A stretch of 64,000 nucleotides of DNA. Source: Verrucomicrobiales bacterium. Its GTDB lineage: Bacteria > Verrucomicrobiota > Verrucomicrobiia > Verrucomicrobiales > DEV007. Numbering within the stretch: the stretch's first letter is position 1; each line of letters opens with the position of its first letter. Location of the stretch: NCBI GenBank assembly GCA_024638765.1, contig JAHEJT010000008.1:1-64000 (forward strand). The letters are read 5' to 3'. The notes beneath the pieces were generated by a model that worked only from the letters and a program-made list of their open reading frames with translations, was not told the origin of the DNA and did no database searches. Below are positions 1-64,000 of this stretch, piece after piece. The translations under genes were made by a program, and so were the position numbers.

Positions 1-228
1 GAACTTGCTGTGGGGCAAGGTATACTCCTTCCCGTTTTCCATCTTGATCGTCACGGTGGTCGCGGATCCCCCCAAGATGCTGGCCTTGATCTCCCGCCCC
101 TCACGATCCCTGAAGGCCCGCACTTCCGCCGCGGCGATTCCCGTGCCCGCAGCAAATACCAGGAAAAGCCCCACGCAGGTCAATCTTCTCCCGGAACCGG
201 CTCTAACTGAGAGTGTTCTCCATTTCAT
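1..228 (-). CDS. Exported SHD1-like protein, N-terminal fragment
   Basis: The reading frame starts at the ATG complementary to 226-228 and runs 76 codons without a stop to the window edge, so only the N-terminus is visible. Residues about 1-35 look like a signal peptide: a basic stretch with several Arg, then a hydrophobic core (VGLFLVFAAG) ending in small residues (IAAAE). The mature part begins RAFRDREGREIKASI and continues into a short beta-type repeat ending KEYTLPHSKF. This resembles the SHD1 (Sla1 homology 1) module common in exported proteins of Verrucomicrobia and Planctomycetes. An AGAGGGG ribosome binding site lies 9 nt upstream. Function is unknown; the SHD1 assignment is by eye from a partial domain. 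Confidence 0.6.
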   Translation of the reverse strand, partial: MKWRTLSVRAGSGRRLTCVGLFLVFAAGTGIAAAEVRAFRDREGREIKASILGGSATTVTIKMENGKEYTLPHSKF

Positions 229-375
229 ATTGTGATGCCCCTCTGATAGTTATCCTCAACTGCTCAGCTTAGCGTGGGATCGCGGAAAGAAAAGGGAGAA
301 ATCCCCGTCCTCTTCCCCGCCCCCCTGACCTCCGGAATCTCACAGCTCCGAGAGCGAACCCGCTCTCCCCGCCGC

Positions 376-1014
376 TCACTCCCCGACAAAGGGATTTGTC
401 CGGCGCTCTTCACCGATCGTCGTCGGCGGCCCATGACCCGGATACACGGTCACCTCGTCGCCCAGCGGATACAATTGCGATCGAATTCCGTTCACCAGGG
501 CGTTATGATCTCCATTCGGAAAATCGGTCCGCCCAATGCTGCCCTGAAAAAGCACGTCTCCGGAAAAGACCACGGGGCCCTCCCGCTCCTCGTCGTCCAG
601 GGGCTCGGGCACAAAACAGATGCTGTCCGGCGAATGACCGGGAATGTGCAGCACTCGGAACTTTCTCCCCAAAGCACTCAACCCTGCGGCATCGCCGAGC
701 ACTTCATCAACTTCCACCGCTTCAGGCGCGGGCCCGAGACCCAGTCCCGCAAAAAGCGTCTCCAGGGTAAGCTCCGGCGTAATTTCTTCGCGAGCGAACA
801 CAGCGCACCCGTGCTCGCGGCGAATCCTGGCGGCATCCATGACATGATCATAATGTCCATGTGTTAGAAACAAGGCTCCGACTTGCACCCCCTTCTCCTT
901 GAGCCAGTCTCCCGCGCCCTCAGGCGCATCGATGAGAATCGATCCCTCCGGGGCGGCCAGAAGGTATCCATTGGTCGCCGCGATTCCACCCGTATAGATA
1001 TCAATATTGAACAT
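376..1014 (-). CDS. MBL-fold metallohydrolase (glyoxalase II-like)
   Basis: This 212-residue soluble protein has the metal ligand set of the metallo-beta-lactamase fold: a THGHYDHV motif near residue 52, a following HIPGHS histidine, the bridging Asp in FSGDVLF and a late VYPGHGP histidine. Length and motif spacing fit small hydroxyacylglutathione hydrolase-like (YcbL/GloB type) thioesterases that bind two metal ions. The true substrate cannot be told from sequence. No membrane segment or signal peptide is visible, so it should be cytosolic. It is transcribed divergently from the prc protease gene across a 204-bp gap that must hold both promoters; I found no convincing -35/-10 pair there. Confidence 0.88.
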   Translation of the reverse strand: MFNIDIYTGGIAATNGYLLAAPEGSILIDAPEGAGDWLKEKGVQVGALFLTHGHYDHVMDAARIRREHGCAVFAREEITPELTLETLFAGLGLGPAPEAVEVDEVLGDAAGLSALGRKFRVLHIPGHSPDSICFVPEPLDDEEREGPVVFSGDVLFQGSIGRTDFPNGDHNALVNGIRSQLYPLGDEVTVYPGHGPPTTIGEERRTNPFVGE

Positions 1015-1218
1015 TATTGTCCCGCCGGTTAACTAATCCTAATGATTCCCTAACCGCCCCTGACTCTCATTCCTGAAAACATCCGCCGCTGCACACATTT
1101 TAGACCCCCTGAAAGCCAACAATTGATTAGACTTTTCCAGTGCATTAGGGGACATTATTCGATCTGAAATCTCACTTCTACGCGTAAAGGCCGCGCCTTT
1201 GCGAACGAAAACTCACAC

Positions 1219-3555
1219 ATGACGTCCACCCGAGACCGCGTCCTCACGTTCCTGCTCTTCGCTTGCCTCGCAATCGGTGCTCCTGTGGCCGGTGCCGCCG
1301 AAGCCAAATACGGCCAGGTCTCTAAGGCCGTCGGCAAGATGCTGGAGGATCATCACTACAGCCAGCTCGACTTTGAAGACCACATCTCACGCCAGTTGCT
1401 CGAAAACTATTTTGAGGCGCTCGATTACAACCGGCGGTTCTTCACGCAAGAGGACATCACCCGATTCCAAGCGCAACACAGCAACTTCCTCGATGACCAG
1501 GTCAAGGCGGGCAATGCCGACGCGGCTTTCCAGATATACGACCTTTACGAAAAACGCGTTCGTGAACGCATCGCCAAGGTAACAAAACTTCTGGAGGAAG
1601 GTGAGTTCGACTACACTCTCGATGAGACTATCGAAATCAGCCGGAAAGATTCTACCTGGCCGACCGACGAAGTCGACGCCGATAATCTCTGGCGCTTGAG
1701 CATTAAGAACCAGCTGCTCCAGGAGCATCTGGCTCTGATCGCCGAGCAGAAGGCGAAGAAAGAAAGCGAGGAAGAGGACGAATCGCCATCAGACGAAAAT
1801 TCCAATTCGCCTGAGTCCGAACTGGAAGCCGAAGCCGAGCCCGAAGAGAAGAAAGATCCCGACCGCGAGATCAGGGACAAACTCATCAAGCGCTGGGATC
1901 GCGTCCTCAAAAGTCTCGATGACAATGACAAGGAGGAAGTCGTCAATATTTTTCTCACCGCGCTGGCGATGACCTACGATCCCCACTCGGATTATTTCAG
2001 TTTTCGCGACCTCGCCAATTTCGAAATCAGCATGCGCCACTCTCTGACCGGGATCGGGGCGATGCTCAGCATGGTCGACGGCATGGCGGAGATTCAGGGC
2101 CTCGTCGTGGCCGGCCCCGCGCACAAGAGCAAACAACTGAACGTCAACGATCGTATCGTCGCGGTGGGACAAGGTATCGAAGGGGAGATGGTGGATATCG
2201 TCGACATGAAACTACCCAAGGTCGTCGAGCTTATCCGCGGCCAAAAAGGATCCATCGTCCGGCTTAAAGTCGTCCCCGCGGGAAGTGACAGCGCCGCCAC
2301 CAAGGAGATCGTCATCGTCCGCGATACCGTGGAATTGAAAGACAAACTCGCCAACGCGGAACTCATCGAAACCAAGGACGTAAACGGACAAGATGTGCGC
2401 ATCGGCTGGATCAATCTTTATTCTTTTTACGCAGACATGAACGGAGGCTCCACTTCCACGACCGTCGACGTCCGGCGCCTGCTCGAAAGGCTCATGAGGG
2501 AGAATATTGACGGCCTCGTCCTCGACCTGCGAGGCAACGGCGGTGGTTCCCTGGAGGAAGCCATCAATCTGACGGGGCTTTTCATTCAGCGAGGACCCGT
2601 CGTCCAGTCAAAAGACTGGCGCGGCAATATCGATTTCCGTCGCTCGCGCAACCGTTACCCGGTTTACGACGGACCTCTCGTGGTCCTTACGGATAAAGCC
2701 AGCGCGTCTGCCAGCGAAATTCTTGCCGCCGCGCTTCAGGATTACAACCGCTCTCTCATCGTCGGCGAGAAATCGACCTTCGGGAAAGGGACCGTCCAGA
2801 CCATCATGCACGTGTCCCGTGAGATGCCCATTTTCGCGGACAGAGAACGCGCCGGGGCGCTTAAGGTCACCATCCAGAAATTTTACCGGATCGCCGGCGG
2901 CTCCACCCAGCTCCGCGGGGTGGTGCCCGACCTGACCCTTCCCTTCCGCACCGATGCCCTTGAGATCGGCGAGGAATCCCTCGAAAACCCCCTGGCCTAC
3001 GATACGATTCCCCCGCAACAGTTTGTCCCTCACTCGGCCACCCCCTTCCCGACTCAGGCCCTCCGCGACCGGCTTCACAAACGCATCGCGCACGATCCTG
3101 AGTTCCAATACGTCATGGAAGACAGCAAGCGTATCAAGGAGCGCTTCGACAAGAACCTCGTCTCCCTCAATAAGGAAGAGCGCCTCCGGGAGGCGGCGGA
3201 AAACAAGCAGCGGCTCGAAGATCGAGACGCCGAACGCCGCGACCGGTTCGCCAAGATTCGCGAGACCGAAAAGGGTCTTTACACCACTTACAAACTCACG
3301 CTCGACAACGTCGATGAGACCACGCTCACGTTGCGCGACGATTTTTCGAAGGAAGAATCCAGCGGGATGATCATGGCGGGCAGCGATTCCGCGGATGAGT
3401 CACTCGAATACCCGCACGGTTTCGAACCCGTGAAACGGGAAGCCCTGCACGTCCTGGAAGATCTGATCGAGATCAATCGCACCAACGCCGCCCGCACCGT
3501 CAAGGTCTCCAACCCGCCCGGTGAAAAGGAACCCGCCCCTGCGCGCGTCCCTTGA
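1219..3555 (+). CDS. prc: Tail-specific carboxy-terminal protease Prc/Tsp (S41 family)
   Basis: A 778-residue periplasmic S41 protease. Residues 1-27 form a signal peptide (LTFLLFACLAIGAPVAGA). An N-terminal helical region is followed by a PDZ domain (about 265-355), the S41 protease core and a C-terminal Tsp-type helical domain. The Ser/Lys dyad is clear: S497 within SASASEI and K523 within STFGKGTV; GNGGGSL is the substrate-pocket loop. Length matches E. coli Tsp rather than the shorter CtpA. A Glu/Asp/Ser-rich insert (about residues 178-215) between the N-terminal helices and the PDZ is unusual. In characterised Tsp enzymes the role is to trim or degrade periplasmic proteins such as peptidoglycan hydrolases and PBP3, which would fit the envelope genes elsewhere in the window. 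Confidence 0.95.
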   Translation: MTSTRDRVLTFLLFACLAIGAPVAGAAEAKYGQVSKAVGKMLEDHHYSQLDFEDHISRQLLENYFEALDYNRRFFTQEDITRFQAQHSNFLDDQVKAGNADAAFQIYDLYEKRVRERIAKVTKLLEEGEFDYTLDETIEISRKDSTWPTDEVDADNLWRLSIKNQLLQEHLALIAEQKAKKESEEEDESPSDENSNSPESELEAEAEPEEKKDPDREIRDKLIKRWDRVLKSLDDNDKEEVVNIFLTALAMTYDPHSDYFSFRDLANFEISMRHSLTGIGAMLSMVDGMAEIQGLVVAGPAHKSKQLNVNDRIVAVGQGIEGEMVDIVDMKLPKVVELIRGQKGSIVRLKVVPAGSDSAATKEIVIVRDTVELKDKLANAELIETKDVNGQDVRIGWINLYSFYADMNGGSTSTTVDVRRLLERLMRENIDGLVLDLRGNGGGSLEEAINLTGLFIQRGPVVQSKDWRGNIDFRRSRNRYPVYDGPLVVLTDKASASASEILAAALQDYNRSLIVGEKSTFGKGTVQTIMHVSREMPIFADRERAGALKVTIQKFYRIAGGSTQLRGVVPDLTLPFRTDALEIGEESLENPLAYDTIPPQQFVPHSATPFPTQALRDRLHKRIAHDPEFQYVMEDSKRIKERFDKNLVSLNKEERLREAAENKQRLEDRDAERRDRFAKIRETEKGLYTTYKLTLDNVDETTLTLRDDFSKEESSGMIMAGSDSADESLEYPHGFEPVKREALHVLEDLIEINRTNAARTVKVSNPPGEKEPAPARVP

Positions 3556-3702
3556 CCTGAAATTCAACCTCTCTGCGCCCTGGCACCCGGCTCCGGCCCG
3601 CCGAGCTTTACCCGGCCCGCCCGAATTCCCTGCCTTCGCGCCCTGCCGCCGAGGCCATCGACATGGCCCTGGCTTTCTGCCACAATCCGTCCCGATTCGC
3701 CC

Positions 3703-4377
3703 ATGAACAGCACGAAATCGGATGCCAGCCCCCACACCGCGACACCGGTCCCCGAAGCCGCGCACCTCGTCGATCACCCGCTCATCCTCGACCGGCTGAC
3801 GCGAGTCCGCGACACCACCACCTCGCCGGAAGAATTCCGCCGCAGCGTGCACGAAATCACCCAGCTGATGGCCTTCGAAGTCACCCGGGATTTCCGAACT
3901 TCTCCCCGCAAGGTGAGCACCCCCCTCGATTCCGCCACCGGCGGGGAAATCGCCGTCCCCATCGTTCTCGTCCCCATCCTCCGGGCGGGGCTCGGCATGC
4001 TCAACGGCTTTCTCCATATCCTGCGCGAAGCCCGCGTCGGACACATCGGCATGTTCCGGAATGAAACAACCCTCCTGCCCGAAAATTATTACTGCAACCT
4101 CCCCGACGATCTCGACCAGGCGGAAGTGTTGCTCATCGATCCCATGCTCGCCACGGGCAACAGCAGCTCCGAAGCCGTCAAGCGCCTCAAGGAAAACGGC
4201 GCCAGACGCATTCGCTTCGTCTGCCTCGTAAGCTGCCCCGAGGGCATCACCCACTTTCATGCCGAAAACCCCGACGTCCCCATTTACACCGCCGCTATCG
4301 ACCGGGGACTCAATGAAATTGGATACATCGTCCCGGGACTCGGCGACGCCGGTGATCGCTATTTCGGCACCCTTTGA
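3703..4377 (+). CDS. upp: Uracil phosphoribosyltransferase
   Basis: A 224-residue pyrimidine salvage enzyme converting uracil plus PRPP to UMP in the cytosol. The PRPP-binding signature is read as LLIDPMLATGNSS (about residues 141-153). The C-terminal uracil-binding segment GYIVPGLGDAGDRYFG is the family hallmark, and PILRAGLGM is the usual internal motif. The N-terminus is about 15 residues longer than the typical 208-residue enzyme, with a Ser/Thr/Pro-rich leader, so an internal start is possible, but no better-placed ATG precedes the conserved HPL segment. It lies 147 bp after prc and 31 bp before the yggS homologue, suggesting a upp-yggS unit. Confidence 0.96.
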   Translation: MNSTKSDASPHTATPVPEAAHLVDHPLILDRLTRVRDTTTSPEEFRRSVHEITQLMAFEVTRDFRTSPRKVSTPLDSATGGEIAVPIVLVPILRAGLGMLNGFLHILREARVGHIGMFRNETTLLPENYYCNLPDDLDQAEVLLIDPMLATGNSSSEAVKRLKENGARRIRFVCLVSCPEGITHFHAENPDVPIYTAAIDRGLNEIGYIVPGLGDAGDRYFGTL

Positions 4378-4408
4378 GCGGTAACCGGATCCCCGGGTTT
4401 TTCATGCC

Positions 4409-5125
4409 ATGGAAGTCGCCACCGATATCGCCGAGAATCTCGCGCGCGTCAGAGATGAAATCGCAGGCGCCGCTCTGCGCGCCGGCCGCGATAATTCGGA
4501 GATCGAATTGATCGCCGTCTCCAAGACCTGGCCCGCCGAAGTCATTCGCGCAGCGGCCGCCGCAGGCCAATCGATTTTTGGCGAAAACAAGGTCCAGGAG
4601 GCCATCGTCAAGATTCCCATGCTGTCGACCCGGCTGGAATGGCACCTCATCGGCCACCTCCAGAAAAACAAGGTCCGCAAAATCCTGCCCTTCGTGTCCA
4701 CCATCCACAGCATTGACTCGCTGGAACTTGCGCTCCAGGTCGATCGCATCGCAGGGGAACTGGGACTTTTTCCCAAGGTCTATCTCGAAGTCAATATTGC
4801 CGGGGAAGGAAGCAAACACGGTTTTTCTCCCGGCGAACTCCGCGCGGAAATCGATCCCCTTCTCGATCTGGATCGGCTCGAGGTGCTGGGTCTCATGGTG
4901 ATTCCGCCCTTTGATCCGGATCCCGAACTTTCGCGCCCGCACTACATCGCCTTGCGCGAGCTGAAGGAGGAACTGGAGACAAACGCCGGCGTCCCGCTCC
5001 CCAAACTCTCCATGGGCATGAGTCACGATTTCGCGGTAGCCATCGAGGAAGGCGCCACCAGCGTCCGGGTCGGCACCGCAATCTTCGGGAAACGGAAGAA
5101 TACCATCCGCGCCCCGGGGGAGTAA
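4409..5125 (+). CDS. yggS: YggS-type PLP homeostasis protein
   Basis: This 238-residue protein is a PLPBP (YggS/PROSC) family member, a single-domain TIM-barrel pyridoxal-phosphate binder. The PLP lysine sits in IAVSKTWP near residue 37. The family segments FGENKVQEA, WHLIGHLQKNK and LSMGMSHDF follow in the usual order, as does the phosphate-binding end IRVGTAIFG-like (here VRVGTAIFG). Members have no known catalytic activity and are thought to buffer PLP and keep B6 vitamers in balance. The family often lies beside cell-division or proline-synthesis genes; here it follows upp. The stop codon is immediately followed by a heptameric repeat tract. Confidence 0.93.
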   Translation: MEVATDIAENLARVRDEIAGAALRAGRDNSEIELIAVSKTWPAEVIRAAAAAGQSIFGENKVQEAIVKIPMLSTRLEWHLIGHLQKNKVRKILPFVSTIHSIDSLELALQVDRIAGELGLFPKVYLEVNIAGEGSKHGFSPGELRAEIDPLLDLDRLEVLGLMVIPPFDPDPELSRPHYIALRELKEELETNAGVPLPKLSMGMSHDFAVAIEEGATSVRVGTAIFGKRKNTIRAPGE

Positions 5126-5256
5126 GGAGTGAGAAGTAAATAGTAAGTAGTGAATAGTAGTTGGTGAGGAGATCGTCGTATCGAGCATCCGGCCCACTAA
5201 TCACTCCCCCACTACTCACTACTCACTGCTCACTATTCACTATTCACTATTCACTC
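5126..5256. repeat. Heptameric short-repeat tract, two inverted arms
   Basis: The left arm (about 5126-5160) reads as GTGAGAAGTAAATAGTAAG-type steps of G-T-A-G and T-G-A-A-T-A-G. The right arm (about 5195-5256) carries the complementary heptads ACTCACT/ATTCACT repeated at least six times. Together they can fold back on each other. The same heptad family recurs at 24460-24503. The last heptads of the right arm encode the C-terminal VNSE and stop codon of manA on the other strand, so the tract borders or invades two genes. No protein-coding role of its own is visible. Confidence 0.75.
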
Positions 5257-6211
5257 CCCCCACCCCCGTCACCAGCACCACGGCCTCACCCTCCCGGGAC
5301 ACCAGCTCCCGGCCCGCGCCCTCGGCGCAAGCCGGCACCAGGAAAAAATCTCCCGCGGTAAACTCTCGGCTGCCGCAGGCCACCCGACCCGTCACCACCG
5401 TGACAATCGCAAATTCTCTCTCCGAATTGGCGGGACGGCCCGCTCCCTCCGGCAGGGACCACTCTTCCACCGTGAACTCGGGACATTCCACCAGGGTCTC
5501 GCCGTTGCGCAGGCCCATCCCCGGTGCCACGTCCGCAAAATCAATGCACCGCAACGATTCCTCCACGTGCAACTCCCGCGGTTTCCCGTCCAATCCCACC
5601 CGGTTCCAATCGAAGACGCGATACGTCGTGTCGCTGTTCTGCTGGATCTCGTAAATCAAGAGCCCCGCGCCGATCGCATGCAGTCGTCCGCTGGGGATAA
5701 AAATAAAATCGCCGGTGGAAACGAGAATGCGATGTACTTGGTCTTCCGTCTTTCCTTCCGCGATCCCAGCCTCAAAATCGGCGCGGGTAACTCCGGGCTC
5801 GAGCCCCACATAGAGCACCGCCCCCGGCACAGCATCGGCGATGTACCACATCTCGGTCTTGGGTTCTCCGCCGAGTTCGGGCGCCACTTCCGCCGGCGGA
5901 TGCACCTGGATGGAGAGACGGTCGCGGGCATCCAGAATTTTCAGAAGCAGTGGAAACGGTCCCGAGGTATTTTCTAAACTGGCGCCAAAAATTTTCTCGC
6001 GCGCGCCCTGCCACAATTGCCCGAGAGTTTTTCCCTCCCACTCCACGGGCCCGGTGACCACGCTCATGGCTTCCGCACGGTCGGATACTTCCCACGACTC
6101 GCCATAAGGCACTTCCGCCCGGGGCAGCGCCCGGCCGTAACGGTTCTCCAACTCTCTCCCGCCCCAGACGCGCTCCTGGTAAATCGGTTCAAATACGATC
6201 GGCTCCTTCAT
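5240..6211 (-). CDS. manA: Mannose-6-phosphate isomerase, class I
   Basis: A 323-residue type I phosphomannose isomerase interconverting mannose-6-phosphate and fructose-6-phosphate, feeding GDP-mannose and glycan synthesis. The cupin metal site is visible in SIQVHPPAE (residues about 96-104), followed by KTEMWYI and the later IPSGRLHAIG with its metal histidine. FEPIYQERVWGG at the N-terminus is typical of the short Bacillus-type enzyme. I place the start at the ATG at 6209-6211 because it precedes this conserved segment; a GTG four codons upstream is in frame. The last four codons and the stop lie in the heptameric repeat, so the C-terminus has probably been remodelled. Confidence 0.93.
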   Translation of the reverse strand: MKEPIVFEPIYQERVWGGRELENRYGRALPRAEVPYGESWEVSDRAEAMSVVTGPVEWEGKTLGQLWQGAREKIFGASLENTSGPFPLLLKILDARDRLSIQVHPPAEVAPELGGEPKTEMWYIADAVPGAVLYVGLEPGVTRADFEAGIAEGKTEDQVHRILVSTGDFIFIPSGRLHAIGAGLLIYEIQQNSDTTYRVFDWNRVGLDGKPRELHVEESLRCIDFADVAPGMGLRNGETLVECPEFTVEEWSLPEGAGRPANSEREFAIVTVVTGRVACGSREFTAGDFFLVPACAEGAGRELVSREGEAVVLVTGVGGVNSE

Positions 6212-6340
6212 ACTTCCGCACACCTACCAGATCTCCATTCCCCCTGACAAACCAAACCCGTCATCCTGAACCTTCGTGAGACAGGCTGCCCGCCCTGAGC
6301 CCGCCTGTCTCGAGCCTGACAAGGTCGTCGCAGGACGCTT

Positions 6341-6370
6341 CGGCGGCTCCGCGGGACTCGTCGCCCTACC
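6341..6370 (-). repeat. Dispersed 30-bp repeat, copy A
   Basis: Read on the minus strand, this segment begins GGTAGGGCGACG and ends GAGCCGCCG. It matches 28 of 30 positions with the plus-strand segment 23984-24013, so two near-identical copies lie in opposite orientation 17.6 kb apart. It sits in the 250-bp gap between manA and the DUF2064 gene, next to a tandem repeat. Confidence 0.8.
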
Positions 6371-6477
6371 TTCGCCAAGCGAGAATTCGACCTGTCCCTA
6401 CTCATCCCTCCTACCTTCGCCAAGCGAGAATTCGACCTGTCCCTACTCATCCCTCGACCCGTCCCTACTCATCCCTC
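6366..6477. repeat. 45-bp tandem repeat, two and a half copies
   Basis: Copy 1 (6366-6410) and copy 2 (6411-6455) are identical, each starting CTACCTTCGCCAAGCGAGAA and ending TACTCATCCCTC. A partial third copy (6456-6477) repeats the last 22 bases with one mismatch. The third copy runs into the 3' end of the neighbouring minus-strand gene and supplies its final codons and stop (stop at 6465-6467). Recent slippage or duplication is the likely origin. Confidence 0.9.
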
Positions 6478-7106
6478 ATCCTTCCAACAACCGCCTGCCA
6501 ATCCGCCACCTTATCCACGTCGCGGAGCGTCTCCAACAGTGCGGTCTCCAATCCCGCCCCTTTCGCGGCCGCGACCGTCGCCTCGAGCGTGTCGCCCGAA
6601 CTCCACGGAATCCCGTCGAAAAGCGCCTCGTGCAGCCGCTGCATCGCGACGAGGTAATACCCCCCGTCCTCGCTTGGCCCCAACACCACGTCGACGCCAC
6701 CCTTCGACAGTAGCGACCACGCCCGCGTCAAGGTGTCGGCACTGACATCGACGCAATCCGTGCCCACCGCCGCCACCGCCTCGAAGCCGTCCGAGAAAGC
6801 GGTCGCGAATCCCTCGCGAAGCCGCGCGCCAAGATCCCCTGCCGCCTGGGCTGCGAACTCGGCCTCAGGCCCTCCCACAGCTCCCAGAAGCTCGGAAACC
6901 CACGCCTCGATCTCCCGTGCCCGCCCGGGAGGATCGAAGAGCACCCGGAGCCGGACGCCCTCCAGCCGGCCGAGCACCCCGAAAACGGCTCCCACCAGCC
7001 GACGGTAGATCGCCACCGCCTCCGCGTCCCCGACGGCCCGTGCCAGGCGGGTTTTCACCCTGCCTTCTTCGGGGTATTTCAAATAGACCAGGACCAGAGA
7101 TTCCAC
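6465..7106 (-). CDS. DUF2064 / TIGR04282-type glycosyltransferase
   Basis: A 213-residue GT-A fold protein. The N-terminal YPEEGRVKTRLA segment (about residues 11-22) and the GPSEDGGYYLV motif (near 143-153) are the two signatures of the DUF2064 family, whose members are relatives of nucleotidyl-sugar transferases such as CofC and MobA. A VGTDCVDVS acidic motif in the middle would bind the metal and nucleotide. The real donor and acceptor are not known for the family. The C-terminal residues RMRDE and the stop are encoded by the 45-bp tandem repeat, suggesting that repeat spread altered the end of the gene. It lies divergent from ftsK across 164 bp. Confidence 0.85.
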   Translation of the reverse strand: MESLVLVYLKYPEEGRVKTRLARAVGDAEAVAIYRRLVGAVFGVLGRLEGVRLRVLFDPPGRAREIEAWVSELLGAVGGPEAEFAAQAAGDLGARLREGFATAFSDGFEAVAAVGTDCVDVSADTLTRAWSLLSKGGVDVVLGPSEDGGYYLVAMQRLHEALFDGIPWSSGDTLEATVAAAKGAGLETALLETLRDVDKVADWQAVVGRMRDE

Positions 7107-7181
7107 GGAATTTAAGGTATTCTAATGATCAGGATATCTCAGATATTCGTTGATCCATGCCCGCGCAGCGGCTATTATTCC

Positions 7182-7213
7182 ATGGATTCACTGTAATTTA
7201 TTAAGTAATCCAT
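7182..7213. promoter_or_regulatory. Inverted repeat in the ftsK upstream region
   Basis: ATGGATT (7182-7188) and AATCCAT (7207-7213) form a perfect 7-bp inverted repeat with an 18-bp A+T-rich spacer, in the unusually A+T-rich 164-bp gap between the DUF2064 gene and ftsK. It could be an operator or simply part of the promoter; no regulator is identifiable. Low confidence. Confidence 0.3.
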
Positions 7214-7270
7214 AAAATCAATAAGGCTTGGCCTTCCCTCCCCCGTCGCCTCTGAGCCGAGCATTGCTTC

Positions 7271-9838
7271 ATGGCAGCCAAACGTCAAACCCGCCGTCGC
7301 AAAGCGTCTTCCGCGTCCTCCTCCGCGTCTTCCCGGGCCCGCCGCACCGCATCGTCCAGGGCCAAGAAAGCAGCGCCTTCCAACTCCAGCCACACTTGGG
7401 ACGAAGTCCTCGCAATCCTTCTCCTCGGCTCCGGGCTCCTCTACTTTCTCGCCCTCGTCTCCTACAACCCCGTAGACCTGCCCGAATGGGTCCCCTTCAG
7501 CCGTGCCGCACGTCAGCCGGGCGATGTCAGCAATTTCATCGGTCCGCTCGGTGCCGTCATCGCCGGCTACTCCTATTTCTTCCTGGGCGCCGCCTGTTTC
7601 CTCGGACCCGCGGCCCTCGCCTGGTTCGGGATCAGCATCCTTCTCAAACACCGCGTCTTCACCCTGCCAACCCTCGCAGGCTTCGTAGGATTCCTGGTCT
7701 CGGGCGCCTGTCTCGCCGAATTGCAGGACGCCTTTTTCCAGGATTGGCCGGACCGCTACAACATCGCCGGCGCCGGTGGCGTCATCGGATACGGCCTCGG
7801 AAATTTCGTCCTCCTGAACACTGTCGGAAAAATCGGCTCTCTCATCGTGATGAGCGTCGTCTACCTGGTCTCGCTCATCCTTGTCACCGGACTACATCCT
7901 TTCCAATTTCTTCGAATGACCCGACGCGGCATTCACCAATACTTTGTGGAGCGCAAAGTCAAACGCGCTGCAGAAGCGGCCGCCGCGGAAAAAATTCGCG
8001 AACGCGAAAGCGCCGCGGGGCCCCGCACGCACCGCCCATCACAAGATAAAGAAGTCGAAGCGCCGGCGGCTCAGCCCACGCTTTTCCGGGACGAAGAAAT
8101 TCCTTCGAACCCCGTGCCCCCACCGAAAATTATCGATGCCTCCGTCCGCCAGGCACCCGATAAGAACACGGCCAAACCCAGTCTTGCCGATCTCCTTGAA
8201 GATCGGCGCAAGGGCCAGGCGTCCCACGAATCGCCCGACTGCTCCCGCTTCCCGGATTACAAGTTACCGGAACTCGAGCTGCTCCATTTTGATGACCCCG
8301 GCGCAGCCGCGCCCGTCGACAAGGATGAGCTTCTTGCCACCCAGAACATCATAGTGGAAACCCTCGCCACCTTCGGCATCCAGGTTACTCCCGGTGATAT
8401 CACGCGGGGTCCGACCATTACCCGCTACGAAATCTATCCCGGCACCGGCTTGCGCGTGAATCGTATCACTGCGCTGGAAGCCGATATTGCGCGCGCCACC
8501 AAGGCGGAACGCATTAACATCATCGCGCCGATCCCAGGCAAGGATACGGTCGGCATCGAGATCGCCAATTCAAACAAGGTTCTCGTTCCGCTCCGCGAGT
8601 TACTGGAGGACTCGCACTTCTGCAGTGAGGAAGCAAAAATACCTCTGGCCCTGGGTAAAGATGTCTATGGAAAAACCATCGTCGGCGATCTCGCTCAAAT
8701 GCCGCACCTCCTCGTCGCCGGCGCCACCGGCAGTGGAAAGTCGGTCTGCATCAATTCCATCATCGCCAGCATTCTCTACCGGTTCTCCCCAGACGAACTG
8801 CGCTTCATCCTTATCGACCCCAAGGTCGTGGAAATGCAGAATTACAATTCCCTGCCGCATCTCGTGGTTCCCGTCGTTACCGATCCCAAGAAAGTGCTCC
8901 TCGCGCTGCGCTGGGTGGTCAACGAAATGGACCGCAGATACAGGATTTTCGCTGAAGTCGATGTCCGGGATTTCGACAGCTTCAACGGCCGCGCCGACAG
9001 GAAACGAAGCCCCGCGAAATCCCGAAGCGCCGCCGAAAAATCATCCGAAACGCCAGTCGAAGAGGCGCCAGTCGAAGAGGAAGTCGCATCTGCGGCCGGA
9101 GCCGAACTGGTAGCGCACCCTGTCAGCGTCGAGAATGCCGACAAGGAAGCCGCATCCGAAACGGAGGAGATCCCAGAGCGCGTTCCCTACATCGTGGTCA
9201 TCATCGACGAACTCGCAGATCTCATGCAAACCGCCCCCGTCGAGGTGGAAGGCGCCATTCAACGCCTCGCGCAAAAGGCACGCGCCGCGGGAATCCATCT
9301 CATCCTCGCCACCCAGACTCCGCGAAAGGAAGTCATTACCGGCAACATCAAAACCAACGTCCCCACTCGAATCGCTTTCCAAGTCCCGTCCAAAATCGAC
9401 AGCCGCGTCATCCTCGATACGTCCGGCGCCGAAAAACTTGTCGGTAAAGGAGACATGCTTTACGTGCCGCCAGGAAGCTCCTCGTTGATCCGCGCCCAGG
9501 GGGCCTTCATTACCGACGAGGAAATTCAGGAAGTGGTGGAGTTCTGTGCGTCACAGGGAGAGCCCTCCTTCGAAAGTTCCATCCAGCAAACCCTCGAATC
9601 CGGAGAGCAGGAAGAAAGCGAAGTCTCCCCCGAGGACGAGGAAATCGTCGAGAAATGCATCGAAGTCATTCAGCAGGAGAAACGGGCCTCCACCTCCCTC
9701 CTGCAAAGACGCCTCCGGCTGGGTTATACCCGGGCTGCAAGAATGATCGATATTCTCGAGGAACGGGGCATTATAGGGCCCGGAGACGGGGCCAAGCCCC
9801 GTGAAATTCTTGTCGATTTGGACGGGACCATGGATTAG
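7271..9838 (+). CDS. ftsK: DNA translocase FtsK
   Basis: An 855-residue FtsK/SpoIIIE translocase that pumps chromosomal DNA through the division septum. A basic Ala/Arg/Ser-rich leader (1-35) precedes four or five membrane segments (about 40-215), a charged linker, the FtsK alpha domain (about 350-450) and the beta RecA-like motor with Walker A GATGSGKS (near 487) and Walker B VVIIDELADLM (near 642). A C-terminal gamma winged-helix domain (about 790-850; RRLRLGYTRAARMI) would read KOPS sites. The linker is much shorter than in E. coli FtsK. A roughly 70-residue Ala/Glu-rich insert lies between the RYRIFAEVDVRDF segment and Walker B. The rodZ-like gene follows 30 bp later. Confidence 0.97.
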   Translation: MAAKRQTRRRKASSASSSASSRARRTASSRAKKAAPSNSSHTWDEVLAILLLGSGLLYFLALVSYNPVDLPEWVPFSRAARQPGDVSNFIGPLGAVIAGYSYFFLGAACFLGPAALAWFGISILLKHRVFTLPTLAGFVGFLVSGACLAELQDAFFQDWPDRYNIAGAGGVIGYGLGNFVLLNTVGKIGSLIVMSVVYLVSLILVTGLHPFQFLRMTRRGIHQYFVERKVKRAAEAAAAEKIRERESAAGPRTHRPSQDKEVEAPAAQPTLFRDEEIPSNPVPPPKIIDASVRQAPDKNTAKPSLADLLEDRRKGQASHESPDCSRFPDYKLPELELLHFDDPGAAAPVDKDELLATQNIIVETLATFGIQVTPGDITRGPTITRYEIYPGTGLRVNRITALEADIARATKAERINIIAPIPGKDTVGIEIANSNKVLVPLRELLEDSHFCSEEAKIPLALGKDVYGKTIVGDLAQMPHLLVAGATGSGKSVCINSIIASILYRFSPDELRFILIDPKVVEMQNYNSLPHLVVPVVTDPKKVLLALRWVVNEMDRRYRIFAEVDVRDFDSFNGRADRKRSPAKSRSAAEKSSETPVEEAPVEEEVASAAGAELVAHPVSVENADKEAASETEEIPERVPYIVVIIDELADLMQTAPVEVEGAIQRLAQKARAAGIHLILATQTPRKEVITGNIKTNVPTRIAFQVPSKIDSRVILDTSGAEKLVGKGDMLYVPPGSSSLIRAQGAFITDEEIQEVVEFCASQGEPSFESSIQQTLESGEQEESEVSPEDEEIVEKCIEVIQQEKRASTSLLQRRLRLGYTRAARMIDILEERGIIGPGDGAKPREILVDLDGTMD

Positions 9839-9868
9839 AGTACTGCCCGCGCCTCGCGCCCACCCAGT

Positions 9869-10972
9869 ATGTCGCAATCCATCGGCCAGAAACTTGCCTC
9901 CGCGCGAGACAAGCGCGGATTATCGATCGATGATGTCGCGCATGAGACGCGCATCCCCGCGGATATCTTGCGCCATCTTGAGGGCGACGATTACTCCGAA
10001 TTCGCCAACCTTACCTACGCCAAGAGTTTCCTCTCCATGTACAGTCGGCACTTGAGTGTCGACGTCTCCACTTTTCTCAAGGAATTCGGTCCTGTCTCCG
10101 GGAACGGTGTCGAGGGCCACGCCTATCTCGAACCCTCCTCGGACGCGGACCACGGCGGAGCCGAGTCCTTCGCACCGTTTGCACCGCCTCCACGCCGGTT
10201 CCCCGTCCTCTTGACACTTCTCCTCGCCGGAATGCTGCTGGCTTACCCGGGGTTATACATGCTCGGAAAACGCTCCGGTCTCAAGAGCGCCGTGCAGCCG
10301 GGCAGTCAATCCAACTTCGCTACGGTGACAAAACCCACCGCCCCTGAAAAACCCGCGCCCGAAAAACCCGCGCCCCAGGAGCCCCCAGCCACGAAGCCCG
10401 CCGCGACCCCCACCTCGCCCGCCCCCCAAAGACCGGCGCCACCACGACCCGAGCGCACCCCCCCGATCATCGCCAAACCTTCTCTCCTCCTCGAAGAGGA
10501 ACCGCCGACCGTCGCCGTCGCCGCCACCCCATTCCCTCCGGACGAGCGCGTGGTCCGCCCCGCTGCCCTTCTCACGGACCCAAACCGCGATCCCGCCCCC
10601 CCCTCCCCGCTCGCGCCGACTCGTGACCCTGCTCCCCCCACGAATACTCCCCCAGCACCCGAGGCCCCGGCGCCGCCCGCCGAAATCCCCGCGGACAGCG
10701 ACCCGCCTCCCACAGACACTCCCGTGGATGCCCCGGAACCCCCCGCTCCGGCTCCCGATACGACCCAACTCGAGCCCCCGGAACCCGAGCCGGCGGAAGC
10801 TCCCGCCGCCAAGCCCTCTCCAAGTCCGAAGCCGGCCACCCCTTCCCCGGCCCGTTCCAAACCCCTGGAAGATCCGCCGAAGCTCGCCGAGGAAGAAGAG
10901 GAGCAGCCCAAGGAAAAGGAGCGCTTTCTGCCACGGCTCAATCCCTTCCGCAAGCGCGGCACCGGTAATTAA
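9869..10972 (+). CDS. RodZ-like HTH membrane protein with proline-rich tail
   Basis: A 367-residue protein with the RodZ layout. The N-terminal HTH_25 helix-turn-helix domain (about 5-72; IGQKLASARDKRGLSIDDVA, then a YAKSFLSMYSRHL helix) is followed by a single membrane segment (about 111-130, VLLTLLLAGMLLAY). The rest (about 135-350) is low-complexity Pro/Ala/Glu sequence, presumably periplasmic, ending in a basic RLNPFRKRG. Known RodZ proteins tether MreB to the membrane and shape the rod; this one could serve the mreBCD products encoded 50 kb away. The C-terminal beta domain of E. coli RodZ is not recognisable. It follows ftsK closely, so co-transcription is likely. Confidence 0.75.
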   Translation: MSQSIGQKLASARDKRGLSIDDVAHETRIPADILRHLEGDDYSEFANLTYAKSFLSMYSRHLSVDVSTFLKEFGPVSGNGVEGHAYLEPSSDADHGGAESFAPFAPPPRRFPVLLTLLLAGMLLAYPGLYMLGKRSGLKSAVQPGSQSNFATVTKPTAPEKPAPEKPAPQEPPATKPAATPTSPAPQRPAPPRPERTPPIIAKPSLLLEEEPPTVAVAATPFPPDERVVRPAALLTDPNRDPAPPSPLAPTRDPAPPTNTPPAPEAPAPPAEIPADSDPPPTDTPVDAPEPPAPAPDTTQLEPPEPEPAEAPAAKPSPSPKPATPSPARSKPLEDPPKLAEEEEEQPKEKERFLPRLNPFRKRGTGN

Positions 10973-11218
10973 GCCGCGCGTCCAGCCTCAGGCCCCCGGC
11001 AAATTGTAGAAAAAGCCGTTGCAGGGGCCGGGCTCCACGCCTAGAGTTTCGCTCCGCGCGGATTGAGGCGGTTCGAATTCGCCCGCCCGCGCGCACATCT
11101 CTCCGAAATCCCTCAGTGTGCGCCCCTGTCCTCACCGGCCCCCCGCAAATCTCCTCACCGCTCTCCATCCCGTTGCAGTGCAGGTGAATATCTGGTCCGC
11201 TCAACACACCATTAATCC

Positions 11219-11707
11219 ATGATCTCTACCTGCACCCGCTACCGCACTCCCCGCATTCTTCTTCAAGCACTGGCAACCTCTTTCGCCCTTGGATTCGCGG
11301 CCGGCATCGCGCAAGCCTCGGATGAAAAAACGCAGGAGGTCGTTATCAAAACGGACAAGATCCAGTTTATTTACGACGTCACAGCCTTTACCGTCAAAGC
11401 GGGCAAACCCGTCGTCGTCAAGTTCATGAACATCAGTCCCATCCCCCACAATTTTATTCTGTTGAAGCAGGGGAAAAAAGAAGTCGTCGGCGCCCTTGCC
11501 GACGCAATGATGACCGATCCCCTGGGAATGCAGAAAGGGTACCTGCCCGAATCCGATGATATCATCGTCCATTCCAAACTTCTTCAAGGCATGCAGAACG
11601 AAGACATCAAGTTTACCGCGCCCAGCGAACCCGGCGACTATCCGTACATCTGCACGTTCCCCGGCCATTGGCGTCTCATGAACGGCGTCATGACGGTCGA
11701 AAAATAA
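11219..11707 (+). CDS. Exported azurin/auracyanin-like blue-copper protein
   Basis: A 162-residue cupredoxin. The first 33 residues form a signal peptide (LATSFALGFAAGIAQAS). The type 1 copper ligands are visible as H77 (PHNF) and the C-terminal loop C145-x4-H150-x3-M154 (YICTFPGHWRLM). The long mid-region and HSKLLQ segment resemble azurin and auracyanin. The expected role is periplasmic single-electron transfer; partner unknown. A strong stem-loop follows the stop codon and no other gene is close upstream, so it appears monocistronic. It is also annotatable simply as plastocyanin/azurin family protein. Confidence 0.9.
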   Translation: MISTCTRYRTPRILLQALATSFALGFAAGIAQASDEKTQEVVIKTDKIQFIYDVTAFTVKAGKPVVVKFMNISPIPHNFILLKQGKKEVVGALADAMMTDPLGMQKGYLPESDDIIVHSKLLQGMQNEDIKFTAPSEPGDYPYICTFPGHWRLMNGVMTVEK

Positions 11708-11742
11708 CTCCCTCCGACACTTCGACATCGTCTTCTTACACC

Positions 11743-11790
11743 GCGAGGCCGCGGCCGCCCACCACCGGCAGCCGCGGCCTCGCTGTTTCC
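11743..11790 (+). terminator. Terminator-like hairpin after the cupredoxin gene
   Basis: A perfect 13-bp inverted repeat, GCGAGGCCGCGGC (11743-11755) and GCCGCGGCCTCGC (11771-11783), encloses a 15-nt loop and is followed by TGTTTCC. The stem is very stable and lies 36 bp past the stop codon. The short, interrupted T tract makes it a weaker match to a classical intrinsic terminator. Confidence 0.7.
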
Positions 11791-11861
11791 AAGTCCGCGC
11801 CCTTCCAATTTCCATTTCGGATTCCTCCCTTCCAATGCTAGCCTGTTAACGAGGAGATCCG

Positions 11862-12338
11862 ATGGCAGCAAAACAGACATCCTCTGAACGCAAGGGCCTC
11901 TACTATCTCGGGATGCTGGTCTCCCTCATCGGGGTCCTCCTCTTCGCGTCGGTTTTCCTCGCCGGGATCCTGCACACGGGAGATTCACCCGATCTCAAGC
12001 CCCATGGCCGTTCCGAGGGGCTCCGCGCGTTTTTCGGAATCGCCCTCGCGGTCGCCGGGGGAGTCCTTGCCCGCGTCGGGACGCGGGGCTTCGCCGGATC
12101 CGGCATCATCATTGATCCGGAAAAAGCCCGCGAAGATATCCAGCCTCGGCCCGGTGCAGCGGGCGGCGCGCCCAAGCGCGGGCTCGATGAGACAAGCATC
12201 GACCCGGACCGCCTCACACTCGACGCGGAAATGCCCTTGGACGAAAAACTGCGCCGGCTTGATCAAATGCGCGAAAACGGATTTCTCACCGAAGAAGATT
12301 ACAGCCGCAAAAAAGCCGGGCTGCCGGATAAATCCTGA
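11862..12338 (+). CDS. Membrane protein with C-terminal SHOCT domain
   Basis: A 158-residue protein with two predicted membrane segments (about 14-37 and 54-72) and a C-terminal short helical SHOCT motif (about 122-155: LDEKLRRLDQMRENGFLTEEDYSRKKAGL). SHOCT motifs occur at the ends of many unrelated bacterial proteins and are thought to aid oligomerisation or interaction; no activity is implied. A clear GAGGAG ribosome binding site sits 6 nt before the ATG. It lies 40 bp upstream of the CoA-binding protein gene, so the two may be co-transcribed. Function is otherwise unknown. Confidence 0.8.
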   Translation: MAAKQTSSERKGLYYLGMLVSLIGVLLFASVFLAGILHTGDSPDLKPHGRSEGLRAFFGIALAVAGGVLARVGTRGFAGSGIIIDPEKAREDIQPRPGAAGGAPKRGLDETSIDPDRLTLDAEMPLDEKLRRLDQMRENGFLTEEDYSRKKAGLPDKS

Positions 12339-12378
12339 TCCCATTCGAATTTCGCCGCACTGACGAACCGTCAAAGAA

Positions 12379-12771
12379 ATGCCTGAGCCTTCTCAACGCG
12401 TGATCGTCCTCGGGGCCAGCGACAAACCGGAGCGCTATTCGCACCAGGCGGTGCAACTCCTCCGGGAACACGGCCACGACGTTATTCCCGTCCATCCCTC
12501 CCTTAAGGAAATAGACGGCCTCGCGGTGGTGACTTCCCTGGACCGCATCGGGGGCGCCGTGGACACCCTCTCGGTTTATGTCAATCGCTCCATCTCCGAA
12601 CCATTGGCGCCTGAAATTATCCGCCTTCAACCCAAGCGCGTGCTCTTTAACCCGGGATCGGAATCGCCGGCACTCGAAACGCAGCTCCGGGAAAGCGGGA
12701 TCGCGGTGGAGGAAGCTTGCACCCTGGTCCTGCTGCGGTCCGGCAGCTTCGCCCTCGACAGTGGTTCCTGA
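12379..12771 (+). CDS. YccU-type CoA-binding domain protein
   Basis: A 130-residue single-domain Rossmann-like protein of the CoA_binding_2 (YccU) family. It shows IVLGASDKPERYSHQA near the start, the VIPVHPSLKEIDG segment and VLFNPGSESPALE in the C-terminal half, which align with the nucleotide-binding loops of succinyl-CoA synthetase alpha. The family binds CoA but has no established reaction. The cysteine-containing EEACTLVLL end is typical. Its stop codon is only 26 bp from the end of the convergent DUF4340 gene, with no obvious terminator between them. Confidence 0.88.
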   Translation: MPEPSQRVIVLGASDKPERYSHQAVQLLREHGHDVIPVHPSLKEIDGLAVVTSLDRIGGAVDTLSVYVNRSISEPLAPEIIRLQPKRVLFNPGSESPALETQLRESGIAVEEACTLVLLRSGSFALDSGS

Positions 12772-12797
12772 ACGGACCGCCGGGGGACGAAGAACGG

Positions 12798-14096
12798 TTA
12801 CTCTGGTTTAGGCGCCGGCTTGGATTTCTCCGGAGGCATAATCTTCGGTTTATCCCCGCTCAGATCAATGCCCACCGGCTCCGTAACCGCCGTGGCTTTG
12901 GCGGCAGGGGCGCCGCTCTGCCCGGTCTTGGTTGCTCCCGCTTCCCCCGCAGCACTCCCGGGCTGCTGGACGATCTCGGAACGCTTGGTGAGAAGCGGAC
13001 TCACGGTCCAGTTGGGAACCACATAGACCCTTCCCGCGAGCGCCTTTTCCTTCTTCAGTTTTTCCACCAGCCGTTTCCGCTCGGTTTCGAATTCTTCGTC
13101 CTTCTTTTTCTTGTCCTCTTCGGACTCACCCTCTTCGGCCTTGCGTTTCTTGGGAAATTTGCCGTCAACCGAAACTGTGAGGTGATACTTACGCTCCTCC
13201 AATTCTTCGCTCACAGCGACGTCGTAACGAAACCCTTCGAACGTTTCGATGATAAATCTGGCCGCCTCTCCTTCCAGTTTCTTAGACCCCGCCACCACGT
13301 CGTCGAAACGCGGACTGGAAAGAGCGTTCTTATGACTGCTGATCTTGGCCGGATCGAGGCGCTCGTCGGGCCGCAGCAGCAAGAGGGTCCACTCGTCTAC
13401 ATCCTCTTTCTTTTTCTCCAGCTTCCAGTCCTCGGACTTGTCGGCGGAGATTCTCTCAATGGTCTTAATATTGCTAACCGCAAAGAACTCCGTATTCAAC
13501 CAGTCCGGCGGCTTCACGCTCAGCGATTCAAGGGTCTCCGAGACCAACACCACCTTGTCGTTGGCTGAGGATTTCACCCATCTTCCGGCGGGGATCCCTC
13601 CATCGCCACCAAAGGGACTCGGCGTATCCGACTTCTGGATATATTCTTTCCCCAGAATCAGTGACGCCACTTCAGTGCCTTCGGCGTTCTTGAATCTCAC
13701 TGCGGTGCCAACCTTCTCCGGGTCCTGCTCCTCACCGCCGGGCGCCAGCAACTGGAGCCTGCCGTATTGCGAAGGACCCACTTCCTGGACCTGGACAATC
13801 TTTAATTCCCAGATCTCCCGGAGCACGTCGCGCAACTTTGCAAAATTCGCAGGATATTGGTCGCGCTCGGCAACCACCCAGACATCGCCCTCCTCGCGCG
13901 CGAGTCGGAGACTTTCTTCCCCGCCCATGATGCTGACTTCCGCAACGCTGTTGATCGGAAAATCCGGAAGCAGCTTCTCGCCGATGCCCTCTGTGGATGC
14001 CCGCAGATCCTTGTTGCGGGAAGCCTTGATCGCGTAAGCGGCTAACGCCACCACGGCCAGGACGATGATCAGGGTCGTAAGTTGTTTCTTACCCAT
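12798..14096 (-). CDS. DUF4340 protein of the Gld-type transporter operon
   Basis: A 432-residue protein with one N-terminal membrane anchor (about 7-23, TLIIVLAVVALAAYA) and a large periplasmic beta-rich region showing the paired DUF4340 domains. A Lys/Glu-rich stretch (about 300-345) and a low-complexity Pro/Lys C-terminus follow. It is the last gene of a four-gene minus-strand unit with gldA-, gldF- and gldG-like genes, 53 bp after the gldG-like stop. Conserved linkage of DUF4340 proteins with Gld-type ABC transporters is known in several phyla, but the substrate and function are not. Confidence 0.85.
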   Translation of the reverse strand: MGKKQLTTLIIVLAVVALAAYAIKASRNKDLRASTEGIGEKLLPDFPINSVAEVSIMGGEESLRLAREEGDVWVVAERDQYPANFAKLRDVLREIWELKIVQVQEVGPSQYGRLQLLAPGGEEQDPEKVGTAVRFKNAEGTEVASLILGKEYIQKSDTPSPFGGDGGIPAGRWVKSSANDKVVLVSETLESLSVKPPDWLNTEFFAVSNIKTIERISADKSEDWKLEKKKEDVDEWTLLLLRPDERLDPAKISSHKNALSSPRFDDVVAGSKKLEGEAARFIIETFEGFRYDVAVSEELEERKYHLTVSVDGKFPKKRKAEEGESEEDKKKKDEEFETERKRLVEKLKKEKALAGRVYVVPNWTVSPLLTKRSEIVQQPGSAAGEAGATKTGQSGAPAAKATAVTEPVGIDLSGDKPKIMPPEKSKPAPKPE

Positions 14097-14149
14097 GGTT
14101 CAGCTGTCTGTTCGTCAGAGTCGTTCCCGGTCTTCCACACGGACACCCC

Positions 14150-16096
14150 TCACCGGGCGGCTCGCTGGGTCCGCCGCGCAATCGCGAGAATTACGCCGAT
14201 GGCGATCACGATCACCGGCATTCCCAGAATATTGGAAAACTTCAAACGCGATTCCAGTGTATCGATGTCGCGGCGAAGATCTTTGCGCACCTGGCGAAGC
14301 TCGTTGTTCACTTCCTTGCGTTTCGCGAAGAAGTTCTCCAGCTCCGCCTGCTGCTCGGGACTCAAAATAAAGGCCTGGTTCGCATCCTTGCTCGCTTGAA
14401 TCTGGTTGAGCTTCTCTTCCGTCTCGCGAAGACTGGCTTCCAGCCCCTGGATCTTCGAGCTGAATCTCTGTTCCGCGTTCGCCTCAATCTCGTTGATCTT
14501 GGTGAAAGGACGCCGCGTCGTAGAGCGGCTCCGCACCGTGATAAGGTCCGAATCTCCCGCCAGCTGTTCCACCGCGTTCTGCAACAGCGTCAGGTTATGG
14601 TTGCGGGGAATAATAAACGCGCCCATCCGCTGCACCGTAAAGCTGTCATAAAGAAAATCGGCGTCACTGAAGAGGACCACCGCCCCGTCCTGGGAGGACT
14701 TCTTGAGAAAACCGCCGGCGGCGTCCTCTTCTTCATCTTCTCCCGCCTTTTCCTCGCCGGATGATTCCTGTGCTTCGCTTTCCTCCGCGGAAGCGGGGTT
14801 GCCGCCAGGAAACGCCGTCGTAAACTTGCCCGAGAGGCGCAATGCCAGGGGCCGCACCGTCCCGGACGGGGCGAACTCTTCGATCATTTTCCGCATTCCC
14901 GGACCCGGCTCCGCCTCCGCGGCACTCCACATTTCGTTCTCGGCGGAAGTCTGCAGAAGGATCTCCGGACTCAATTCCTCCTTGCCCCCCATTAACGCGC
15001 CCGGAAATAGAAACGAAATATCCTGGAGCTGCGCGGTGATCACATCGTCACGATTAATGGCGTCCTCGGAGAGGGAAAGCACCGTCGGCGTAACCGCCCG
15101 CTGACCGTTCTGCAGGGACAACGGCGTCCGGAAGCGCATGTCCGCAACCACTTTGGTGGCATCAAACTCCACTCCCCACGCGGTCAGCAGATTCTCGAGC
15201 GTGGAACTGTCGCCCACACCCGGCGGCGGGGGCGCCATCGGATTAGGCGCGCGCGGGTTGAGAAATTGCGCAGTAAAAAACTTCGGATCCAGGAGCGCGA
15301 TCACATTGCCGCCGGAGAGCAGATACTGATCGATCGCGAACTCGGCCCCCGGTGTAAGGTCATGCGGATGCATCACAATAAGAACGCCGATGTCTCCCGG
15401 GATCTCCGCCGTGTCCGGGGCCAGCACCATCGTTTCGTAATCGCGCCGCAACTCGTTGTAAAATACCCACGGTTGGGCGGGCCCCTGCTGCATATTCATG
15501 TTCCCAGGACTGAATCCGCCCTGCACCTGGATACTCGTCATCACCGCGACCTTGGCCTTCTCCGGACTTACCACCTGGGAAATGGCGCGTGAAACATCAT
15601 ATTCCAGCAATGTCTCGGGACGGGCCGGGATAAAGGGGATCGCCACCTTCTCATCGAGACAGCTCACGGATAATCCAAAATAAATGGGATCCTGACCCAG
15701 CGCACCCTGGGAACGTACCCCGTCGAGGTTCGCGGAATCTTCGGCGTCGGTATCCGGCCGCACCACGAATTTCTCCACACGCACCTTCCCCTTGGAGGCC
15801 TTCTTGTACTCCAGGAGAAAGTCTTCCACCCGGCGCGCGAGATTCTTGAACTCCTGCGGAATGGTCCGCGCATCTTCAGTCACGTAAAAACGCATCGTGA
15901 CCGGGGTATCCAATCGCGACAGGATCCGCTTGGTGCCGTCGGACAGGGTGTAAAGTCCGTCCTCCGTCAGATCCAGCCGCACGTTGACCATCCCTGCGAT
16001 CACGTTGACCGCCACCAGGATCCCCAGGACCAGAAGCCCTCCAATCACACCGGATATCGCGCGTCCGCCCGCCGTTTTCCTTTTGGTATCGCTCAT
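14150..16096 (-). CDS. GldG-like ABC-associated membrane protein
   Basis: A 648-residue protein with an N-terminal membrane segment (about 15-37), a large periplasmic region of the ABC_transp_aux / GldG type (LTEDGLYTLSDGTKRIL near the start, MRFYVTEDAR, and PEKAKVAVMTSI), a coiled coil (about 545-620) and a C-terminal membrane segment (about 623-640). In Flavobacterium GldA, GldF and GldG form an ABC transporter needed for gliding. Here no other gliding genes are visible, so a different transport or envelope role is likely. It sits between the permease and DUF4340 genes, 18 bp after the permease stop. Confidence 0.88.
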   Translation of the reverse strand: MSDTKRKTAGGRAISGVIGGLLVLGILVAVNVIAGMVNVRLDLTEDGLYTLSDGTKRILSRLDTPVTMRFYVTEDARTIPQEFKNLARRVEDFLLEYKKASKGKVRVEKFVVRPDTDAEDSANLDGVRSQGALGQDPIYFGLSVSCLDEKVAIPFIPARPETLLEYDVSRAISQVVSPEKAKVAVMTSIQVQGGFSPGNMNMQQGPAQPWVFYNELRRDYETMVLAPDTAEIPGDIGVLIVMHPHDLTPGAEFAIDQYLLSGGNVIALLDPKFFTAQFLNPRAPNPMAPPPPGVGDSSTLENLLTAWGVEFDATKVVADMRFRTPLSLQNGQRAVTPTVLSLSEDAINRDDVITAQLQDISFLFPGALMGGKEELSPEILLQTSAENEMWSAAEAEPGPGMRKMIEEFAPSGTVRPLALRLSGKFTTAFPGGNPASAEESEAQESSGEEKAGEDEEEDAAGGFLKKSSQDGAVVLFSDADFLYDSFTVQRMGAFIIPRNHNLTLLQNAVEQLAGDSDLITVRSRSTTRRPFTKINEIEANAEQRFSSKIQGLEASLRETEEKLNQIQASKDANQAFILSPEQQAELENFFAKRKEVNNELRQVRKDLRRDIDTLESRLKFSNILGMPVIVIAIGVILAIARRTQRAAR

Positions 16097-16114
16097 GTCT
16101 GGAAGTCGTCTCTC

Positions 16115-16864
16115 TTAAGCCCTCTTGGCCCGCAACACGATGGAGGTAACGAAGAGGCAAAAACCGATGAAGGTGGCGAAAAATACAAGGTCACGCGATA
16201 CCACCACCCCCTTGATAAAGCCCTGGAAATGGGTCATCACGCTGAACGAAGCCACCATGTCCGACAGCGCCGGACCGCCCAGGTTCAGGAGAAAACTCGT
16301 TACCGGCTGGTATCCCGCCAGCACAATGAAAAGGCAGATGGAGATACTCACCAGCAGGCAGACCACCTGGTTGCGCGTGAAAGCCGAAACCGCGGAGGTG
16401 ACCGCCAGGCAACTGAGCGACAGCAGGAAACTGCCGATGTATCCGCAGAGGATGGCGCCGTTGTCCGGGCTCCCCAGGTAATTGATGGTAATGACGACCG
16501 GGAAGGTCAGGACCAGCGCCAGCAGCAACACCAAGCTCGCCGCCAGGAACTTGCCCACGATCGCCTGCCAGGGCGCGATCGGCATCGTTAAGAGCAACTC
16601 CATGGTCCCCTGGCGCTGCTCTTCCGACCACAATCGCATCCCCACCGCGGGCGCCACCACCATGAGAATCCATGGGTGAAAGGTGAAAAAGGAATCCGTC
16701 AGCGTGGCCTCGCCACGCTCGATCAATCCCCCAAACAAAAACGTGAGAGCCTGCGATATCAGCAGAAAAATAACGATGCAGACATAAGCGATCGGCGACT
16801 GAAAGAAACTCTTCAGCTCCCTCTTGAAGACTGTCTTGATGTTCTGTCCTGCGCTGTTGCTCAT
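16115..16864 (-). CDS. GldF-like ABC transporter permease
   Basis: A 249-residue integral membrane protein with six predicted helices. The N-terminal FKRELKSFFQSPIAYVCI segment and the SEEQRQGTMELLLTMPI loop are typical of ABC-2 permeases of the GldF group. It partners the ATPase encoded 17 bp upstream and the GldG-like subunit downstream. ABC-2 exporters usually move lipids, glycans or peptides outward; nothing in the sequence identifies the cargo. Co-translation with its neighbours is suggested by the very short spacers. Confidence 0.92.
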   Translation of the reverse strand: MSNSAGQNIKTVFKRELKSFFQSPIAYVCIVIFLLISQALTFLFGGLIERGEATLTDSFFTFHPWILMVVAPAVGMRLWSEEQRQGTMELLLTMPIAPWQAIVGKFLAASLVLLLALVLTFPVVITINYLGSPDNGAILCGYIGSFLLSLSCLAVTSAVSAFTRNQVVCLLVSISICLFIVLAGYQPVTSFLLNLGGPALSDMVASFSVMTHFQGFIKGVVVSRDLVFFATFIGFCLFVTSIVLRAKRA

Positions 16865-16881
16865 TTCTCCGTTCGCAATTC

Positions 16882-17889
16882 TTAATCTGCGGCCGCAGCC
16901 GGCTCAGGATCCTGCTTCGACGCCTTGTGGCCTTGGCCCGCATCCACGTCGGAACGCGTGATCTTGCGGAAGACCTCGTCGAGCCGGCCCTCCTCCCTCT
17001 TGAGCTCCTGCAGCATCAGGCCTTTGTCCACACACAACTGGAACACGGATTCGGAAAGCGCACCGTCATTGCTCTTCTTCGAGGGAATAAGCTGCGCCGC
17101 CAGGGAAATATCGTTCGAATCGCGCACCTCCACGGTGCGCACCGTATCGAGCTTCTCGAGTTCCTGCCGAATTCCCGATCCCGCCAGCCCGCTCACCTTG
17201 ACAGTGACCGCTCCCGCGCCCTCGGCGCGCGATTTCAATTCATCCGGAGTGCCGTCCGCCACAATTCTTCCGCGATCGATGATAATCGCGCGTGTACAGG
17301 CGGCCTCCACTTCCTCGAGAATATGCGTGGAAAAAATAATCACCTTCTTTTCGCCCATGCGCTTGATGAGCGCGCGCACTTCATGTTTTTGGTTCGGATC
17401 CAACCCATCCGTGGGCTCGTCCAGGATGAGAATATCCGGGTCGTGAATCACCGATTGGGCGAAACAAGTCCGGTGACGAAACCCCTTGGACAGGGTATCA
17501 ATGCTCTGGTGACGCACCGACTGGAGAAAACACATGTCCAGCACCCGCTCGATGGCTTGCTTCTTTTCACCGCCGCGCAGGCCGCGCATTTCCGCGGTGA
17601 AAGCGAGAAAACTGTAAACGCTCATATCGTTGTAGAGCGGGGCATTCTCCGGCAGGTAACCGATCTTCGCCTTGGCGCCGAGCTCGTCCTCGACAATGTC
17701 CGTCCCGTCAATCTCGATACTGCCGCCGGTGGGAGGAAGATATCCCGTCACCATTCTCATGGTCGTGGATTTTCCCGCCCCGTTCGGACCCAGAAAACCC
17801 AAAACCTCTCCCTGCTTCACGGAGAAGGAAATTCCGTCGACTGCAACTTTGTGTCCGAAATGCTTGCTGAGATCTTTAACCTCTATCAT
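16882..17889 (-). CDS. GldA-like ABC transporter ATP-binding protein
   Basis: A 335-residue ABC ATPase. Walker A GPNGAGKSTT (about 35-44), signature LSKGF (near 134), Walker B ILILDEPT and the D-loop GLDP are all intact, so it should hydrolyse ATP. A C-terminal regulatory extension (about 215-335) continues past the core, as in GldA and other ABC-2 ATPases. It is the first gene of the Gld-type operon and is divergent from the exonuclease gene across 172 bp. It energises the GldF-like permease. Confidence 0.93.
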   Translation of the reverse strand: MIEVKDLSKHFGHKVAVDGISFSVKQGEVLGFLGPNGAGKSTTMRMVTGYLPPTGGSIEIDGTDIVEDELGAKAKIGYLPENAPLYNDMSVYSFLAFTAEMRGLRGGEKKQAIERVLDMCFLQSVRHQSIDTLSKGFRHRTCFAQSVIHDPDILILDEPTDGLDPNQKHEVRALIKRMGEKKVIIFSTHILEEVEAACTRAIIIDRGRIVADGTPDELKSRAEGAGAVTVKVSGLAGSGIRQELEKLDTVRTVEVRDSNDISLAAQLIPSKKSNDGALSESVFQLCVDKGLMLQELKREEGRLDEVFRKITRSDVDAGQGHKASKQDPEPAAAAD

Positions 17890-18061
17890 CTTTTTCGAAT
17901 TTCACCTCCGGACGGATCCGGATTCTGCGGTTGGAATTTCCAAAAGACAAAGGTCTGCGCTTTTCTTCAGGGGAAGTCTATTTGCCACCAAGTCTGCGAA
18001 GGTGCAAGTAATTTTTTCCGCCTAAATATAGCCTCGTAACGACCTCAAAATCAGGTATTTG

Positions 18062-18823
18062 ATGAAGCTCGTCTCCTGGAACGTCAACGGCCTCCGCGCC
18101 GTCATCCGCAATGGCCTCTTCGACTTCGTCTCCGAGGCGCACCCCGACGTCCTGCTCCTGCAGGAAACCAGGGCCGCTCCCGAGGATGTCGATCTAAGCC
18201 CCATCGATGACGAATACCGCGCCCACTGGGCTTGCGCCCAGAAAAAGGGATACAGCGGCACCTTGACCCTCACCAGGTCCGAACCCCTCTCCGCAAACAC
18301 GGGAATCGGCGTGGCCAAACACGATAAGGAAGGAAGAGTCGTCACCCTGGAATACCCCGAGTTCTACGTCGTCAACGTTTACACGCCCAACGCCCGGCGC
18401 GAACTGCTGCGCCTCGATTACCGCCAACTCTGGGATAAAGCGTTTCTGCGATACCTGCGCGGACTGGAAAAATCCAAGCCTGTCGCCTTCGGCGGCGATC
18501 TCAATGTCGCGCACACGGAAATCGATCTCGCCAATCCCAAGAGCAATCAGAAGAACGCCGGATTCACACCGGAGGAGCGCGCCGGTTTCGACAAACTCGT
18601 CAAAGCGGGTTTTATCGATACCTTTCGCGAATTCGAACCCGGGCCGGACCATTACACCTGGTGGACTTACCGCTCGGATGCCCGCGCCCGCAACATCGGG
18701 TGGCGTCTCGATTACTGGTGCATCTCCCAAAGACTGCGCCCGCGGCTCCGCAACGCCGCCATTCTTGCCGAAGTCATGGGCTCCGACCACTGCCCCGTGG
18801 AGATAGAACTGGACGACTCCTGA
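18062..18823 (+). CDS. xth: Exodeoxyribonuclease III (AP endonuclease)
   Basis: A 253-residue EEP-family nuclease that nicks 5' of abasic sites and removes 3' blocking groups in base excision repair. Motifs in order: KLVSWNVNGLRA at the N-terminus, LLQETRA with the metal Glu, VYTPN, GGDLNVAH, DTFREFEPGPDHYTWW and the C-terminal GSDHCPVEI with the catalytic Asp-His. The sequence closely resembles the ExoA type. The ATG at 18062 is chosen; a TTG codon directly before it is in frame. A GTA-rich leader offers no clear ribosome binding site. Confidence 0.96.
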   Translation: MKLVSWNVNGLRAVIRNGLFDFVSEAHPDVLLLQETRAAPEDVDLSPIDDEYRAHWACAQKKGYSGTLTLTRSEPLSANTGIGVAKHDKEGRVVTLEYPEFYVVNVYTPNARRELLRLDYRQLWDKAFLRYLRGLEKSKPVAFGGDLNVAHTEIDLANPKSNQKNAGFTPEERAGFDKLVKAGFIDTFREFEPGPDHYTWWTYRSDARARNIGWRLDYWCISQRLRPRLRNAAILAEVMGSDHCPVEIELDDS

Positions 18824-18864
18824 TGAGCCACGGTTTTCGTTGCCTGAATTCGCAGCGGAAAGAT

Positions 18865-19047
18865 TTGGAGTGCGCCGGCTCGGACGTGCGTCCCACGTTG
18901 CCGCGTCCGAGTCGCGTTCCGCGTCTCAACGCGGTCACGCGATGGGACAAAGTCCCTACCCACGTGGACGGCGCTTTGGATCTAGAAGCGCCTCTCACGG
19001 CCGTGCCCCCGGCGAATCCTAAGCGGTGTCCAGCCACCGCACTCCAA
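18865..19047. repeat. MITE-like 183-bp element with 10-bp terminal inverted repeats
   Basis: The left end TTGGAGTGCG (18865-18874) and the right end CGCACTCCAA (19038-19047) are perfect 10-bp inverted repeats. Beyond them the similarity continues imperfectly: CCGGCTCGGAC on the left, and GTGGCTGGACACCGC read inward from the right. The interior is G+C-rich with short palindromes (for example GGCGCTTTGGATCTAGAAGCGCC) and no open frame of note. It fills the gap between the convergent xth and mnmA genes. Similar TTGGAGTGCG-bounded repeats are, to my recollection, common in verrucomicrobial genomes. No transposase is in the window. Confidence 0.65.
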
Positions 19048-19102
19048 GGAATCAATCTTGCGATTCGCGAACCCCTCACCACACTGCCTCAATCGTCATT
19101 CC

Positions 19103-20251
19103 TCACTCGTCAGTCGTCATTCCCGGCCCAGCTGCCTGCAAGCTGCCACTCACCTCGCGGGCGGCCGGGTGGTAAATCTCCTCAAACACCCCCCCGCCCA
19201 GGAGCACCTCCCCGTCGTAAAAAGCGCAGATCTGTCCCGGCGTCAGCGCCCGTTGCGGCGTTTCGTATTCGACCTCTGCCATTGCGCCGCCCTCAAAGAA
19301 GAGCACCCGCGCCGGCATCGCCGCCGTCCGGTAACGCGGCTGCACCAAAAGCCGCTGCTCCTCCCCGAAAGGTGCGTTGACACGGCTGATGCTGCCGACC
19401 CGGCAGCGCGCGGCATACAGCCCTGGCGTGTCCGGCCGATCGAAGGCCACCACCAATTCATTGCTCTCGATCCGCTTCGCGATCACGACGTAAGCTTCAT
19501 GCGGCACGCTCGACGCCACCCCCACGCCCCGGCGCTGGCCCAGGGTATAAAGATGCAGACCGCGATGTGCTCCCAGCGTCTTGCCCCGCGCATCGACGGT
19601 CCGACCCGGTTTGTCCGGGACGAAGGCGCGCAGAAAGTCAGCCATCTTTACTTCCCCGATAAAACAAATTCCCTGGCTGTCTTTCTTATCGGCGGTGGGA
19701 AGGGCAAATTCGCGGGCCAACTCGCGCACCCGCGGTTTGGGAAGATCGCCGATCGGAAAAAGCGCGCCCCGCACCTGGTGCTGCTCCAGCAGCGCCAGGA
19801 AATAACTTTGATCCTTGTTGCTGTCGCGACCCCGCAACAGATCGATCGTGCCATCCTCCTTTTCGCGAAGCCGCGCGTAGTGACCCGTGGCCACCGCTTC
19901 GAACCCTTGCTCGCGGGCGTAATCCAGAAACACCCCGAATTTCATCTCCCGGTTGCAAAGGACGTCGGGGTTCGGCGTAATCCCCTGCTCGTATCCGCGC
20001 AGCAGGTAATCGACGACCCGGCTGCGGTATTCCTTCATGAGATTGACCACCCGGAACTCAATGCCGATGGTATCACAAACCGCGCGGGCGTCCTCGATGT
20101 CCTGCTGCCAGGGACAATCTCCGGCGATATTCTCCTCGTTGATCCAGTTCTTCATGTACGCGCCCGTCACCTCGTGGCCTTCTTTCACCAGAAGAGCCGC
20201 CGCCACGCTGCTGTCCACACCGCCGGACATCGCCGCAAGAATTCGCGCCAT
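19103..20251 (-). CDS. mnmA: tRNA 2-thiouridine(34) synthase MnmA
   Basis: A 382-residue enzyme that adenylates and thiolates U34 of tRNA for Lys, Glu and Gln. The PP-loop SGGVDSS is at residues about 9-15. The two catalytic cysteines are visible in [13 protein letters not shown] (about 96-108) and GICFIGEV (near 195). ATGHYARL and KDQSYFL fall in the usual places. The C-terminal beta-barrel RNA-binding part is present, so it is full length, somewhat longer than E. coli MnmA at the C-terminus. The gene stands alone between repeat-bearing gaps. Confidence 0.96.
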
Positions 20252-20444
20252 GGCTGGAGTCTAAAGCCGATTTCGCCCGCTGCCAAACGCGGACTGGAAC
20301 GAGGGCGGCGGATCCCAGCTCACTTCGTGGATATGCGTCTCCATTCCTCCCTTCTGTCCTCCCACAAGACCGACCACCGGCCGGGTGAATGCCCCTTTCC
20401 TCCTTCCCCGGTCCTCGTCACCCCAAATGCCGGGATTTTAATAT

Positions 20445-20482
20445 CCCCTCTCCCATGGGGAGAGGGTTAGGGTGAGGGGAAG
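20445..20482. repeat. CCCTCTCCC / GGGAGAGGG intergenic repeat
   Basis: CCCTCTCCC and GGGGAGAGGG form a compact hairpin (20446-20466), followed by TTAGGGTGAGGGG. This CCCTCACCCTAACCCTCTCCC-type repeat is, from memory, very widespread between genes in many bacterial phyla. It lies in the 281-bp non-coding gap between the divergent mnmA and a hypothetical gene. Nothing else is recognisable in that gap. Confidence 0.7.
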
Positions 20483-20532
20483 GCGTTTTCCGATTAACCA
20501 TTATGCCTTAACGCGCGCGAAGCGCGCCCCCC

Positions 20533-21198
20533 ATGAACGACGAAACCCGCGTCCCTCCCGGCACCCACTTTTCCCCCACCCCGGGCTGCATCATCATGAT
20601 CCTCGCCGTGATCGTCCTCGGCGGCAGCCTGGTCTATGCGGTCTACCGGGGGATCGAAATGAACCGGGAGATCGATCTATTCACGGAGTCCGCTCCCGTC
20701 GCCCGTCCTCTCCTCAGTCCCTCGGCCGAAGAAAAAACCGCGCTCCGCAAGAGACTATCGGATTTTTCACGGGCCGCCCTCGATGGTCGCGACGCCGAAC
20801 TGGCGCTCTCCGCCCTGGACTTGAATTATCTCATCGCCACCGAACCGATCCTCCGCGATTTCCGCGGAAACACACGCATCCGGGAGATCAAACCGGAATT
20901 CATCGTCGCGGACATCAGCCAGACTCTGAATTCGCTGCTGCCCGGCCGGCCGCGATACCTGAACGCGGCTTTCCACTTCAAGGCCGATATCCAGGAGGAC
21001 GGCCTCGGTCTTTCCCTCATCGATATTACCGCTCCGGATAAAGAAATCCCGCGGGGATTCATCGAACTCTATGCCCTCAAGCGCACCTTTCGGCTCGATC
21101 CCGAGAACCCGGCATTCGGCCCCGCCTTGAAAAAAATCCGCCTGGTCCGCACCGAGGACGGGCGTGTCATTGTCTCCACCTCGCCGCCTCGGGATTAG
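20533..21198 (+). CDS. Hypothetical protein with one N-terminal membrane anchor
   Basis: A 221-residue protein I do not recognise. A short cytosolic leader is followed by a membrane segment (about 19-38, IIMILAVIVLGGSLVYAV), then a mainly alpha/beta soluble domain without cysteines, presumably periplasmic. Segments such as LSALDLNYLIA and FHFKADIQEDGLGLSLIDI resemble lipid- or protein-binding beta domains only in a general way. It begins downstream of a repeat, points away from mnmA and lies 130 bp ahead of the FGE gene. Codon usage matches its neighbours, so it is likely a real gene. Confidence 0.7.
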   Translation: MNDETRVPPGTHFSPTPGCIIMILAVIVLGGSLVYAVYRGIEMNREIDLFTESAPVARPLLSPSAEEKTALRKRLSDFSRAALDGRDAELALSALDLNYLIATEPILRDFRGNTRIREIKPEFIVADISQTLNSLLPGRPRYLNAAFHFKADIQEDGLGLSLIDITAPDKEIPRGFIELYALKRTFRLDPENPAFGPALKKIRLVRTEDGRVIVSTSPPRD

Positions 21199-21328
21199 CC
21201 CGGATATTTCTGCACTCCCAAAAAACCCACGCAATTTGAAGTAGCGGAATCCCGGTGCCTCCGGATTCCGCTACAAATCATGAAATATCCGCGCTAGACT
21301 GCCAGAATCGCATCGCTCGCCCAGCGTC

Positions 21329-22339
21329 ATGCCCTCGAACCCGCAGAAATCTTTTTCCCAGGATGCGCCGGCGTCCAAGCCCTGCTGCACGCCCTCCGTC
21401 CCGGCGGCGGCGGCCGCAGCTTCCCCCCGCGGCGGCATGCCGGAGATCGCGCCGGGTCCCCGGGCCGGCTCGCGCGAGGGAATGGCGCACATCGAAGACG
21501 GAACCTTTCTGATGGGCGCGGACGACGACGAAATCTGGCGCGCCGATGGCGAAGATCCCGTCCGGGAGATCCGCCTGGAGCCCTTTTATATCGACCGCAG
21601 CTGCGTCACCAACCGGGAATTCGAAGACTTCGTGGAAGACTCCGGATACATCACCGAAGCGGAGCGCTTCGGCTGGTCCTTCGTGTTTCACAACCAGATT
21701 CCCAAGGCGCACCGCAAGAAACTTCAATACGAGACCGTGCAGGGCATCTCCTGGTGGGCCAAGGTGGAGAAAGCCGACTGGCGCCGGCCCGGAGGTCCCG
21801 GCACCAATATCCGCAAACGCATGGATCATCCCGTGGTCCACGTTTCCTGGCACGACGCCGCAGCCTTTTCCCTTTGGGCCGGCAAACGCCTCCCGCGCGA
21901 AGCGGAATGGGAGTGCGCGGCGCGTGGCGGACTCCGCGGAAAGCGTTACCCCTGGGGTGACGAACTAACCCCCGGCGGAAAACACCGCTGTAACATCTGG
22001 CAGGGCCGGTTCCCCCAAGAGGATACCGCGGATGACGGATACGATTCCACCGCGCCTGCGCGCTCTTTCAAGCCGAACGGATTCGGCCTCTACAATGTAT
22101 CCGGAAATGTCTGGGAATGGAGCGCCGACTGGTTCAGTCCCGACTACCACAAGCGCAACGGCAACGGAGAAGCCAACCCCGCCGGACCGCCACAGGGTGT
22201 CGCCAAGGTCATTCGCGGCGGTTCGTTTCTGTGTCACGCGTCTTACTGCAATCGTTACCGCGTCTCCGCCCGTTCCTCCAACACCCCAGACAGCGCCACT
22301 TGCCACACCGGTTTTCGCTGCGCCATGGATGCGCCCTAA
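21329..22339 (+). CDS. Formylglycine-generating enzyme (sulfatase modifying factor)
   Basis: A 336-residue FGE/SUMF1-fold protein. Unlike most FGE-sulfatase superfamily proteins in bacteria, it keeps the copper-binding and redox cysteine pair: C302 and C307 in GGSFLCHASYCNRYR, followed by VSARSSNTPDS and the TGFRC end, matching authentic FGE. It should therefore oxidise the Cys of a C-x-P-x-R sulfatase motif to formylglycine. The N-terminal 45 residues contain a Cys-Cys pair (KPCCTPS) and an Ala/Pro linker. No sulfatase gene is in the window. An exported ClpP-like protease gene follows 87 bp later. Confidence 0.92.
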   Translation: MPSNPQKSFSQDAPASKPCCTPSVPAAAAAASPRGGMPEIAPGPRAGSREGMAHIEDGTFLMGADDDEIWRADGEDPVREIRLEPFYIDRSCVTNREFEDFVEDSGYITEAERFGWSFVFHNQIPKAHRKKLQYETVQGISWWAKVEKADWRRPGGPGTNIRKRMDHPVVHVSWHDAAAFSLWAGKRLPREAEWECAARGGLRGKRYPWGDELTPGGKHRCNIWQGRFPQEDTADDGYDSTAPARSFKPNGFGLYNVSGNVWEWSADWFSPDYHKRNGNGEANPAGPPQGVAKVIRGGSFLCHASYCNRYRVSARSSNTPDSATCHTGFRCAMDAP

Positions 22340-22426
22340 GCCTCCCCAACTGACCTCCCCGGGCCCGAGAAATCCTTTGCTTTTCACGGAAATCAACCGA
22401 TATTTACCTCTTGCATTTGAAGAAAC

Positions 22427-23926
22427 ATGAACTCGTCAAGCCTCCTGAAATTCCCCTTTCTTTCGGCCCTCGCCGGAGCCTGTCTTCTCTTCTTTTCGCC
22501 CGGCGCCGCGGCCATTGACAAATCCGCCGTAAAGCCCGCGCCGGCTGCGGAGAAGCAAGAAAACGCCCAGGCGAAACCCGACGCCCGAAACCCGGAGCGC
22601 GACAAGAAGAACTCCCGCAAGAATCAGCCCGGGCAGGCCGGTCAGGCAATACCAAAGGCCGGCCCCAAAGCATCTCCCGCCGGCAAAACACCGGAGGGTT
22701 CCGGCACCGTCATCACCGTCTCCGGCAAAGCGCAGGACGAGAAAGTTTCCCGCGAAAAGGCCGCAAGCCGCGACGAGGAATACTTGAAGCGCCTCAGCGC
22801 CGAAGTCGCCCGGATCACGCTGGAACGCGACAAGATCGTCGCCGAGAATATCATCGCCAAGGAAAAGATCATCAAGGAACTCGCGGCGCGCGAAGCCGAG
22901 ACCGAGCGCAAGGACATGGAAATTGATGAAGCCGAAACCGAGCTCAAGCGCATCACCGCGGTCCAGAAAGCCGGCCTGGAAAAGGAATTGACCGAAATGC
23001 GGGCCGAGAAAGAGCGTCTCGTCCTTCAGAGCGAAATCGCCAAGGCCAAGACCGAGGCCGAGCTGAGCAAACTGAAACTCTTAGAAGAAGAGAGAAAGTC
23101 CCGGCTCTCGGAGTTGAACTCCGCGATCGAACAGAAGGAGAAAGAGTTCAAAGCCAACCAGTACGCCGAGCGCAAGCCCGTTTACCTGGAAAAACCGCTG
23201 CAGGGGAAACAAATCGTCGTCAGCGATCGTCGAATCGCGCTCAACGGCCCCATTCACAGTGAAACCGCGGATTACATTTCCGAGCGAATCAATTACTTCA
23301 ACAACAAGGATCAGAAACTGCCCATCTTCATCGTCATCGATTACTCTCCGGGCGGCTCGGTGATGTCGGGATATAAGATTCTCAAGGCCATGGAAGGCAG
23401 CGAAGCGCCGATTCATGTCATCGTGAAATCTTTCGCCGCCAGCATGGCAGCCTGCATCACGACCCTGGCGGACACGTCCTACGCCTATCCCAACGCACTT
23501 GTCCTGCACCACCAGATCAGCGGTTTTGCCTACGGAAACCTGACGCAGCAGCGCGAGTTCGTGGAGGAAGCGGAAGAATGGTGGCGGCGCCTCGCCGGAC
23601 CGGTCGCCAAAAAAATGGGCATCGGCCTCGAGGAATTTATCGAGCAAATGTATTCTAATTCTTCCTCCGGAGACTGGACCGAATTCGCAGATAAAGCACG
23701 GAACCTCAAGTGGGTGGACCATATCATTGAGGAAGTGCGCGAAACTTCCCTGATCAAGCATCCCGACGCCGAATCGGACGAGAGGCAGACCGAATCTTCC
23801 ACCTATCATTATGGGCTGCAGGAACTCAGGGATAAAGACGGCGATCCTTACGTGGTGCTTCCCCGCCTGGCGCCCTTCGATTACTACTGGCTCTACAATC
23901 CGGACAGCTATTACCGGATGAAGTGA
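22427..23926 (+). CDS. Exported ClpP-like serine protease with coiled-coil domain
   Basis: A 499-residue protein with a signal peptide (about 1-29, LAGACLLFFSPGAAA), a Lys/Pro/Ala-rich linker to about 95, a long coiled coil (about 105-245) and a ClpP-fold domain (about 255-440). The ClpP triad appears intact: S339 in SFAASMAA, H362 in LHHQ and D416 in SGDWTEF; SPGGSV is the oxyanion-hole loop. ClpP itself is cytosolic and lacks both signal peptide and coiled coil. This is more like a secreted or membrane-attached ClpP/SppA relative found in PVC bacteria, with no ATPase partner outside the membrane. Substrate unknown. The C-terminal 60 residues are Tyr/Pro-rich (FDYYWLYNPDSYYRMK at the end). 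Confidence 0.82.
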   Translation: MNSSSLLKFPFLSALAGACLLFFSPGAAAIDKSAVKPAPAAEKQENAQAKPDARNPERDKKNSRKNQPGQAGQAIPKAGPKASPAGKTPEGSGTVITVSGKAQDEKVSREKAASRDEEYLKRLSAEVARITLERDKIVAENIIAKEKIIKELAAREAETERKDMEIDEAETELKRITAVQKAGLEKELTEMRAEKERLVLQSEIAKAKTEAELSKLKLLEEERKSRLSELNSAIEQKEKEFKANQYAERKPVYLEKPLQGKQIVVSDRRIALNGPIHSETADYISERINYFNNKDQKLPIFIVIDYSPGGSVMSGYKILKAMEGSEAPIHVIVKSFAASMAACITTLADTSYAYPNALVLHHQISGFAYGNLTQQREFVEEAEEWWRRLAGPVAKKMGIGLEEFIEQMYSNSSSGDWTEFADKARNLKWVDHIIEEVRETSLIKHPDAESDERQTESSTYHYGLQELRDKDGDPYVVLPRLAPFDYYWLYNPDSYYRMK

Positions 23927-24539
23927 GTCGCGTCGCGCCGTCGGCTTCCCCCAACAACATCCCCGCACCGCTAACGCGAAGCGGGTAGGGCGACGCGTCC
24001 CGCGAAGCCGCCGACTCCCCCCAGACATCCCCGCTTCTTCTATTTTGTCATCCCGAGCGGAGTCGAGGGATCTCCCTCCCACGCCTCTCCAGCCCTAAGA
24101 CCCTCTCCTCCTCCCGCTCTCTCGCCCACCTCCCCCCCACGACGTTCCCATCAACCCAGCCCGAAGCGGGTAGGGCGACGCGGCTGTCCCGCCGACTTGT
24201 CCGTCGAAGCCTCGGCGAAGACGAAGACGGAAGCTTTGGCGAAGGAGGATCCAGCGGAGCCGCCGCCTCACTCCACATCATCCCCCCTTGTGTGAAGTGT
24301 TTGGGCTCGACAATCATTGTCCGGCAAGGAAGGGCGAGAATCTTGGACGAATAGCAAAAGTGGAGTTGGCGAAAGCCCGGAATGGAAAGAGGGATCCCTC
24401 GACTCCGCTCGGGATGACAAAGGGGGTAAAACGGGACGACAAATAACGAGCAACGATTAACTACTTACTACTTACCAGTCACTACTCACTACTCACTACT
24501 CACTAATAACCAATAACCAATAACGGCGGCGAAAGCGCC
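23927..24539. repeat. Intergenic repeat cluster (613 bp, no gene)
   Basis: This gap between the ClpP-like gene and nth holds several repeats and no credible ORF. A 20-bp direct repeat GAAGCGGGTAGGGCGACGCG occurs at 23978-23997 and 24163-24182. The 30-bp segment 23984-24013 matches 28/30 with the minus strand of 6341-6370. A perfect 29-bp inverted repeat beginning TTTGTCATCCCGAGCGGA lies at 24044-24072 and 24393-24421, enclosing 320 bp. Heptads of ACTCACT type lie at 24460-24503, and TAACCAA repeats at 24504-24523. Confidence 0.8.
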
Positions 24540-25193
24540 TCACCCCTTCCTCGTCTCCACCCTGCGCCGCCGTTTCGGAAAAAGCGCCCGGCAAATTTCG
24601 CATCGCGTCCCGTCGCAGCCCCGGGCGGTGCAATGTTCTCTCCCGTAAAAAATGATCTGCAGATGCAGCTTGTTCCATTTCTCCCGCGGAAACAGTTTCT
24701 TTAAGTCCCGCTCCGTCTCGCCCACGTTGCGACCGCTCGTCAGCTTCCAGCGCTGCGCCAGGCGGTGAATGTGTGTGTCCACCGGGAAGGCCGGTTCACC
24801 GAACCCCTGGGCCATGACCACCGAGGCCGTCTTGTGGCCCACCCCCGGCAAGCTCTCGAGCGCCTCGAAACTCGCCGGAACCTCGCCGCCGTGCTTTTCG
24901 AGGAGTATCCCCGAGAGCTCCCTGATAGCCCGGGATTTCCGCGGAGCCAGCCCGCATGGACGGATAATGGCTTCGATCTCCGAGACCGGCAGAGCCGCCA
25001 TCTCCGCCGGCGCGCGCGCTTTCGCGAAGAGTTTAGGGGTCACCTGATTGACCCGCTCGTCGGTGCACTGGGCAGAGAGCAATACCGCCAGGAGGAGCGT
25101 GAAGGTGTCCTCATGCTGAAGGGGAATCGGAGTCTCCGGATAGAGCGACTCGAGCTTCCGGACGACGTAATCCGCACGTTCGCTCTTGGTCAT
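24540..25193 (-). CDS. nth: Endonuclease III (DNA glycosylase/AP lyase)
   Basis: A 217-residue HhH-GPD glycosylase removing oxidised pyrimidines. The helix-hairpin-helix with the catalytic Lys is read in SLPGVGHKTASVV, and the catalytic Asp in FPVDTHIHRLAQRW. The C-terminal iron-sulfur loop is odd: instead of C-x6-C-x2-C-x5-C it reads C-x4-C-x4-C-x2-C (GREHCTARGCDGTRCEIC) and no cysteine follows, only a basic tail RRRRVETRKG. The cluster may be rearranged or absent. The start ATG is preceded by no clear ribosome binding site. It stands alone between a repeat-filled gap and the 3D-lipoprotein gene. Confidence 0.93.
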   Translation of the reverse strand: MTKSERADYVVRKLESLYPETPIPLQHEDTFTLLLAVLLSAQCTDERVNQVTPKLFAKARAPAEMAALPVSEIEAIIRPCGLAPRKSRAIRELSGILLEKHGGEVPASFEALESLPGVGHKTASVVMAQGFGEPAFPVDTHIHRLAQRWKLTSGRNVGETERDLKKLFPREKWNKLHLQIIFYGREHCTARGCDGTRCEICRALFPKRRRRVETRKG

Positions 25194-25269
25194 TGTCGGG
25201 CCGGGAACGGATAGAAAAACGCCGCTCCGGCAATACCAGCGCCTGTCCTGATCGCGGAGCCTGCGTGGA

Positions 25270-25824
25270 TCAGATCTTGTCCTCGATACTCCGGACCATG
25301 TTGCGGACGTGGGCGGCCTTGCCGGTCCGCGGCTGAAGAATCACCAGACTGCGCTCGTAACATCCCCAGCGCAATATCTCGATATCCACATGACGCACGC
25401 CCCAGGCCCGCATGGAAGTCATGTTCGGCTTGTAAATGTCAATGGTTTCGGTGCCCACAAGCGCACTGCCGTAATCGTCAACCTCGTAAATGTGTGGCTG
25501 TCCCACGATGCGGAACAAGGTGCCCACCGGGTAAACCGACCAATCTGCGGCGGCACTCCGGACAGTCCCGTATTTGAGCCGGTCGCCGGTGGCGGACTTC
25601 ATGCCATACTTCCAGCTGTCGCGTTCCTGGTGCGTGTAAGCGGTGGTCCGGACAGTCTGAATGGAACGCTTGTGACCATCGGGTACGACGCGTCCCCACC
25701 GGAACATCGATTCTTTGCTCACAGCGTGCGAGGTGGAACGGCCGACGTTCTGGGTGGTCGAACAACTGACCGCTCCCAGAGCGATACAAACGAGAGCGAA
25801 GAGGGCAGCACTGCGAGACATCAT
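25270..25824 (-). CDS. Lipoprotein with 3D (Asp-Asp-Asp) domain
   Basis: A 184-residue protein, taking the ATG pair at 25819-25824 as start because it opens a typical lipoprotein signal (FALVCIALGAVSC, lipobox Cys at 21). The upstream in-frame extension is A+T-rich and less likely. The C-terminal half carries the 3D domain: TTAYTHQE, PVGTLFRIVG, VDDYGSAL and TIDIYKPNM contain the conserved Asp residues of the MltA/RpfB-type double-psi barrel. Such domains usually cleave or bind peptidoglycan glycan strands. It would sit in the outer membrane or periplasm. It lies 134 bp downstream of the AAA+ ATPase gene on the same strand. Confidence 0.78.
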   Translation of the reverse strand: MMSRSAALFALVCIALGAVSCSTTQNVGRSTSHAVSKESMFRWGRVVPDGHKRSIQTVRTTAYTHQERDSWKYGMKSATGDRLKYGTVRSAAADWSVYPVGTLFRIVGQPHIYEVDDYGSALVGTETIDIYKPNMTSMRAWGVRHVDIEILRWGCYERSLVILQPRTGKAAHVRNMVRSIEDKI

Positions 25825-25958
25825 CCTTAAAGCTATCTTAATAATCCGGAGTAAAAAAGCAATTATAGCGAGAGCTGACAAAATTTCTAGAAGAAACTTG
25901 GTGAATCTAATAAACCTTAAAAACCGGCTCTCCGTCAAGACTAAAATTGAGAATGCTT

Positions 25959-27656
25959 TCAATTACGAAACGCATTTGGTATAAAACTCATATCGCTGGC
26001 CTCTTTTACCGCCAATCCGATCTGAAACTCCATCACTTCCCGCGGCACCGGGTTCTGGTATTCCCGCAAACATTCCCCCAGCGCCTCCACCGCCCCCAGG
26101 TCCCGCGTCCTGCTCGCCCGGTAAACCTTCACCGCCAACGACTCCGCCGCCCCCGGCGTGACCCATTCCGGAATCATCCCCGCGATCTCCTCCCCCGCGT
26201 CCACCGGCAAATCCACCTTGAGCTTGCGACAGAGGGCCCGGATCAAGGCGTAACCCTCCTCCGCCGTGGTGGCGGGAAAGAGGGGAATCTTCACGTCCAC
26301 CCGGCCCGGCCTTTTCAAATCGACCTCAATCAGGTCCGGCCGGCTCGAGGCCAGGATCCACAAAACTCGGCCCCGGTTGGCCGTGTCGCTCATCTCCTTG
26401 GCCATCATCGAGTAGACCCGGCCCGAGACGCCGGAATCACCGCTCCCAACATCGCGACTCCCCAGGGCCTGATCCGCCTCGTCGATGAAGACCACGCACC
26501 GTCCCAGCGCCTCGAGTAAACGAAAAATCTTTTCCAGGTTGCCCTCCGTGCTGCCGACCCAGCGGTCCCGAAAATTCTTGAACTTCACCACCGGCACCGC
26601 AGCCTCGCCCGCCAGGCACTCGACCAGGTAAGTCTTGCCAGTCCCCACGGGGCCGCAGAGAAGATACCCCATCGGCATGGCGCGAAGATCGTTCTGTCGC
26701 CACAAGGCGATGTCCTGCCGAAACCACTCCTTGACGGCCTCGTGCCCCACCACGTCATCGAGCGATCGATGCGACTCGATGAACTCGATCAGCCCCTGGC
26801 AGTCTTTCTCCACGAGGTCTTTCTTCAATTCCGCCAAGTCTTCGTGCGACAGTGATTCCCCCGAAAACTCATTGGTCTTGAGGAGACCTTCGACCGAGCT
26901 GAGGGTCGCCCCCGCCAGTTGGCCCGCCGGCTTCTCGAGGGCACCGTCGAATCCCGACAGCGCCGCCGGATACCGCGCCGCCAGATGCTCCAGGGCCGGC
27001 TCGAGGTGGGCGGCAGAGGGCACCGGCACCCGCACCTGACCGACCCGGGGATTGTTCACGATGAGCGGGTGCAGATCATTGAGGTTTTCCGTGATCAGAA
27101 ATGTCGTCAGGTTGTGCTCAAGGAAATGCGTTTCCGTGGCCCAGGAACGCACTACCGAGGCCATGGCATTAAGTTCGTAATTCAAACCGCCGCGCACGGC
27201 CGGCAGCACCAGGTGCGCCGCGCGGACGATAACCGCCACCCCCACGCGCCGGTGAGTTTCGTCTTCGTCCGCTCCCTCTTCCTCCGCTCCGCCGGCTCCG
27301 GTGGTCCGGCCCAGGTTGCAACAATACCGCAGGTAATGGCTGATATAGGCGATGGCTTCCTGAGGCTGGCGAGGCATCGCACTTCCCGAGCGAGAGGAAG
27401 GCCACTGGGAAAAAATCTTTTCCCCCGCCGCATTCACCCGGAGTCCTTCACCGAGATCGTACGTAAGAATGACATCGAATTTTTCGAGCTGCTCCTCCCG
27501 GAGATAATCCAGGAGGCTGCCGAGCCGCGCCTCATCGCCTTTCCTCCAGAAGAGGCGGTCGTTGACGTTCCCGCTGAGGATGAACTGATTGGCGGCGCCA
27601 CTCAGATACAACGTCCGGATTTCCTCCGACCACTCCGGCACTACCGCGGAACTCAT
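25959..27656 (-). CDS. AAA+ ATPase paired with PspA
   Basis: A 565-residue protein with a degenerate alpha/beta N-terminal domain (about 1-215; LYLSGAANQFILSGNVND), a helical linker (about 255-320) and a classic-clade AAA+ module: Walker A GPVGTGKT (335-342), pore loop with aromatic residue in RWVGSTEGN (365-373), Walker B VVFIDEAD (388-395), sensor 1 ILASSRPD and Arg finger candidates in LKRPGRVD (448-454). The C-terminal helical lid follows. The pore loop resembles Vps4/katanin/FtsH-type unfoldases. It lies 43 bp after pspA on the same strand, so the two very likely form an operon. Its role in remodelling PspA assemblies is inference. Confidence 0.87.
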   Translation of the reverse strand: MSSAVVPEWSEEIRTLYLSGAANQFILSGNVNDRLFWRKGDEARLGSLLDYLREEQLEKFDVILTYDLGEGLRVNAAGEKIFSQWPSSRSGSAMPRQPQEAIAYISHYLRYCCNLGRTTGAGGAEEEGADEDETHRRVGVAVIVRAAHLVLPAVRGGLNYELNAMASVVRSWATETHFLEHNLTTFLITENLNDLHPLIVNNPRVGQVRVPVPSAAHLEPALEHLAARYPAALSGFDGALEKPAGQLAGATLSSVEGLLKTNEFSGESLSHEDLAELKKDLVEKDCQGLIEFIESHRSLDDVVGHEAVKEWFRQDIALWRQNDLRAMPMGYLLCGPVGTGKTYLVECLAGEAAVPVVKFKNFRDRWVGSTEGNLEKIFRLLEALGRCVVFIDEADQALGSRDVGSGDSGVSGRVYSMMAKEMSDTANRGRVLWILASSRPDLIEVDLKRPGRVDVKIPLFPATTAEEGYALIRALCRKLKVDLPVDAGEEIAGMIPEWVTPGAAESLAVKVYRASRTRDLGAVEALGECLREYQNPVPREVMEFQIGLAVKEASDMSFIPNAFRN

Positions 27657-27699
27657 GGGGATTCAGGAGGGCACCACCCTCCGGGGAAACCGGCTCGCT

Positions 27700-28443
27700 C
27701 TACATGGTCTTGACCGGGCCCTCGTCCGCGACGTCCTCCTCGCCGCCTCCACCGCCCTCGGAGTCGAGCATGAGGCCTTCTTCAGCCGCAAAATCCGCCA
27801 AGGCCAGGTCTTCCATGGCCTTCTGCTCGGCTTCCATCTCCGAAATTTCCCCCATGTCCAGGGTATCGCGCGCCACCCGGGCGCGGCCTGCGGCTTTCTC
27901 GCGCTCCGATTCCACCATTTCCTCCAGCCGGTGCAAGGTGTCTCCGGAACCGCCGATCTCGGTGATCATGCCCGCGGCCATTTCGTTGAGCTCGGCCAGG
28001 GCGCTCTTCACTTTCATGTCCTGAATATTCCGCCGGAGCGCTTCCATCTTTTCGCGCGCCGCGGTCACGCTGACGTCGCGCGCCTTGAGCAATTCCTTGT
28101 AAGTGGTTTCCGCCTCCCCAAGCTGCTTGGCATTCTCCGAGTGCTCGCGCTTGATGGTCTGAAGCCGCAACGCATATCTGCCCGCGGCCTCGCGGTTGCC
28201 GGCCTTGAGGTGGGCCGCGGCCTTGGCGCGCAGTTCCCGCTCTTCTCCTTCGAGCTTCTTGACCTGCGACATCAGTCGCTCGCAAAGCCCGGCGTGTGCC
28301 GCCAGCCCCTTGTTGTATTCGGATATCTGCTTGCGCAGGTTTTCGCGCTCCACCTCCAGAAGCGCCTCGGGATTTTTCTTTTCCAGCCCGGACACAAACA
28401 GACCAAAAAACCCCCGAATCAAATTCCCTAATCGCTTGAACAT
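27700..28443 (-). CDS. pspA: PspA/IM30 family protein
   Basis: A 247-residue, almost wholly helical protein. The N-terminal amphipathic helix MFKRLGNLIRGFFGLF precedes long coiled-coil helices (about 20-190) typical of PspA/Vipp1, which are structural relatives of ESCRT-III. The C-terminus is acidic and Gly-rich (about 215-247). The ATG at 28441-28443 is used because it begins the amphipathic helix; upstream codons in frame are low complexity. PspA proteins oligomerise on membranes under envelope stress and can remodel bilayers. The next gene encodes an AAA+ ATPase. No PspF, PspB or PspC is seen nearby. Confidence 0.9.
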   Translation of the reverse strand: MFKRLGNLIRGFFGLFVSGLEKKNPEALLEVERENLRKQISEYNKGLAAHAGLCERLMSQVKKLEGEERELRAKAAAHLKAGNREAAGRYALRLQTIKREHSENAKQLGEAETTYKELLKARDVSVTAAREKMEALRRNIQDMKVKSALAELNEMAAGMITEIGGSGDTLHRLEEMVESEREKAAGRARVARDTLDMGEISEMEAEQKAMEDLALADFAAEEGLMLDSEGGGGGEEDVADEGPVKTM

Positions 28444-28635
28444 ATTGCTTGGATCTTTCTTCCAGTTTGACTCCTCCACAGGAAATGTGAACGAAAAGGA
28501 CGGGGAGCGCGACCCTAAACTTGAAACTCCGCGCCCCCTCCAAAGGACACCAGGAGGGCCGGACACGATCAGATTCCAGCGGTGTGCAGAAAGGCGTTGC
28601 CCCAGGGAACGACTCCCGTTTATATAGATCCCGGA

Positions 28636-29511
28636 ATGTCACCATCCGCCGTCGCCGGCCTCAGGGCGCTGAAATCTCATCTCCTCGAACTTCAGGCCAA
28701 GGGCCGGACGCACATTCAGTTCAGCGAGGAGACAAGACTTACCCTGGCTTCCTTACCGGGCCGCGCAAAGACCGCGCCCGCCCGTCCCGCCGCCGTGGTC
28801 GCGGAAACCACACCGGTCCGCCCAGCGCCCGCGACCGCTTCGCCGCCCGCACAACATGCCAGCCCCGGCGGCATCGTCCCCGAGGGCGCAACCAAGACTG
28901 AAAAGCTCGATTACCTCCGAAACCTGGTCGCCCACTGCGAGCGCAGCGGCGCACTCGAATCCCTGCGCGACACCATGGTCTTCGCGGTGGGCAATCCGGA
29001 CGCCGATCTCATGTTCGTCGGGGAAGCACCCGGCGCCGACGAAGAAGCTCAGGGCGAGCCCTTCGTGGGTAAAGCAGGTCAATTACTCACAAAGATCATT
29101 CAGGCAATGGGATTGAAACGCGAGGATGTCTATATCTCAAACATCGTCAAATACCGGCCCGCCATGCCCGACCAGGGATACGGAAACCGGAAACCAACCT
29201 CCCCGGAAATGGAGGCCTGCCTGCCTTATGTGCTCGCCGAAATCGACGTGGTCCAACCGAAAGCCGTCGTCGCCCTGGGCGCCACCGCCGCCGAAGGCCT
29301 CCTCGGATTGACGGAATCCGTCGGCCGGATGCGCGCCCATTTCCACGAGCTCGCAGGCATCCCGGTCATGGTGACCTACCACCCCTCTTACCTGCTTCGC
29401 AACGGCGCCATCAGTGAGAAACGCAAGGTCTGGGAAGATATGCTCCTGGTGATGGAGAAGCTCGGCATCCCGATTTCAGAGAAGCAACAGGCCTTCTTCT
29501 TGAAGAAGTAG
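28636..29511 (+). CDS. Uracil-DNA glycosylase, family 4-like
   Basis: A 291-residue UDG-superfamily protein. The uracil pocket motif GEAPGADEEAQG, the FVGKAGQLL helix, SNIVKYRP with the catalytic-region Asn and the HPSYLLR motif identify family 4. An N-terminal 90-residue Ala/Pro-rich extension precedes the domain. Two of the four usual iron-sulfur cysteines are replaced: VKCRP is VKYRP, and the N-terminal C-x2-C has only one Cys (AHCERS). The EAC cysteine remains. The ATG at 28636 is chosen; an in-frame GTG at 28582 would add 18 residues. Neither has a strong ribosome binding site. It is convergent with ftsZ. Confidence 0.88.
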   Translation: MSPSAVAGLRALKSHLLELQAKGRTHIQFSEETRLTLASLPGRAKTAPARPAAVVAETTPVRPAPATASPPAQHASPGGIVPEGATKTEKLDYLRNLVAHCERSGALESLRDTMVFAVGNPDADLMFVGEAPGADEEAQGEPFVGKAGQLLTKIIQAMGLKREDVYISNIVKYRPAMPDQGYGNRKPTSPEMEACLPYVLAEIDVVQPKAVVALGATAAEGLLGLTESVGRMRAHFHELAGIPVMVTYHPSYLLRNGAISEKRKVWEDMLLVMEKLGIPISEKQQAFFLKK

Positions 29512-29667
29512 CCTCCGAGAGGGCGTCGCGGCCCGTGCTCCAGGCTGTCCGGCGGGTTGCCACCCCCCCCTACCATTACGCAGATAATCCCCGCTTCGTG
29601 AGTAAACCCGACGCTCCGCGGCGGGCTTTCTGGGGCTAACCCCGTCGAGGAGCGCCGGGACTACTTC

Positions 29668-31077
29668 CTACTCGCGGTCTCTCAGGAAAGTCGGCACATC
29701 GAGATCCTCGCCATCGATAATGGTGGGTTCGCTTTTCTCAAAGCGCCCGCGCGCCCCGGGATTGAGCTTGAGCTCCTGCTGAGAAGCCTTCCGCTTGGCA
29801 GCTGCGGCCACCGCGACGGCTTCTTCTTCCGTTGGCTCCACGTCCACGACAACTTCCTCACTCGGCGAATCAGCCGCTTCCTTCAAAACCGGAAGCGACA
29901 CCGGCTCCTGCGCTTGCTCGGCGTCTTCGACCGTGACCGGTGCTTCGACTTCAATCTGTTCTTCCGGCGGCGGCGCGGCGACACGGGCGGGAGCCACTTC
30001 CTCCTCCTGCGCATCGGCGGCCGGCACGGATGCAGACGCGGCGGCTGCAGTCGGCTCCGCGTCGGATTCTTCGGCCTCCTCTTCCTCCAGCCGTCTCATC
30101 GCCATGCGCGGCAGCGAAGTAATCAGCGTGATGCCGATGTCATCGCCCATGGTGGTATCCGTGGAAGTGCCGAAGAAAATCTGGGCGTCGTCACGCAGCG
30201 TTTTTCCGAGCTCTTTCATGAGCAGCTCCACTTCGAAAAGAGTGAGCGTTTCTCCGCCGCAAATATGAACCAGGACGTTGGATGCCTGGGCAAGTTGCCC
30301 GCGATCGAGGAGCGGGCTCTTGAGAGCGTCCCGGATGGCGGCCTGGGCGCGGTTATCACCCTTGGCGCGGCCGTATCCGAAGAGGCAGCGTGAATCGGTG
30401 TTGCGCAGGGCGCTGATCAAGTCATCGAGGCCGATGTGGATCAATCCCGTCTTGGTCACCAGTTGGGTCACCGCGCGCACGCTCTGGCTGATAATTTTGT
30501 CCGCGGCAGCAAATGCTTTCTGAATGCCCTCCTTCGCGAGGATAAGTTCACCCATACGGTCATTTTCAAAGATAATCGTCGCGTTGGCGGAGGTGCCCAG
30601 TTGCTCCAGCGCGGTTTGCGCCTGCTCGAGCCTGCGCCGCCCCTCGAAGGAAAACGGAAAGGTCGCAAAGACAACCACGAAAGCGCCTTCCTGCTCGGCG
30701 ATGCGCGCCACCACCGGAGCGGCGCCGCTGCCGGTCCCACCGCCCAAACCCACGCAAATAAATATCATCGACTGCCCTTTGACAGCCTCCCGGATCTCGT
30801 CGGCAGCTTCCATGGCCGCTTCTCGTCCCAGTTCCGGATCGCCCCCGGCGCCCAGACCTTTGGTTAACTCTCTGCCCAGCTGAACCTTCTTACTGGAGAC
30901 CGAAGTGGAGAGAGCCCGGACATCCGTGTTCATGGAAAGGAGATCCGCTTCTTCCATGCCTTCCAGGGCGATGCGGTCCAGCGAATTGGCGCCGGCCCCT
31001 CCGATTCCAAAAACACGCACGGAAAATTCACTTCCGTTCGCCAGATCTTTCTGCGTTGAGGTCTTGTATTCAATCAT
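29668..31077 (-). CDS. ftsZ: Cell division protein FtsZ
   Basis: A 469-residue tubulin-like GTPase forming the division ring. The GTP-binding signature GGGTGSG is at 112-118, and the SMNTDVRAL and PFSFEG segments are conserved. The T7 catalytic loop that should read N-x-D-x-x-D is H214-I-G216-L-D-D219 (HIGLDD), confirmed in the DNA at 30421-30450: the Asn and the first Asp are lost, the second Asp is kept. A long acidic Ala/Val/Glu-rich linker (about 335-445) ends in the C-terminal peptide DLDVPTFLRDRE, which should bind FtsA. It is the last dcw gene, with 158 bp between ftsA and ftsZ that may hold a promoter. Confidence 0.97.
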   Translation of the reverse strand: MIEYKTSTQKDLANGSEFSVRVFGIGGAGANSLDRIALEGMEEADLLSMNTDVRALSTSVSSKKVQLGRELTKGLGAGGDPELGREAAMEAADEIREAVKGQSMIFICVGLGGGTGSGAAPVVARIAEQEGAFVVVFATFPFSFEGRRRLEQAQTALEQLGTSANATIIFENDRMGELILAKEGIQKAFAAADKIISQSVRAVTQLVTKTGLIHIGLDDLISALRNTDSRCLFGYGRAKGDNRAQAAIRDALKSPLLDRGQLAQASNVLVHICGGETLTLFEVELLMKELGKTLRDDAQIFFGTSTDTTMGDDIGITLITSLPRMAMRRLEEEEAEESDAEPTAAAASASVPAADAQEEEVAPARVAAPPPEEQIEVEAPVTVEDAEQAQEPVSLPVLKEAADSPSEEVVVDVEPTEEEAVAVAAAAKRKASQQELKLNPGARGRFEKSEPTIIDGEDLDVPTFLRDRE

Positions 31078-31235
31078 CTCTGAGTTCCTATTATGTTTGG
31101 TCTGTCGATTGGATTTTGTTTCCGGGCAAATAAAATGGGGGGAGACCGCTTCAGCGGGCGGGCGAACCGGGGTAATCCAGTGGAAATACCGGTGGCCGCC
31201 TCCAGCCCGCAGGCATCGGTGCGTCGCCTATTCGA

Positions 31236-32465
31236 TCAGAAGATTGCGCGGGATACACCAAAAAACTCCGTGAATTTTCGGCCAATTCGCCCGAGCACCG
31301 GGCCGGAAGGACGCTCGGTTTCGAGAACTTGCGCATACCGGATCAATCCGATGGGAGTGGCATACTGAGGGTTCTCGAAGGTCGCAGTCAGCCCGCTGAT
31401 GGGGGTGGAATTGGCTCGGTGGACAGGCATCCCGTAAACCTCTTCCGCCAGCCGGTCGAATCCATTGAGCAAGCTGCAGCCACCGGTCAGAAAGATACCG
31501 GCTCCGACCTGATCCAGGTTCCCCGCATCGTCCAATTTATTCTTCACCAACTCCAGGATCTCCCGCGCACGCACGTTGATGATTTCATTGAGCAGGGCCC
31601 GCTCGATGGGCTTCCCGACAAATCGGGTATCGTCAGAGAGATCAATGGTCTCGCCGGGCTCCGCTTCCCCGATCATGGCGTTACCCTCTTCAATTTTCAG
31701 CTTCTCCGCTTTAGCCAGGGGAATCTTGAGCACGATGGAAAGATCATTGGTGATGTGATCGCCACCGACTCCGATACAACCTGAGGCGGTCACGGCCCCG
31801 TCATTGTAAAGCACGTAATCCGCTGTGCCTCCGCCGACGTCGATAACTACGGCGCCGCGTTTCTTGGCTTCCTGGTTGAGCACGACCTGGGCCGACGCTA
31901 TCGCGCTGACGACGACATCCTCCACCTCCAGCGGAATCTCGCGAACACACCGGATCGTATTCTGAATCCGTGTCCGGATCCCGTGGATGATATGATAGTC
32001 CGCTTCAAGTTTTCGTCCGAGCATGCCCACGGGATCGAGCACCTTTTCCTGGCCGTCGACGTAATAATGCTGAATGATGCTGTGAAGAAACGCGTTCTGT
32101 TGAGGAATGGAGACATCCCGCGCGATTTCTTTTACCTCCTCCAGATCCTCTTCCGTGATCTCATTCTGGTCGTCTGGAATCCGGATACACCCGCGGTTAT
32201 TCACGCTCTCGATATGCGCTCCGGTGATGCTCAGGAAAACATTGCGCACCATGACGTCGCTGCGATCCTCCGCCCGCACCAGCGCATCGTGCAAACAAGT
32301 TTGTGCCGTCCCGAAGTCGACAATCTCCCCCTTGCGCACGCCCCGCGACGGCGCCTGACCCACACCCAGGATTTTAATGGCGCCGTCGCCTTTGACCTCC
32401 CCCACGACGACGCAGATTTTCGAAGTTCCTATTTCCAGGCCAACGTAAATATTCGATCGTGACAT
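31236..32465 (-). CDS. ftsA: Cell division protein FtsA
   Basis: A 409-residue actin-fold protein tethering FtsZ to the membrane. The phosphate 1 motif GLEIGTSKI, the phosphate 2 motif VIDVGGGTADY and the adenosine motif FLTGGCSLLNG are present. The 1C domain (about 85-165) characteristic of FtsA is inserted after the first motif. A C-terminal amphipathic helix (VLGRIGRKFTEFFGV) provides membrane binding. The TATA-box-like order ftsQ-ftsA-ftsZ is the standard dcw arrangement. The gap to ftsQ is 47 bp. Confidence 0.97.
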   Translation of the reverse strand: MSRSNIYVGLEIGTSKICVVVGEVKGDGAIKILGVGQAPSRGVRKGEIVDFGTAQTCLHDALVRAEDRSDVMVRNVFLSITGAHIESVNNRGCIRIPDDQNEITEEDLEEVKEIARDVSIPQQNAFLHSIIQHYYVDGQEKVLDPVGMLGRKLEADYHIIHGIRTRIQNTIRCVREIPLEVEDVVVSAIASAQVVLNQEAKKRGAVVIDVGGGTADYVLYNDGAVTASGCIGVGGDHITNDLSIVLKIPLAKAEKLKIEEGNAMIGEAEPGETIDLSDDTRFVGKPIERALLNEIINVRAREILELVKNKLDDAGNLDQVGAGIFLTGGCSLLNGFDRLAEEVYGMPVHRANSTPISGLTATFENPQYATPIGLIRYAQVLETERPSGPVLGRIGRKFTEFFGVSRAIF

Positions 32466-32512
32466 ACTGCGTCGTTACTCAAATCGTGAACAAATAACTT
32501 CTGCCGCCGGTC

Positions 32513-33550
32513 TCATCCTCGACTCAAAATACTTCGAATAGCATCAAGGTGTCGCTCCGCCTCGCCGCTTCCAGGGTCGGTCGAAGCAGGCTGCCGGTAC
32601 ACCGGCTGGGCCTCCTGGCGCAGAGATTCTACGCCATCAGCCGGAAAATTGAAATACGTAATCGGGATATTCTTGCGCGCCATCAGGTTGAGAGTCGCCA
32701 TCTGGCGATTCTGGGCAAGGGTGTGGGCCATGATCAACTTCAAATCCTGGAGCTGCGCCCCGATATCCTGCATCCCGAAGGTCACCTCCGCGTCGCTGTT
32801 GTAAGTCGCTTTCATGGAATACTCATTGCGCAATTCCACCTCCACGATCTCCAATTGCTCCTCAAAGAAGATCTCGTTGCTCCGCCCAATCAGGTCCAGC
32901 GCGCGAATCACCTGCTCTGACTCAATGCGCGCGCCGGGCTTGACACGCGCCAGGCTGCGCACCCGGACCACCGGCAGCGCGAGGTATCGGCGCAGCAGCG
33001 CCTCGCAAGGCAACACCGCTCCATCGATATCCAGAAGAAATCCCCGATGCGATGTCTGTGAGCGAATCCCCAGCGCCGGACATTCGAGCCATGCCATCGG
33101 GAACCGCTCGAAGATCCGGATCTTGAGCTGGTTCGGCAACTGTCTCGTGACTTCCACCGACTCCACCTGCGCCAGGTTCCCAAGACGCGCCCGGACATCC
33201 TCGATATCAATGCTCAGCAGGTTCATGCCTTCCGTGATACCCGCTTCCCCCACGATGCGCTGGTAATCCAGTCCCCCGTTGCTCTCGACCTGGAGATCAG
33301 TTAAGGAGAACTCGACGTTTTCGTAAAATGTCTTTTCATAAATCCATCGCGCGCAAATCCCCAACGCGATCACTGATGCCGCCACCAGCACGGACTTGAA
33401 CACCCAGCGTACCACCGCCACCCGCCGCAACCTGGTCTCGGCCTTCGAACGCATCCTCACGTCCAACTGTTGAAGCTTCTTGTTGCGGGCAGGCTGATGC
33501 TGGACGCGGTGATTCGGGTTCCGCCGTTTCGTATTCGAGCTGTTTTTCAT
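32513..33550 (-). CDS. ftsQ: Cell division protein FtsQ/DivIB
   Basis: A 345-residue bitopic divisome protein. A very basic cytosolic leader (1-47) precedes one membrane segment (about 48-66, WVFKSVLVAASVIALGIC) and a POTRA domain (about 82-150; EGMNLLSIDI and VTRQLPNQLKIRIFERFPMAWL). The beta domain follows and ends with a low-complexity tail. FtsQ links the FtsL/B module to FtsK and the rest of the divisome. The leader is longer than in E. coli. It lies 18 bp after ddl. Confidence 0.92.
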   Translation of the reverse strand: MKNSSNTKRRNPNHRVQHQPARNKKLQQLDVRMRSKAETRLRRVAVVRWVFKSVLVAASVIALGICARWIYEKTFYENVEFSLTDLQVESNGGLDYQRIVGEAGITEGMNLLSIDIEDVRARLGNLAQVESVEVTRQLPNQLKIRIFERFPMAWLECPALGIRSQTSHRGFLLDIDGAVLPCEALLRRYLALPVVRVRSLARVKPGARIESEQVIRALDLIGRSNEIFFEEQLEIVEVELRNEYSMKATYNSDAEVTFGMQDIGAQLQDLKLIMAHTLAQNRQMATLNLMARKNIPITYFNFPADGVESLRQEAQPVYRQPASTDPGSGEAERHLDAIRSILSRG

Positions 33551-33568
33551 GTCTTTCTTTTCCCTCTC

Positions 33569-34495
33569 TTAAGCGCGCGCCGGAGCGCGCAACGCAAACG
33601 AAAGCTCCGCAATCCGCAGGCAGAGCGCTGCAAAATCAATCCCGGCCTCTTTGGCCGCCTTCGGCAGAAGACTGCTCTCCGTCATACCCGGGATCGTGTT
33701 CACTTCCAGGACCCACGGCTCGCCCTCCCCATCGAGGAGAAGATCCACCCGGGAATAAATCTCCACTCCCAGCGCCCGATGCGCCGCAAGCGCTGCCCCT
33801 TGAACCTTTTCCGTCCTCCCCTCCCCTAGCTGCGCCGGACAAAAGTAATCCGTCCCGCCCTCTTCCAGGAGCCAGGGATACTTGTTCTTCATGTCATAAA
33901 ATCCCGAGCGCGGCTGGATATGCACCACCGGCAGGGTTTCCCCGTCCAGGATCCCCACCGTCAACTCCTTGCCGTCAATCAACTTTTCAATTAACAGGCG
34001 CTTTCCGAACCGGGAGGCGTCTTCCAGAGCCGCCGCCCACCCGGATTCCTCCCGCACGAGGTGCACCCCGACACTCGATCCTTCGCAAGCCGGCTTCACC
34101 ACGAGGGGAAATTCCATCTCCGGCCGATCCCGCTCGTCCAAATCCAAAACTTCGTGTGCCGGCGTCGGCACCCCGTGACTGCTAAACCGCTCTTTACTCA
34201 AGAATTTGTCGAACGCCAGACGACTGCTCTCCACCCCCGCCCCGGTGTACGCAATCCCTCTCTTTTCAAGAAGCTCCTGGAAATCACCGTCCTCCCCGAA
34301 GGTCCCGTGAATCAGGTTGTATACCAGGTCCACACCTTCCGGCACCTCAAAGTCCGGTCCCCGCACATCCATCTGCACCAAGTCGAGCCCGCAGGATTCC
34401 AGCGCGCCCCGCACCGCCTCCGCCGAAGCCAGAGAGATTTCTCTCTCCGAACCCGGGCCGCCGCCGGCTATCGCAATTCTCTTATTTTCCAGCAT
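33569..34495 (-). CDS. ddl: D-alanine--D-alanine ligase
   Basis: A 308-residue ATP-grasp enzyme making D-Ala-D-Ala for the peptidoglycan stem. GGPGSEREISLASA opens the protein, followed by YNLIHGTFGEDG, PLVVKPACEGSSVGV and the metal site EVNTIPGMTESSLLPK. The ATG at 34493-34495 is preferred because GAGGAG lies just upstream at better spacing than for the adjacent ATG at 34496-34498; upstream in-frame codons overlap murC/B and look like noise. It is separate from the MurC/MurB fusion, unlike chlamydial MurC-Ddl. The gap to the fusion stop is 22 bp. Confidence 0.95.
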   Translation of the reverse strand: MLENKRIAIAGGGPGSEREISLASAEAVRGALESCGLDLVQMDVRGPDFEVPEGVDLVYNLIHGTFGEDGDFQELLEKRGIAYTGAGVESSRLAFDKFLSKERFSSHGVPTPAHEVLDLDERDRPEMEFPLVVKPACEGSSVGVHLVREESGWAAALEDASRFGKRLLIEKLIDGKELTVGILDGETLPVVHIQPRSGFYDMKNKYPWLLEEGGTDYFCPAQLGEGRTEKVQGAALAAHRALGVEIYSRVDLLLDGEGEPWVLEVNTIPGMTESSLLPKAAKEAGIDFAALCLRIAELSFALRAPARA

Positions 34496-34517
34496 CATCT
34501 CCTCGAAAATCTCCGCT

Positions 34518-36842
34518 CTATGTGTACTTGCCCGAGGTAAATAAGTCTTCTTCCCCGAGAATCTGCACTTCCGTCTCCAGTTCGATATTCCGTTCCTCTC
34601 GCGCCGCCGACTTGATCTGATCGATAATCGATAAGACCTCTGCCGCCGAGGCCTCTCCCTCATTGACGATAAAATTGCCGTGCACCTCCGAAACCCGCGC
34701 CGCACCCACCCGCAAATCTTTCAATCCCAACTCTTCCACCAACCGGCCGGCGGGACATTCTTCGGGATTCTTGAATATACAGCCCGCGCTGGCGGCCACC
34801 GGCTGCGAGTCGCGCCGCTTGCGCATGGACTCTTCCATACGCGCGTCGATCTGCGCCGCTTCCGTGGGCCGGCCCCGGAACACCGCCGAAACCGCGTAGT
34901 TATCCCGCAGCTCGGGAACATTCCGGTAATAACTTACAATTTCATCGGCCGATTTCTCCTCCAGACTCCCTCCACCATCAAGATAGCGGACGCTGACGAC
35001 CTGATCGAAAGTGGCGCTCCCCATAGCGCCCGCATTCATGCGCAGTCCGCCGCCCACGTTCCCCGGGATTCCCTCCATCCACTCGAATCCTCCCAGGCCT
35101 GCGTTTTTCGCGGCGGCGGCCACCTGCTTGAAGCGCGCGCCCACTCCGGCCACGATGCAATCCCCCTCCACCCGCACCTCGGAGAATTCCCCCTTGGAAG
35201 GATGCGCAACCACCCCGGCGATGCCCCCGTCCCGCACCAGCAGGTTCGAGCCGCGGCCGATAACCCTCAGGGGAATACTTCGCTCCCGGCAGAAGCGCAC
35301 CAGCCGCGCAAAGCCCTCCACGCTGCGGGTCTCCACCCAGAATTGCGCGGGCCCGCCAACCCGCAAGGTCGTGTGGCGGCTCATCGGCTCGTAAAGCCTG
35401 AACACGGCTTCTTCCTCCTGCACGCATTCCCGCATTGCATCCAGCACCGCCATGTCTGCTGCAATCCGCGTGGCTGCTTCGTGCACGTTACCGGCCCCGA
35501 GACTGAGAAAGAAATCGCCTTCCCTCAAATAATTACCGACCCGAAGATGGGCGCGATCGAGCTCGGGAGTATAAAATGCCTCCACCCCCCGGCCCTGCTT
35601 CAGGATCTCGTCGACGACGGTCTGTCCGCTGATCCCGGGAATCGGCGGTTCGCTGGCCGGATAAACGTCCGTCACAAAGACGGCGTCCACCCCCTCGAAA
35701 GCGCTCCCGAACTCCGCGGCCAGCGATCGCGTGCGCGTGTAACGATGGGGCTGGAATAAACACACCAGCCTCTTCGCCTGCAAGGTGCGCGCCGTGGCAA
35801 GCGTAACCGCAATCTCTGTAGGATGATGCCCATAATCATCCACGATCGAAATTGTTCCAGTCTTGTATTTCCATTCGAACCGTCGCCGGGCCCCGCGAAA
35901 TGTCCCCAATGCTTTTGTGATGGCCTCGAATTCCACGCCCAGCTCGGACGCCAGCGCGATCACACTTAAAGAATTCAGCACGTTGTGTCGCCCCGGTATC
36001 CCCAAGGTCGCTTCGCCGAGACTCGCGCCCCCGCGACAGACCTCGAATACCATGCTCTCCCCCTGCTCCTGCACGGCGCGGGCCGAGTAATCCAGGCCCC
36101 TCTCCCAACCGTATGAAATCGATGCTTGCCGCTCCGCGGCCAGCGAAACGGCCCCGCCGTCTTCGGCGCAGTAAATAATCTTTCCCGATGTCTGATCGAG
36201 AAATTGCGCAAACACCTTCCGGATCGCGGCGACGTCCTCGTAAAAATCGAGATGTTCCGCCTCGACATTGAGCAATATCGCGTGCTCGGGATGAAAGAGC
36301 ACCAGTGTCCCGTCGCTTTCATCGCCTTCCGCGACCATGTAATCCCCAGCCTTCTCCCAGTGCGCGTTGGTTCCCAATACCGGGATCTCCGCGCCCACGT
36401 AATGCGAACACCTGACCCCCGCCTGCCGAAGCACGTGCGCCGCCATCGCGGAGGTGGTCGTCTTCCCGTGAGTCCCCGCAACCAGAATTCCCCGCTTCCC
36501 TTCCATGATCGCGGCCAGGGCTTCCGCCCGGCGCACCAGTGTAATCCCAAGTTTCATGGCCGTGTCGAAGGCGACGTTGCCTTTCTTTACCGCCGAAGAA
36601 TAAATCACCAACTCGGCGTCCTCGACTGCTTCCGCGGTGTGAGGACAGGAAAAATCGAGCCCCACGCGCTGCAACCGTTCCGTCTCCACGGTGGTCACCT
36701 TGTCGGAACCGCTGACCCGGTGCCCAAGCCCGAGCAACAGCGACGCCAGGCCGCTCATGCCCGAACCGGCCACACCGATGAGGTGGATCCTCATCGGGCG
36801 TCTCTGCCCTTGATGCAGGGCCTGGGTCCATGATTTTTTCAT
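34518..36842 (-). CDS. murC/murB: MurC-MurB fusion: UDP-MurNAc-L-alanine ligase and UDP-GlcNAc-enolpyruvate reductase
   Basis: A 774-residue two-domain enzyme. Residues about 17-465 are MurC: IHLIGVAGSGMSGLA, the ATP loop GTHGKTTTSAMA and the DDYGHHPTEI metal motif. Residues about 480-774 are a short type II MurB with the FAD motifs IGRGSNLLV and EGIPGNVGGGLRMNAG. MurB's proton donor Ser is Cys here (ASAGCIFKNP), a change known in some type II enzymes. The start ATG overlaps the murG stop as ATGA. The fusion couples the UDP-MurNAc-forming reduction to the first peptide-adding step. No separate murB is in the cluster. Confidence 0.95.
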   Translation of the reverse strand: MKKSWTQALHQGQRRPMRIHLIGVAGSGMSGLASLLLGLGHRVSGSDKVTTVETERLQRVGLDFSCPHTAEAVEDAELVIYSSAVKKGNVAFDTAMKLGITLVRRAEALAAIMEGKRGILVAGTHGKTTTSAMAAHVLRQAGVRCSHYVGAEIPVLGTNAHWEKAGDYMVAEGDESDGTLVLFHPEHAILLNVEAEHLDFYEDVAAIRKVFAQFLDQTSGKIIYCAEDGGAVSLAAERQASISYGWERGLDYSARAVQEQGESMVFEVCRGGASLGEATLGIPGRHNVLNSLSVIALASELGVEFEAITKALGTFRGARRRFEWKYKTGTISIVDDYGHHPTEIAVTLATARTLQAKRLVCLFQPHRYTRTRSLAAEFGSAFEGVDAVFVTDVYPASEPPIPGISGQTVVDEILKQGRGVEAFYTPELDRAHLRVGNYLREGDFFLSLGAGNVHEAATRIAADMAVLDAMRECVQEEEAVFRLYEPMSRHTTLRVGGPAQFWVETRSVEGFARLVRFCRERSIPLRVIGRGSNLLVRDGGIAGVVAHPSKGEFSEVRVEGDCIVAGVGARFKQVAAAAKNAGLGGFEWMEGIPGNVGGGLRMNAGAMGSATFDQVVSVRYLDGGGSLEEKSADEIVSYYRNVPELRDNYAVSAVFRGRPTEAAQIDARMEESMRKRRDSQPVAASAGCIFKNPEECPAGRLVEELGLKDLRVGAARVSEVHGNFIVNEGEASAAEVLSIIDQIKSAAREERNIELETEVQILGEEDLFTSGKYT

Positions 36843-37948
36843 GCAGGTGCTTCTTCGATGGCGCGTGCAATTTCTTCGGCGGCGTCCCCCGCTCCCAGCT
36901 GCGACGCCTTCTCGGAAAGCGCGGCCAGCCGGGGAGCGTCCCGGCACAACTCGCGGAGCATCTCCGAGAGAACTTCGCCGGTCAGTTCCTTTTCATCCGC
37001 CATTACGGCGGCCCCCGCGCGGACAAAGACCTCGGCATTGCGCCTCTGGTGGTCCTCCGCGGCGTGTGGGTAAGGAATCAAAATAGACGGAACCCCGAAA
37101 AATGCCAGCTCCGCCAGGCTCGATCCTCCCGCCCGCGAAATCGCCAGGTCCGCCACCGTATACGCCATTTGCATCTCGTGACAGAATGGCAGGATCTTTG
37201 TGCGGATCTTGAGGCCGCGACAGGCCTCGGTCACCTCCCCGTGATCGCCCGGCCCGGTCAGATGGATCACCTGCAAAGCTACGCCTGCGCCGTCAAGGAC
37301 TCGCAGCGCTTCGCAGACCAGCCGGTTGACCCTCCGCGCCCCCTGGCTGCCTCCCATCACCAGCAGTGTCTTGACCCCCTCCTCCAATCCAAAAAGGTCC
37401 AGCGCACGCCCCCGGGGCACCGGCTCGCGAAACCCGGCACGCACCGGGGTCCCCACCACCCGGGTCTTGCTCTTGGGAAAATAATTTGCGGCTTCTGCGA
37501 CCCCCAGTAACACCACGTCACAGAAACGCGCTGTCAAGCGGTTGGCTTTCCCGGGAATCGCGTTGGAATCGTGCACCAGTGTGCGGCACCCCTTGCGCTT
37601 GCCCGCCACGATCGGCGGAGTCGAAGTGAACCCTCCCATCCCCAGGACCGTGTCCGCTCTGAACTCGTCCACCAGCCCGCGGCAGACACCATAAGCTTTC
37701 CAGGATTGCGTTAAGAAATTCACGGTCTTTAATGAAAATACTCTCCCTAGTCCGATCGCCGGTAACTTGCGAAACTCGAAGTCCCCATGCCCCTCGCTCG
37801 CCAGCCGGTCGATCTCTTTTTCAGAAATCAAAATCAACACCTCGTGACCACGCCGCCGCAGGCAGTCGGCCACCGCGATACCAGGAAAAAGATGCCCGCC
37901 GGTTCCACCGCATGCAATGATGACGCGTCGTTGCCCATCCTTACTCAC
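36839..37948 (-). CDS. murG: MurG N-acetylglucosaminyltransferase
   Basis: A 369-residue GT-B enzyme that adds GlcNAc to lipid I at the inner face of the membrane. The N-terminal loop GGTGGHLFPG, the GGSQGARRVN loop and AGGSSLAELA near the sugar-nucleotide site are clear. I choose the GTG at 37946-37948, which gives a normal length; TTG at 38018-38020 directly after ftsW would add 24 codons of low-complexity sequence. No strong ribosome binding site precedes either. Its stop overlaps the MurC-MurB start (ATGA), implying translational coupling. Confidence 0.95.
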   Translation of the reverse strand: MSKDGQRRVIIACGGTGGHLFPGIAVADCLRRRGHEVLILISEKEIDRLASEGHGDFEFRKLPAIGLGRVFSLKTVNFLTQSWKAYGVCRGLVDEFRADTVLGMGGFTSTPPIVAGKRKGCRTLVHDSNAIPGKANRLTARFCDVVLLGVAEAANYFPKSKTRVVGTPVRAGFREPVPRGRALDLFGLEEGVKTLLVMGGSQGARRVNRLVCEALRVLDGAGVALQVIHLTGPGDHGEVTEACRGLKIRTKILPFCHEMQMAYTVADLAISRAGGSSLAELAFFGVPSILIPYPHAAEDHQRRNAEVFVRAGAAVMADEKELTGEVLSEMLRELCRDAPRLAALSEKASQLGAGDAAEEIARAIEEAPA

Positions 37949-38021
37949 GTTCGAATAATGTTTGCTGCCGCCGGCCTTTCCCGGTGACGTTCCCCGCGAA
38001 ATGCGGGCGCCCCGTCCCAAG

Positions 38022-39182
38022 TCAAACTCGCGGCGTCAGTTTCGTCCGCAGGATCTTTGGATAGTTCTCAACCTCACTCTGATTTCCCTGCCGAAAAATA
38101 TTCAGGAGGATTCCCACCCCAACCATGCAAAAAAGAATGTTCGATCCCCCATAACTCACGAAGGGAAGCGGTAAACCCGTGTTCGGCAGCACAGCCGTGG
38201 TTACGCCGATATTCAAAAGAGCCTGGATCGCGATACAGCAGACGATGCCCATCCCCAACAACTTTCCAAACCGGTCGGGGGCATGCGAAGCAATCAGCAT
38301 TCCAAAGATAATGATGAAGACAAAACCGAGCACAACTGCCAGAGTGAAAAATAGCCCCAGCTCCTCGCCGATCATCGGAAAAATGAAATCCGTGTGCGCA
38401 AAAGGCATATAGAGCATCTTGAGCCTGCCGTTCCCGAGGCCCAGGCCCTCCGTGCCTCCCGATCCGAACGCCAGCGTGGCGTAATGCTGCTGGAGTCCCG
38501 CGTCCATTTTGTGCTTCTCCAGATCGAATAGGGCCGTAATGCGCACCATGCGGTTCGGAATCGCGTAAACCATCGCCCCCAGACCCGCCATCCCCACGAT
38601 GCAGGTCGCTCCCAGGTATTTCCAGTTACTCCCTGCGAGGAACATCACTGTGAAAGCGGATGCCCCCAGGATCACGGCGCTGCCCATGTCGACTTCCGCG
38701 AGAATCAGCATCATCAGGGTCCCCACAATCGCCATGGGAATCGCGAACCCTCGCACGAATGTTCTTTCCTCGGATGAATGCCGGGAAAACCATGCCGCCA
38801 GCCCGATGATCGCAGCCAGTTTTGCCAACTCTGAAGGCTGAAAGCGGAGACCCGCCAGTCCCAGGGCTTTCGCACTGATCCAGCGATACTCACCGTTAAT
38901 TTTCATGCCGATTCCCGGAACAAAACAGAACAGCAGGACGACCACCGCCACCGCATACCAGATCCGGGCCGTCCGCTGCCACCAGTGATAATCCAAGACT
39001 GCAAGTAACACGCAAGCCGTGGCTCCCAACAGCACCCAGATGAACTGGCGCTTGACGTCGTAATAGATGTCGTCTTCCGGAGTGCCGGCATCGAAAACGC
39101 TGGTGCTGCAGAGCATTGTAATCCCCAATGCCAGCAGCAAGAGCACAGTGACCACTAGTATTTGCGCGCTGCGATGAGACAT
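38022..39182 (-). CDS. ftsW: SEDS glycosyltransferase FtsW
   Basis: A 386-residue polytopic SEDS protein (about ten helices) that polymerises lipid II at the septum with FtsI. Signatures are SELAKLAAIIGLA in the middle, the LAEVDMGSAVI loop, the NGRLKMLYMPFAHTDFIFPMIGEELG loop in two parts around residue 275, and the C-terminal GLPLPFVSYGGSN. Position in the dcw cluster makes FtsW more likely than RodA. No rodA gene lies beside mrdA in this window. The LysM gene precedes it by 113 bp. Confidence 0.95.
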   Translation of the reverse strand: MSHRSAQILVVTVLLLLALGITMLCSTSVFDAGTPEDDIYYDVKRQFIWVLLGATACVLLAVLDYHWWQRTARIWYAVAVVVLLFCFVPGIGMKINGEYRWISAKALGLAGLRFQPSELAKLAAIIGLAAWFSRHSSEERTFVRGFAIPMAIVGTLMMLILAEVDMGSAVILGASAFTVMFLAGSNWKYLGATCIVGMAGLGAMVYAIPNRMVRITALFDLEKHKMDAGLQQHYATLAFGSGGTEGLGLGNGRLKMLYMPFAHTDFIFPMIGEELGLFFTLAVVLGFVFIIIFGMLIASHAPDRFGKLLGMGIVCCIAIQALLNIGVTTAVLPNTGLPLPFVSYGGSNILFCMVGVGILLNIFRQGNQSEVENYPKILRTKLTPRV

Positions 39183-39295
39183 AATGCTCTGCAGATCACC
39201 AGCTGCATTGTTTTCGATTTAACCGTGACACGAAACTTCCTCGCACGGGGAAATTGCCCGGAAATCTCCGGATTATTTCCCCGCGGACAATTTTC

Positions 39296-40291
39296 CTAAC
39301 GCTGCTCTGGAATATTAATCACCAATCCCACGCGAAGACTGCGCGCGTCGGTGATCTTATTCGCCCGCATCAGCTCCTGGTAATCGATGCCGAATCGCCG
39401 TGCGATTCCGTAAGGCGTATCACCGGAGACCACCGTGTAAGTGCGGGCTCCCGAAGCGGCAGGTGCGGGTGTCGTCACGGGCGCGAGCGTGGGCGCGGGA
39501 GCCGGCCTGACGACCGGAGCCGGAGCCGGTTCGAGTTTCGCCGCGGCGACTTCGCGCGGCGCATCCAGGGTCTCGGCCCGGACCGCCTTGGACGCAGGTG
39601 TCGCAGGCACAGGCGCCTCGGCCGCAGCCACGGGCTTCACCACCGCGGTCGGCGTCCCCGGCACCGGATTCTCCGCGATGTCCGCCTTCACGACCGCGGT
39701 CGGAACCGGTTCTCCCAGCAGTCTCTGAATGTCTTCCGGCTGGACTGCGCTGATACGCCGGTTCGGCACCAGCAGCACCATACCCGGGTAAACGCTCTTG
39801 CCTTCATCCAGCTTGTTCAATTCTTCCAACTCCGAAACGCTGACGCCCAACTTGCGGGCCACTGCCAGCAAATTGTCTCCGGAGCGCACCCGGTAATGCT
39901 TCATCCCAAGACGGGACGGATCGTCGACAACGATGTTCGGCTCGTCTTTCACGATCTCCTGCCGCGGCATGGTCCGTTCCCGGACCTCCGGGGTCACGGG
40001 CGCAACCGCGGTCTCCTTCTTGATCTCCGGAGCCGCCCGCACCGTGGTGGTATCGAGATCATCCGATGTCCTCTCGATCATTTTGAAAGCGAGGATTCCG
40101 CCAACCGCAACGATGTGCAGAATCAATACGATCCCGAACACGCGCGCCAGCTTTACGTTGGGCACTTCGGTTTGCCACTCTTGTTCTTCGGTTACGTGCG
40201 CGGAGAATCGGTGCGGCTTCGCCCAGAGGGTTTGCAGCCGCAGTTTTCCCCGTTTCACGCCCTTCCGGCTTATGGATGTCTTATCATTCAT
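39296..40291 (-). CDS. LysM-domain membrane protein in the dcw cluster
   Basis: A 331-residue bitopic protein. A basic cytosolic leader (about 1-48) is followed by a membrane segment (about 50-68, ARVFGIVLILHIVAVGG). Two LysM peptidoglycan-binding domains follow: about 131-178 (YRVRSGDNLLAVARKLG) and about 285-330 (YTVVSGDTPYGIARRFG), separated by an Ala/Pro/Val-rich linker. It begins 9 bp after murD and precedes ftsW, an arrangement I recall from other Verrucomicrobia. It may anchor the division machinery to the wall. No catalytic domain is present. Confidence 0.88.
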   Translation of the reverse strand: MNDKTSISRKGVKRGKLRLQTLWAKPHRFSAHVTEEQEWQTEVPNVKLARVFGIVLILHIVAVGGILAFKMIERTSDDLDTTTVRAAPEIKKETAVAPVTPEVRERTMPRQEIVKDEPNIVVDDPSRLGMKHYRVRSGDNLLAVARKLGVSVSELEELNKLDEGKSVYPGMVLLVPNRRISAVQPEDIQRLLGEPVPTAVVKADIAENPVPGTPTAVVKPVAAAEAPVPATPASKAVRAETLDAPREVAAAKLEPAPAPVVRPAPAPTLAPVTTPAPAASGARTYTVVSGDTPYGIARRFGIDYQELMRANKITDARSLRVGLVINIPEQR

Positions 40292-40300
40292 TGGTTGTGG

Positions 40301-41629
40301 TCACTGCAGTTTATTTACAATATCGCGAAACATATCTCCGCGTGCTTCATATCCCCGAAACATGTCGAAAGACGACGTCCCGGGAGAAAATAGTATCGTC
40401 TGGTCCGCCGTGGCAGCGGCCGTCGCCGCCCTTACGGCTTCTTCCAGACTCTCGGCCGCTTCGCATGGCACCGAGCCGGACCACGCTTCGACGAGGGAAT
40501 CGCGAATTTCCCCGATCGCCACCACGTGACTGACCTTGCTCTTGACGGTTTCCTTCAATCTCTCAAAGGGCAACCCCTTGTCCTTCCCACCGGCGATCAG
40601 CACCACGGACTCCCCCTGAGAGCGCAGCGATTGCTCGAGCGCGTGCAGGTTGGTCGCCTTGGAATCGTTGATGTATTCGTGCCCCGACACCGTCCCCACC
40701 AGCTCGCAGCGATGCGGCGGCGGCGCGTACCCCGCAATCGCCTTTTCCATCGTGGCAAAGGGAATTCCGCGAATGTGTCCCACCGCCAGCGCCGCCATGA
40801 GGTTTTCCGCGTTGTGCTCCCCCCGCAAACGGGTCCCCGACGCCCAATCGCAAACTGCCTCGCCCTCAAACCATATCTGTCCGTTCTCCAGGTGGTAATT
40901 CGCTGACGTATCCTCGGCGCTGAAGGTCACCGTCCGGGAACGCAGCGTCCCCACATCGCTGCAGGAGTTGACGACGGCATAGTCTTCGCCGGTCTGATTC
41001 TTGAAAATCCGGTGCTTGGCCTCGTAATATTCCTCCACCCCGGCATAACGATCCAGATGATCAGGGGCGAAATTCAACCACACGCTGACGTCGGGACGAA
41101 AATCAATGATGGCTTCCAACTGAAATGAGCTCACCTCAAGGGTCACCACCTCCACCGATTCAAAATCGGACGCCAGGACCAGGTCGGAGTAAGCTCTTCC
41201 GTAATTACCGGCCGCCACGCTTCGTTGTCCGCCCGCCGTCAAAAGCAGCTCGACCATCTCGGTCGTCGTCGTCTTCCCGTTGGTGCCCGTGATCGCAATC
41301 ACCGGCTTGGCATGACAGCAGTCCGCAAATTCAATCTCCGCCATCACCGGCACGTCGGCGTCGAGAAAAACCCGCGCCAGGGGCGACTTCAGGTCGATCC
41401 CCGGGCTCACCACCGCCAGCTGACTCAGCGCCGCCCCGTCGAGGGCGGATGCACCCTCGCGGAAGGCGATCCCTTCCTCCTCGAGGACTCGGCGGGTCTC
41501 CCCCGCCACGCCTCCGGGACCGTCATCGCGCACCGTAACCTCCGCGCCTTCGCGGCGTGCCAGCCTGGCGGCCGCCAGACCGCTACGACCCGCGCCCAAC
41601 ACGGAGATGTCTTTTCCCTGGTATCGCAC
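40301..41629 (-). CDS. murD: UDP-MurNAc-L-alanine--D-glutamate ligase
   Basis: A 442-residue cytosolic Mur ligase adding D-Glu to UDP-MurNAc-L-Ala. The N-terminal Rossmann domain starts VLGAGRSGLAAARLA, the ATP loop is AITGTNGKTTTTEMV (about 113-127), and LNFAPDHLDRY and YINDSKATN are the usual central and C-terminal markers. Length agrees with the family. It starts 10 bp after mraY and is followed by the LysM gene, so the three are almost certainly co-transcribed. Confidence 0.96.
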   Translation of the reverse strand: MRYQGKDISVLGAGRSGLAAARLARREGAEVTVRDDGPGGVAGETRRVLEEEGIAFREGASALDGAALSQLAVVSPGIDLKSPLARVFLDADVPVMAEIEFADCCHAKPVIAITGTNGKTTTTEMVELLLTAGGQRSVAAGNYGRAYSDLVLASDFESVEVVTLEVSSFQLEAIIDFRPDVSVWLNFAPDHLDRYAGVEEYYEAKHRIFKNQTGEDYAVVNSCSDVGTLRSRTVTFSAEDTSANYHLENGQIWFEGEAVCDWASGTRLRGEHNAENLMAALAVGHIRGIPFATMEKAIAGYAPPPHRCELVGTVSGHEYINDSKATNLHALEQSLRSQGESVVLIAGGKDKGLPFERLKETVKSKVSHVVAIGEIRDSLVEAWSGSVPCEAAESLEEAVRAATAAATADQTILFSPGTSSFDMFRGYEARGDMFRDIVNKLQ

Positions 41630-41639
41630 TTTTTTTCGT

Positions 41640-42743
41640 CTATCTCAGTTTCAAGGTCGCAAGTCCCGCCAGCGCGAGAATGATGGAGAGGATCCAAAAT
41701 CGAGTGATCACTTTGTTTTCGTGCCATCCCTTCAATTCAAAGTGGTGATGAATCGGAGCCATCGCGAAGATCCGCTTCTTGCGGATCTTGAAACTCGCCA
41801 CTTGCAGTATCACCGAGGTCGCCTCGATCACGAAGACACCTCCCACCAGCACGAGCAAAAATTCCTGCTTACAACAAATCGCCACCGTTCCTAACATGCC
41901 TCCGATAGCTAGCGACCCTGTATCGCCCATGAACAGCGCGGCCGGGTGACAGTTAAACCAGAGAAAACCCAGACCGGCCCCGACCAACGCCACCATGAAT
42001 ACCGCCAGTTCTCCTGCCTGAGGATGGTAAGGAAGAAAGAGGTAGGTCTCCGCGATCTTCTGGTTGCCTGCGATGTACGAAAATATCGCGTAACTCACTC
42101 CAACCGTAATCGTGCACCCGATAGCCAGACCGTCCAATCCGTCAGTCAGGTTGACCGCGTTGGAGCACCCCACAATCACCAACACGAAAAAGCCGATACT
42201 CAGCCATCCCATGTCCTGAATCAATGGTTCCTTCAGGAACGGCACGTAGAGCTTGCGGATGTATTCGCCGGTTTCCGGACGCAACAGAAGATATAAGCCC
42301 ACGGCCACCGCGATCCCCACCTGGCCGAAAAGCTTTACCCGCGCACTGATCCCGGCCGAACTCTTGTGCCGCACCTTCAGATAGTCGTCGACGAAACCCA
42401 GCCCTCCCATGCTCACCAGGATCACCACCATCGCCTGCACAAACGGGTTCGTCGGCCGGGCGCAGAGAATCGTCGCGATCAAGACCGACCCCAGCAGAAG
42501 AACGCCTCCCATCGTCGGAGTGCCCCCTTTGCTGTTGTGCAGCTCGGAGAGCTTGTGCACTTCTTCCGCCGACCGGATCGGCTGACCCAACTTCAAAGCC
42601 GTCAACTCCCGGATGACGCGCTCACCGAAAACCACGCACAACAGAAACGACAAAATACCGGCGCTCGCGGCGCGAAACGTAATGTACTTGAATACATTGA
42701 GGACCTTGAAGTCCTCGCTGAAGTTCTGGAGGTAATAAATCAT
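41640..42743 (-). CDS. mraY: Phospho-MurNAc-pentapeptide transferase MraY
   Basis: A 367-residue ten-helix membrane enzyme that moves phospho-MurNAc-pentapeptide to undecaprenyl phosphate, making lipid I. KGGTPTMGG, FVDDYLKV with the catalytic Asp pair, NAVNLTDGLDGLA and the C-terminal HHHFELKGW loop (APIHHHFEL) are diagnostic. The ATG at 42741-42743 overlaps the murF stop as ATGA, which decides the start over longer in-frame versions. Confidence 0.97.
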   Translation of the reverse strand: MIYYLQNFSEDFKVLNVFKYITFRAASAGILSFLLCVVFGERVIRELTALKLGQPIRSAEEVHKLSELHNSKGGTPTMGGVLLLGSVLIATILCARPTNPFVQAMVVILVSMGGLGFVDDYLKVRHKSSAGISARVKLFGQVGIAVAVGLYLLLRPETGEYIRKLYVPFLKEPLIQDMGWLSIGFFVLVIVGCSNAVNLTDGLDGLAIGCTITVGVSYAIFSYIAGNQKIAETYLFLPYHPQAGELAVFMVALVGAGLGFLWFNCHPAALFMGDTGSLAIGGMLGTVAICCKQEFLLVLVGGVFVIEATSVILQVASFKIRKKRIFAMAPIHHHFELKGWHENKVITRFWILSIILALAGLATLKLR

Positions 42744-44110
42744 CCCCCCATCACCTCCTCCAATACCGCTTCCATTCGCGATGTCCGGCTCCCCTTCGCC
42801 AGCACCAGGTCGCCCGCGACTGCCTCCCGTCGAAGCATCTCCGCCGCCTCCTTGTGGTCCCTGCAATCGTGGGTCGTCAGCGAACCCCTCTCGGCGGCCC
42901 CGGCGCCGATCTCTGCAGCCTGTGCCCCCACCGTGATCAAGACATCGATGCCCTCCTTCGCAAGCTGCGCGCCGATCGCGCGGTGTTCCTCATCGGCCGC
43001 GTCCCCCAGCTCCGCCATGGCTCCCAGCACCGCGATTCGTTTTCCCTCGCAGGACAGTGCTCCCAGCGTTTCCAAGGCCGCGCGCATGGAATCGGGATTC
43101 GCGTTGTAAGTGTCGTCGAGATAGGTGATCCCCGCGTACTCTTTTCTCTGCAGCCGGCCTCCGGCCAGTTCGGTCCGGCGCAGGCCTTCCACGATATCAC
43201 CACTGGAAACGCCGAGCCGCATCCCCACCGCCGCCGCCAAGACCGCGTTTTGTACCATGTGACGGCCGGTTACCGGAATGAAGGCGTCCTCCGATTCGTC
43301 GCCCAGGCGCAGACGAAAACGGCATCCCTCTCCGTCGCACTGAATCTCCTCGGCGCACACGTCTCCCGAGTCCAGGCCCGCGGTAAGCACCTGCGCCGCC
43401 GTCCGGCCGCGAATACTCTCCGTGTATTCATCTTCGGCGCTCAGAATCACACATCCTTCTGCGCCCACGGCTTCGGCTAACATGCCCTTTTCCCGGGCGA
43501 TGGCATCGCGCGTTTTCATGAATTCGACGTGCGCGTGACCAATATTGGTGATCACCCCCACTTCGGGCGCCGCGAGCTCGGCCAACACCTCGATCTCCCC
43601 CGGGTGGTTCATACCCAGTTCCCAGACACCGCACTCGTGGGCGCTCTCGCTCTCGAGCATCGTCAAGGGCAGCCCAATGTGATTGTTCAAATTTCCGCGG
43701 GTCGCGTTGACCGCGTAACGCATTCCCAACACCGCACCGATGAAATCTTTGGTCGACGTCTTTCCACTGCTCCCGGTGATCGCCACCACTTTGAGATCCA
43801 ATTCGTCGCGATAGCGCTTGGCCAACTGCTGCAGAGCTTTCAGCGTGTCCCCGACACGAATGATTGCGCAGCGTAATTCTTCGGAGGCTGCAGGCAGCTT
43901 GCTCACTACCACCGCCGCCGCCCCGGCCGCTTCCGCTTCGGCGAGAAAATCGTGCGCGTCGTAATTCTCGCCCTTCAATGCCACGAAGAGAGCTCCCTCG
44001 CCGAGCGTACGCGTATCGGTCGAAACCCGGTCCACGGTCGCTTGCGGAATCCCCTGGATCAGGCTGCCGCCGCAGTGTGCCGCCACGGTGCTGAGCTTCA
44101 ATTCATCCAT
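42740..44110 (-). CDS. murF: UDP-MurNAc-tripeptide--D-alanyl-D-alanine ligase
   Basis: A 456-residue Mur ligase adding D-Ala-D-Ala. It has the ATP loop AITGSSGKTSTKDF (about 106-119), NHPGEIEVL, the DDTYNANPDSM motif and the C-terminal LVLAKGSR typical of MurF. I place the start at ATG 44108-44110 (MDELKLSTVA), which leaves 11 bp after murE; an in-frame ATG at 44144-44146 has a better GAGGG ribosome binding site and would add 12 residues and overlap murE. Its last codons overlap the mraY start. Confidence 0.94.
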   Translation of the reverse strand: MDELKLSTVAAHCGGSLIQGIPQATVDRVSTDTRTLGEGALFVALKGENYDAHDFLAEAEAAGAAAVVVSKLPAASEELRCAIIRVGDTLKALQQLAKRYRDELDLKVVAITGSSGKTSTKDFIGAVLGMRYAVNATRGNLNNHIGLPLTMLESESAHECGVWELGMNHPGEIEVLAELAAPEVGVITNIGHAHVEFMKTRDAIAREKGMLAEAVGAEGCVILSAEDEYTESIRGRTAAQVLTAGLDSGDVCAEEIQCDGEGCRFRLRLGDESEDAFIPVTGRHMVQNAVLAAAVGMRLGVSSGDIVEGLRRTELAGGRLQRKEYAGITYLDDTYNANPDSMRAALETLGALSCEGKRIAVLGAMAELGDAADEEHRAIGAQLAKEGIDVLITVGAQAAEIGAGAAERGSLTTHDCRDHKEAAEMLRREAVAGDLVLAKGSRTSRMEAVLEEVMGG

Positions 44111-44121
44111 CGCGGTGCTTG

Positions 44122-45609
44122 TTATCTGTTGCGTCGCGGCTCCCATTCCCTCATGAATTCCCGTGCCGTTTCCACATCGTTAAACGGCCGTTTCTCGCCG
44201 CCGATTTCCTGGTAAGTTTCATGCCCCTTGCCGGCAATCACCACGATATCGCGGGGACCCGCCGCGAAAATGGCCTCGCCGATGGCTTCGCGACGATCCT
44301 CAATCACCGTGTGCCGTCCCGCGGTCATGCCCTTGACGATATCTTCAATGATCGCGCCGGGATCCTCGCTCCGCGGGTTGTCGGAGGTGACCACCACCGC
44401 ATCGCTGAGTTGCTCGGCGGCGCGCCCCATCAGGGGACGCTTGGCCCGATCGCGATCCCCACCGCATCCGCACACCGTTATCAACCGGCGCGGCGACAAA
44501 TCCCGGACCACCCGCAACACGTTTTCGAGCGCGTCGGGCGTGTGCGCGTAATCGACGAACACCTTGAAAGGCCGCTTTTCATTGATGCTTTCGAGCCGGC
44601 CCGGCACCTGGGGCGCATCCGCGAGATTTGCCACCGATTCCCGAAGGTTGATTCCCAGCGCGGAACCCGCTGCCAGGGCCGCAAGGGCGTTGCTGACATT
44701 GTATCGGCCCACCAGCGGCAGCCGCACCAGGGTGGAACGATTCTTTGCCTCCAACTGAAAAACCGTGCCGTCAAAATCCACTCGCACATCGCGGGCCCGG
44801 AAATCGGCCTGCATGCCCATGCCGTATCGGATCATGCCGGCCTTACCGGAATATTTCCTGATCAATCGCTGCCCGTAGGCATCGTCCGCGTTCAGGACCA
44901 TGGAGACTCCCTCCCCCCCGCGTTTTTCCAAAACCATGTCAAAGAGCCTCTCCTTGGCCTGGTAATAGCTCTCCATGTCGCCGTGATAATCGAGATGCTC
45001 CTGGGTCAGGTTGGTGAAAACTGCGACATCGAAATCCACGCCACGCACCCGGTCCTGCGCCAGGCCGTGCGAAGAAACTTCCATCACTGCGCCTCGGCTT
45101 CCGGCATCCCGGATGCGGGAGAAAAATTCCTGCAGATCAAGAGATTCGGGAGTGGTTCGTTCCGCCGGAATTTCTTCGTCCCCGGTATCATAACGCACCG
45201 TCCCGATGAGACCGCACCGTTTCCATGTGGCCTTCAAGAGATGGTGAAGAAGGAATGCCGTCGTGGTTTTTCCGTTGGTGCCCGTGATCCCTGCCACCGC
45301 CATTGACCGGGAGGGATCCTCAAAATACGCGCACGCGGCATCGGCCATCGCGCTGCGGGAGTTGGCGACCTCCACCCAAGTAGTCCCGCCGCGCGCGCCG
45401 GCGGGCTCCTCCGCGACAACCGCCGTGGCTTGGTTTTCGATCGCTTGAGGAATATAGCGATGCCCGTCCACCATCGCTCCCCGCAATGCGAAAAACATCG
45501 ATCCCTCTTTCACCCGCCGGGAATCATAGCAGAGCGAACCGATCTCCACTTCCGTCGAACCGGTGATCGCTTTATGTCTGAAATTGCGAATCAGCATGCT
45601 CAATTGCAT
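44122..45609 (-). CDS. murE: UDP-MurNAc-dipeptide--diaminopimelate ligase
   Basis: A 495-residue Mur ligase. The ATP loop is GITGTNGKTTTAFLL (about 106-120), and VDYAHTPDALENVL marks the third domain. The DNPRSEDP motif near residue 415 is the meso-diaminopimelate signature, so the peptidoglycan should be A1gamma-type with mDAP, rather than Lys. Start and end are conventional; murF follows within 11 bp and ftsI precedes by 24 bp. Confidence 0.96.
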   Translation of the reverse strand: MQLSMLIRNFRHKAITGSTEVEIGSLCYDSRRVKEGSMFFALRGAMVDGHRYIPQAIENQATAVVAEEPAGARGGTTWVEVANSRSAMADAACAYFEDPSRSMAVAGITGTNGKTTTAFLLHHLLKATWKRCGLIGTVRYDTGDEEIPAERTTPESLDLQEFFSRIRDAGSRGAVMEVSSHGLAQDRVRGVDFDVAVFTNLTQEHLDYHGDMESYYQAKERLFDMVLEKRGGEGVSMVLNADDAYGQRLIRKYSGKAGMIRYGMGMQADFRARDVRVDFDGTVFQLEAKNRSTLVRLPLVGRYNVSNALAALAAGSALGINLRESVANLADAPQVPGRLESINEKRPFKVFVDYAHTPDALENVLRVVRDLSPRRLITVCGCGGDRDRAKRPLMGRAAEQLSDAVVVTSDNPRSEDPGAIIEDIVKGMTAGRHTVIEDRREAIGEAIFAAGPRDIVVIAGKGHETYQEIGGEKRPFNDVETAREFMREWEPRRNR

Positions 45610-45633
45610 AGACGCGTTCTCGTTCCGGATGAC

Positions 45634-47547
45634 TCACTCCGTCGGATATCTCCCCGCGTAATCCGGGCGCGCAAAATTCGGATCCAGGTCCAGGTAAGCC
45701 GCCGCCTCGGTCGCAATTCGCGAGAAGATGGGAGCCGCGATGGTCCCCCCATATCGCAGCAGGGAGCCCGTCTGGGGGTCATCCACCATCACGATCCCCA
45801 GCAACTGGGGATTCTCCGCCGGGAGAAACCCCATGAATGAAACCACGTATCTTCCATCGAGATAGCGATGGTGCGCCGGACTGTATTTGCGGGCCGTCCC
45901 CGTTTTTCCCGCCACCGTGAATCCCTTGACTGCCCCCTTCTCTCCAGTCCCATCGGAACTCACCACCTTGATCAGCATCTTACGCACCTCCGAAGCCGCG
46001 CGCTCACTGATGACCCTTCTCACCTCCTCCGTTGTATACTGGCGAATGACTCTTCCTTTCTCGTCAAGAATTGCGTCGAGAATCCGGGGCTTCAAGAGCT
46101 GCCCGCCGTTCGCGATCACCGCGAGCGCGTTCGCCATCTGCACCGGCGTCACCGCCACTTCGTATCCAATCGACATCCTCGAGAAAGAGGGCAGGCTCCA
46201 CACCTTGGGATTGTAAACCCGCCCCGGACTTTCCCCGGTCAACTCCAGACCCGTGTAGGAGCCGAAACCGAATTTAAGCATGTACTCGTGAAAACTTTTC
46301 TTACCCAACTGCATCGCCAGCTTGTAAGTGCCGATGTTGCTGGATTTCGCAAGGACTTCTTCGACGGTGAGCTGACCGTAAGGATGGTGATCGGACACCC
46401 GAAGCGCCCCATCCTGATAGGAGCCGAGATGACAATAAATCGGGGTCTTTCGATTAACCAGTTGCCGGTCCAACACCGCCGCAAGCGTGACGATCTTAAA
46501 AGTGGAACCCGGCTCGTAATTGTCGCTCAGGGCCCGGTTGCGCAGCTCTCCCTCGCGGGAAGAAAGATCAAAGTGCGGCCGGTTGGCCAGCGCCAGGATC
46601 TCTCCCGTGTTGGGGTTCATGAAAACCGCCGAGATCTTCTCGGGCATGAATTCATACCACGCGTCTGTTAGAGCAGCCTCCACGATGTTCTGCAACCCCA
46701 TGTCAACGGTCAGCCGCACGTGGTGACCATGGCGCGGTTGCTTGGTCTCGCCCCGGTAAGCGGTGATCTCACGGCCGCGGCGATCGGATTCCGTGTTGCG
46801 ATAACCAATCTCCCCGCGCAAGACGTCTTCCATCGCCTTTTCCACTCCCTCTTTCCCCCTGATCCTGGTGATCTCCTGGCGCGACAAGATCCTCGCAGTC
46901 TGCCGGTCACCGACGATCTCGTCGATCTCTGCCTCGGTCATGCCATCGTAATTCACGTGACCGAGGACGTGCGTCAGCGTCCTCGGACTGGGATAGAACC
47001 GGCGCGTCGTCTGCTCGAAATAGATCCCGCCCAAACGCTCCCGAGAGATCAATTCCTTCAGTGCGCAATACTGCTCTTCATCGATGTTGCGCCGGAGTAT
47101 GATGGTTTGCTGGGCCGGGTTATCCAGCTTCTGCCTCAGCTCCCAGCCGTGGTATTCCAGCGGATGCGCCAGCACCCGCACCACCCGGGTCCGGTACCGT
47201 GCCACGATCTCGCCGCGGTCGTACTTGCGCCGCACCTCCTGGCTGCCGATGCTTTCCGCCACCGCGAGGCCGCGGCATGCGATATCAAAATTGCAGAGGT
47301 GATGCTTGTCGGCGATGACGTTGTAGACCGTCTGGTTCCGCGCCAACAATTCACCGTTGCGGTCCAGGATGTTACCCCGGCGCGAGTAAAGCACCTCTTT
47401 CCGAGTGTGCTTGGCGAGGGCCTCGGCGGCGTACTTTTCGTGCATCACCACCTGGAGATAAACCAGCCGGACCGACAACAGGCTGAAACCCGTGACCAGT
47501 CCGGCGCACAACAGCACCGCACGTTTTTGAAAAGCGCGCTCCGACAT
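45634..47547 (-). CDS. ftsI: Septal transpeptidase FtsI (PBP3)
   Basis: A 637-residue class B penicillin-binding protein. A membrane anchor (about 10-30) is followed by the RGNILDRNGELLA dimerisation motif and the transpeptidase domain with SxxK in PGSTFKIV, SxN in KSSNIGT and KTG in AGKTGTARK. No PASTA domains follow, as in proteobacterial FtsI. The middle pedestal domain is somewhat longer than usual (residues about 95-260). It crosslinks septal peptidoglycan with FtsW. The ftsL-like gene precedes it by 84 bp. Confidence 0.95.
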   Translation of the reverse strand: MSERAFQKRAVLLCAGLVTGFSLLSVRLVYLQVVMHEKYAAEALAKHTRKEVLYSRRGNILDRNGELLARNQTVYNVIADKHHLCNFDIACRGLAVAESIGSQEVRRKYDRGEIVARYRTRVVRVLAHPLEYHGWELRQKLDNPAQQTIILRRNIDEEQYCALKELISRERLGGIYFEQTTRRFYPSPRTLTHVLGHVNYDGMTEAEIDEIVGDRQTARILSRQEITRIRGKEGVEKAMEDVLRGEIGYRNTESDRRGREITAYRGETKQPRHGHHVRLTVDMGLQNIVEAALTDAWYEFMPEKISAVFMNPNTGEILALANRPHFDLSSREGELRNRALSDNYEPGSTFKIVTLAAVLDRQLVNRKTPIYCHLGSYQDGALRVSDHHPYGQLTVEEVLAKSSNIGTYKLAMQLGKKSFHEYMLKFGFGSYTGLELTGESPGRVYNPKVWSLPSFSRMSIGYEVAVTPVQMANALAVIANGGQLLKPRILDAILDEKGRVIRQYTTEEVRRVISERAASEVRKMLIKVVSSDGTGEKGAVKGFTVAGKTGTARKYSPAHHRYLDGRYVVSFMGFLPAENPQLLGIVMVDDPQTGSLLRYGGTIAAPIFSRIATEAAAYLDLDPNFARPDYAGRYPTE

Positions 47548-47631
47548 CCTTGTTTCTGTAACTTCCTCTGGTCTGGGCTTGCCTCCGGTTCCATCGATCC
47601 CCCCGGACCGAAGCTCCGGCCTCCCCCGGGC

Positions 47632-47985
47632 TTAGTTGTCGGGATTTATTTCCCACGCGTACTGTGCCGACTGGTCGGTTTGCTCGATATGTTCCACCAC
47701 ATGTGGATCGATCTTGCTCAGCTCGCTGCCCGCAAACTGAAGCGCCCGATGAATATTCGGACGATCCATCCTCGAGGCCAGCTTCAGTTCAATGGTCTCA
47801 ATTTCCCGCTCCAGCTGCTTGATCTCCTCTTCGAAATTCTTCTTCCGGTCACTCTTGGAGACGTGCTGGTTCTTTATATACACGTACGAGGTCGCCATGA
47901 TCCCCAGCAACGCAACGAGTGATACCCATCGCACCAACGCGGAAAGGTTCAGACTGTTCTTGTACCGGTTCCTTTTTCTACGCAT
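47632..47985 (-). CDS. ftsL: FtsL-like division protein
   Basis: A 117-residue small bitopic protein in the ftsL position between rsmH and ftsI. It has a basic leader (MRRKRNRYK), one membrane segment (about 19-38) and a coiled coil (about 45-76) rich in Glu/Lys/Leu heptads, the standard FtsL layout; sequence similarity in this family is always low. The start overlaps the rsmH stop by 8 bp, indicating coupled translation. It should bridge FtsB/FtsQ to FtsI. Called mainly from position and topology. Confidence 0.83.
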   Translation of the reverse strand: MRRKRNRYKNSLNLSALVRWVSLVALLGIMATSYVYIKNQHVSKSDRKKNFEEEIKQLEREIETIELKLASRMDRPNIHRALQFAGSELSKIDPHVVEHIEQTDQSAQYAWEINPDN

Positions 47986-48943
47986 GGTTCAACCTTTCAG
48001 CGACCCGCATTTTGGCGCTGCGGGCACGCGGATTGCGGGCCACTTCTTCCGGGGAGGGACGCAGCGCCCTCTTGACGACGAGACTGAAATGGTAATCGGG
48101 GTTCGGCTTGGGTTCCGGCCACTCCGGCCGGTCTAGCCACATCTGGCTGTGCCTCCTCATGAACCGTTTCACAATCCGGTCTTCGAGAGAATGAAAGGAA
48201 ATCACGACCAGCCGTCCGCCGGGGTTCAACCAGGAGACCGCGCCCTGCAACGCCAACTCCAAGGCATGCAGTTCATCGTTAACCGCGATTCTTAAGGCTT
48301 GGAATACGCGCGTGGCGGGGTGCCGGCGCTTGCCGCGCCGCGGAACCACCTTCTCCACCAAATCTGCGAGTTGCCGGGCCGATGTAATAGGATGCTCCGC
48401 CCGCTCTCTCCCGATCGCTTTCGCAATGCGACCGGCTTTCGGCTCTTCGCCGTACTCGATAAAGATCCGCGCCAACTCCGAGACGTCGCTGTGATTCACC
48501 AGGTATTCCGCGGTCAGCTCGCTGTCGGGGTTCATTCGCATGTCTAAAGGCCCCTCTCCCGAAAAAGAAAAGCCGCGGCTCGCGTCCTCGAGCTGCCGGG
48601 ATGATACCCCGAGATCGAGCAGGATTCCGTCGAGCTTGCCGATCCCAACCGTCTCCAGAATATCCGGATAGTCCGCGAAGTTGGCGCGGATCAAATGGCA
48701 GTGCGATGCGAATCCTGCCAAGCGCGCTTCCGCCACCTCCATGGCTTCCGGATCCTGGTCCAGGCCGATCACCTCCGACCCCTCACGCAAAATCCGCAAG
48801 GCGTGTCCGCCGCCTCCCAGAGTTCCATCCAGAAATCGCTTGCCGCGAGTCGGCTGCAGATACTGCGCCGCCTCCTCCAGCATGACCGGCTCATGATAAA
48901 AATCCAGTTCCGCTCCGGATGAGTCTCCTGCTTCGCCCGGCAT
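47978..48943 (-). CDS. rsmH: 16S rRNA m4C1402 methyltransferase RsmH
   Basis: A 321-residue SAM-dependent methyltransferase (formerly MraW) that methylates N4 of C1402. FYHEPVMLEEA, the SAM loop LDGTLGGGGHALR, ILLDLGVSSRQLEDASRGFSF and the VVISFHSLEDR motif are all diagnostic. The start ATG at 48941-48943 is preferred over longer in-frame starts because a strong GAGGGGGG ribosome binding site precedes it and the length matches the family. The chosen start leaves a 195-bp gap to mraZ that may contain regulatory sequence. Confidence 0.96.
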   Translation of the reverse strand: MPGEAGDSSGAELDFYHEPVMLEEAAQYLQPTRGKRFLDGTLGGGGHALRILREGSEVIGLDQDPEAMEVAEARLAGFASHCHLIRANFADYPDILETVGIGKLDGILLDLGVSSRQLEDASRGFSFSGEGPLDMRMNPDSELTAEYLVNHSDVSELARIFIEYGEEPKAGRIAKAIGRERAEHPITSARQLADLVEKVVPRRGKRRHPATRVFQALRIAVNDELHALELALQGAVSWLNPGGRLVVISFHSLEDRIVKRFMRRHSQMWLDRPEWPEPKPNPDYHFSLVVKRALRPSPEEVARNPRARSAKMRVAERLNHA

Positions 48944-49138
48944 TACCGGCCCCCCTCTCCCATGACTGCGCTTGAGGCGGACCCCACCGAAAAACTTTGG
49001 ACCCACGGCGGGATCAAACGGATCCAGCCATCCGCCCAACTGGAAATAATGCATTCCCCAGTTGCCGGCACCGGAAATATTAGTTGCCGAACACAGTTCA
49101 TTCTTCATTGGTTGCAAGAGGTTCTCCATAGATTCAAA

Positions 49139-49594
49139 TCAAAGTCCCAGCGAATGCGCGCCCTGGATGAAGGCGTCCTTCTCGCTCTCGCAAAGTTCGT
49201 CCCAAGCTTCGGGACTGCGGATCTCGATGCGCGTCCCTGTTCCCGAAAGCACCACTTCGCCGCGTAGAGAAAAGCGCTCGCAAAACTCCGGCGGCAAAAC
49301 CAGGCGCCCCTGCTTGTCCGCAGGACAAGGAAAGGCGTGCGCAAAAAGCTGGCGCGTAAAGGCCCGCTTCTGCGCCACGGAAAGATCGCCCAATTCTTCG
49401 ATAGACCGGCTCATTCGACGCAATTCCTCCGCAGGCACCAACAGGACCACCGGTTTGCGGGGGTCGGCGACCGCGTGGAATTCGCCCCGATCGTCCTGAC
49501 GCCAGCGCGACGGAATCGTCACGCGGTTCTTGGCATCGAGAGCGTGACGGACCGTGCCCGCAAAAATCTGAAAGGGTTGGCCTTCGGGATCCAT
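49139..49594 (-). CDS. mraZ: MraZ transcriptional regulator
   Basis: A 151-residue protein with two SpoVT/AbrB-type swapped-hairpin domains, each marked by a basic DNA-binding strand: LDAKNRVTIPSRWR (about 20-33) and ADKQGRLVLPPEF (about 92-104). MraZ proteins bind direct TGGGN repeats before mraZ and repress dcw expression. Four such boxes lie 30-64 bp upstream of this start (separate entry). It is the first gene of the dcw cluster on the minus strand. Confidence 0.95.
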   Translation of the reverse strand: MDPEGQPFQIFAGTVRHALDAKNRVTIPSRWRQDDRGEFHAVADPRKPVVLLVPAEELRRMSRSIEELGDLSVAQKRAFTRQLFAHAFPCPADKQGRLVLPPEFCERFSLRGEVVLSGTGTRIEIRSPEAWDELCESEKDAFIQGAHSLGL

Positions 49595-49623
49595 GAATCG
49601 AAGCGTGATTCAGGGCATTTTTC

Positions 49624-49658
49624 CCCCATAATCCGCCATTTTGGCCCACTCTGTCCCA
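49624..49658 (-). promoter_or_regulatory. Four MraZ boxes upstream of mraZ
   Basis: Read on the minus strand, TGGGA, TGGGC, TGGCG and TGGGG occur with exact 10-bp periodicity (TGGG cores at 49655-49658, 49645-49648, 49635-49638, 49625-49628). E. coli MraZ recognises TGGGN repeats spaced by 5 nt, which is the same period. The third box carries one mismatch. A TTGACC hexamer (49671-49676) just upstream could be a -35 element, but no good -10 is seen. Binding here should give autoregulation of the dcw operon. Confidence 0.8.
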
Positions 49659-49659
49659 C

Positions 49660-50035
49660 TTTAGATTTTTGGTCAATTTAAATTCACCCGATATTTTGTA
49701 TTTATTTACAGAAAATATAAAACATTCCTGCCAAATTTGACGTTTTGGAGCACTAGTAGCTCTTATTTTTTGGAATTTTTGTCAGTTTAACAAATTATTT
49801 AGTATGTGATAAATATACAATACTATTAAAAATACGAAAATATTAAATTAGGCTAATCGTCCCTTCTTTTCCGTCCCACGGCCCCCCCATCCAGTCCCAG
49901 GACCCGTCCGGTCTCCCCCTCTGCCCTCGCCCTCCCCCACGGCTCCCGCCGCTTCGCAAGCCAAAGCCAGGTCCACGCGACGCTCCCCCGCCACCATCGC
50001 CCCCGGCCGCCCCACCCGGCACCGGATGCGGGCCC
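49660..50035. other. Intergenic region with 180-bp A+T-rich stretch
   Basis: Between mraZ and the end of hisD there is no gene. Positions about 49677-49855 are strongly A+T-rich (runs such as TTTATTTACAGAAAATATAA and TATTAAAAATACGAAAATAT) in a G+C-rich chromosome and probably hold the dcw promoter region on the minus strand. A small inverted repeat GAGC-actagta-GCTC lies at 49748-49762. The remaining part to 50035 is C-rich, with no clear terminator for hisD. Confidence 0.6.
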
Positions 50036-51328
50036 TTACTCGGAACCCCGCATCGCCGCGGACCGTCCGTGCGCGTCCAGTCCCTCCACGGCCGCGAATC
50101 GCTCTATCGCCGGCACGGATCTTCGGAGGGACCCCGCGTCAAACTTCACCACGCTGGTCCTCCGCTGAAACTGATCCGCCGTGAGTCCGGGAAAACTCTT
50201 CCCCGCGCCCCCAGTCGGAAGTTCGTGACTCGGCCCCGCCAGAAAATCACCGGCCGCCACCGGCGAATAATTCCCCAGGAAAACGGCACCGGCGGTAGTG
50301 ATCGCCGGCAACAACGATTCCTCGCGCTCGGAGATGAGTGTCAGATGCTCGGGCGCGAACGCATTGACCACGCGCACCCCTTCCTCGAGATCGGGCACGA
50401 GGACCAGGGAACATCCCGAATCGAGAACCTTCTGAATCGGTTCCTGCCGGGAAAGCGTTTTCGCCTGCTCTTCAACTTCTCTGCGGACCGCCTCCAATAA
50501 CTCTTCGGAGTCCGTGATTAAACCGACCAGGCTATCCCCGCCGTGCTCGGCTTGCGCCAGAAGGTCGGATGCAATCCAAGCAGGTTCTCCGGTGGCGTCG
50601 GCCAGCACCAGGATTTCGCTGGGCCCCGGCAACAGATCCACGCCCACCAAGCCGAACACTTGTCGCTTGGCTTCGACCACGTAAGAGTTTCCCGGGCCGA
50701 AGACCTTTACCACCGGCCGTATCGACGGCGTCCCGACGGCCATGGCCGCGATCGCCTGCGAACCTCCAAGCTTGTATACCTCCGTCGCGCCCGCCGCCGC
50801 CAGGGCATGCAGCAACACCGGATTGACGAGGCCCTCGGCGTCACAGGGCGTGCACACCACGATTTCAGGCACCCCGGCCGCCGCCGCCACCGCCACCGTC
50901 ATGTTGGAAGTGGATACCAGGGGAGCGGTGCCACCCGGCACATAAATCCCCACCCGGACAAAGGGCTGGTAAATCTCACCCACTTCGGCCCCCTCGGCGT
51001 TGCGTGCCGACCAGTCGCGCCGCAAGCTTTGCCGCGCGAATGCCGTTACGTTTTCGCGCGATTCTGCAATCGCCGCCCGCGTCTTTTCGTCGACCGCGTC
51101 CTCTGCCTCCATGAATTCCTGCTCGCTGACGCGCAACTGTGTTGCGGAGGAAAACTCCGCGCCGTCGAATTTCCTGGCCAGCTCCAGGAGCGCGTCGTCG
51201 CCCCGGGCGCGAATTTCACTCACCACCTCCGCAACGACCTTGGCCACTTCCTCGAGAGGTTCCGCCCGTCGTTCGAATCGCGCGATCTTGTCCGCGTAAT
51301 CCGCGTCCCGGTGGCTGATGAATTGCAT
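50036..51328 (-). CDS. hisD: Histidinol dehydrogenase
   Basis: A 430-residue enzyme of the last two oxidation steps of histidine synthesis (L-histidinol to L-histidine, NAD+-dependent). Diagnostic segments are YVPGGTAPLVSTSNM, VFGPGNSYVVEAKR, LLPGPSEILVLAD and PTGGAGKSFPGLT. The zinc-binding Gln/His residues lie in LLAQAEHGGDS, and FAPEHLTL is also conserved. The ATG at 51326-51328 is used; an in-frame TTG lies three codons upstream. No other his gene is nearby. It follows the RlmI-like gene by 5 bp. Confidence 0.96.
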   Translation of the reverse strand: MQFISHRDADYADKIARFERRAEPLEEVAKVVAEVVSEIRARGDDALLELARKFDGAEFSSATQLRVSEQEFMEAEDAVDEKTRAAIAESRENVTAFARQSLRRDWSARNAEGAEVGEIYQPFVRVGIYVPGGTAPLVSTSNMTVAVAAAAGVPEIVVCTPCDAEGLVNPVLLHALAAAGATEVYKLGGSQAIAAMAVGTPSIRPVVKVFGPGNSYVVEAKRQVFGLVGVDLLPGPSEILVLADATGEPAWIASDLLAQAEHGGDSLVGLITDSEELLEAVRREVEEQAKTLSRQEPIQKVLDSGCSLVLVPDLEEGVRVVNAFAPEHLTLISEREESLLPAITTAGAVFLGNYSPVAAGDFLAGPSHELPTGGAGKSFPGLTADQFQRRTSVVKFDAGSLRRSVPAIERFAAVEGLDAHGRSAAMRGSE

Positions 51329-51333
51329 GGCCC

Positions 51334-52242
51334 TCAAGCAAGCTCAATCCAGTAGGACTTCAAGTATTTTTCATCCCGGTATTCCGGAGGCATCGGCCGC
51401 GCCGCCATCTCATTTAGGCCACGCCCGCTCTCCCCGATACCAGACCGCAGCATGCGGCGGAGGGCTCCTTCATCAAGCGCACGGCAATTGGTGCAGCACA
51501 ACATCCATCCCCCAGGAGCCACCACCCGCGCTGCCAGGGCTGCCAGCGATCCGTAATCTTTCTCCACCCGGAAGACTTTACCCTTCTGGTTCCGCGAAAA
51601 CGTCGGTGGATCCAGAATCACTCCATCGAATTGTCTCTCTTTCCGGGCGAAGCGACGCAACCACTCAAAAGAATCCCCCCGGCAAAAGGAGTGCGCCGCG
51701 TCATCAAGCGCGTTGGCTTGAAAATTGAGCCGCCCCCATTCCAGCCAGCGTTTCGATAAATCAACGCTGGTCGTCTCCGCGCCGGCGCCGGCCGCCGCAA
51801 CGGAAAAGCCGCAAGTGTAAGCGAAACAGTTCAACAATGCCCCCCCGGCCTTGACGCGGCGCGCGGTTTCCGCGCGATTGAGACGTTGATCGAGGAACAG
51901 CCCTTGTGAATATCCCACCGAAAAATCGATGAGAAAACGCAACCCGTTTTCCCGCACCGGAAAGGGTTGCTCAGGACGTTGGCCCCACTTCCACTCGGGC
52001 GAGTGCTTCTTTTCAGGATCCAGGTTCTTCCACCACAGCGAGCGGCAGGCGGGGTCCGGCTCCCGGCACAATGCCTCGGGAAACTCCACCTCCCGCGTCT
52101 GCACGAGCCAGTGGCCCGCGAAGTCGTCGATAAAAACCCCCGGCATTCCATCGGCCCCGCCGTCGAATAGCCGGTATGCATCGGTGTTTTCCCCGATCAT
52201 GCCCCGGCGACGATGCCTTGCCTTTTCAATTAAATCCTGCAT
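51334..52242 (-). CDS. RlmI-like rRNA methyltransferase
   Basis: A 302-residue class I SAM methyltransferase. It lacks most of the N-terminal PUA domain of RlmI but retains the linker (YRLFDGGADGMPGVFIDDFAG) and the catalytic domain: GLFLDQRLNR, LLNCFAYTCGFSVAAA at the SAM site and DPPTFSRNQKG, the m5C-type catalytic loop, followed by CCTNCR. It probably methylates 23S rRNA cytosine, but the exact site is unknown. The ATG at 52240-52242 follows a run of Gs that may serve as ribosome binding site; longer starts would nearly touch the divergent mutase start. Confidence 0.82.
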   Translation of the reverse strand: MQDLIEKARHRRRGMIGENTDAYRLFDGGADGMPGVFIDDFAGHWLVQTREVEFPEALCREPDPACRSLWWKNLDPEKKHSPEWKWGQRPEQPFPVRENGLRFLIDFSVGYSQGLFLDQRLNRAETARRVKAGGALLNCFAYTCGFSVAAAGAGAETTSVDLSKRWLEWGRLNFQANALDDAAHSFCRGDSFEWLRRFARKERQFDGVILDPPTFSRNQKGKVFRVEKDYGSLAALAARVVAPGGWMLCCTNCRALDEGALRRMLRSGIGESGRGLNEMAARPMPPEYRDEKYLKSYWIELA

Positions 52243-52297
52243 AGATGCCCCCCCCGATATCGCATCGACCTCAGCCGTATTCATTCTCAAAAGCAAC

Positions 52298-54259
52298 ATG
52301 GAAGACTTAAAAGAAAAACTTCAGGGCCCCGTGTCCAAAAATCTTCTCCTCCCCTCCAGCGCGGACAATATCGCAGAACTTCTCGAGGGCAGTGAAAATC
52401 CCGTCGCCCTTGATAGCGTCGCGGAACTGGTCGAGAGCGAAAACTGGCAGGAGCTCAACGATCGTTTTTTCCGTAAACTTGCCTTCGGCACCGGTGGCCT
52501 GCGCAGCCGCACCATCGGCAAGACGGTCACCAAAGCGGAAACGGGCACTCCGACGGACCTCGGCCGCCCGGAGTTTCCCTGCGTGGGCACCAACGCCATG
52601 AATTATTACAACCTGAGCCGCGCCACCCAGGGGCTCATCCGTTACCTCAAATCCTGGCTCGCGGAAAAAGGAGAGACCGGCAAACCCGCGATCGCATTTG
52701 CCCACGACTCGCGCCATTTTGCCCGCGACTTCGTGAACTTCTGCGCCAAGGTCGCCACCGAAAACGGATGCAACGTCTACCTCTTTAAAGACGCCCGCTC
52801 CACCCCCGAGCTTTCGTTTGCGGTCCGCCACCTGGGCGCCCAGGGCGGCGTCGTCCTCACTGCCAGCCACAATCCGCCCCACGACAACGGATACAAGGTA
52901 TACTTCGCCGACGGCGCGCAAATCGTCGAACCCCATGCCGGCGGCATCATCCGCGAAGTGAACGCCATCGCTGGTGACGGATACCAGCCACTCCCTAAGG
53001 ATCAACAGGGTTCCGTTACCGAGATCGGAGAGGAGATCGACGCCGCTTACATGGAACGGCTCGAGTCCCTTCTCCTCGATCCCGAACTCGTTAAGAACCA
53101 GAGTGCTCTTAAAATCGTTTACACCAATCTCCACGGCACGGGAGGCAAAATCATTCCGCAAATGCTCGCGCGCCTCGGATTCCAATGCCTCACGGTGCCG
53201 GAGCAGGACGCGCCGGACGGGCGCTTTCCCACCGTGGATTCTCCCAACCCGGAAAACGCGCCCGCCCTGGCCATGGCTATCGCCCTGGCGGAACAAGAAA
53301 ACGCCGATATCGCCATCGGCACCGATCCCGACTGCGACCGCATGGGGGTGGTGGTCCGCGACCCCGAGGGCAAAATGACTCTCCTCAACGGCAATATGAT
53401 CGGTTCATTGATGGGGTGGTATCGGATAAAGACCTTCTTCGAACGAGGGATTCTCAACGACGCCAACAAGGCCAATGCAGTCTTGATCAAAACCTTCGTC
53501 ACTACAAATCTGCAGGCCGCCATCGCGGAACAATTCGGCATCCGCTGCGTGGAAACACTCACCGGGTTCAAATATATCGGCCAGAAGCTCGCCAAGTACG
53601 AGTCGCAGATCCCCGAGTCGGTGTGCTCCGATTACCTCGCCTTATCCGATCAAGAGGCGCGCAATCTCCTCCTCGAGCATTCCTCCTTCTTCGTGTTCGG
53701 GGGAGAAGAAAGTTACGGTTACCTGGGCAGCGATATGGTCCGGGACAAAGACGGCAATGGCGCCGTCGTCATGTTCGCCGAACTCGCGGCTTACAGCAAA
53801 TCGCAGGGACTCAGCCTCCCCGAACTGCTGGATCGCGTTTACTGTGAATTCGGTTACTACAAGGAGGCGCTGCATTCCATTGTATTCGAGGGTGCCGAGG
53901 GCGCTGCGAAAATTCAGCAGCTTGCCGAGTCTTACAGCGCCAACCCGCCCACGGAAGTGGACGGCGCCGCCGTCAGCCGGGTGCGCGATTTCGCCACCGA
54001 GAATTTCACGGATGTCGAAGGCGATCCCATTCCCCGGGAAAACATGCTCTTCGTCGACATGGACGATGGCCGTGCTTTCGCCGTGCGTCCTTCCGGCACC
54101 GAGCCCAAAATCAAATATTATCTTTACGCCAAGCGCACTCCCCCCGCGGGCGCCGGCTTCAGCGCCGGGGAACTCCCCGGAATACAGAGAGAAACCGACG
54201 ACTCCGTGGCACGACTATGGAAGTGGCTGGAAAAAGATGTCTCGCAGCGCCTGGCGTGA
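52298..54259 (+). CDS. Phospho-sugar mutase (phosphoglucomutase/phosphomannomutase type)
   Basis: A 653-residue alpha-D-phosphohexomutase. The active serine loop is TASHNPPHDNGYK, the metal loop GTDPDCDRMG, the sugar loop GGEESYGYL and the phosphate loop RPSGTEPKIK, in order. Length and the N-terminal WQELNDRFFRKLAFGTGGLR match PGM2-like enzymes, which interconvert glucose-1- and glucose-6-phosphate (or pentose phosphates). With manA and rfbD in the window it would supply activated sugars for glycans. Start ATG at 52298; long in-frame codons upstream overlap the divergent methyltransferase and are not used. Confidence 0.93.
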   Translation: MEDLKEKLQGPVSKNLLLPSSADNIAELLEGSENPVALDSVAELVESENWQELNDRFFRKLAFGTGGLRSRTIGKTVTKAETGTPTDLGRPEFPCVGTNAMNYYNLSRATQGLIRYLKSWLAEKGETGKPAIAFAHDSRHFARDFVNFCAKVATENGCNVYLFKDARSTPELSFAVRHLGAQGGVVLTASHNPPHDNGYKVYFADGAQIVEPHAGGIIREVNAIAGDGYQPLPKDQQGSVTEIGEEIDAAYMERLESLLLDPELVKNQSALKIVYTNLHGTGGKIIPQMLARLGFQCLTVPEQDAPDGRFPTVDSPNPENAPALAMAIALAEQENADIAIGTDPDCDRMGVVVRDPEGKMTLLNGNMIGSLMGWYRIKTFFERGILNDANKANAVLIKTFVTTNLQAAIAEQFGIRCVETLTGFKYIGQKLAKYESQIPESVCSDYLALSDQEARNLLLEHSSFFVFGGEESYGYLGSDMVRDKDGNGAVVMFAELAAYSKSQGLSLPELLDRVYCEFGYYKEALHSIVFEGAEGAAKIQQLAESYSANPPTEVDGAAVSRVRDFATENFTDVEGDPIPRENMLFVDMDDGRAFAVRPSGTEPKIKYYLYAKRTPPAGAGFSAGELPGIQRETDDSVARLWKWLEKDVSQRLA

Positions 54260-54301
54260 GAGAGTCCCGGTGAACCCGCCGGAGGCGGACCCGACCGCTC
54301 C

Positions 54302-55990
54302 ATGCAAGCAGCACGGATAATCACGTCTTATGCCGGCGCCGTGATCAGCGGCGTGCTCCTGAGTTTCGCTTACCCCGATTGGAACATCGAAGGCTTCGCA
54401 TGGGTTTGGATGATTCCGCTGCTGGCCTCAATCTGGTACGGCGGAAACCCGATGTCCTTCGCGTCCCCCGTGCGGCGTGCCTTCTTTGGCGGCCTGCTAG
54501 GCTTCCTGGCGGGCGCCGCCTTTTTTCTCATTAATCTCAGCTGGATCCATACCGTCAGTTCGCTCGGCGCCATCGTGCTGCCCCTTTATCTGGCTCTCTA
54601 TTTTGCGCTCTGGGGCGCCTTCGCCGCCACCATCGGACGCCCGCGGCGAGAGGATCTCGTTCCGCCACGCCGCGCCGCCGCCGCACCCCGACGGACCGGC
54701 CTCTTCACCTCATCCCTGCAGGGCTTGAAGTTTGCCTTTTACAACGCCGCCGCCTGGACCGCCCTCGAGTGGCTGCGCGGCCGGCTCTTTACCGGCTTTG
54801 GCTGGAATGGTCTCGGGGTCACCCTCCACGAAAATCTGATGCTGATTCAAATCGCAGACACTGTCGGCGTCACCGGTCTCTCATTTATGCTCATGTTCTG
54901 CGGCTGCATCGCCACCAGCACCATTTTCCGTGTCATTTTTGAATTCGGCGGCCGCTGCGTCCGTCCCCATCTCGATTTTGCCGTCACCATTATCGGCGTG
55001 ATCCTGGTTTTCTTTTACGGCTTGGGAAAAGTTGCCTCCGACCCGGGAGAAACGCTTCCGGTGCGCGCGCTCATTGTCCAAATGAATATTCCCGTGGACA
55101 TCAAGTGGGATCAGGAACACGCCGCCGATATTTACCGAAGTTACGATGAGTTTACCTCGCTCTACGTGGAAACCGGAGACTTCGATCTGGTGCTCTGGCC
55201 GGAAACCGCGCTTCCCCGCCAGTTTTACCACCCGCATACCCAGTCTTACCTCGATCACATTCTGGAGAAGGGCGATTTCCACCTGGTCCTCGGCATCGAG
55301 GAGGGCTCTTCCCCGGACGCCTTTTACAATTCTGTCGCGCTTCTCCGGGGAAACGTGGAAAATGTCCAGCTCTACCGGAAGATTCACCTCGTGCCCTTCG
55401 GTGAATACATACCACTGCGAAAATCGTTCCCGCTCTTCGACTGGGTGGCCGGAGATCTTGTGCCCCTGGATTTCAATTCAGGCCGTGAATTCACCACCAT
55501 GCTAACCGCTGAACCCGAGTTCGAGATTATCCCGCTGGTCTGCTTCGAAGATACCCTCGGTCGGCTGGTGCGGCGCTTTGTTTCCGATCGCAGACCCCAA
55601 CTTATCGTAAACGTCACTAACGACGGCTGGTTTCTCGAATCCGCGGCCGCGGCCCAACATCTCGCCAACGCCCGCTTCCGCTGTGTCGAGTTGCGGCGGC
55701 CGATGGCGCGCGCCGCCAACACCGGGGTCAGCGGAATTATCGACAGCGTGGGCAGCCTCTACGATCGCACCGGCTCGGACGGACGCCCTCGCACCGTGCA
55801 TGACGACGAAACGGGAAGCCACTTCATCGCCGGCTGTCTCCCGGAGACTATCCGCATCCCACGGCAGCCTCCGCTGACCTTTTACGCGCGCTTTGGAGAT
55901 CTCTTCTCCCTGGGCATGACCGCGTGGACCGCGCTGCTCGTCCCCTGGAAGTTACTCCGAGCTAAACGGGCGGCGTCGGCCGCCGATTAG
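54302..55990 (+). CDS. lnt: Apolipoprotein N-acyltransferase
   Basis: A 562-residue inner-membrane enzyme that N-acylates lipoproteins, completing maturation. Six to eight N-terminal helices (to about 250) are followed by a nitrilase-fold domain. The Glu-Lys-Cys triad is visible as the Glu in WPETALP, the Lys in YRKIHLVPFGEY and the Cys in PLVCFEDTL. NVTNDGWF is the usual C-terminal motif. Presence implies triacylated lipoproteins and an outer membrane. It starts 42 bp after the mutase and converges with rng, with only 8 bp between the stops and no terminator. Confidence 0.95.
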   Translation: MQAARIITSYAGAVISGVLLSFAYPDWNIEGFAWVWMIPLLASIWYGGNPMSFASPVRRAFFGGLLGFLAGAAFFLINLSWIHTVSSLGAIVLPLYLALYFALWGAFAATIGRPRREDLVPPRRAAAAPRRTGLFTSSLQGLKFAFYNAAAWTALEWLRGRLFTGFGWNGLGVTLHENLMLIQIADTVGVTGLSFMLMFCGCIATSTIFRVIFEFGGRCVRPHLDFAVTIIGVILVFFYGLGKVASDPGETLPVRALIVQMNIPVDIKWDQEHAADIYRSYDEFTSLYVETGDFDLVLWPETALPRQFYHPHTQSYLDHILEKGDFHLVLGIEEGSSPDAFYNSVALLRGNVENVQLYRKIHLVPFGEYIPLRKSFPLFDWVAGDLVPLDFNSGREFTTMLTAEPEFEIIPLVCFEDTLGRLVRRFVSDRRPQLIVNVTNDGWFLESAAAAQHLANARFRCVELRRPMARAANTGVSGIIDSVGSLYDRTGSDGRPRTVHDDETGSHFIAGCLPETIRIPRQPPLTFYARFGDLFSLGMTAWTALLVPWKLLRAKRAASAAD

Positions 55991-55998
55991 ACCGGATC

Positions 55999-57570
55999 TT
56001 AAATCTTGATTTCGTCCCCGGTGTTCGCGTCCGAAATAAGAACCTGCTCGCGATGGAAGGTGGGATCGGTGCGGAATGTCAGGCGGATTTCGTGACGCCG
56101 CTCCAATTGGACGAGAATCTGATCGTCCTCGGTGCGCAGCCGGTGCATCACATCCGGATGCACCACCACGACCACCTCGCGGATACGCTCTCCGTACTTA
56201 TACATGATGGCGTTGATTTTGCGCTGAAGCTCCACGCTCATGGTCAGGGCGGACTTGATGACCCCACGGCCATGGCAGTAGGGACATTTCTCGGAAAATG
56301 ATTCACTGAGACTTTCGTTAAGCCTCTGGCGAGTCATCTCCATAAGCCCGAGCTGCGAAATCTGCAGCACCTGGGTCTTGGCCCGGTCGTGCCGCAGGCG
56401 TTCCCGGATGATCCGGTAAACGGCCTGCTGATCCTTCCGGCTGCGCATGTCGATGAAGTCGACCACGATGAGGCCGCCAATATTCCGCAAGCGCAACTGG
56501 CGGGCGACTTCCTGGGCCGCTTCGAGATTTGTTTCCAGGATCATCTTATCGACGTTCTTACCTCCCTTGTTCCGCCCGGTATTGACGTCAATCGCGATCA
56601 TGGCTTCGGTTTCGTCAATCACCAGGTATCCCCCGCACTCCAGCCAGACCTGCCGGTAAAAAGCATCTTCAATCTGTCTTTCGATTCCGAAGAAATCAAA
56701 AATCGGTTCCGGTTTGTCGTAATGCTGAATCTGGGTCCTCGCCCGCCGCGAGATTTGCCCCACCAGATCTCTCATGCCTTCCACTGTCTCCGCGTCATCG
56801 CAGATCACTTCCTGGAAATCGTCCGTGAGGAAATCGCGCACGGTGCGATCCACAAGTCCCGGCTCCTGAAAAGTGCACACCGGGGCGGGTTTGGAATCGC
56901 GCACTTCCTCGATACTATCCCATTGGTCGAGCAGAATGCTCAGATCCCTCACGAAATACCGCGCCTTCTTCCCCTGGCAGACCGTCCGCAAAATCAAGCC
57001 CATGCCCTCCGGGACACTGAGCCGTTCCACGATCTTGCGCAGCCGGGCCCGTTCCTTGGGATCGTCGATCTTGCGTGAGATCCCGAACTGCTCGTTGAGC
57101 GGCATCAAAACCAGGTAACGTCCGGCCAGGGATATATTGGTCGTAATCCGAGGTCCCTTGGTGCCGATGGCCCCCTTGGTGACCTGCACCATGACTTCGG
57201 ACCCCACCGGGTAAATCTTGGGAATGTCCTTGGAGGTAACGCGCTTCTGCTTCTTCTTGGTCCGGCGAATTTCTTCCAATCCGCTGTCGAGGGCCGCCGG
57301 AATGGCGTCCCAGAAGTGCAGGAAGGCGTTCTTCTCAAAGCCGATGTCGACAAACATCGCCTTGAGACCAGGCTCGATGTTCTTAACCCGGCCCTTGTAT
57401 ATGGAACCTACAAGATTGTCGTCGCCTGCGCGCTCGACACTGTATTCTTCCAGCGACCCATCCTCGAGGAGAGCCACTCGATTTTCGAGCTTCTCACAAT
57501 TAATGACAATTTTGTTCCCTTCGAGCAGCGTCGCACGCCGCCCGAAGGCTTTCTTAATCCTTTTAAGCAT
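55999..57570 (-). CDS. rng: Ribonuclease G/E family endoribonuclease
   Basis: A 523-residue RNase E/G with an S1 domain near the N-terminus (about 45-130; NLVGSIYKGRVKNIEPGLKAMFVDIG), the catalytic DNase I-like core (IAIDVNTGRNKGG, then VVDFIDMRS) and the zinc-link CPYCHGRG. It lacks the degradosome scaffold of RNase E, so it is closer to RNase G. Expected roles are 5' maturation of 16S rRNA and mRNA decay. It follows mrdA on the same strand; linkage of mre genes with rng is also seen in proteobacteria. Confidence 0.94.
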   Translation of the reverse strand: MLKRIKKAFGRRATLLEGNKIVINCEKLENRVALLEDGSLEEYSVERAGDDNLVGSIYKGRVKNIEPGLKAMFVDIGFEKNAFLHFWDAIPAALDSGLEEIRRTKKKQKRVTSKDIPKIYPVGSEVMVQVTKGAIGTKGPRITTNISLAGRYLVLMPLNEQFGISRKIDDPKERARLRKIVERLSVPEGMGLILRTVCQGKKARYFVRDLSILLDQWDSIEEVRDSKPAPVCTFQEPGLVDRTVRDFLTDDFQEVICDDAETVEGMRDLVGQISRRARTQIQHYDKPEPIFDFFGIERQIEDAFYRQVWLECGGYLVIDETEAMIAIDVNTGRNKGGKNVDKMILETNLEAAQEVARQLRLRNIGGLIVVDFIDMRSRKDQQAVYRIIRERLRHDRAKTQVLQISQLGLMEMTRQRLNESLSESFSEKCPYCHGRGVIKSALTMSVELQRKINAIMYKYGERIREVVVVVHPDVMHRLRTEDDQILVQLERRHEIRLTFRTDPTFHREQVLISDANTGDEIKI

Positions 57571-57648
57571 TTCTTCGGTCTTTGTTCGAATGTTTCTGTC
57601 ATTTGAACTCCCGAGGCCTGGTCATCCGGCATTGACGTCCCTAAAGCG

Positions 57649-59886
57649 TCATCGCCTGAATAGGGGGAATCCGCGCTTCTTTCTCGGAGATGTCTCCGAT
57701 GAATTGGGCTCATCCGGATCGGAGTCCCTTTTCTTCCACGGATTGAAAAATTTTCTGGCCTTGGGAATCATGGAACCTTCTGCATCGGCTTCTGGCTCGA
57801 TAGACGGGGCCGCGGGGATCACCTGGGGGGCTCTCTCCTTGGGCTTGAGGGCAACCGGCATGAAATCCGCCACTTGCGCACCCGTATCCGCGTCTTCGAA
57901 GGTTGATTCAACCTGTTCATTGGGGTCGAAAGTTACATATTCGTAATACTCAAAATTGCCGCCGGCTTCCGTGATCTCCTGCAAAGGGATTTCATACCCG
58001 TGCTCCACGGCCAGCGTCTCCTCGATGATCTTTTTTGCGATCGGAGCGCCGACGCCTCCCCCCGATTTTCCGTTCTGCACCATCACGCATACCGCCAGTT
58101 TCGGCTCGTCGTAAGGCGCAAACCCGAGAAACCAGGCGGTGTTGTCTTTTGTCCGGTCGGGAAGATATGCCTGTGCCGTCCCCGTCTTTCCCGAAATCAC
58201 CGTTTTCTTCGAGCGCGCCCGGCCCGCGGTGCCGCCCAGCTCGTTGACCACTTTCCACATCCCCTGGCGCACCAACTCAATATCGCGCTTGGAAAACCCC
58301 TCCCGGGTCAGGTCATGCCTCATCACGGGCTCGCTGTGAAACACAATCTCCCCGTTCTTCTCCACCACTTGGTCTACCAGCCGCGGCTGGTAACACTTAC
58401 CGCCGTTAGCCACCGCCGCCACTACCATCGCCATCTGCAAGGGACTGGCCTCGGTCGCGCCCTGGCCGATACTCACCAGCGCCGTCAAGGCACTGGTCCA
58501 GCGATGGCCGGGCTGATTCATCATCAACCAGCGCGGACCGGGCAGAATCCCCGGCGATACCCCGGCGAGCGGCAGATCATATTTCTCCCCCAGGGAGAAC
58601 AACTTGCCCACCGCCTGGATGTTGCTGATGCCCGCTTCGTTGCCGTATTGGTAAAAGAAAGCGTTGCAGGATCGCTTAATGGCTTCATCCAGTCCCAGCC
58701 ACCCGTGAGCGCCACCTTTTTCGTGAATCCAGCAATGCATTACCCGGTTCCCAAAAGGCACCCCTCCGGTGCACTGGAAATGCTGCCGATTTGTCCCGGC
58801 AAGAATTCCTGCGAAAGCGATCGGAATCTTGTAAGTCGATCCGGGCGCAAAACTCTGGATCGCCCGGTTGGTCAGCGGATTGGTCGGGTTGCCAATGTAT
58901 TCCTTCCAATCGTTGGCCGCGATCGCGGGAATGAATTTATTGGGATCGAAGGAGGGCACTGATGCCATCGCCAGGATGGCGCCGTCGGAGGGATCAATGA
59001 CCACCGCCGCTCCTCGCCCGATCTGCCGCAGCGCTTCCTCCGCCACATACTGAATGTGCGCATTGATCGTCAGGTGCACATCGGCTCCCGCCACCGGGGG
59101 CTCGAACGAGGTCTCCCCCACGATCCTCCCCTTTTCATTGCGTAAAATGATGCGTCTCCCGGGCTTGCCCTGCAGATACTGGTCCATCGATTTCTCGATT
59201 CCCGAAATCCCGAAATCGTCGCCCACGTAAAAATTGAACTGCTGCCGGACCTCCGCCGGCACCTGTTGCACATCCGGAAGCCTCACATAACCCAGCAGGT
59301 GCGAAGCCAGAGAATCATAAAGATAATGACGCACCGGGCGCGCCGCCACGGATACCCCGGCCAAGTCCAGGTTGTGTTCCGCAAAGCGCGCAAATTCTTC
59401 AAAACTCAAATCTCGGCGGTAGGTGTAGGGCACCACCCCGCTGTTGGTGCGGTAATGCACCCGTAACCGATCCGCGCTGACGGGCCTGGCCAAGCCCAGT
59501 TCCTCAAGACGGGAAATCACCGAATCATTGACAATCTTGAAGATATCGACTTCTTCGACCTCCTTGGGCATGCCCCTTACCCGGCCCAAATATTTGTACT
59601 TGGGGATGTTCTGATGCTGCTTGCGGTAAGCTGCGTAAATCTCCTTGAGATTAAAGATAACCTCGTAGTTCGATTTGTTGGTCGCCAACACCTCGCCGTC
59701 GCGGTCCTTGATCTCACCGCGCACCCCCGGCACACGCACCGTCAACTCGGAGGTTCCCGGCACCAGCGACCGGTAATAGTCGTTCCGGTCGACCTGAATA
59801 CTCCACAATCGAACCAGCAGGCCGGCAAAACCAGCCATCGTCAAAAGCGAAAGCAAATAGAGACGAAAACGAAACCTAACGACCAT
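57649..59886 (-). CDS. mrdA: Elongation transpeptidase PBP2 (MrdA)
   Basis: A 745-residue class B penicillin-binding protein. Membrane anchor at about 8-26, GEIKDRDGEVLA linker motif, pedestal, then transpeptidase motifs SxxK in APGSTYKIP, SxN in KRSCNAFFY and KTG in SGKTGTAQAY. A roughly 100-residue acidic/Pro C-terminal tail past the transpeptidase domain ends in a basic cluster (RKKRGFPLFRR). I choose the ATG at 59884-59886, overlapping the mreD end by 11 bp. It crosslinks side-wall peptidoglycan in the elongasome. Confidence 0.94.
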   Translation of the reverse strand: MVVRFRFRLYLLSLLTMAGFAGLLVRLWSIQVDRNDYYRSLVPGTSELTVRVPGVRGEIKDRDGEVLATNKSNYEVIFNLKEIYAAYRKQHQNIPKYKYLGRVRGMPKEVEEVDIFKIVNDSVISRLEELGLARPVSADRLRVHYRTNSGVVPYTYRRDLSFEEFARFAEHNLDLAGVSVAARPVRHYLYDSLASHLLGYVRLPDVQQVPAEVRQQFNFYVGDDFGISGIEKSMDQYLQGKPGRRIILRNEKGRIVGETSFEPPVAGADVHLTINAHIQYVAEEALRQIGRGAAVVIDPSDGAILAMASVPSFDPNKFIPAIAANDWKEYIGNPTNPLTNRAIQSFAPGSTYKIPIAFAGILAGTNRQHFQCTGGVPFGNRVMHCWIHEKGGAHGWLGLDEAIKRSCNAFFYQYGNEAGISNIQAVGKLFSLGEKYDLPLAGVSPGILPGPRWLMMNQPGHRWTSALTALVSIGQGATEASPLQMAMVVAAVANGGKCYQPRLVDQVVEKNGEIVFHSEPVMRHDLTREGFSKRDIELVRQGMWKVVNELGGTAGRARSKKTVISGKTGTAQAYLPDRTKDNTAWFLGFAPYDEPKLAVCVMVQNGKSGGGVGAPIAKKIIEETLAVEHGYEIPLQEITEAGGNFEYYEYVTFDPNEQVESTFEDADTGAQVADFMPVALKPKERAPQVIPAAPSIEPEADAEGSMIPKARKFFNPWKKRDSDPDEPNSSETSPRKKRGFPLFRR

Positions 59887-60484
59887 GACTGCGTAGTCGC
59901 GCCAGACCATCGTATCGTATCTGATATCCCGTCCTCGCCGCCAGGCGATACAAAAGGAGAAAGATGAACGGAGCAATCAAAACCGAGAACAGCGCGCTTG
60001 ATGAAGTTTTATGCCATACTTCCACCGGAAAGTAAAAATCTCCCCGCCGGAAATTAATAAACAAGTATTCGAAAACCAACATAAGGAGCGTGGCAATGCC
60101 AATCATTATCGAAGGCAATTCCCACCGCCCCCGACGAAATAAGGGCCGGATCCCCTGCATCAGGGATCCGAGAAGCCAGTAAAGGAATATAGTGTACCCA
60201 AAGGGTAATTCAACCACCACCCCCGCCGGGACTTCACCTTCGGAAACCGCACTCACAACGGCCTCTGCGTCTTCCACGAATACCACGTTTCTCGCATCCC
60301 AGAGAAAACCGGCCGTCAGGGCCAGCAGCAGCATCACCGGATAGGAGACCGTCACCGAGGAGGCCAGGAAAACCACCGGCACCAGCAGCAACCTCCCATG
60401 ATGCACCACCTCCATACTCGGGATGAATTCCTGCAAAATCATCGCCAGGCATATCAAAATAAAGAGTAGCGCGGTAAAAATCAT
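59876..60484 (-). CDS. mreD: Rod shape-determining protein MreD
   Basis: A 202-residue membrane protein with about six helices, in the mreD position after mreC. Features such as IFTALLFILICLAMILQEF at the N-terminus and LPFGYTIFLYWLLGS in the middle fit the family, which is poorly conserved in sequence; length is slightly above E. coli MreD (162). Its start overlaps the mreC stop (ATGA) and its end overlaps mrdA, so the three are translationally coupled. Called largely from context and topology. Confidence 0.85.
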   Translation of the reverse strand: MIFTALLFILICLAMILQEFIPSMEVVHHGRLLLVPVVFLASSVTVSYPVMLLLALTAGFLWDARNVVFVEDAEAVVSAVSEGEVPAGVVVELPFGYTIFLYWLLGSLMQGIRPLFRRGRWELPSIMIGIATLLMLVFEYLFINFRRGDFYFPVEVWHKTSSSALFSVLIAPFIFLLLYRLAARTGYQIRYDGLARLRSHGR

Positions 60485-61284
60485 CGGATCCCGGAAATCA
60501 CAAACACGTGCTCAAGCGAACCAAAATCCACCGCGGGCTCAATCGTCGACTCCCCATAAACGTCGCCGGACGTGAAGTCCTTTACCGTCCCAAGCAGAAT
60601 GTTGCTGGGAAACAGCCCTCCCAGCCCCGAGCTGTATACCCGCGCGCCCGGACGCAGGTTGGCTTCGCGCGTCAGAAATTTAAGCTTCAAATAGGGCGTG
60701 CTCTCGGTGTCTCCACGCTCCCCCATACAGATTCCCTGCTCACGGCTTCCTTCCACTTTGGCCGCCACCTGGCACTTCTCGTCGGTCAACAGGATCACCA
60801 CCGATTGGTTGCGATAAACCCGCGTGGTCTTGCCCACCAGGCCTGCATCGGTCAATACCGGACTGTCCGGACCAATCTCCTGATCATACCCCTTGTCAAT
60901 GACCAGCGTGCTGAACCACGTGGAGGTATCCCGGCTGATAACCGGCGCCGAGATCAGATCAAATAATGAAGTCTGCTGCAGGCGGAGCGCACGGCGAAAT
61001 TCTTCGTTTTCAGCCTTCAATCTCTCAAGCTGCTGGTTTTCCGCCCGCAGCACGCTCACCTCCTTCTTGAGCTTTCCGTGCTCTCTGGCCAGCTCCGCCC
61101 GCGACAAACGCGGACCGGACATGTCATCCACCAGCTCCTGGGTGCCCGTACTCGCTTTCATGAAGGGACTCAACATCCGCATTGCTCCCCCTTGAATCCG
61201 GTCGATCGCCTCTTTATCGAATGTGAGTATCCAGACGAGAATTCCGAGGAAGACAAGCAACGCTATCAGGTTTATCCGCCTCAT
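60481..61284 (-). CDS. mreC: Rod shape-determining protein MreC
   Basis: A 267-residue bitopic protein. N-terminal membrane segment (about 5-22), coiled coil (about 70-102) and two beta barrels with conserved VISRDTSTWFSTLVIDKG and DAGLVGK segments, followed by SGLGGLFPSNILLG. MreC links MreB to PBP2 outside the membrane and activates it. It follows mreB by 69 bp. Confidence 0.95.
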   Translation of the reverse strand: MRRINLIALLVFLGILVWILTFDKEAIDRIQGGAMRMLSPFMKASTGTQELVDDMSGPRLSRAELAREHGKLKKEVSVLRAENQQLERLKAENEEFRRALRLQQTSLFDLISAPVISRDTSTWFSTLVIDKGYDQEIGPDSPVLTDAGLVGKTTRVYRNQSVVILLTDEKCQVAAKVEGSREQGICMGERGDTESTPYLKLKFLTREANLRPGARVYSSGLGGLFPSNILLGTVKDFTSGDVYGESTIEPAVDFGSLEHVFVISGIR

Positions 61285-61353
61285 GCCGCCCCTTTCCTGG
61301 AGTCATGAGCACCCCATCTTCCCTCCCGGTCGCGCGACTTCCGTGTGCCGGTC

Positions 61354-62382
61354 TCAGGCATCGGTGCTGGTTACCTTACGCAGAAACGCCAACTCGGACA
61401 AAACCTTACCGGCGCCTTCGGCAACCGCGCTCAGGGGATCCTCCGCAATATGAACCGGCAAACCTGTCTCTTCCATCAGCAGCTTGTCCAACCCCCGCAA
61501 CAATGCCCCCCCGCCCGCCAGCACCAGCCCGCGATCCACCAGGTCCGCCGAAAGCTCCGGCGGACAACGCTCCAATGTTACCCGTACCGAATCTATAATC
61601 GTGTTCAAGGCATCCAGAATAGCCTCACGCACTTCCTGGGACGTCACCGTTATCGTCTTCGGAAGCCCCGCCACCAGGTCGCGGCCCTTGACCTCGATGG
61701 AACTTTCTTTCCCCGTCGGATACGCCGACCCTATGCGGATCTTAATGTCCTCCGCAGTGCGCTCCCCGATCATGAGATTGTAAGCGCGCTTCATGTATTG
61801 TTCGATGGCCTCATCCAGCTCGTCCCCCGCCACCCGCACGCTCCGGCTGTATACAATCCCCGATAAGGATATCAAGGCCACCTCCGTCGTCCCTCCCCCG
61901 ATGTCCACAATCATGTTGCCCGAAGCATCCTGCACCGGCAGCCCCACCCCGATCGCCGCCGCCATCGGCTCTTCAATCAGGTAAACCTCCCGGGCCCCGG
62001 CCTGCTGGGCCGATTCCTTGACCGCCCGCTTCTCCACCTCCGTGATCCCCGAGGGCACCGCGATCACCACCCGCGGTCGCACCATCCCGCGCCGGTTGTG
62101 CGCCTTGCGAATAAAGTGACGCAGCATCGCTTCAGTCACCTCGAAATCCGCGATCACCCCGTCTTTCAATGGCCGGATCGCAACGATGTTCCCCGGAGTC
62201 CGCCCGAGCATCCGCTTGGCGTCATCCCCCACCGCGAGCACCTCATTGGTCCCCACTCGTACCGCAACCACGGACGGCTCCCGAAGCACGATGCCGTGAT
62301 CCTTTACGTATACCAGGGTATTCGCCGTTCCCAGATCAATTCCGATGTCACTGGCAAAAAACCCGAAAAGTTTTCCAAACAT
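61354..62382 (-). CDS. mreB: Rod shape-determining actin MreB
   Basis: A 342-residue actin homologue. Phosphate 1 loop [11 protein letters not shown], connect 1 and [10 protein letters not shown], phosphate 2 [12 protein letters not shown] and the adenosine motif [12 protein letters not shown] are all present. The ATG at 62380-62382 begins the amphipathic N-terminus MFGKLFGFF that would bind membrane; the in-frame codons upstream lie in the non-coding leader. It is the first gene of mreBCD-mrdA. Confidence 0.97.
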
Positions 62383-62702
62383 GAAAATTTCAATTAAAGA
62401 AAGCCCGCGAAGATGCGCAATACCGCGCGAGATTAGCCTGCTTTCGCTTTTGTGCAACGAGCGTGTGTGGAGCGCCGTCCCGACCCCTGCGCTTGGTCAA
62501 ATATCGAGGATGCTTGCAGGCCACCGTGTCTCTAAAGCCGAGGATATTAGGTTCGCCCTCACACCGCGTCAAGGCAAACCCCCGGGCGCGCACGCCGCAC
62601 GTGTCCGGCGCAGGCAGGGCCTCCGCTCCCATCCCGACACACGACCGGGAGGCCGGCCTCATCCAGTGCTCTGCGGCATCTTCCCGCGTCGTCAACGGTC
62701 GA
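62383..62702. other. Non-coding gap upstream of mreB
   Basis: This 320-bp region separates the co-oriented mreB and rfbD. No tRNA, RNA gene or credible ORF was seen. On the minus strand TTGCAC-16 nt-TAATCT lies about 60-90 bp before mreB and is a possible but weak sigma-70 promoter. Confidence 0.5.
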
Positions 62703-63599
62703 TCACGCTGGCGCCTTGCTCTTAAGGCGCGGCGCGAAATCATCCGCCACGAACGCCGCCACCGCCTCTTCCCATCCCCGGGGGCGCGTGCCTGTCAATT
62801 TGGTATATCGCTCCGTCGACATCGCCGTGTGCCGTGGCCGCACGGCCACAAAGCGCTCTAAGTCCTCCATGGCAATTCCCTCCACCTCCCGCGCCTTCAG
62901 GGGAAAACCCAATCCAGCTGCACAATCGAGCGCCACCTGGCCATATTCCCGCCAGGAACACCGGCCCCGGTTGCTCAGATGTAAGATTCCGCCCGCGGAC
63001 CCCGCCCCAAGCAACGGGCGCAGCAATTCAGCGAATTCCGGCGCGTAGGTCGGCGTGGACCACTTGTCCTCGATGGCTTCTACCCGCTCCTTCTCCAGCG
63101 CCGATTCCAGGATGTAATCGATGAAAGAGGGACGGTCGGGCCCGAAGACCCACGAGGTCCGCACCACCAGGATTTCTCCGCTGACCCCGAGCACAGCTTC
63201 TTCTCCCGCCAGCTTGGAGCGGCCGTAAACGCCCAGCGGATTCGGCGGGTCCGACTCCCGCCGAGGTCCCTCGTCCCGCCCGTCGAAAACATAGTCCGTG
63301 CTGATGTGTATCATCCGGGCAGCCTTCTCCCGGCAAATTTCCGCCAGCAGACCCGGGGCCTGTGCGTTAACCGCGAAGGCCTCCGCTTCGTGATCCTCAC
63401 AGTAATCGACGTTGGTCAATGCCGCCGGATTCAGGAGCACCTCGAACTCCTCCCCGCCCAACCGGCGCCGGATCTCCTCCCCATCCGCCAGATCCAGGTC
63501 GGCGTGATTCAAGCCCAGCACCTCGTGATCCAGGGCGGCGTATCTCCGGGCCAACGCGGCACCCAGCCGTCCACCGCTTCCTACTACTACGATCTTCAT
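62703..63599 (-). CDS. rfbD: dTDP-4-dehydrorhamnose reductase
   Basis: A 298-residue NAD(P)-dependent SDR of the RmlD type that makes dTDP-L-rhamnose. Nucleotide loop VVGSGGRLGAALA at the N-terminus, then NPAALTNVDYCEDH, HISTDYVFDG and the catalytic YGRSK. VVRTSWVFG is also typical. The ATG at 63597-63599 has a GGAAG ribosome binding site. rfbA, B and C are not in the window, so the pathway's other genes are elsewhere. It is divergent from a cysteine-cluster protein with only 30 bp between the starts. Confidence 0.9.
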   Translation of the reverse strand: MKIVVVGSGGRLGAALARRYAALDHEVLGLNHADLDLADGEEIRRRLGGEEFEVLLNPAALTNVDYCEDHEAEAFAVNAQAPGLLAEICREKAARMIHISTDYVFDGRDEGPRRESDPPNPLGVYGRSKLAGEEAVLGVSGEILVVRTSWVFGPDRPSFIDYILESALEKERVEAIEDKWSTPTYAPEFAELLRPLLGAGSAGGILHLSNRGRCSWREYGQVALDCAAGLGFPLKAREVEGIAMEDLERFVAVRPRHTAMSTERYTKLTGTRPRGWEEAVAAFVADDFAPRLKSKAPA

Positions 63600-63629
63600 A
63601 TCTTCCACTCTTCGATGATTCACCCCGCA

Positions 63630-64000
63630 ATGACCAGCATATGTTGGGACCTTTTCCTCATTGATGGAACTGCCGCAATTTCACTAAATGCCGGCATCGC
63701 GTCCGCCGACACATCCAATGCCGGGATTCCAGCCAAGGTTTATTACCAATGCCAGCGCTGCGCAAATTGCTGCCGCTGGCCCGGAGAAGTGATCCTGGGG
63801 CCGGAGGACATTCCCGCCATCGCTCGTCACCTCGAAATCCCCGAAGAGGATTTTATCAAGCACTTCACGCGCTTGCGCCGAAATCGCACGGGGCTTTGCC
63901 TTGAAGAAAAATCCAACGGCGAGTGCATCTTCCTCGAGGGGATTGACTGCATCGTTAACCAGGTCAAACCTGGTCAATGCCGCGGTTTCCCTAACAAGTG
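63630..64000 (+). CDS. YkgJ-type CxxCxxCC cysteine-cluster protein, 5' part
   Basis: From the ATG at 63630-63632 an open frame runs 123 codons to the window end without a stop. It contains the cluster CQRCANCC (residues about 41-48), followed by RWPGEVILGPEDIPAIA and further cysteines near residues 89, 98, 106 and 117. This is the pattern of the UPF0153/YkgJ zinc- or iron-chelating family, whose function is unknown. The 30-residue leader before the cluster is longer than usual and could be shortened by an internal start. The C-terminus lies beyond the window. Confidence 0.85.
   Translation, partial: MTSICWDLFLIDGTAAISLNAGIASADTSNAGIPAKVYYQCQRCANCCRWPGEVILGPEDIPAIARHLEIPEEDFIKHFTRLRRNRTGLCLEEKSNGECIFLEGIDCIVNQVKPGQCRGFPNK

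Follow-up and report, generated by a model that had tools for sequence, protein, structure and literature searches.

A conserved gene pair of PspA and a tandem AAA+ ATPase in Verrucomicrobiales and other phyla: a candidate system for PspA polymer disassembly

Introduction

The window analyzed in this study is a stretch of 64,000 nucleotides from a Verrucomicrobiales bacterium, in which a pspA gene lies next to a gene for a tandem AAA+ ATPase. Comparison of genomes supports this pair as a conserved functional unit. Since the ATPase is almost always inherited with PspA across several phyla, it is also a strong candidate for the missing machine that would disassemble PspA polymers.

PspA, a membrane-repair protein of bacteria, is related to the ESCRT-III scission proteins of eukaryotes. 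Both PspA and Vipp1 of bacteria assemble into ESCRT-III-like polymers, and the machine that dismantles them is a standing question. In recent papers on PspA rods the disassembly factor is left open, with chaperones or PspF mentioned as possibilities (PMC11746142, PMC12358876).

The new elements of this study are the finding that one ATPase family and one PspA subfamily co-occur near-obligately, the terminal motif of PspA and its distribution, a coiled-coil membrane protein that partners the pair in other phyla, and the recognition of the window as an apparently minimal form. An ATPase co-inherited with PspA, together with a short removable motif, makes the question of disassembly directly testable with two proteins. 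If the proposal is true, ESCRT-III polymers would seem to have become coupled to AAA+ motors more than once.

Results

Linkage and co-occurrence of the two genes

The features of the window considered here are as follows.

25270-25962, minus strand: 3D-domain protein, probable cell-wall protein (PF06725, E 2.5e-6; synteny)
25959-27656, minus strand: AAA+ ATPase, 565 amino acids, tandem of a degenerate D1 and an active D2, with activity predicted (PF00004; AlphaFold/Foldseek)
25959-26789, minus strand: D2, AAA+ motor, active by its motifs, residues 290-565 (Pfam; alignment of homologues)
26802-27635, minus strand: D1, predicted degenerate AAA+ domain, approximately residues 8-285, without Walker A or Walker B (structure prediction; motif table)
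27700-28443, minus strand: pspA, 247 amino acids from its ATG, ESCRT-III-superfamily protein of a divergent PspA subfamily (Pfam PF04012; AlphaFold/Foldseek)
27700-27759, minus strand: flexible linker of PspA (Gly/Glu-rich) and terminal motif K-T-M-COOH, residues 245-247 (predicted disorder; motif conservation)
28582-29511, plus strand: uracil-DNA glycosylase (UDG) gene, divergent from pspA (PF03167, E 1.1e-38; synteny)

The pspA gene and the AAA+ gene are on the same strand with 43 bp between them (27657-27699), as the preliminary description of this DNA had reported. The linkage recurs in other genomes of several phyla, which agrees with the proposal of a bacterial pair made in that description. 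ATPase loci were scanned with one genome per species, and the best 80 loci encode proteins approximately 51-65% identical to the ATPase of the window. The genomes are mostly MAGs, and their labels as deposited include Verrucomicrobia, Planctomycetota, Phycisphaerae, Acidobacteria, Deltaproteobacteria, Desulfuromonadales, Sumerlaeota, Abditibacteria and others. In 48 of these 80 loci, pspA immediately precedes the ATPase gene and shares its strand, sometimes with one small gene intervening. Where the genes were unlinked, a PspA of the same subfamily was encoded elsewhere in 30 of 32 genomes: 24 of the 25 that were searched whole, and 6 of the 7 covered by the survey of relatives described below. 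Altogether, 78 of the 80 ATPase-bearing genomes with the best loci contain a PspA of the window type; the two that carry the ATPase without it, one of which is G026, are both MAGs.

Co-occurrence was judged by counts of genomes and genera that are not statistically independent: in 57 relatives, searched with the N-terminal half of the ATPase, both genes were present in 26, the ATPase alone in 1 and neither in 30, and among the genera of the order pspA and the ATPase were found in 15 of 29 and neither in 14 of 29. At the level of the phylum (289 genomes), a close ATPase and a close PspA were found in an identical set of 7 genomes, and two other genomes of the same 289 contain a PspA 46-47% identical, with the ATPase absent.

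The genes are adjacent or nearly so in 15 of the 26 relatives with both and on different contigs in the remaining 11, so a constant operon structure was rejected. In the separated cases UDG is often found next to pspA, and the 3D-domain gene and nth next to the ATPase gene. The window unites these two order-conserved blocks, UDG/pspA and ATPase/3D-domain/nth, which are apart in many relatives. The DNA-repair neighbours nth and UDG, carried along without obvious relation, would suit a purely historical neighbourhood in which two housekeeping genes became adjacent by accident. However, coincidence is effectively excluded because the co-occurrence holds with the genes apart on different contigs, in many genera and in several phyla, with joint absence from nearly half of the genera of the order, and an accidental neighbourhood is regarded as extremely improbable.

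The PspA homologue and its C-terminal motif

The PF04012 (PspA_IM30) model spans residues 2-221 of the pspA product with an E value of 1.8e-7 and a score of 31.5 bits against a curated cut-off of 33.9, a cut-off that most orthologues pass. This is the single PspA_IM30 match in the window genome. A search of PDB sequences with the PspA profile returned no useful match. The AlphaFold model contains helices at residues 2-23, 25-80, 84-139, 142-192 and 197-222, laid out as helix a0, a long a1-a2/3 hairpin, a4 and a5, followed by a disordered tail. The top Foldseek matches of the model are Vipp1, PspA and CdvB at a probability of 1.00, with weak statistics (E 5e-3 to 0.1, TM-scores of approximately 0.5 or lower). 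Judged by profile and predicted fold, the assignment of the product as PspA is sound though divergent, and its polymerisation and membrane remodelling are predicted only. Two genomes of the order, G040 (L177) and G042 (L178), have a canonical PspA (PF04012, E of approximately 1e-40) that does not belong to the ATPase-linked subfamily; G042 carries both the canonical and the ATPase-linked types, and G040 carries the canonical type without the ATPase.

Residues 229-247 of the window PspA are predicted to be disordered in the AlphaFold model. The core of the protein ends with a conserved helix, ALADFAAxEGIxLE, which is followed by a variable linker and then, at the C-terminus or close to it, by a short motif. 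In the relatives of the window this motif is K-T-M-end or E-K-A-M-end, and in most other phyla it is K-T/S-M-G-P followed by a few residues. Variants include K-K-E-M-A/T-P in one clade and T/S-T/S-M-G-P in some Akkermansiaceae. The tally covered 61 AAA-associated PspAs (with two frame-disrupted rows set aside), 24 unlinked and 5 further sequences, and the Met of the motif was invariant in all AAA-associated PspAs with an intact C-terminus examined. The control for specificity was small, with four AAA-less PspAs: the motif is absent from both members of the window subfamily found in AAA-less genomes, which end in ...FEKENSKKS and ...FEKENSKEKTS, and from both of the two canonical PspAs compared. 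Because the motif is present with the ATPase and absent in AAA-less PspAs, its distribution suggests that it is the contact for the ATPase.

The preliminary description had singled out the acidic tail of PspA as a possible engaged element. The tail does contain a conserved element, which is the short Met-containing terminal motif, but the acidic stretch varies between phyla, with a linker that is Gly/Glu-rich in the relatives of the window and Pro/Ala-rich in other phyla. The acidic tail was therefore rejected as the conserved element, and its acidity is a lineage feature.

The AAA+ ATPase

Pfam identifies one AAA domain in the ATPase (PF00004, E 9.6e-26, residues 331-457), which lies within D2. 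The motor domain contains the Walker A motif GPVGTGKT (residues 335-342), the Walker B motif VVFIDEAD (388-393), the pore loop RWVGSTEGN (W366-V367-G368) and the arginine-finger candidates R449/R452. This confirms the intact Walker motifs and W-V-G loop noted in the preliminary description. In an alignment of 35 homologues the key residues of these motifs are invariant or near-invariant. With Walker A and B, an aromatic pore loop 1 and an SRH with candidate arginine fingers, D2 has the features of the classical AAA clade. The sensor-1 Asn is replaced by Ser in all subgroups inspected, and catalysis may therefore be slow or unusual.

The N-terminal region is approximately 290 residues long, rather than the 215 first assigned to it. 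The preliminary description did not recognise it; its predicted fold is that of a degenerate AAA+ domain. In the AlphaFold model of the ATPase (pLDDT 87.6) the order of strands and helices over these residues fits an AAA core with a helical lid, as a high-confidence prediction, and Foldseek matches the full-length model to the tandem AAA proteins Rix7, AFG2 and Cdc48/p97. An invariant G-N-x-x-D is found in D1 at the position of the P-loop. A comparison of D1 with D2 by hhalign found no sequence similarity, so the identification of D1 as AAA+ rests on structure prediction, by which the N-terminal domain is predicted to be an inactive, degenerate AAA+ copy. With such a domain the protein would be a tandem like Cdc48 or Rix7, not Vps4.

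The designation "Vps4-like" did not hold. Scores against NCBIfam models were 70 bits for CDC48, 61 for FtsH, 56 for PAN and 43 for CdvC/Vps4, all under the curated cut-offs. Proteins of the p97/Cdc48, VAT, NVL, AFG2 and Rix7 types account for the 60 best matches to PDB sequences and for the top Foldseek matches. The sequence of the motor domain is closest to those of Cdc48, FtsH, PAN and NVL rather than to that of Vps4/CdvC. Neither an MIT domain nor Vps4_C had a Pfam match in the ATPase at E <= 1. Membership in the Vps4 family was rejected for these reasons: the lack of MIT and Vps4_C matches, a CdvC score below that of CDC48, and best matches of the Cdc48 type. The W-V-G pore loop is general to classical AAA motors and is not specific to Vps4. 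Of the earlier proposal of a bacterial PspA/ATPase pair, the conserved unit stands, by linkage and co-occurrence, and the kinship with Vps4 does not.

The architecture of the ATPase also bears on whether PspA regulates it, in the way that E. coli PspA restrains PspF, with the ATPase performing a separate job that is switched by membrane stress. PspF is a precedent for PspA acting on an AAA+ protein. However, the ATPase of the window is a classical-clade tandem AAA protein with an aromatic pore loop, and the Pfam scan found no sigma-54 activator or DNA-binding domain (only PF00004 and weaker AAA-type matches). In addition, the conserved element sits in the tail of PspA, whereas contact with PspF is made by the coiled coil. 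Regulation of this kind is considered improbable.

Neighbouring genes and the wider operon

The 3D-domain gene downstream of the ATPase gene is a conserved neighbour within the order only, and it is doubtful that it is part of the PspA/ATPase system. UDG is a conserved neighbour of pspA within the order and is probably outside the system.

The pair adjoins a division and cell-wall cluster at its ftsZ-ftsA-ftsQ end (window 25959-33550). A link to division through ftsZ/ftsA was unsupported, with ftsZ/ftsA in 0 of 129 related loci within the fetched flanks. Three further genes of the window were noted by eye: an 809-codon ORF (34518-36947) with MurC-like and MurB-like parts, apparently a murC-murB fusion; a protein of apparent LysM type, with one membrane helix, encoded between ftsW and murD in the cell-wall cluster (39296-40291); and an apparent signal-peptide protein that has a coiled coil together with a serine protease domain resembling ClpP/SppA (22427-23926).

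A third gene frequently accompanies the pair in other phyla, either between the two genes or next to them. Its product is a protein of 230-320 residues that combines two apparent membrane helices at the N-terminus with a coiled coil (TM coiled-coil protein). The gene, which goes with the pair outside the order of the window, is located between pspA and the ATPase gene in L128, L142, L144, L147, L148, L156, L164 and L171, and further loci with it are L083-L087, L145, L150, L151 and L160. The family has no convincing Pfam match, and it was rejected as a PspA/Snf7 homologue since hhalign against the PspA profile found nothing. A single-sequence search of the window genome, which is incomplete, gave no convincing homologue. 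The member in one acidobacterial locus (L148:5089-5889) carries RLMGPEEPPTTI at its C-terminus, which resembles the terminal motif of PspA, possibly by chance. Some operons in other phyla also include genes for an ABC ATPase, for a permease and for solute-binding proteins that have OmpA or VWA domains, and remoter relatives of the ATPase (approximately 30% identity) sit in comparable operons. On this comparison the window appears to be a reduced or minimal form, with PspA and the ATPase alone.

In some Verrucomicrobia small membrane proteins of 124-132 amino acids, if intact, are encoded between pspA and the ATPase gene (L116, L118, L120, L130), and they end in RRxYRDVKPLY or RDIKPLY. The intergenic small proteins of some Verrucomicrobia (124-132 and 180-184 amino acids) matched no Pfam family above the cut-off.

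The TM coiled-coil protein encoded between or beside the pair in other phyla could be the true substrate or adaptor. PspA may also itself be the adaptor, with its terminal motif recruiting the ATPase to damaged membrane, where the ATPase would extract or remodel other membrane proteins. The targets in other phyla would perhaps be the TM coiled-coil protein or the co-encoded ABC transporter/OmpA complex. The operons that add the TM-hairpin coiled-coil protein, the ABC ATPase and permease, and the OmpA/VWA solute-binding proteins are consistent with this role, and are partly those described by Ravi et al. (PMC11237479). A tether would also suit a flexible tail with a terminal motif, and extraction would suit a Cdc48-like architecture. 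However, the window and many relatives have PspA and the ATPase alone; the transporter genes are dispensable and PspA is not. An adaptor role is considered the main rival to the preferred reading, with roughly one chance in four.

Discussion

Proposed mechanism

Our preferred reading, held with somewhat better than even confidence, is that PspA itself is the target of the ATPase, which would engage the flexible C-terminus of PspA and pull or rearrange the subunits of the polymer. PspA would form an ESCRT-III-type polymer that coats and remodels the inner membrane. The ATPase would form a two-tiered ring, probably a hexamer, which would catch PspA by the flexible C-terminus with its conserved Met-containing motif. 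The inactive D1 tier would dock the substrate and the active D2 tier would thread it through the W-V-G pore loops. Subunits of PspA would be extracted or the polymer rearranged, and the coat would then be cleared or turned over after membrane stress. The direct support for this mechanism consists of the pairing of the genes, their co-occurrence when apart, the intact motor, the predicted degenerate D1, and the disordered tail with its motif; from these we infer the hexamer, the physical contact, the motif as the point of contact, the threading, the disassembly and the link to membrane stress.

A bolder and more tentative reading, to which we give roughly one chance in three, is that the pair represents an independent bacterial ESCRT-III/ATPase module. 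The K-[TS]-M-G-P or K-T-M-end motif would be read by the dead D1 ring, as a counterpart of MIM-MIT recognition that arose apart from Vps4.

Comparison with known systems

The type of system and the core idea are already known, as both were published by Ravi et al. 2024 (PMC11237479). That paper describes PspA next to a protein with two AAA+ domains, the N-terminal one an inactive copy, and from gene neighbourhoods proposes ATP-dependent remodelling. The gene pair, the architecture of the ATPase and the functional proposal are alike in the window, the likeness being one of linkage and architecture. The PspA/AAA/ABC/permease/PBPB-OmpA operons given there match those near homologues of the window ATPase, for example L160. 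The window differs from the long operons of that paper in being a dyad without transporter or TM coiled-coil genes. In addition, the association is called occasional in the same paper, whereas in our analysis the ATPase family and the PspA subfamily are almost always together. No mention of the terminal motif was found in the accessible text of Ravi et al. (PMC11237479). No experimental study of the PspA/ATPase pair was found in the open literature searched, and papers outside it could exist.

Three further systems resemble the pair in part. First, the E. coli PspA-PspF system likewise pairs PspA with an AAA+ protein, but PspF is a sigma-54 activator with an HTH, and the window ATPase belongs to the classical AAA clade and lacks an HTH. 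Secondly, Cdc48/p97, NVL/Rix7 and AFG2 share the predicted two-AAA architecture and provide the best sequence and fold matches. However, D1 of the window ATPase is without Walker A/B, identity in the fold alignments is only approximately 15%, and the protein starts at D1 without a recognisable Cdc48 N-domain. Lastly, the pair resembles ESCRT-III/Vps4 (CdvB/CdvC) in that a polymer protein of the ESCRT-III superfamily adjoins a classical AAA+ motor, although the window ATPase is unlike Vps4/CdvC in its degenerate D1 tandem, in the absence of detectable MIT and Vps4_C, and in a sequence nearer to Cdc48/NVL/FtsH. The tails of ESCRT-III proteins carry MIM motifs, which are the basis for comparing the tails. 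As in those proteins, the window PspA has a flexible linker followed by a conserved terminal motif.

Follow-up and report, generated by a model that had tools for sequence, protein, structure and literature searches.

The window, the whole stretch of 64,000 nucleotides of Verrucomicrobiales DNA analysed here, carries an ftsZ gene in which the T7 loop has kept only one of its two catalytic aspartates. The question raised by this locus is whether the product is a decaying FtsZ or a functioning division protein with an altered catalytic site. The identity of the 469-aa product was examined at the level of domains, fold and context. It scored 136.8 bits with PF00091 (cut-off 33) and 77 bits with PF12327 (cut-off 27), above both domain thresholds for FtsZ. 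Under the TIGR00065 ftsZ equivalog model it reached 293.8 bits (E 2e-87), 1.4 bits below the naming threshold of 295.2, and E. coli FtsZ reached 471.7 bits. The GTP-binding signatures GGGTGSG (residues 112-118) and PFSFEG (residues 141-146) are both intact in the translation, as the preliminary description had stated for the nucleotide-binding face. A core model of residues 1-330 (8 sequences) had a pLDDT of 82.5, about 60 around the T7 loop, and a pTM of 0.82; its best match, B. subtilis FtsZ chain 2rhl_A, gave Z 44.1 and rmsd 1.8 over 305 aligned residues, which identifies the FtsZ fold. The full-length model (7 sequences, mean pLDDT 53) was poor and was not used.

A murC-murB fusion, ddl, ftsQ and ftsA stand upstream of the gene, in the order expected for a dcw cluster (Table 1). 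No other PF00091 match was found in the genome of origin, a draft of 309 contigs that is 93% complete. The C-terminal peptide DLDVPTFLR is, by its resemblance to E. coli LDIPAFLR, a putative FtsA/membrane-recruitment tail. A peptide like it was found, with one search pattern, in 44 of the 53 clade ORFs whose stop lies inside the locus, and five of the nine misses were off by a single letter. By orthology, fold and context the protein is FtsZ. The linker between the core and the C-terminal peptide (window 29668-30110) is highly variable, and clade ORFs with the end peptide measure from about 420 to more than 900 aa between stops. The joining of MurC and MurB in one ORF has also been reported for Verrucomicrobium spinosum. 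An Rfam scan of the 64-kb window gave no match.

Table 1. Features of the ftsZ locus in window coordinates. Clade A is the clade holding the window FtsZ (46 rows after thinning); position numbers in clade rows are those of E. coli FtsZ.
Feature	Coordinates	Strand	Basis and remarks
ftsZ, 469 aa	29668..31077	minus	ORF list; GTPase domain, FtsZ_C domain, linker, C-terminal FtsA-binding-like peptide
C-terminal conserved peptide DLDVPTFLR	29680..29706	minus	Second BLAST segment against E. coli FtsZ
T7 loop H214-I215-G216-L217-D218-D219 (canonical N-x-D-x-x-D)	30421..30438	minus	Translation, alignments, clade conservation
T6 loop E171-N172-D173 (canonical PND), new acid at 164	30559..30567	minus	E/D in 46/46 clade A rows; P in 14/18 controls
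T5 loop PFSFEG and R149 (E. coli R142, arginine-finger-like)	30631..30657	minus	Alignment; R142 in 46/46 clade A rows
T4 tubulin signature GGGTGSG, intact	30724..30744	minus	Translation; G105, G106 and G107 in 46/46, T108 and G109 in 43/46 clade A rows
T3 loop GAGGDP (E. coli and S. aureus: GAGANP)	30835..30852	minus	D at the N73 position in 44/46 clade A rows and 4/18 controls
R54, loop T2/helix H2, at the E. coli Q47 (K+ lock) position	30916..30918	minus	Alignment; R in 37/46 clade A rows
ftsA	31236..32465	minus	PF14450 and PF02491; 32% identical to E. coli FtsA over 382 columns
ftsQ	32513..33550	minus	PF08478 POTRA_1
ddl	33569..34705	minus	PF07478, PF01820; listed start maybe too far upstream
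murC-murB fusion, 809 aa	34518..36947	minus	Mur ligase and MurB_C/FAD domains in one ORF

The T7 loop had been read earlier as part of TGLIHIGLDD at 30421-30450, with N207 replaced by H214, D209 replaced by G216 and D212 kept as D219. The decapeptide was recovered as residues 210-219 of the ORF, and the three assignments were borne out by alignments with S. aureus and E. coli FtsZ. In a phmmer search against solved structures (best E 5.7e-67), HIGLDD fell on NLDFAD of S. aureus FtsZ without a gap, and E. coli NVDFAD stood opposite it as well. A length difference of one residue falls after the loop and is common to relatives with a plain NLDFA loop, so the alignment register is safe. An additional acid, D218, occupies the position of E. 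coli A211. The changes extend outside the loop to the K+ site (N207 and Q47), where H214 and R54 stand, and P164 has become Glu (E171). With a T7 loop that retains D212 only and with the K+ site residues replaced, the protein is, as judged from its sequence, not of the canonical NxDxxD GTPase type.

The same loop was read in the relatives. Of 57 relatives searched, 53 matched, and 54 FtsZ rows of the order including the window (30 loci and 24 regions) were obtained. At position 209, 53 of them held Gly and one Glu, so that Asp was absent throughout; position 212 was D in 43, E in eight, Q in two and A in one. The change is therefore clade-wide, which disposes of the lone sequencing outlier that the preliminary description had named as a way to be wrong. 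Within clade A, D209 was likewise absent (0/46; G in 43), D212 was kept in 38 rows with E in five, and position 211 was D in 39, seven rows being without it and three of these rows holding Ala; in the controls outside the phylum, D at 211 was found in 0/18. N207 remained in two rows only and gave way to R (25), K (5), Q (5) or H (4), that is, to one of these four in 39/46, and Q47, mostly exchanged for R, was kept in six. The acid at 164 was E in 29 rows and D in 17. Besides R142, G71 was retained in 46/46 and D45 in 45/46. The G209/D211/D212 pattern is shared by the clade; the exact string HIGLDD is local only, the clade A loop being R/K/Q/H-I/L-G-M/L-D-D/E. Tests for paired changes on the tree (209 with 212, 207, 47, 164, 211 and others) ran short of the informative pairs needed to reveal co-evolution, with median p from 0.5 to 1 among the lines listed.

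The last Thr of GGGTGTG is Ser in nearly all rows of two clades, giving a tubulin-like GGGTGSG; T110 was kept in 0/46 rows of clade A and 1/20 of clade O (described below), versus Thr in 18/18 controls. Three rows, L046 and L049 from one genome and L047 from another with the same genus code, read RVGLDQ or RLELAQ, with KVGKQA in the second copy of one genome, and have Ala for G109 of GGGTG. They are possibly, on these residues, non-hydrolysing FtsZ inside the window's own family. Two genomes of the window's order with apparent bacterial tubulins (G041 and G045) have KLGLDD in their FtsZ (L038, L042), and we infer that their family is that of Prosthecobacter and Verrucomicrobium; L061, on a contig labelled Prosthecobacter debontii, reads ALGLDD. 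In L048 (genome G002) ftsZ runs across two reading frames, a likely assembly frameshift.

PF00091 was present in 191 of the 194 genomes of the phylum. The phylum sample consisted of 30 automatic loci (one being the window) and 60 regions, one to five per family, taken from the better-scoring matches listed; families with only weak, unlisted matches were left out, so the sample leans to conserved sequences. From 152 hits, removal of the fragments L048_0 and L063_1 and of the window duplicate L002_10 left 149 rows, which were thinned at 88% identity to 118. L064 and L065, which gave no FtsZ row, are taken to be bacterial tubulins. L097 and L098 are FtsZ-like genes from a single family with a very long branch; two alignments place their loop differently, so that its alignment is not firm. 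As controls, 18 FtsZ were used: those of E. coli and S. aureus and 16, some probably extra copies, from plasmid-collection records of Pseudomonadota, Bacillota, Actinomycetota, Bacteroidota and haloarchaea (chosen from 117 and 116 records listed or counted). D209 and D212 were present in all 18 and N207 in 17. A scan of viral contigs with E. coli FtsZ as query returned nothing.

Both aspartates were present in 17 of the 118 phylum rows, D212 only in 48, D209 only in 39 and neither in 14; the table looks like mutual exclusion of losses, but two clades dominate it, and no exclusion is claimed. Nine rows kept N, D and D, and seven carried an acid at neither position. All six interface residues (D45, Q47, R142, N207, D209 and D212) occurred together in 4/118, with a mean of 3.39 kept versus 5.5 in the controls, and any row with both aspartates was found in 13 of the 44 families tallied (a tally that leaves aside f1 and f3-f6). 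In the careful tree (101 rows, T7 loop columns removed, long branches left out), support was 100/98 for clade A and 100/99 for clade O, a group of 20 rows from the same class in which D209 was kept in 20/20, N207 in 17/20 and D212 in 0/20 (T 12, A 5, S 2, G 1). The fewest changes were 9 at position 209 and 13 at position 212, and 11 and 16 in the quick tree of 120 rows; since the controls all have D, these are mostly losses. Rows without D212 that keep NxD and carry Thr, Ala, Ser or Gly at 212 are L066-L073, L075, L076, L078-L080, L082-L087, L093-L096, L102 and L103, and the same replacement recurs in other families (L081, L110, L111).

The loss is uneven. Of the 30 positions that never vary in the controls, D209 (56/118) and D212 (65/118) belong to the eight least kept in the phylum, and G314, T110, A243, G221, N43 and P74 fell too, whereas G105, G107, P134 and D45 are kept in 97-100% of rows. 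Because the invariants are so unevenly kept, the erosion is not a general collapse. Identity to E. coli FtsZ is 32% for the window FtsZ and 51.6% for the S. aureus core. Faster evolution of ftsZ, not of ftsA, was stated for M. infernorum in the portion consulted of its genome paper, with data not shown (PMC2474590). In 113 pairs at 80-99.5% identity, 86 of them with unsaturated dS, the median dN/dS was 0.099 and the maximum 0.35. This low median of 0.10, together with the kept fold, gene context and FtsA-binding tail, therefore indicates that the gene is not decaying. To call the loop degenerate was misleading, for G209, D211, D212, the acid at 164 and R142 show strong conservation under purifying selection, which fits a rewired loop rather than a decayed one. 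The altered catalytic interface of this FtsZ is real, ancient and found across the clade, within phylum-wide variation at these residues.

What the changed residues do in other species can be taken from work on S. aureus FtsZ, where numbers are one higher than in E. coli. In the parts of Ruiz 2022 on which we draw (PMC8936486), D210 swings to position the catalytic water, whose environment is formed by D213 and G72, R143 acts like an arginine finger, and N208 and Q48 (E. coli 207 and 47) hold K+. There, Na+ in place of K+ cost 10-fold in GTPase and Q48A about 6-fold, and D210N and D213N abolished assembly. Coordination of the ion by N207 is also described in a partly consulted study of KpFtsZ (PMC10333351). 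In the canonical interface the T7 loop of the upper subunit supplies N207 for K+ (with Q47 of the lower subunit), D209 for positioning the water and D212 for the water's environment, with a water link from D212 to R142. The losses of clade A are exactly the swinging Asp and both K+ ligands, the ligands being replaced mostly by basic residues; the residues of the water's environment and R143 stay. Because the losses are limited in this way, we hypothesize a K+-independent, probably slower site. A built-in positive charge (R/K/H/Q at 207, R at 47) might replace the K+ ion, and D212 might handle the water, helped in most members by D211. GTP binding and polymerisation are predicted to persist, and hydrolysis to be slower and to need K+ less. 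The slow turnover suggested in the preliminary description is plausible.

The preferred reading, which we hold with about as much belief as doubt, is that the window encodes a genuine, functioning division FtsZ whose GTP-hydrolysis interface may have been rewired and not broken, with a probably slower, K+-independent site. Some points speak against it. No single replacement is universal (7/46 without D211, 6/46 keeping Q47, two keeping N207); the equivalent single mutants of other species fail to assemble or to hydrolyse; and the score is 1.4 bits short of the NCBI FtsZ cut-off. More tentatively, the whole phylum may have departed from the mechanism of K+ plus swinging Asp, clades A and O being complementary half-sites that both drive division, with neither aspartate indispensable.

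An attenuated or nearly dead GTPase would bind GTP and assemble filaments that scaffold the divisome, with very slow hydrolysis. Division would then depend on the scaffold and on wall synthesis at the septum instead of on fast treadmilling, and either aspartate would be dispensable since hydrolysis matters less; such a state could be a prelude to what happened in Planctomycetes and Chlamydiae, which have lost FtsZ altogether. In keeping with this, separate lineages lost separate residues (at least 9 changes at 209 and at least 13 at 212 on the careful tree), up to the rows with neither D (14/118) or no acid at either place (7/118), and clade O (D209 20/20, D212 0/20) lacks the aspartate that most of clade A keeps. 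Moreover, the slow hydrolyser FtsZ(D212A) is reported to make rings, and E. coli over-expressing D212A and FtsA to complete extra septa, in the consulted part of PMC4383033; low activity would therefore not forbid division. The strong purifying selection and the fixed set of replacements, however, fit a maintained new arrangement better than neglect, and ring condensation in B. subtilis is described as requiring treadmilling (PMC8079713, seen in part), so that on balance we consider attenuation rather unlikely. A simple swap, with D218 doing the work of D209 in a reaction that is canonical in other respects and of normal speed, is favoured by D at 211 in 39/46 rows of clade A versus 0/18 controls, and the suggestion made earlier that D218 is an alternative catalyst holds as a possibility for those rows; as a universal answer it fails, since Ala stands at 211 in three rows, two of which have G209 and D212. 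Position 211 lies two residues past 209, and helix H8 starts at residue 217 in the core model with D218 and D219 in its first turn (a low-confidence region), so the side chain should point elsewhere. The swap also leaves the loss of both K+ ligands unexplained, and we regard it as improbable.

A second FtsZ or tubulin could co-polymerise and supply the hydrolysis, like alpha- and beta-tubulin. Some genomes of the phylum do have a second PF00091 match, and G041 and G045, of the same order, have three and five, which are taken to include bacterial tubulins. However, the window's own genome has one match, all listed genomes of two families (f2 18/18, f9 18/18) have one each, and the only close relative with two FtsZ rows (L046, L049) lacks both aspartates in both, which makes a partner very improbable. 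Sequencing error, pseudogene or misalignment was rejected as of negligible probability, given the 0/54 order rows with D209, the gap-free alignment, the long intact ORF and the low dN/dS; only the draft state of the genome (309 contigs) speaks for it.

The GTPase activity and the treadmilling of FtsZ are regarded as central to division in bacteria, and Ruiz 2022, in the text consulted, describes the six interface residues that it tested as conserved across species (PMC8936486). In V. spinosum, tied to the clade A FtsZ by taxonomy, ftsZ is reported to be essential and division to be by binary fission (PMC12283558, seen in part). With most sampled FtsZ of the phylum lacking at least one catalytic aspartate, the gene under strong selection and essential in one studied member, the phylum amounts to a natural experiment on the need for hydrolysis. 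The gene has clearly been maintained as a functional one, which leaves two options: a rebuilt chemistry, or division on slow filaments in this clade. The phylum also provides an intermediate, open to experiment, on the unsolved question of how Planctomycetes and Chlamydiae lost FtsZ, and calls for caution with FtsZ-directed drugs and annotation cut-offs. Our literature search found no description of an altered T7 loop in Verrucomicrobiota, an earlier mention in Pilhofer 2007/2008 being possible; the consulted part of the M. infernorum genome paper prints a reviewer's remark on a non-functional ftsZ homologue in Lentisphaera (PMC2474590).

Canonical FtsZ of E. coli, S. aureus and B. subtilis (NxDxxD) shares with the window FtsZ the fold, the GTP-binding loops, R142, D45, D212, FtsZ_C, the C-terminal peptide and the ftsQ-ftsA-ftsZ order; the window FtsZ differs in having Gly for D209, His for N207, Arg for Q47, Glu for P164 and Asp for A211. 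The T7 loop of beta-tubulin is a natural loop of the tubulin family without the second acid, comparable to the D212-less clade O; tubulin works as a heterodimer, whereas here there is one FtsZ. The laboratory mutants SaFtsZ D210N and D213N and EcFtsZ D212A also lack one of the two catalytic aspartates. They fail to assemble or hydrolyse slowly, whereas the absence in clade A is natural, ancient and accompanied by further changes. The FtsZ of V. spinosum, from the same phylum, is likewise a divergent FtsZ in a dcw cluster with the Ser of GGGTGSG (Yee 2007, PMC1845146); in the consulted part of that paper, eight positions are unlike all other phyla, no T7 residue is named, and the protein is titled 'canonical'. 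The FtsZ-like protein of Nitrosopumilus maritimus is another natural homologue without NxDxxD. According to the part of its description consulted, the GTP-binding motif is missing from it as well and it failed to polymerise (PMC3684127), whereas in the window FtsZ this motif is intact.
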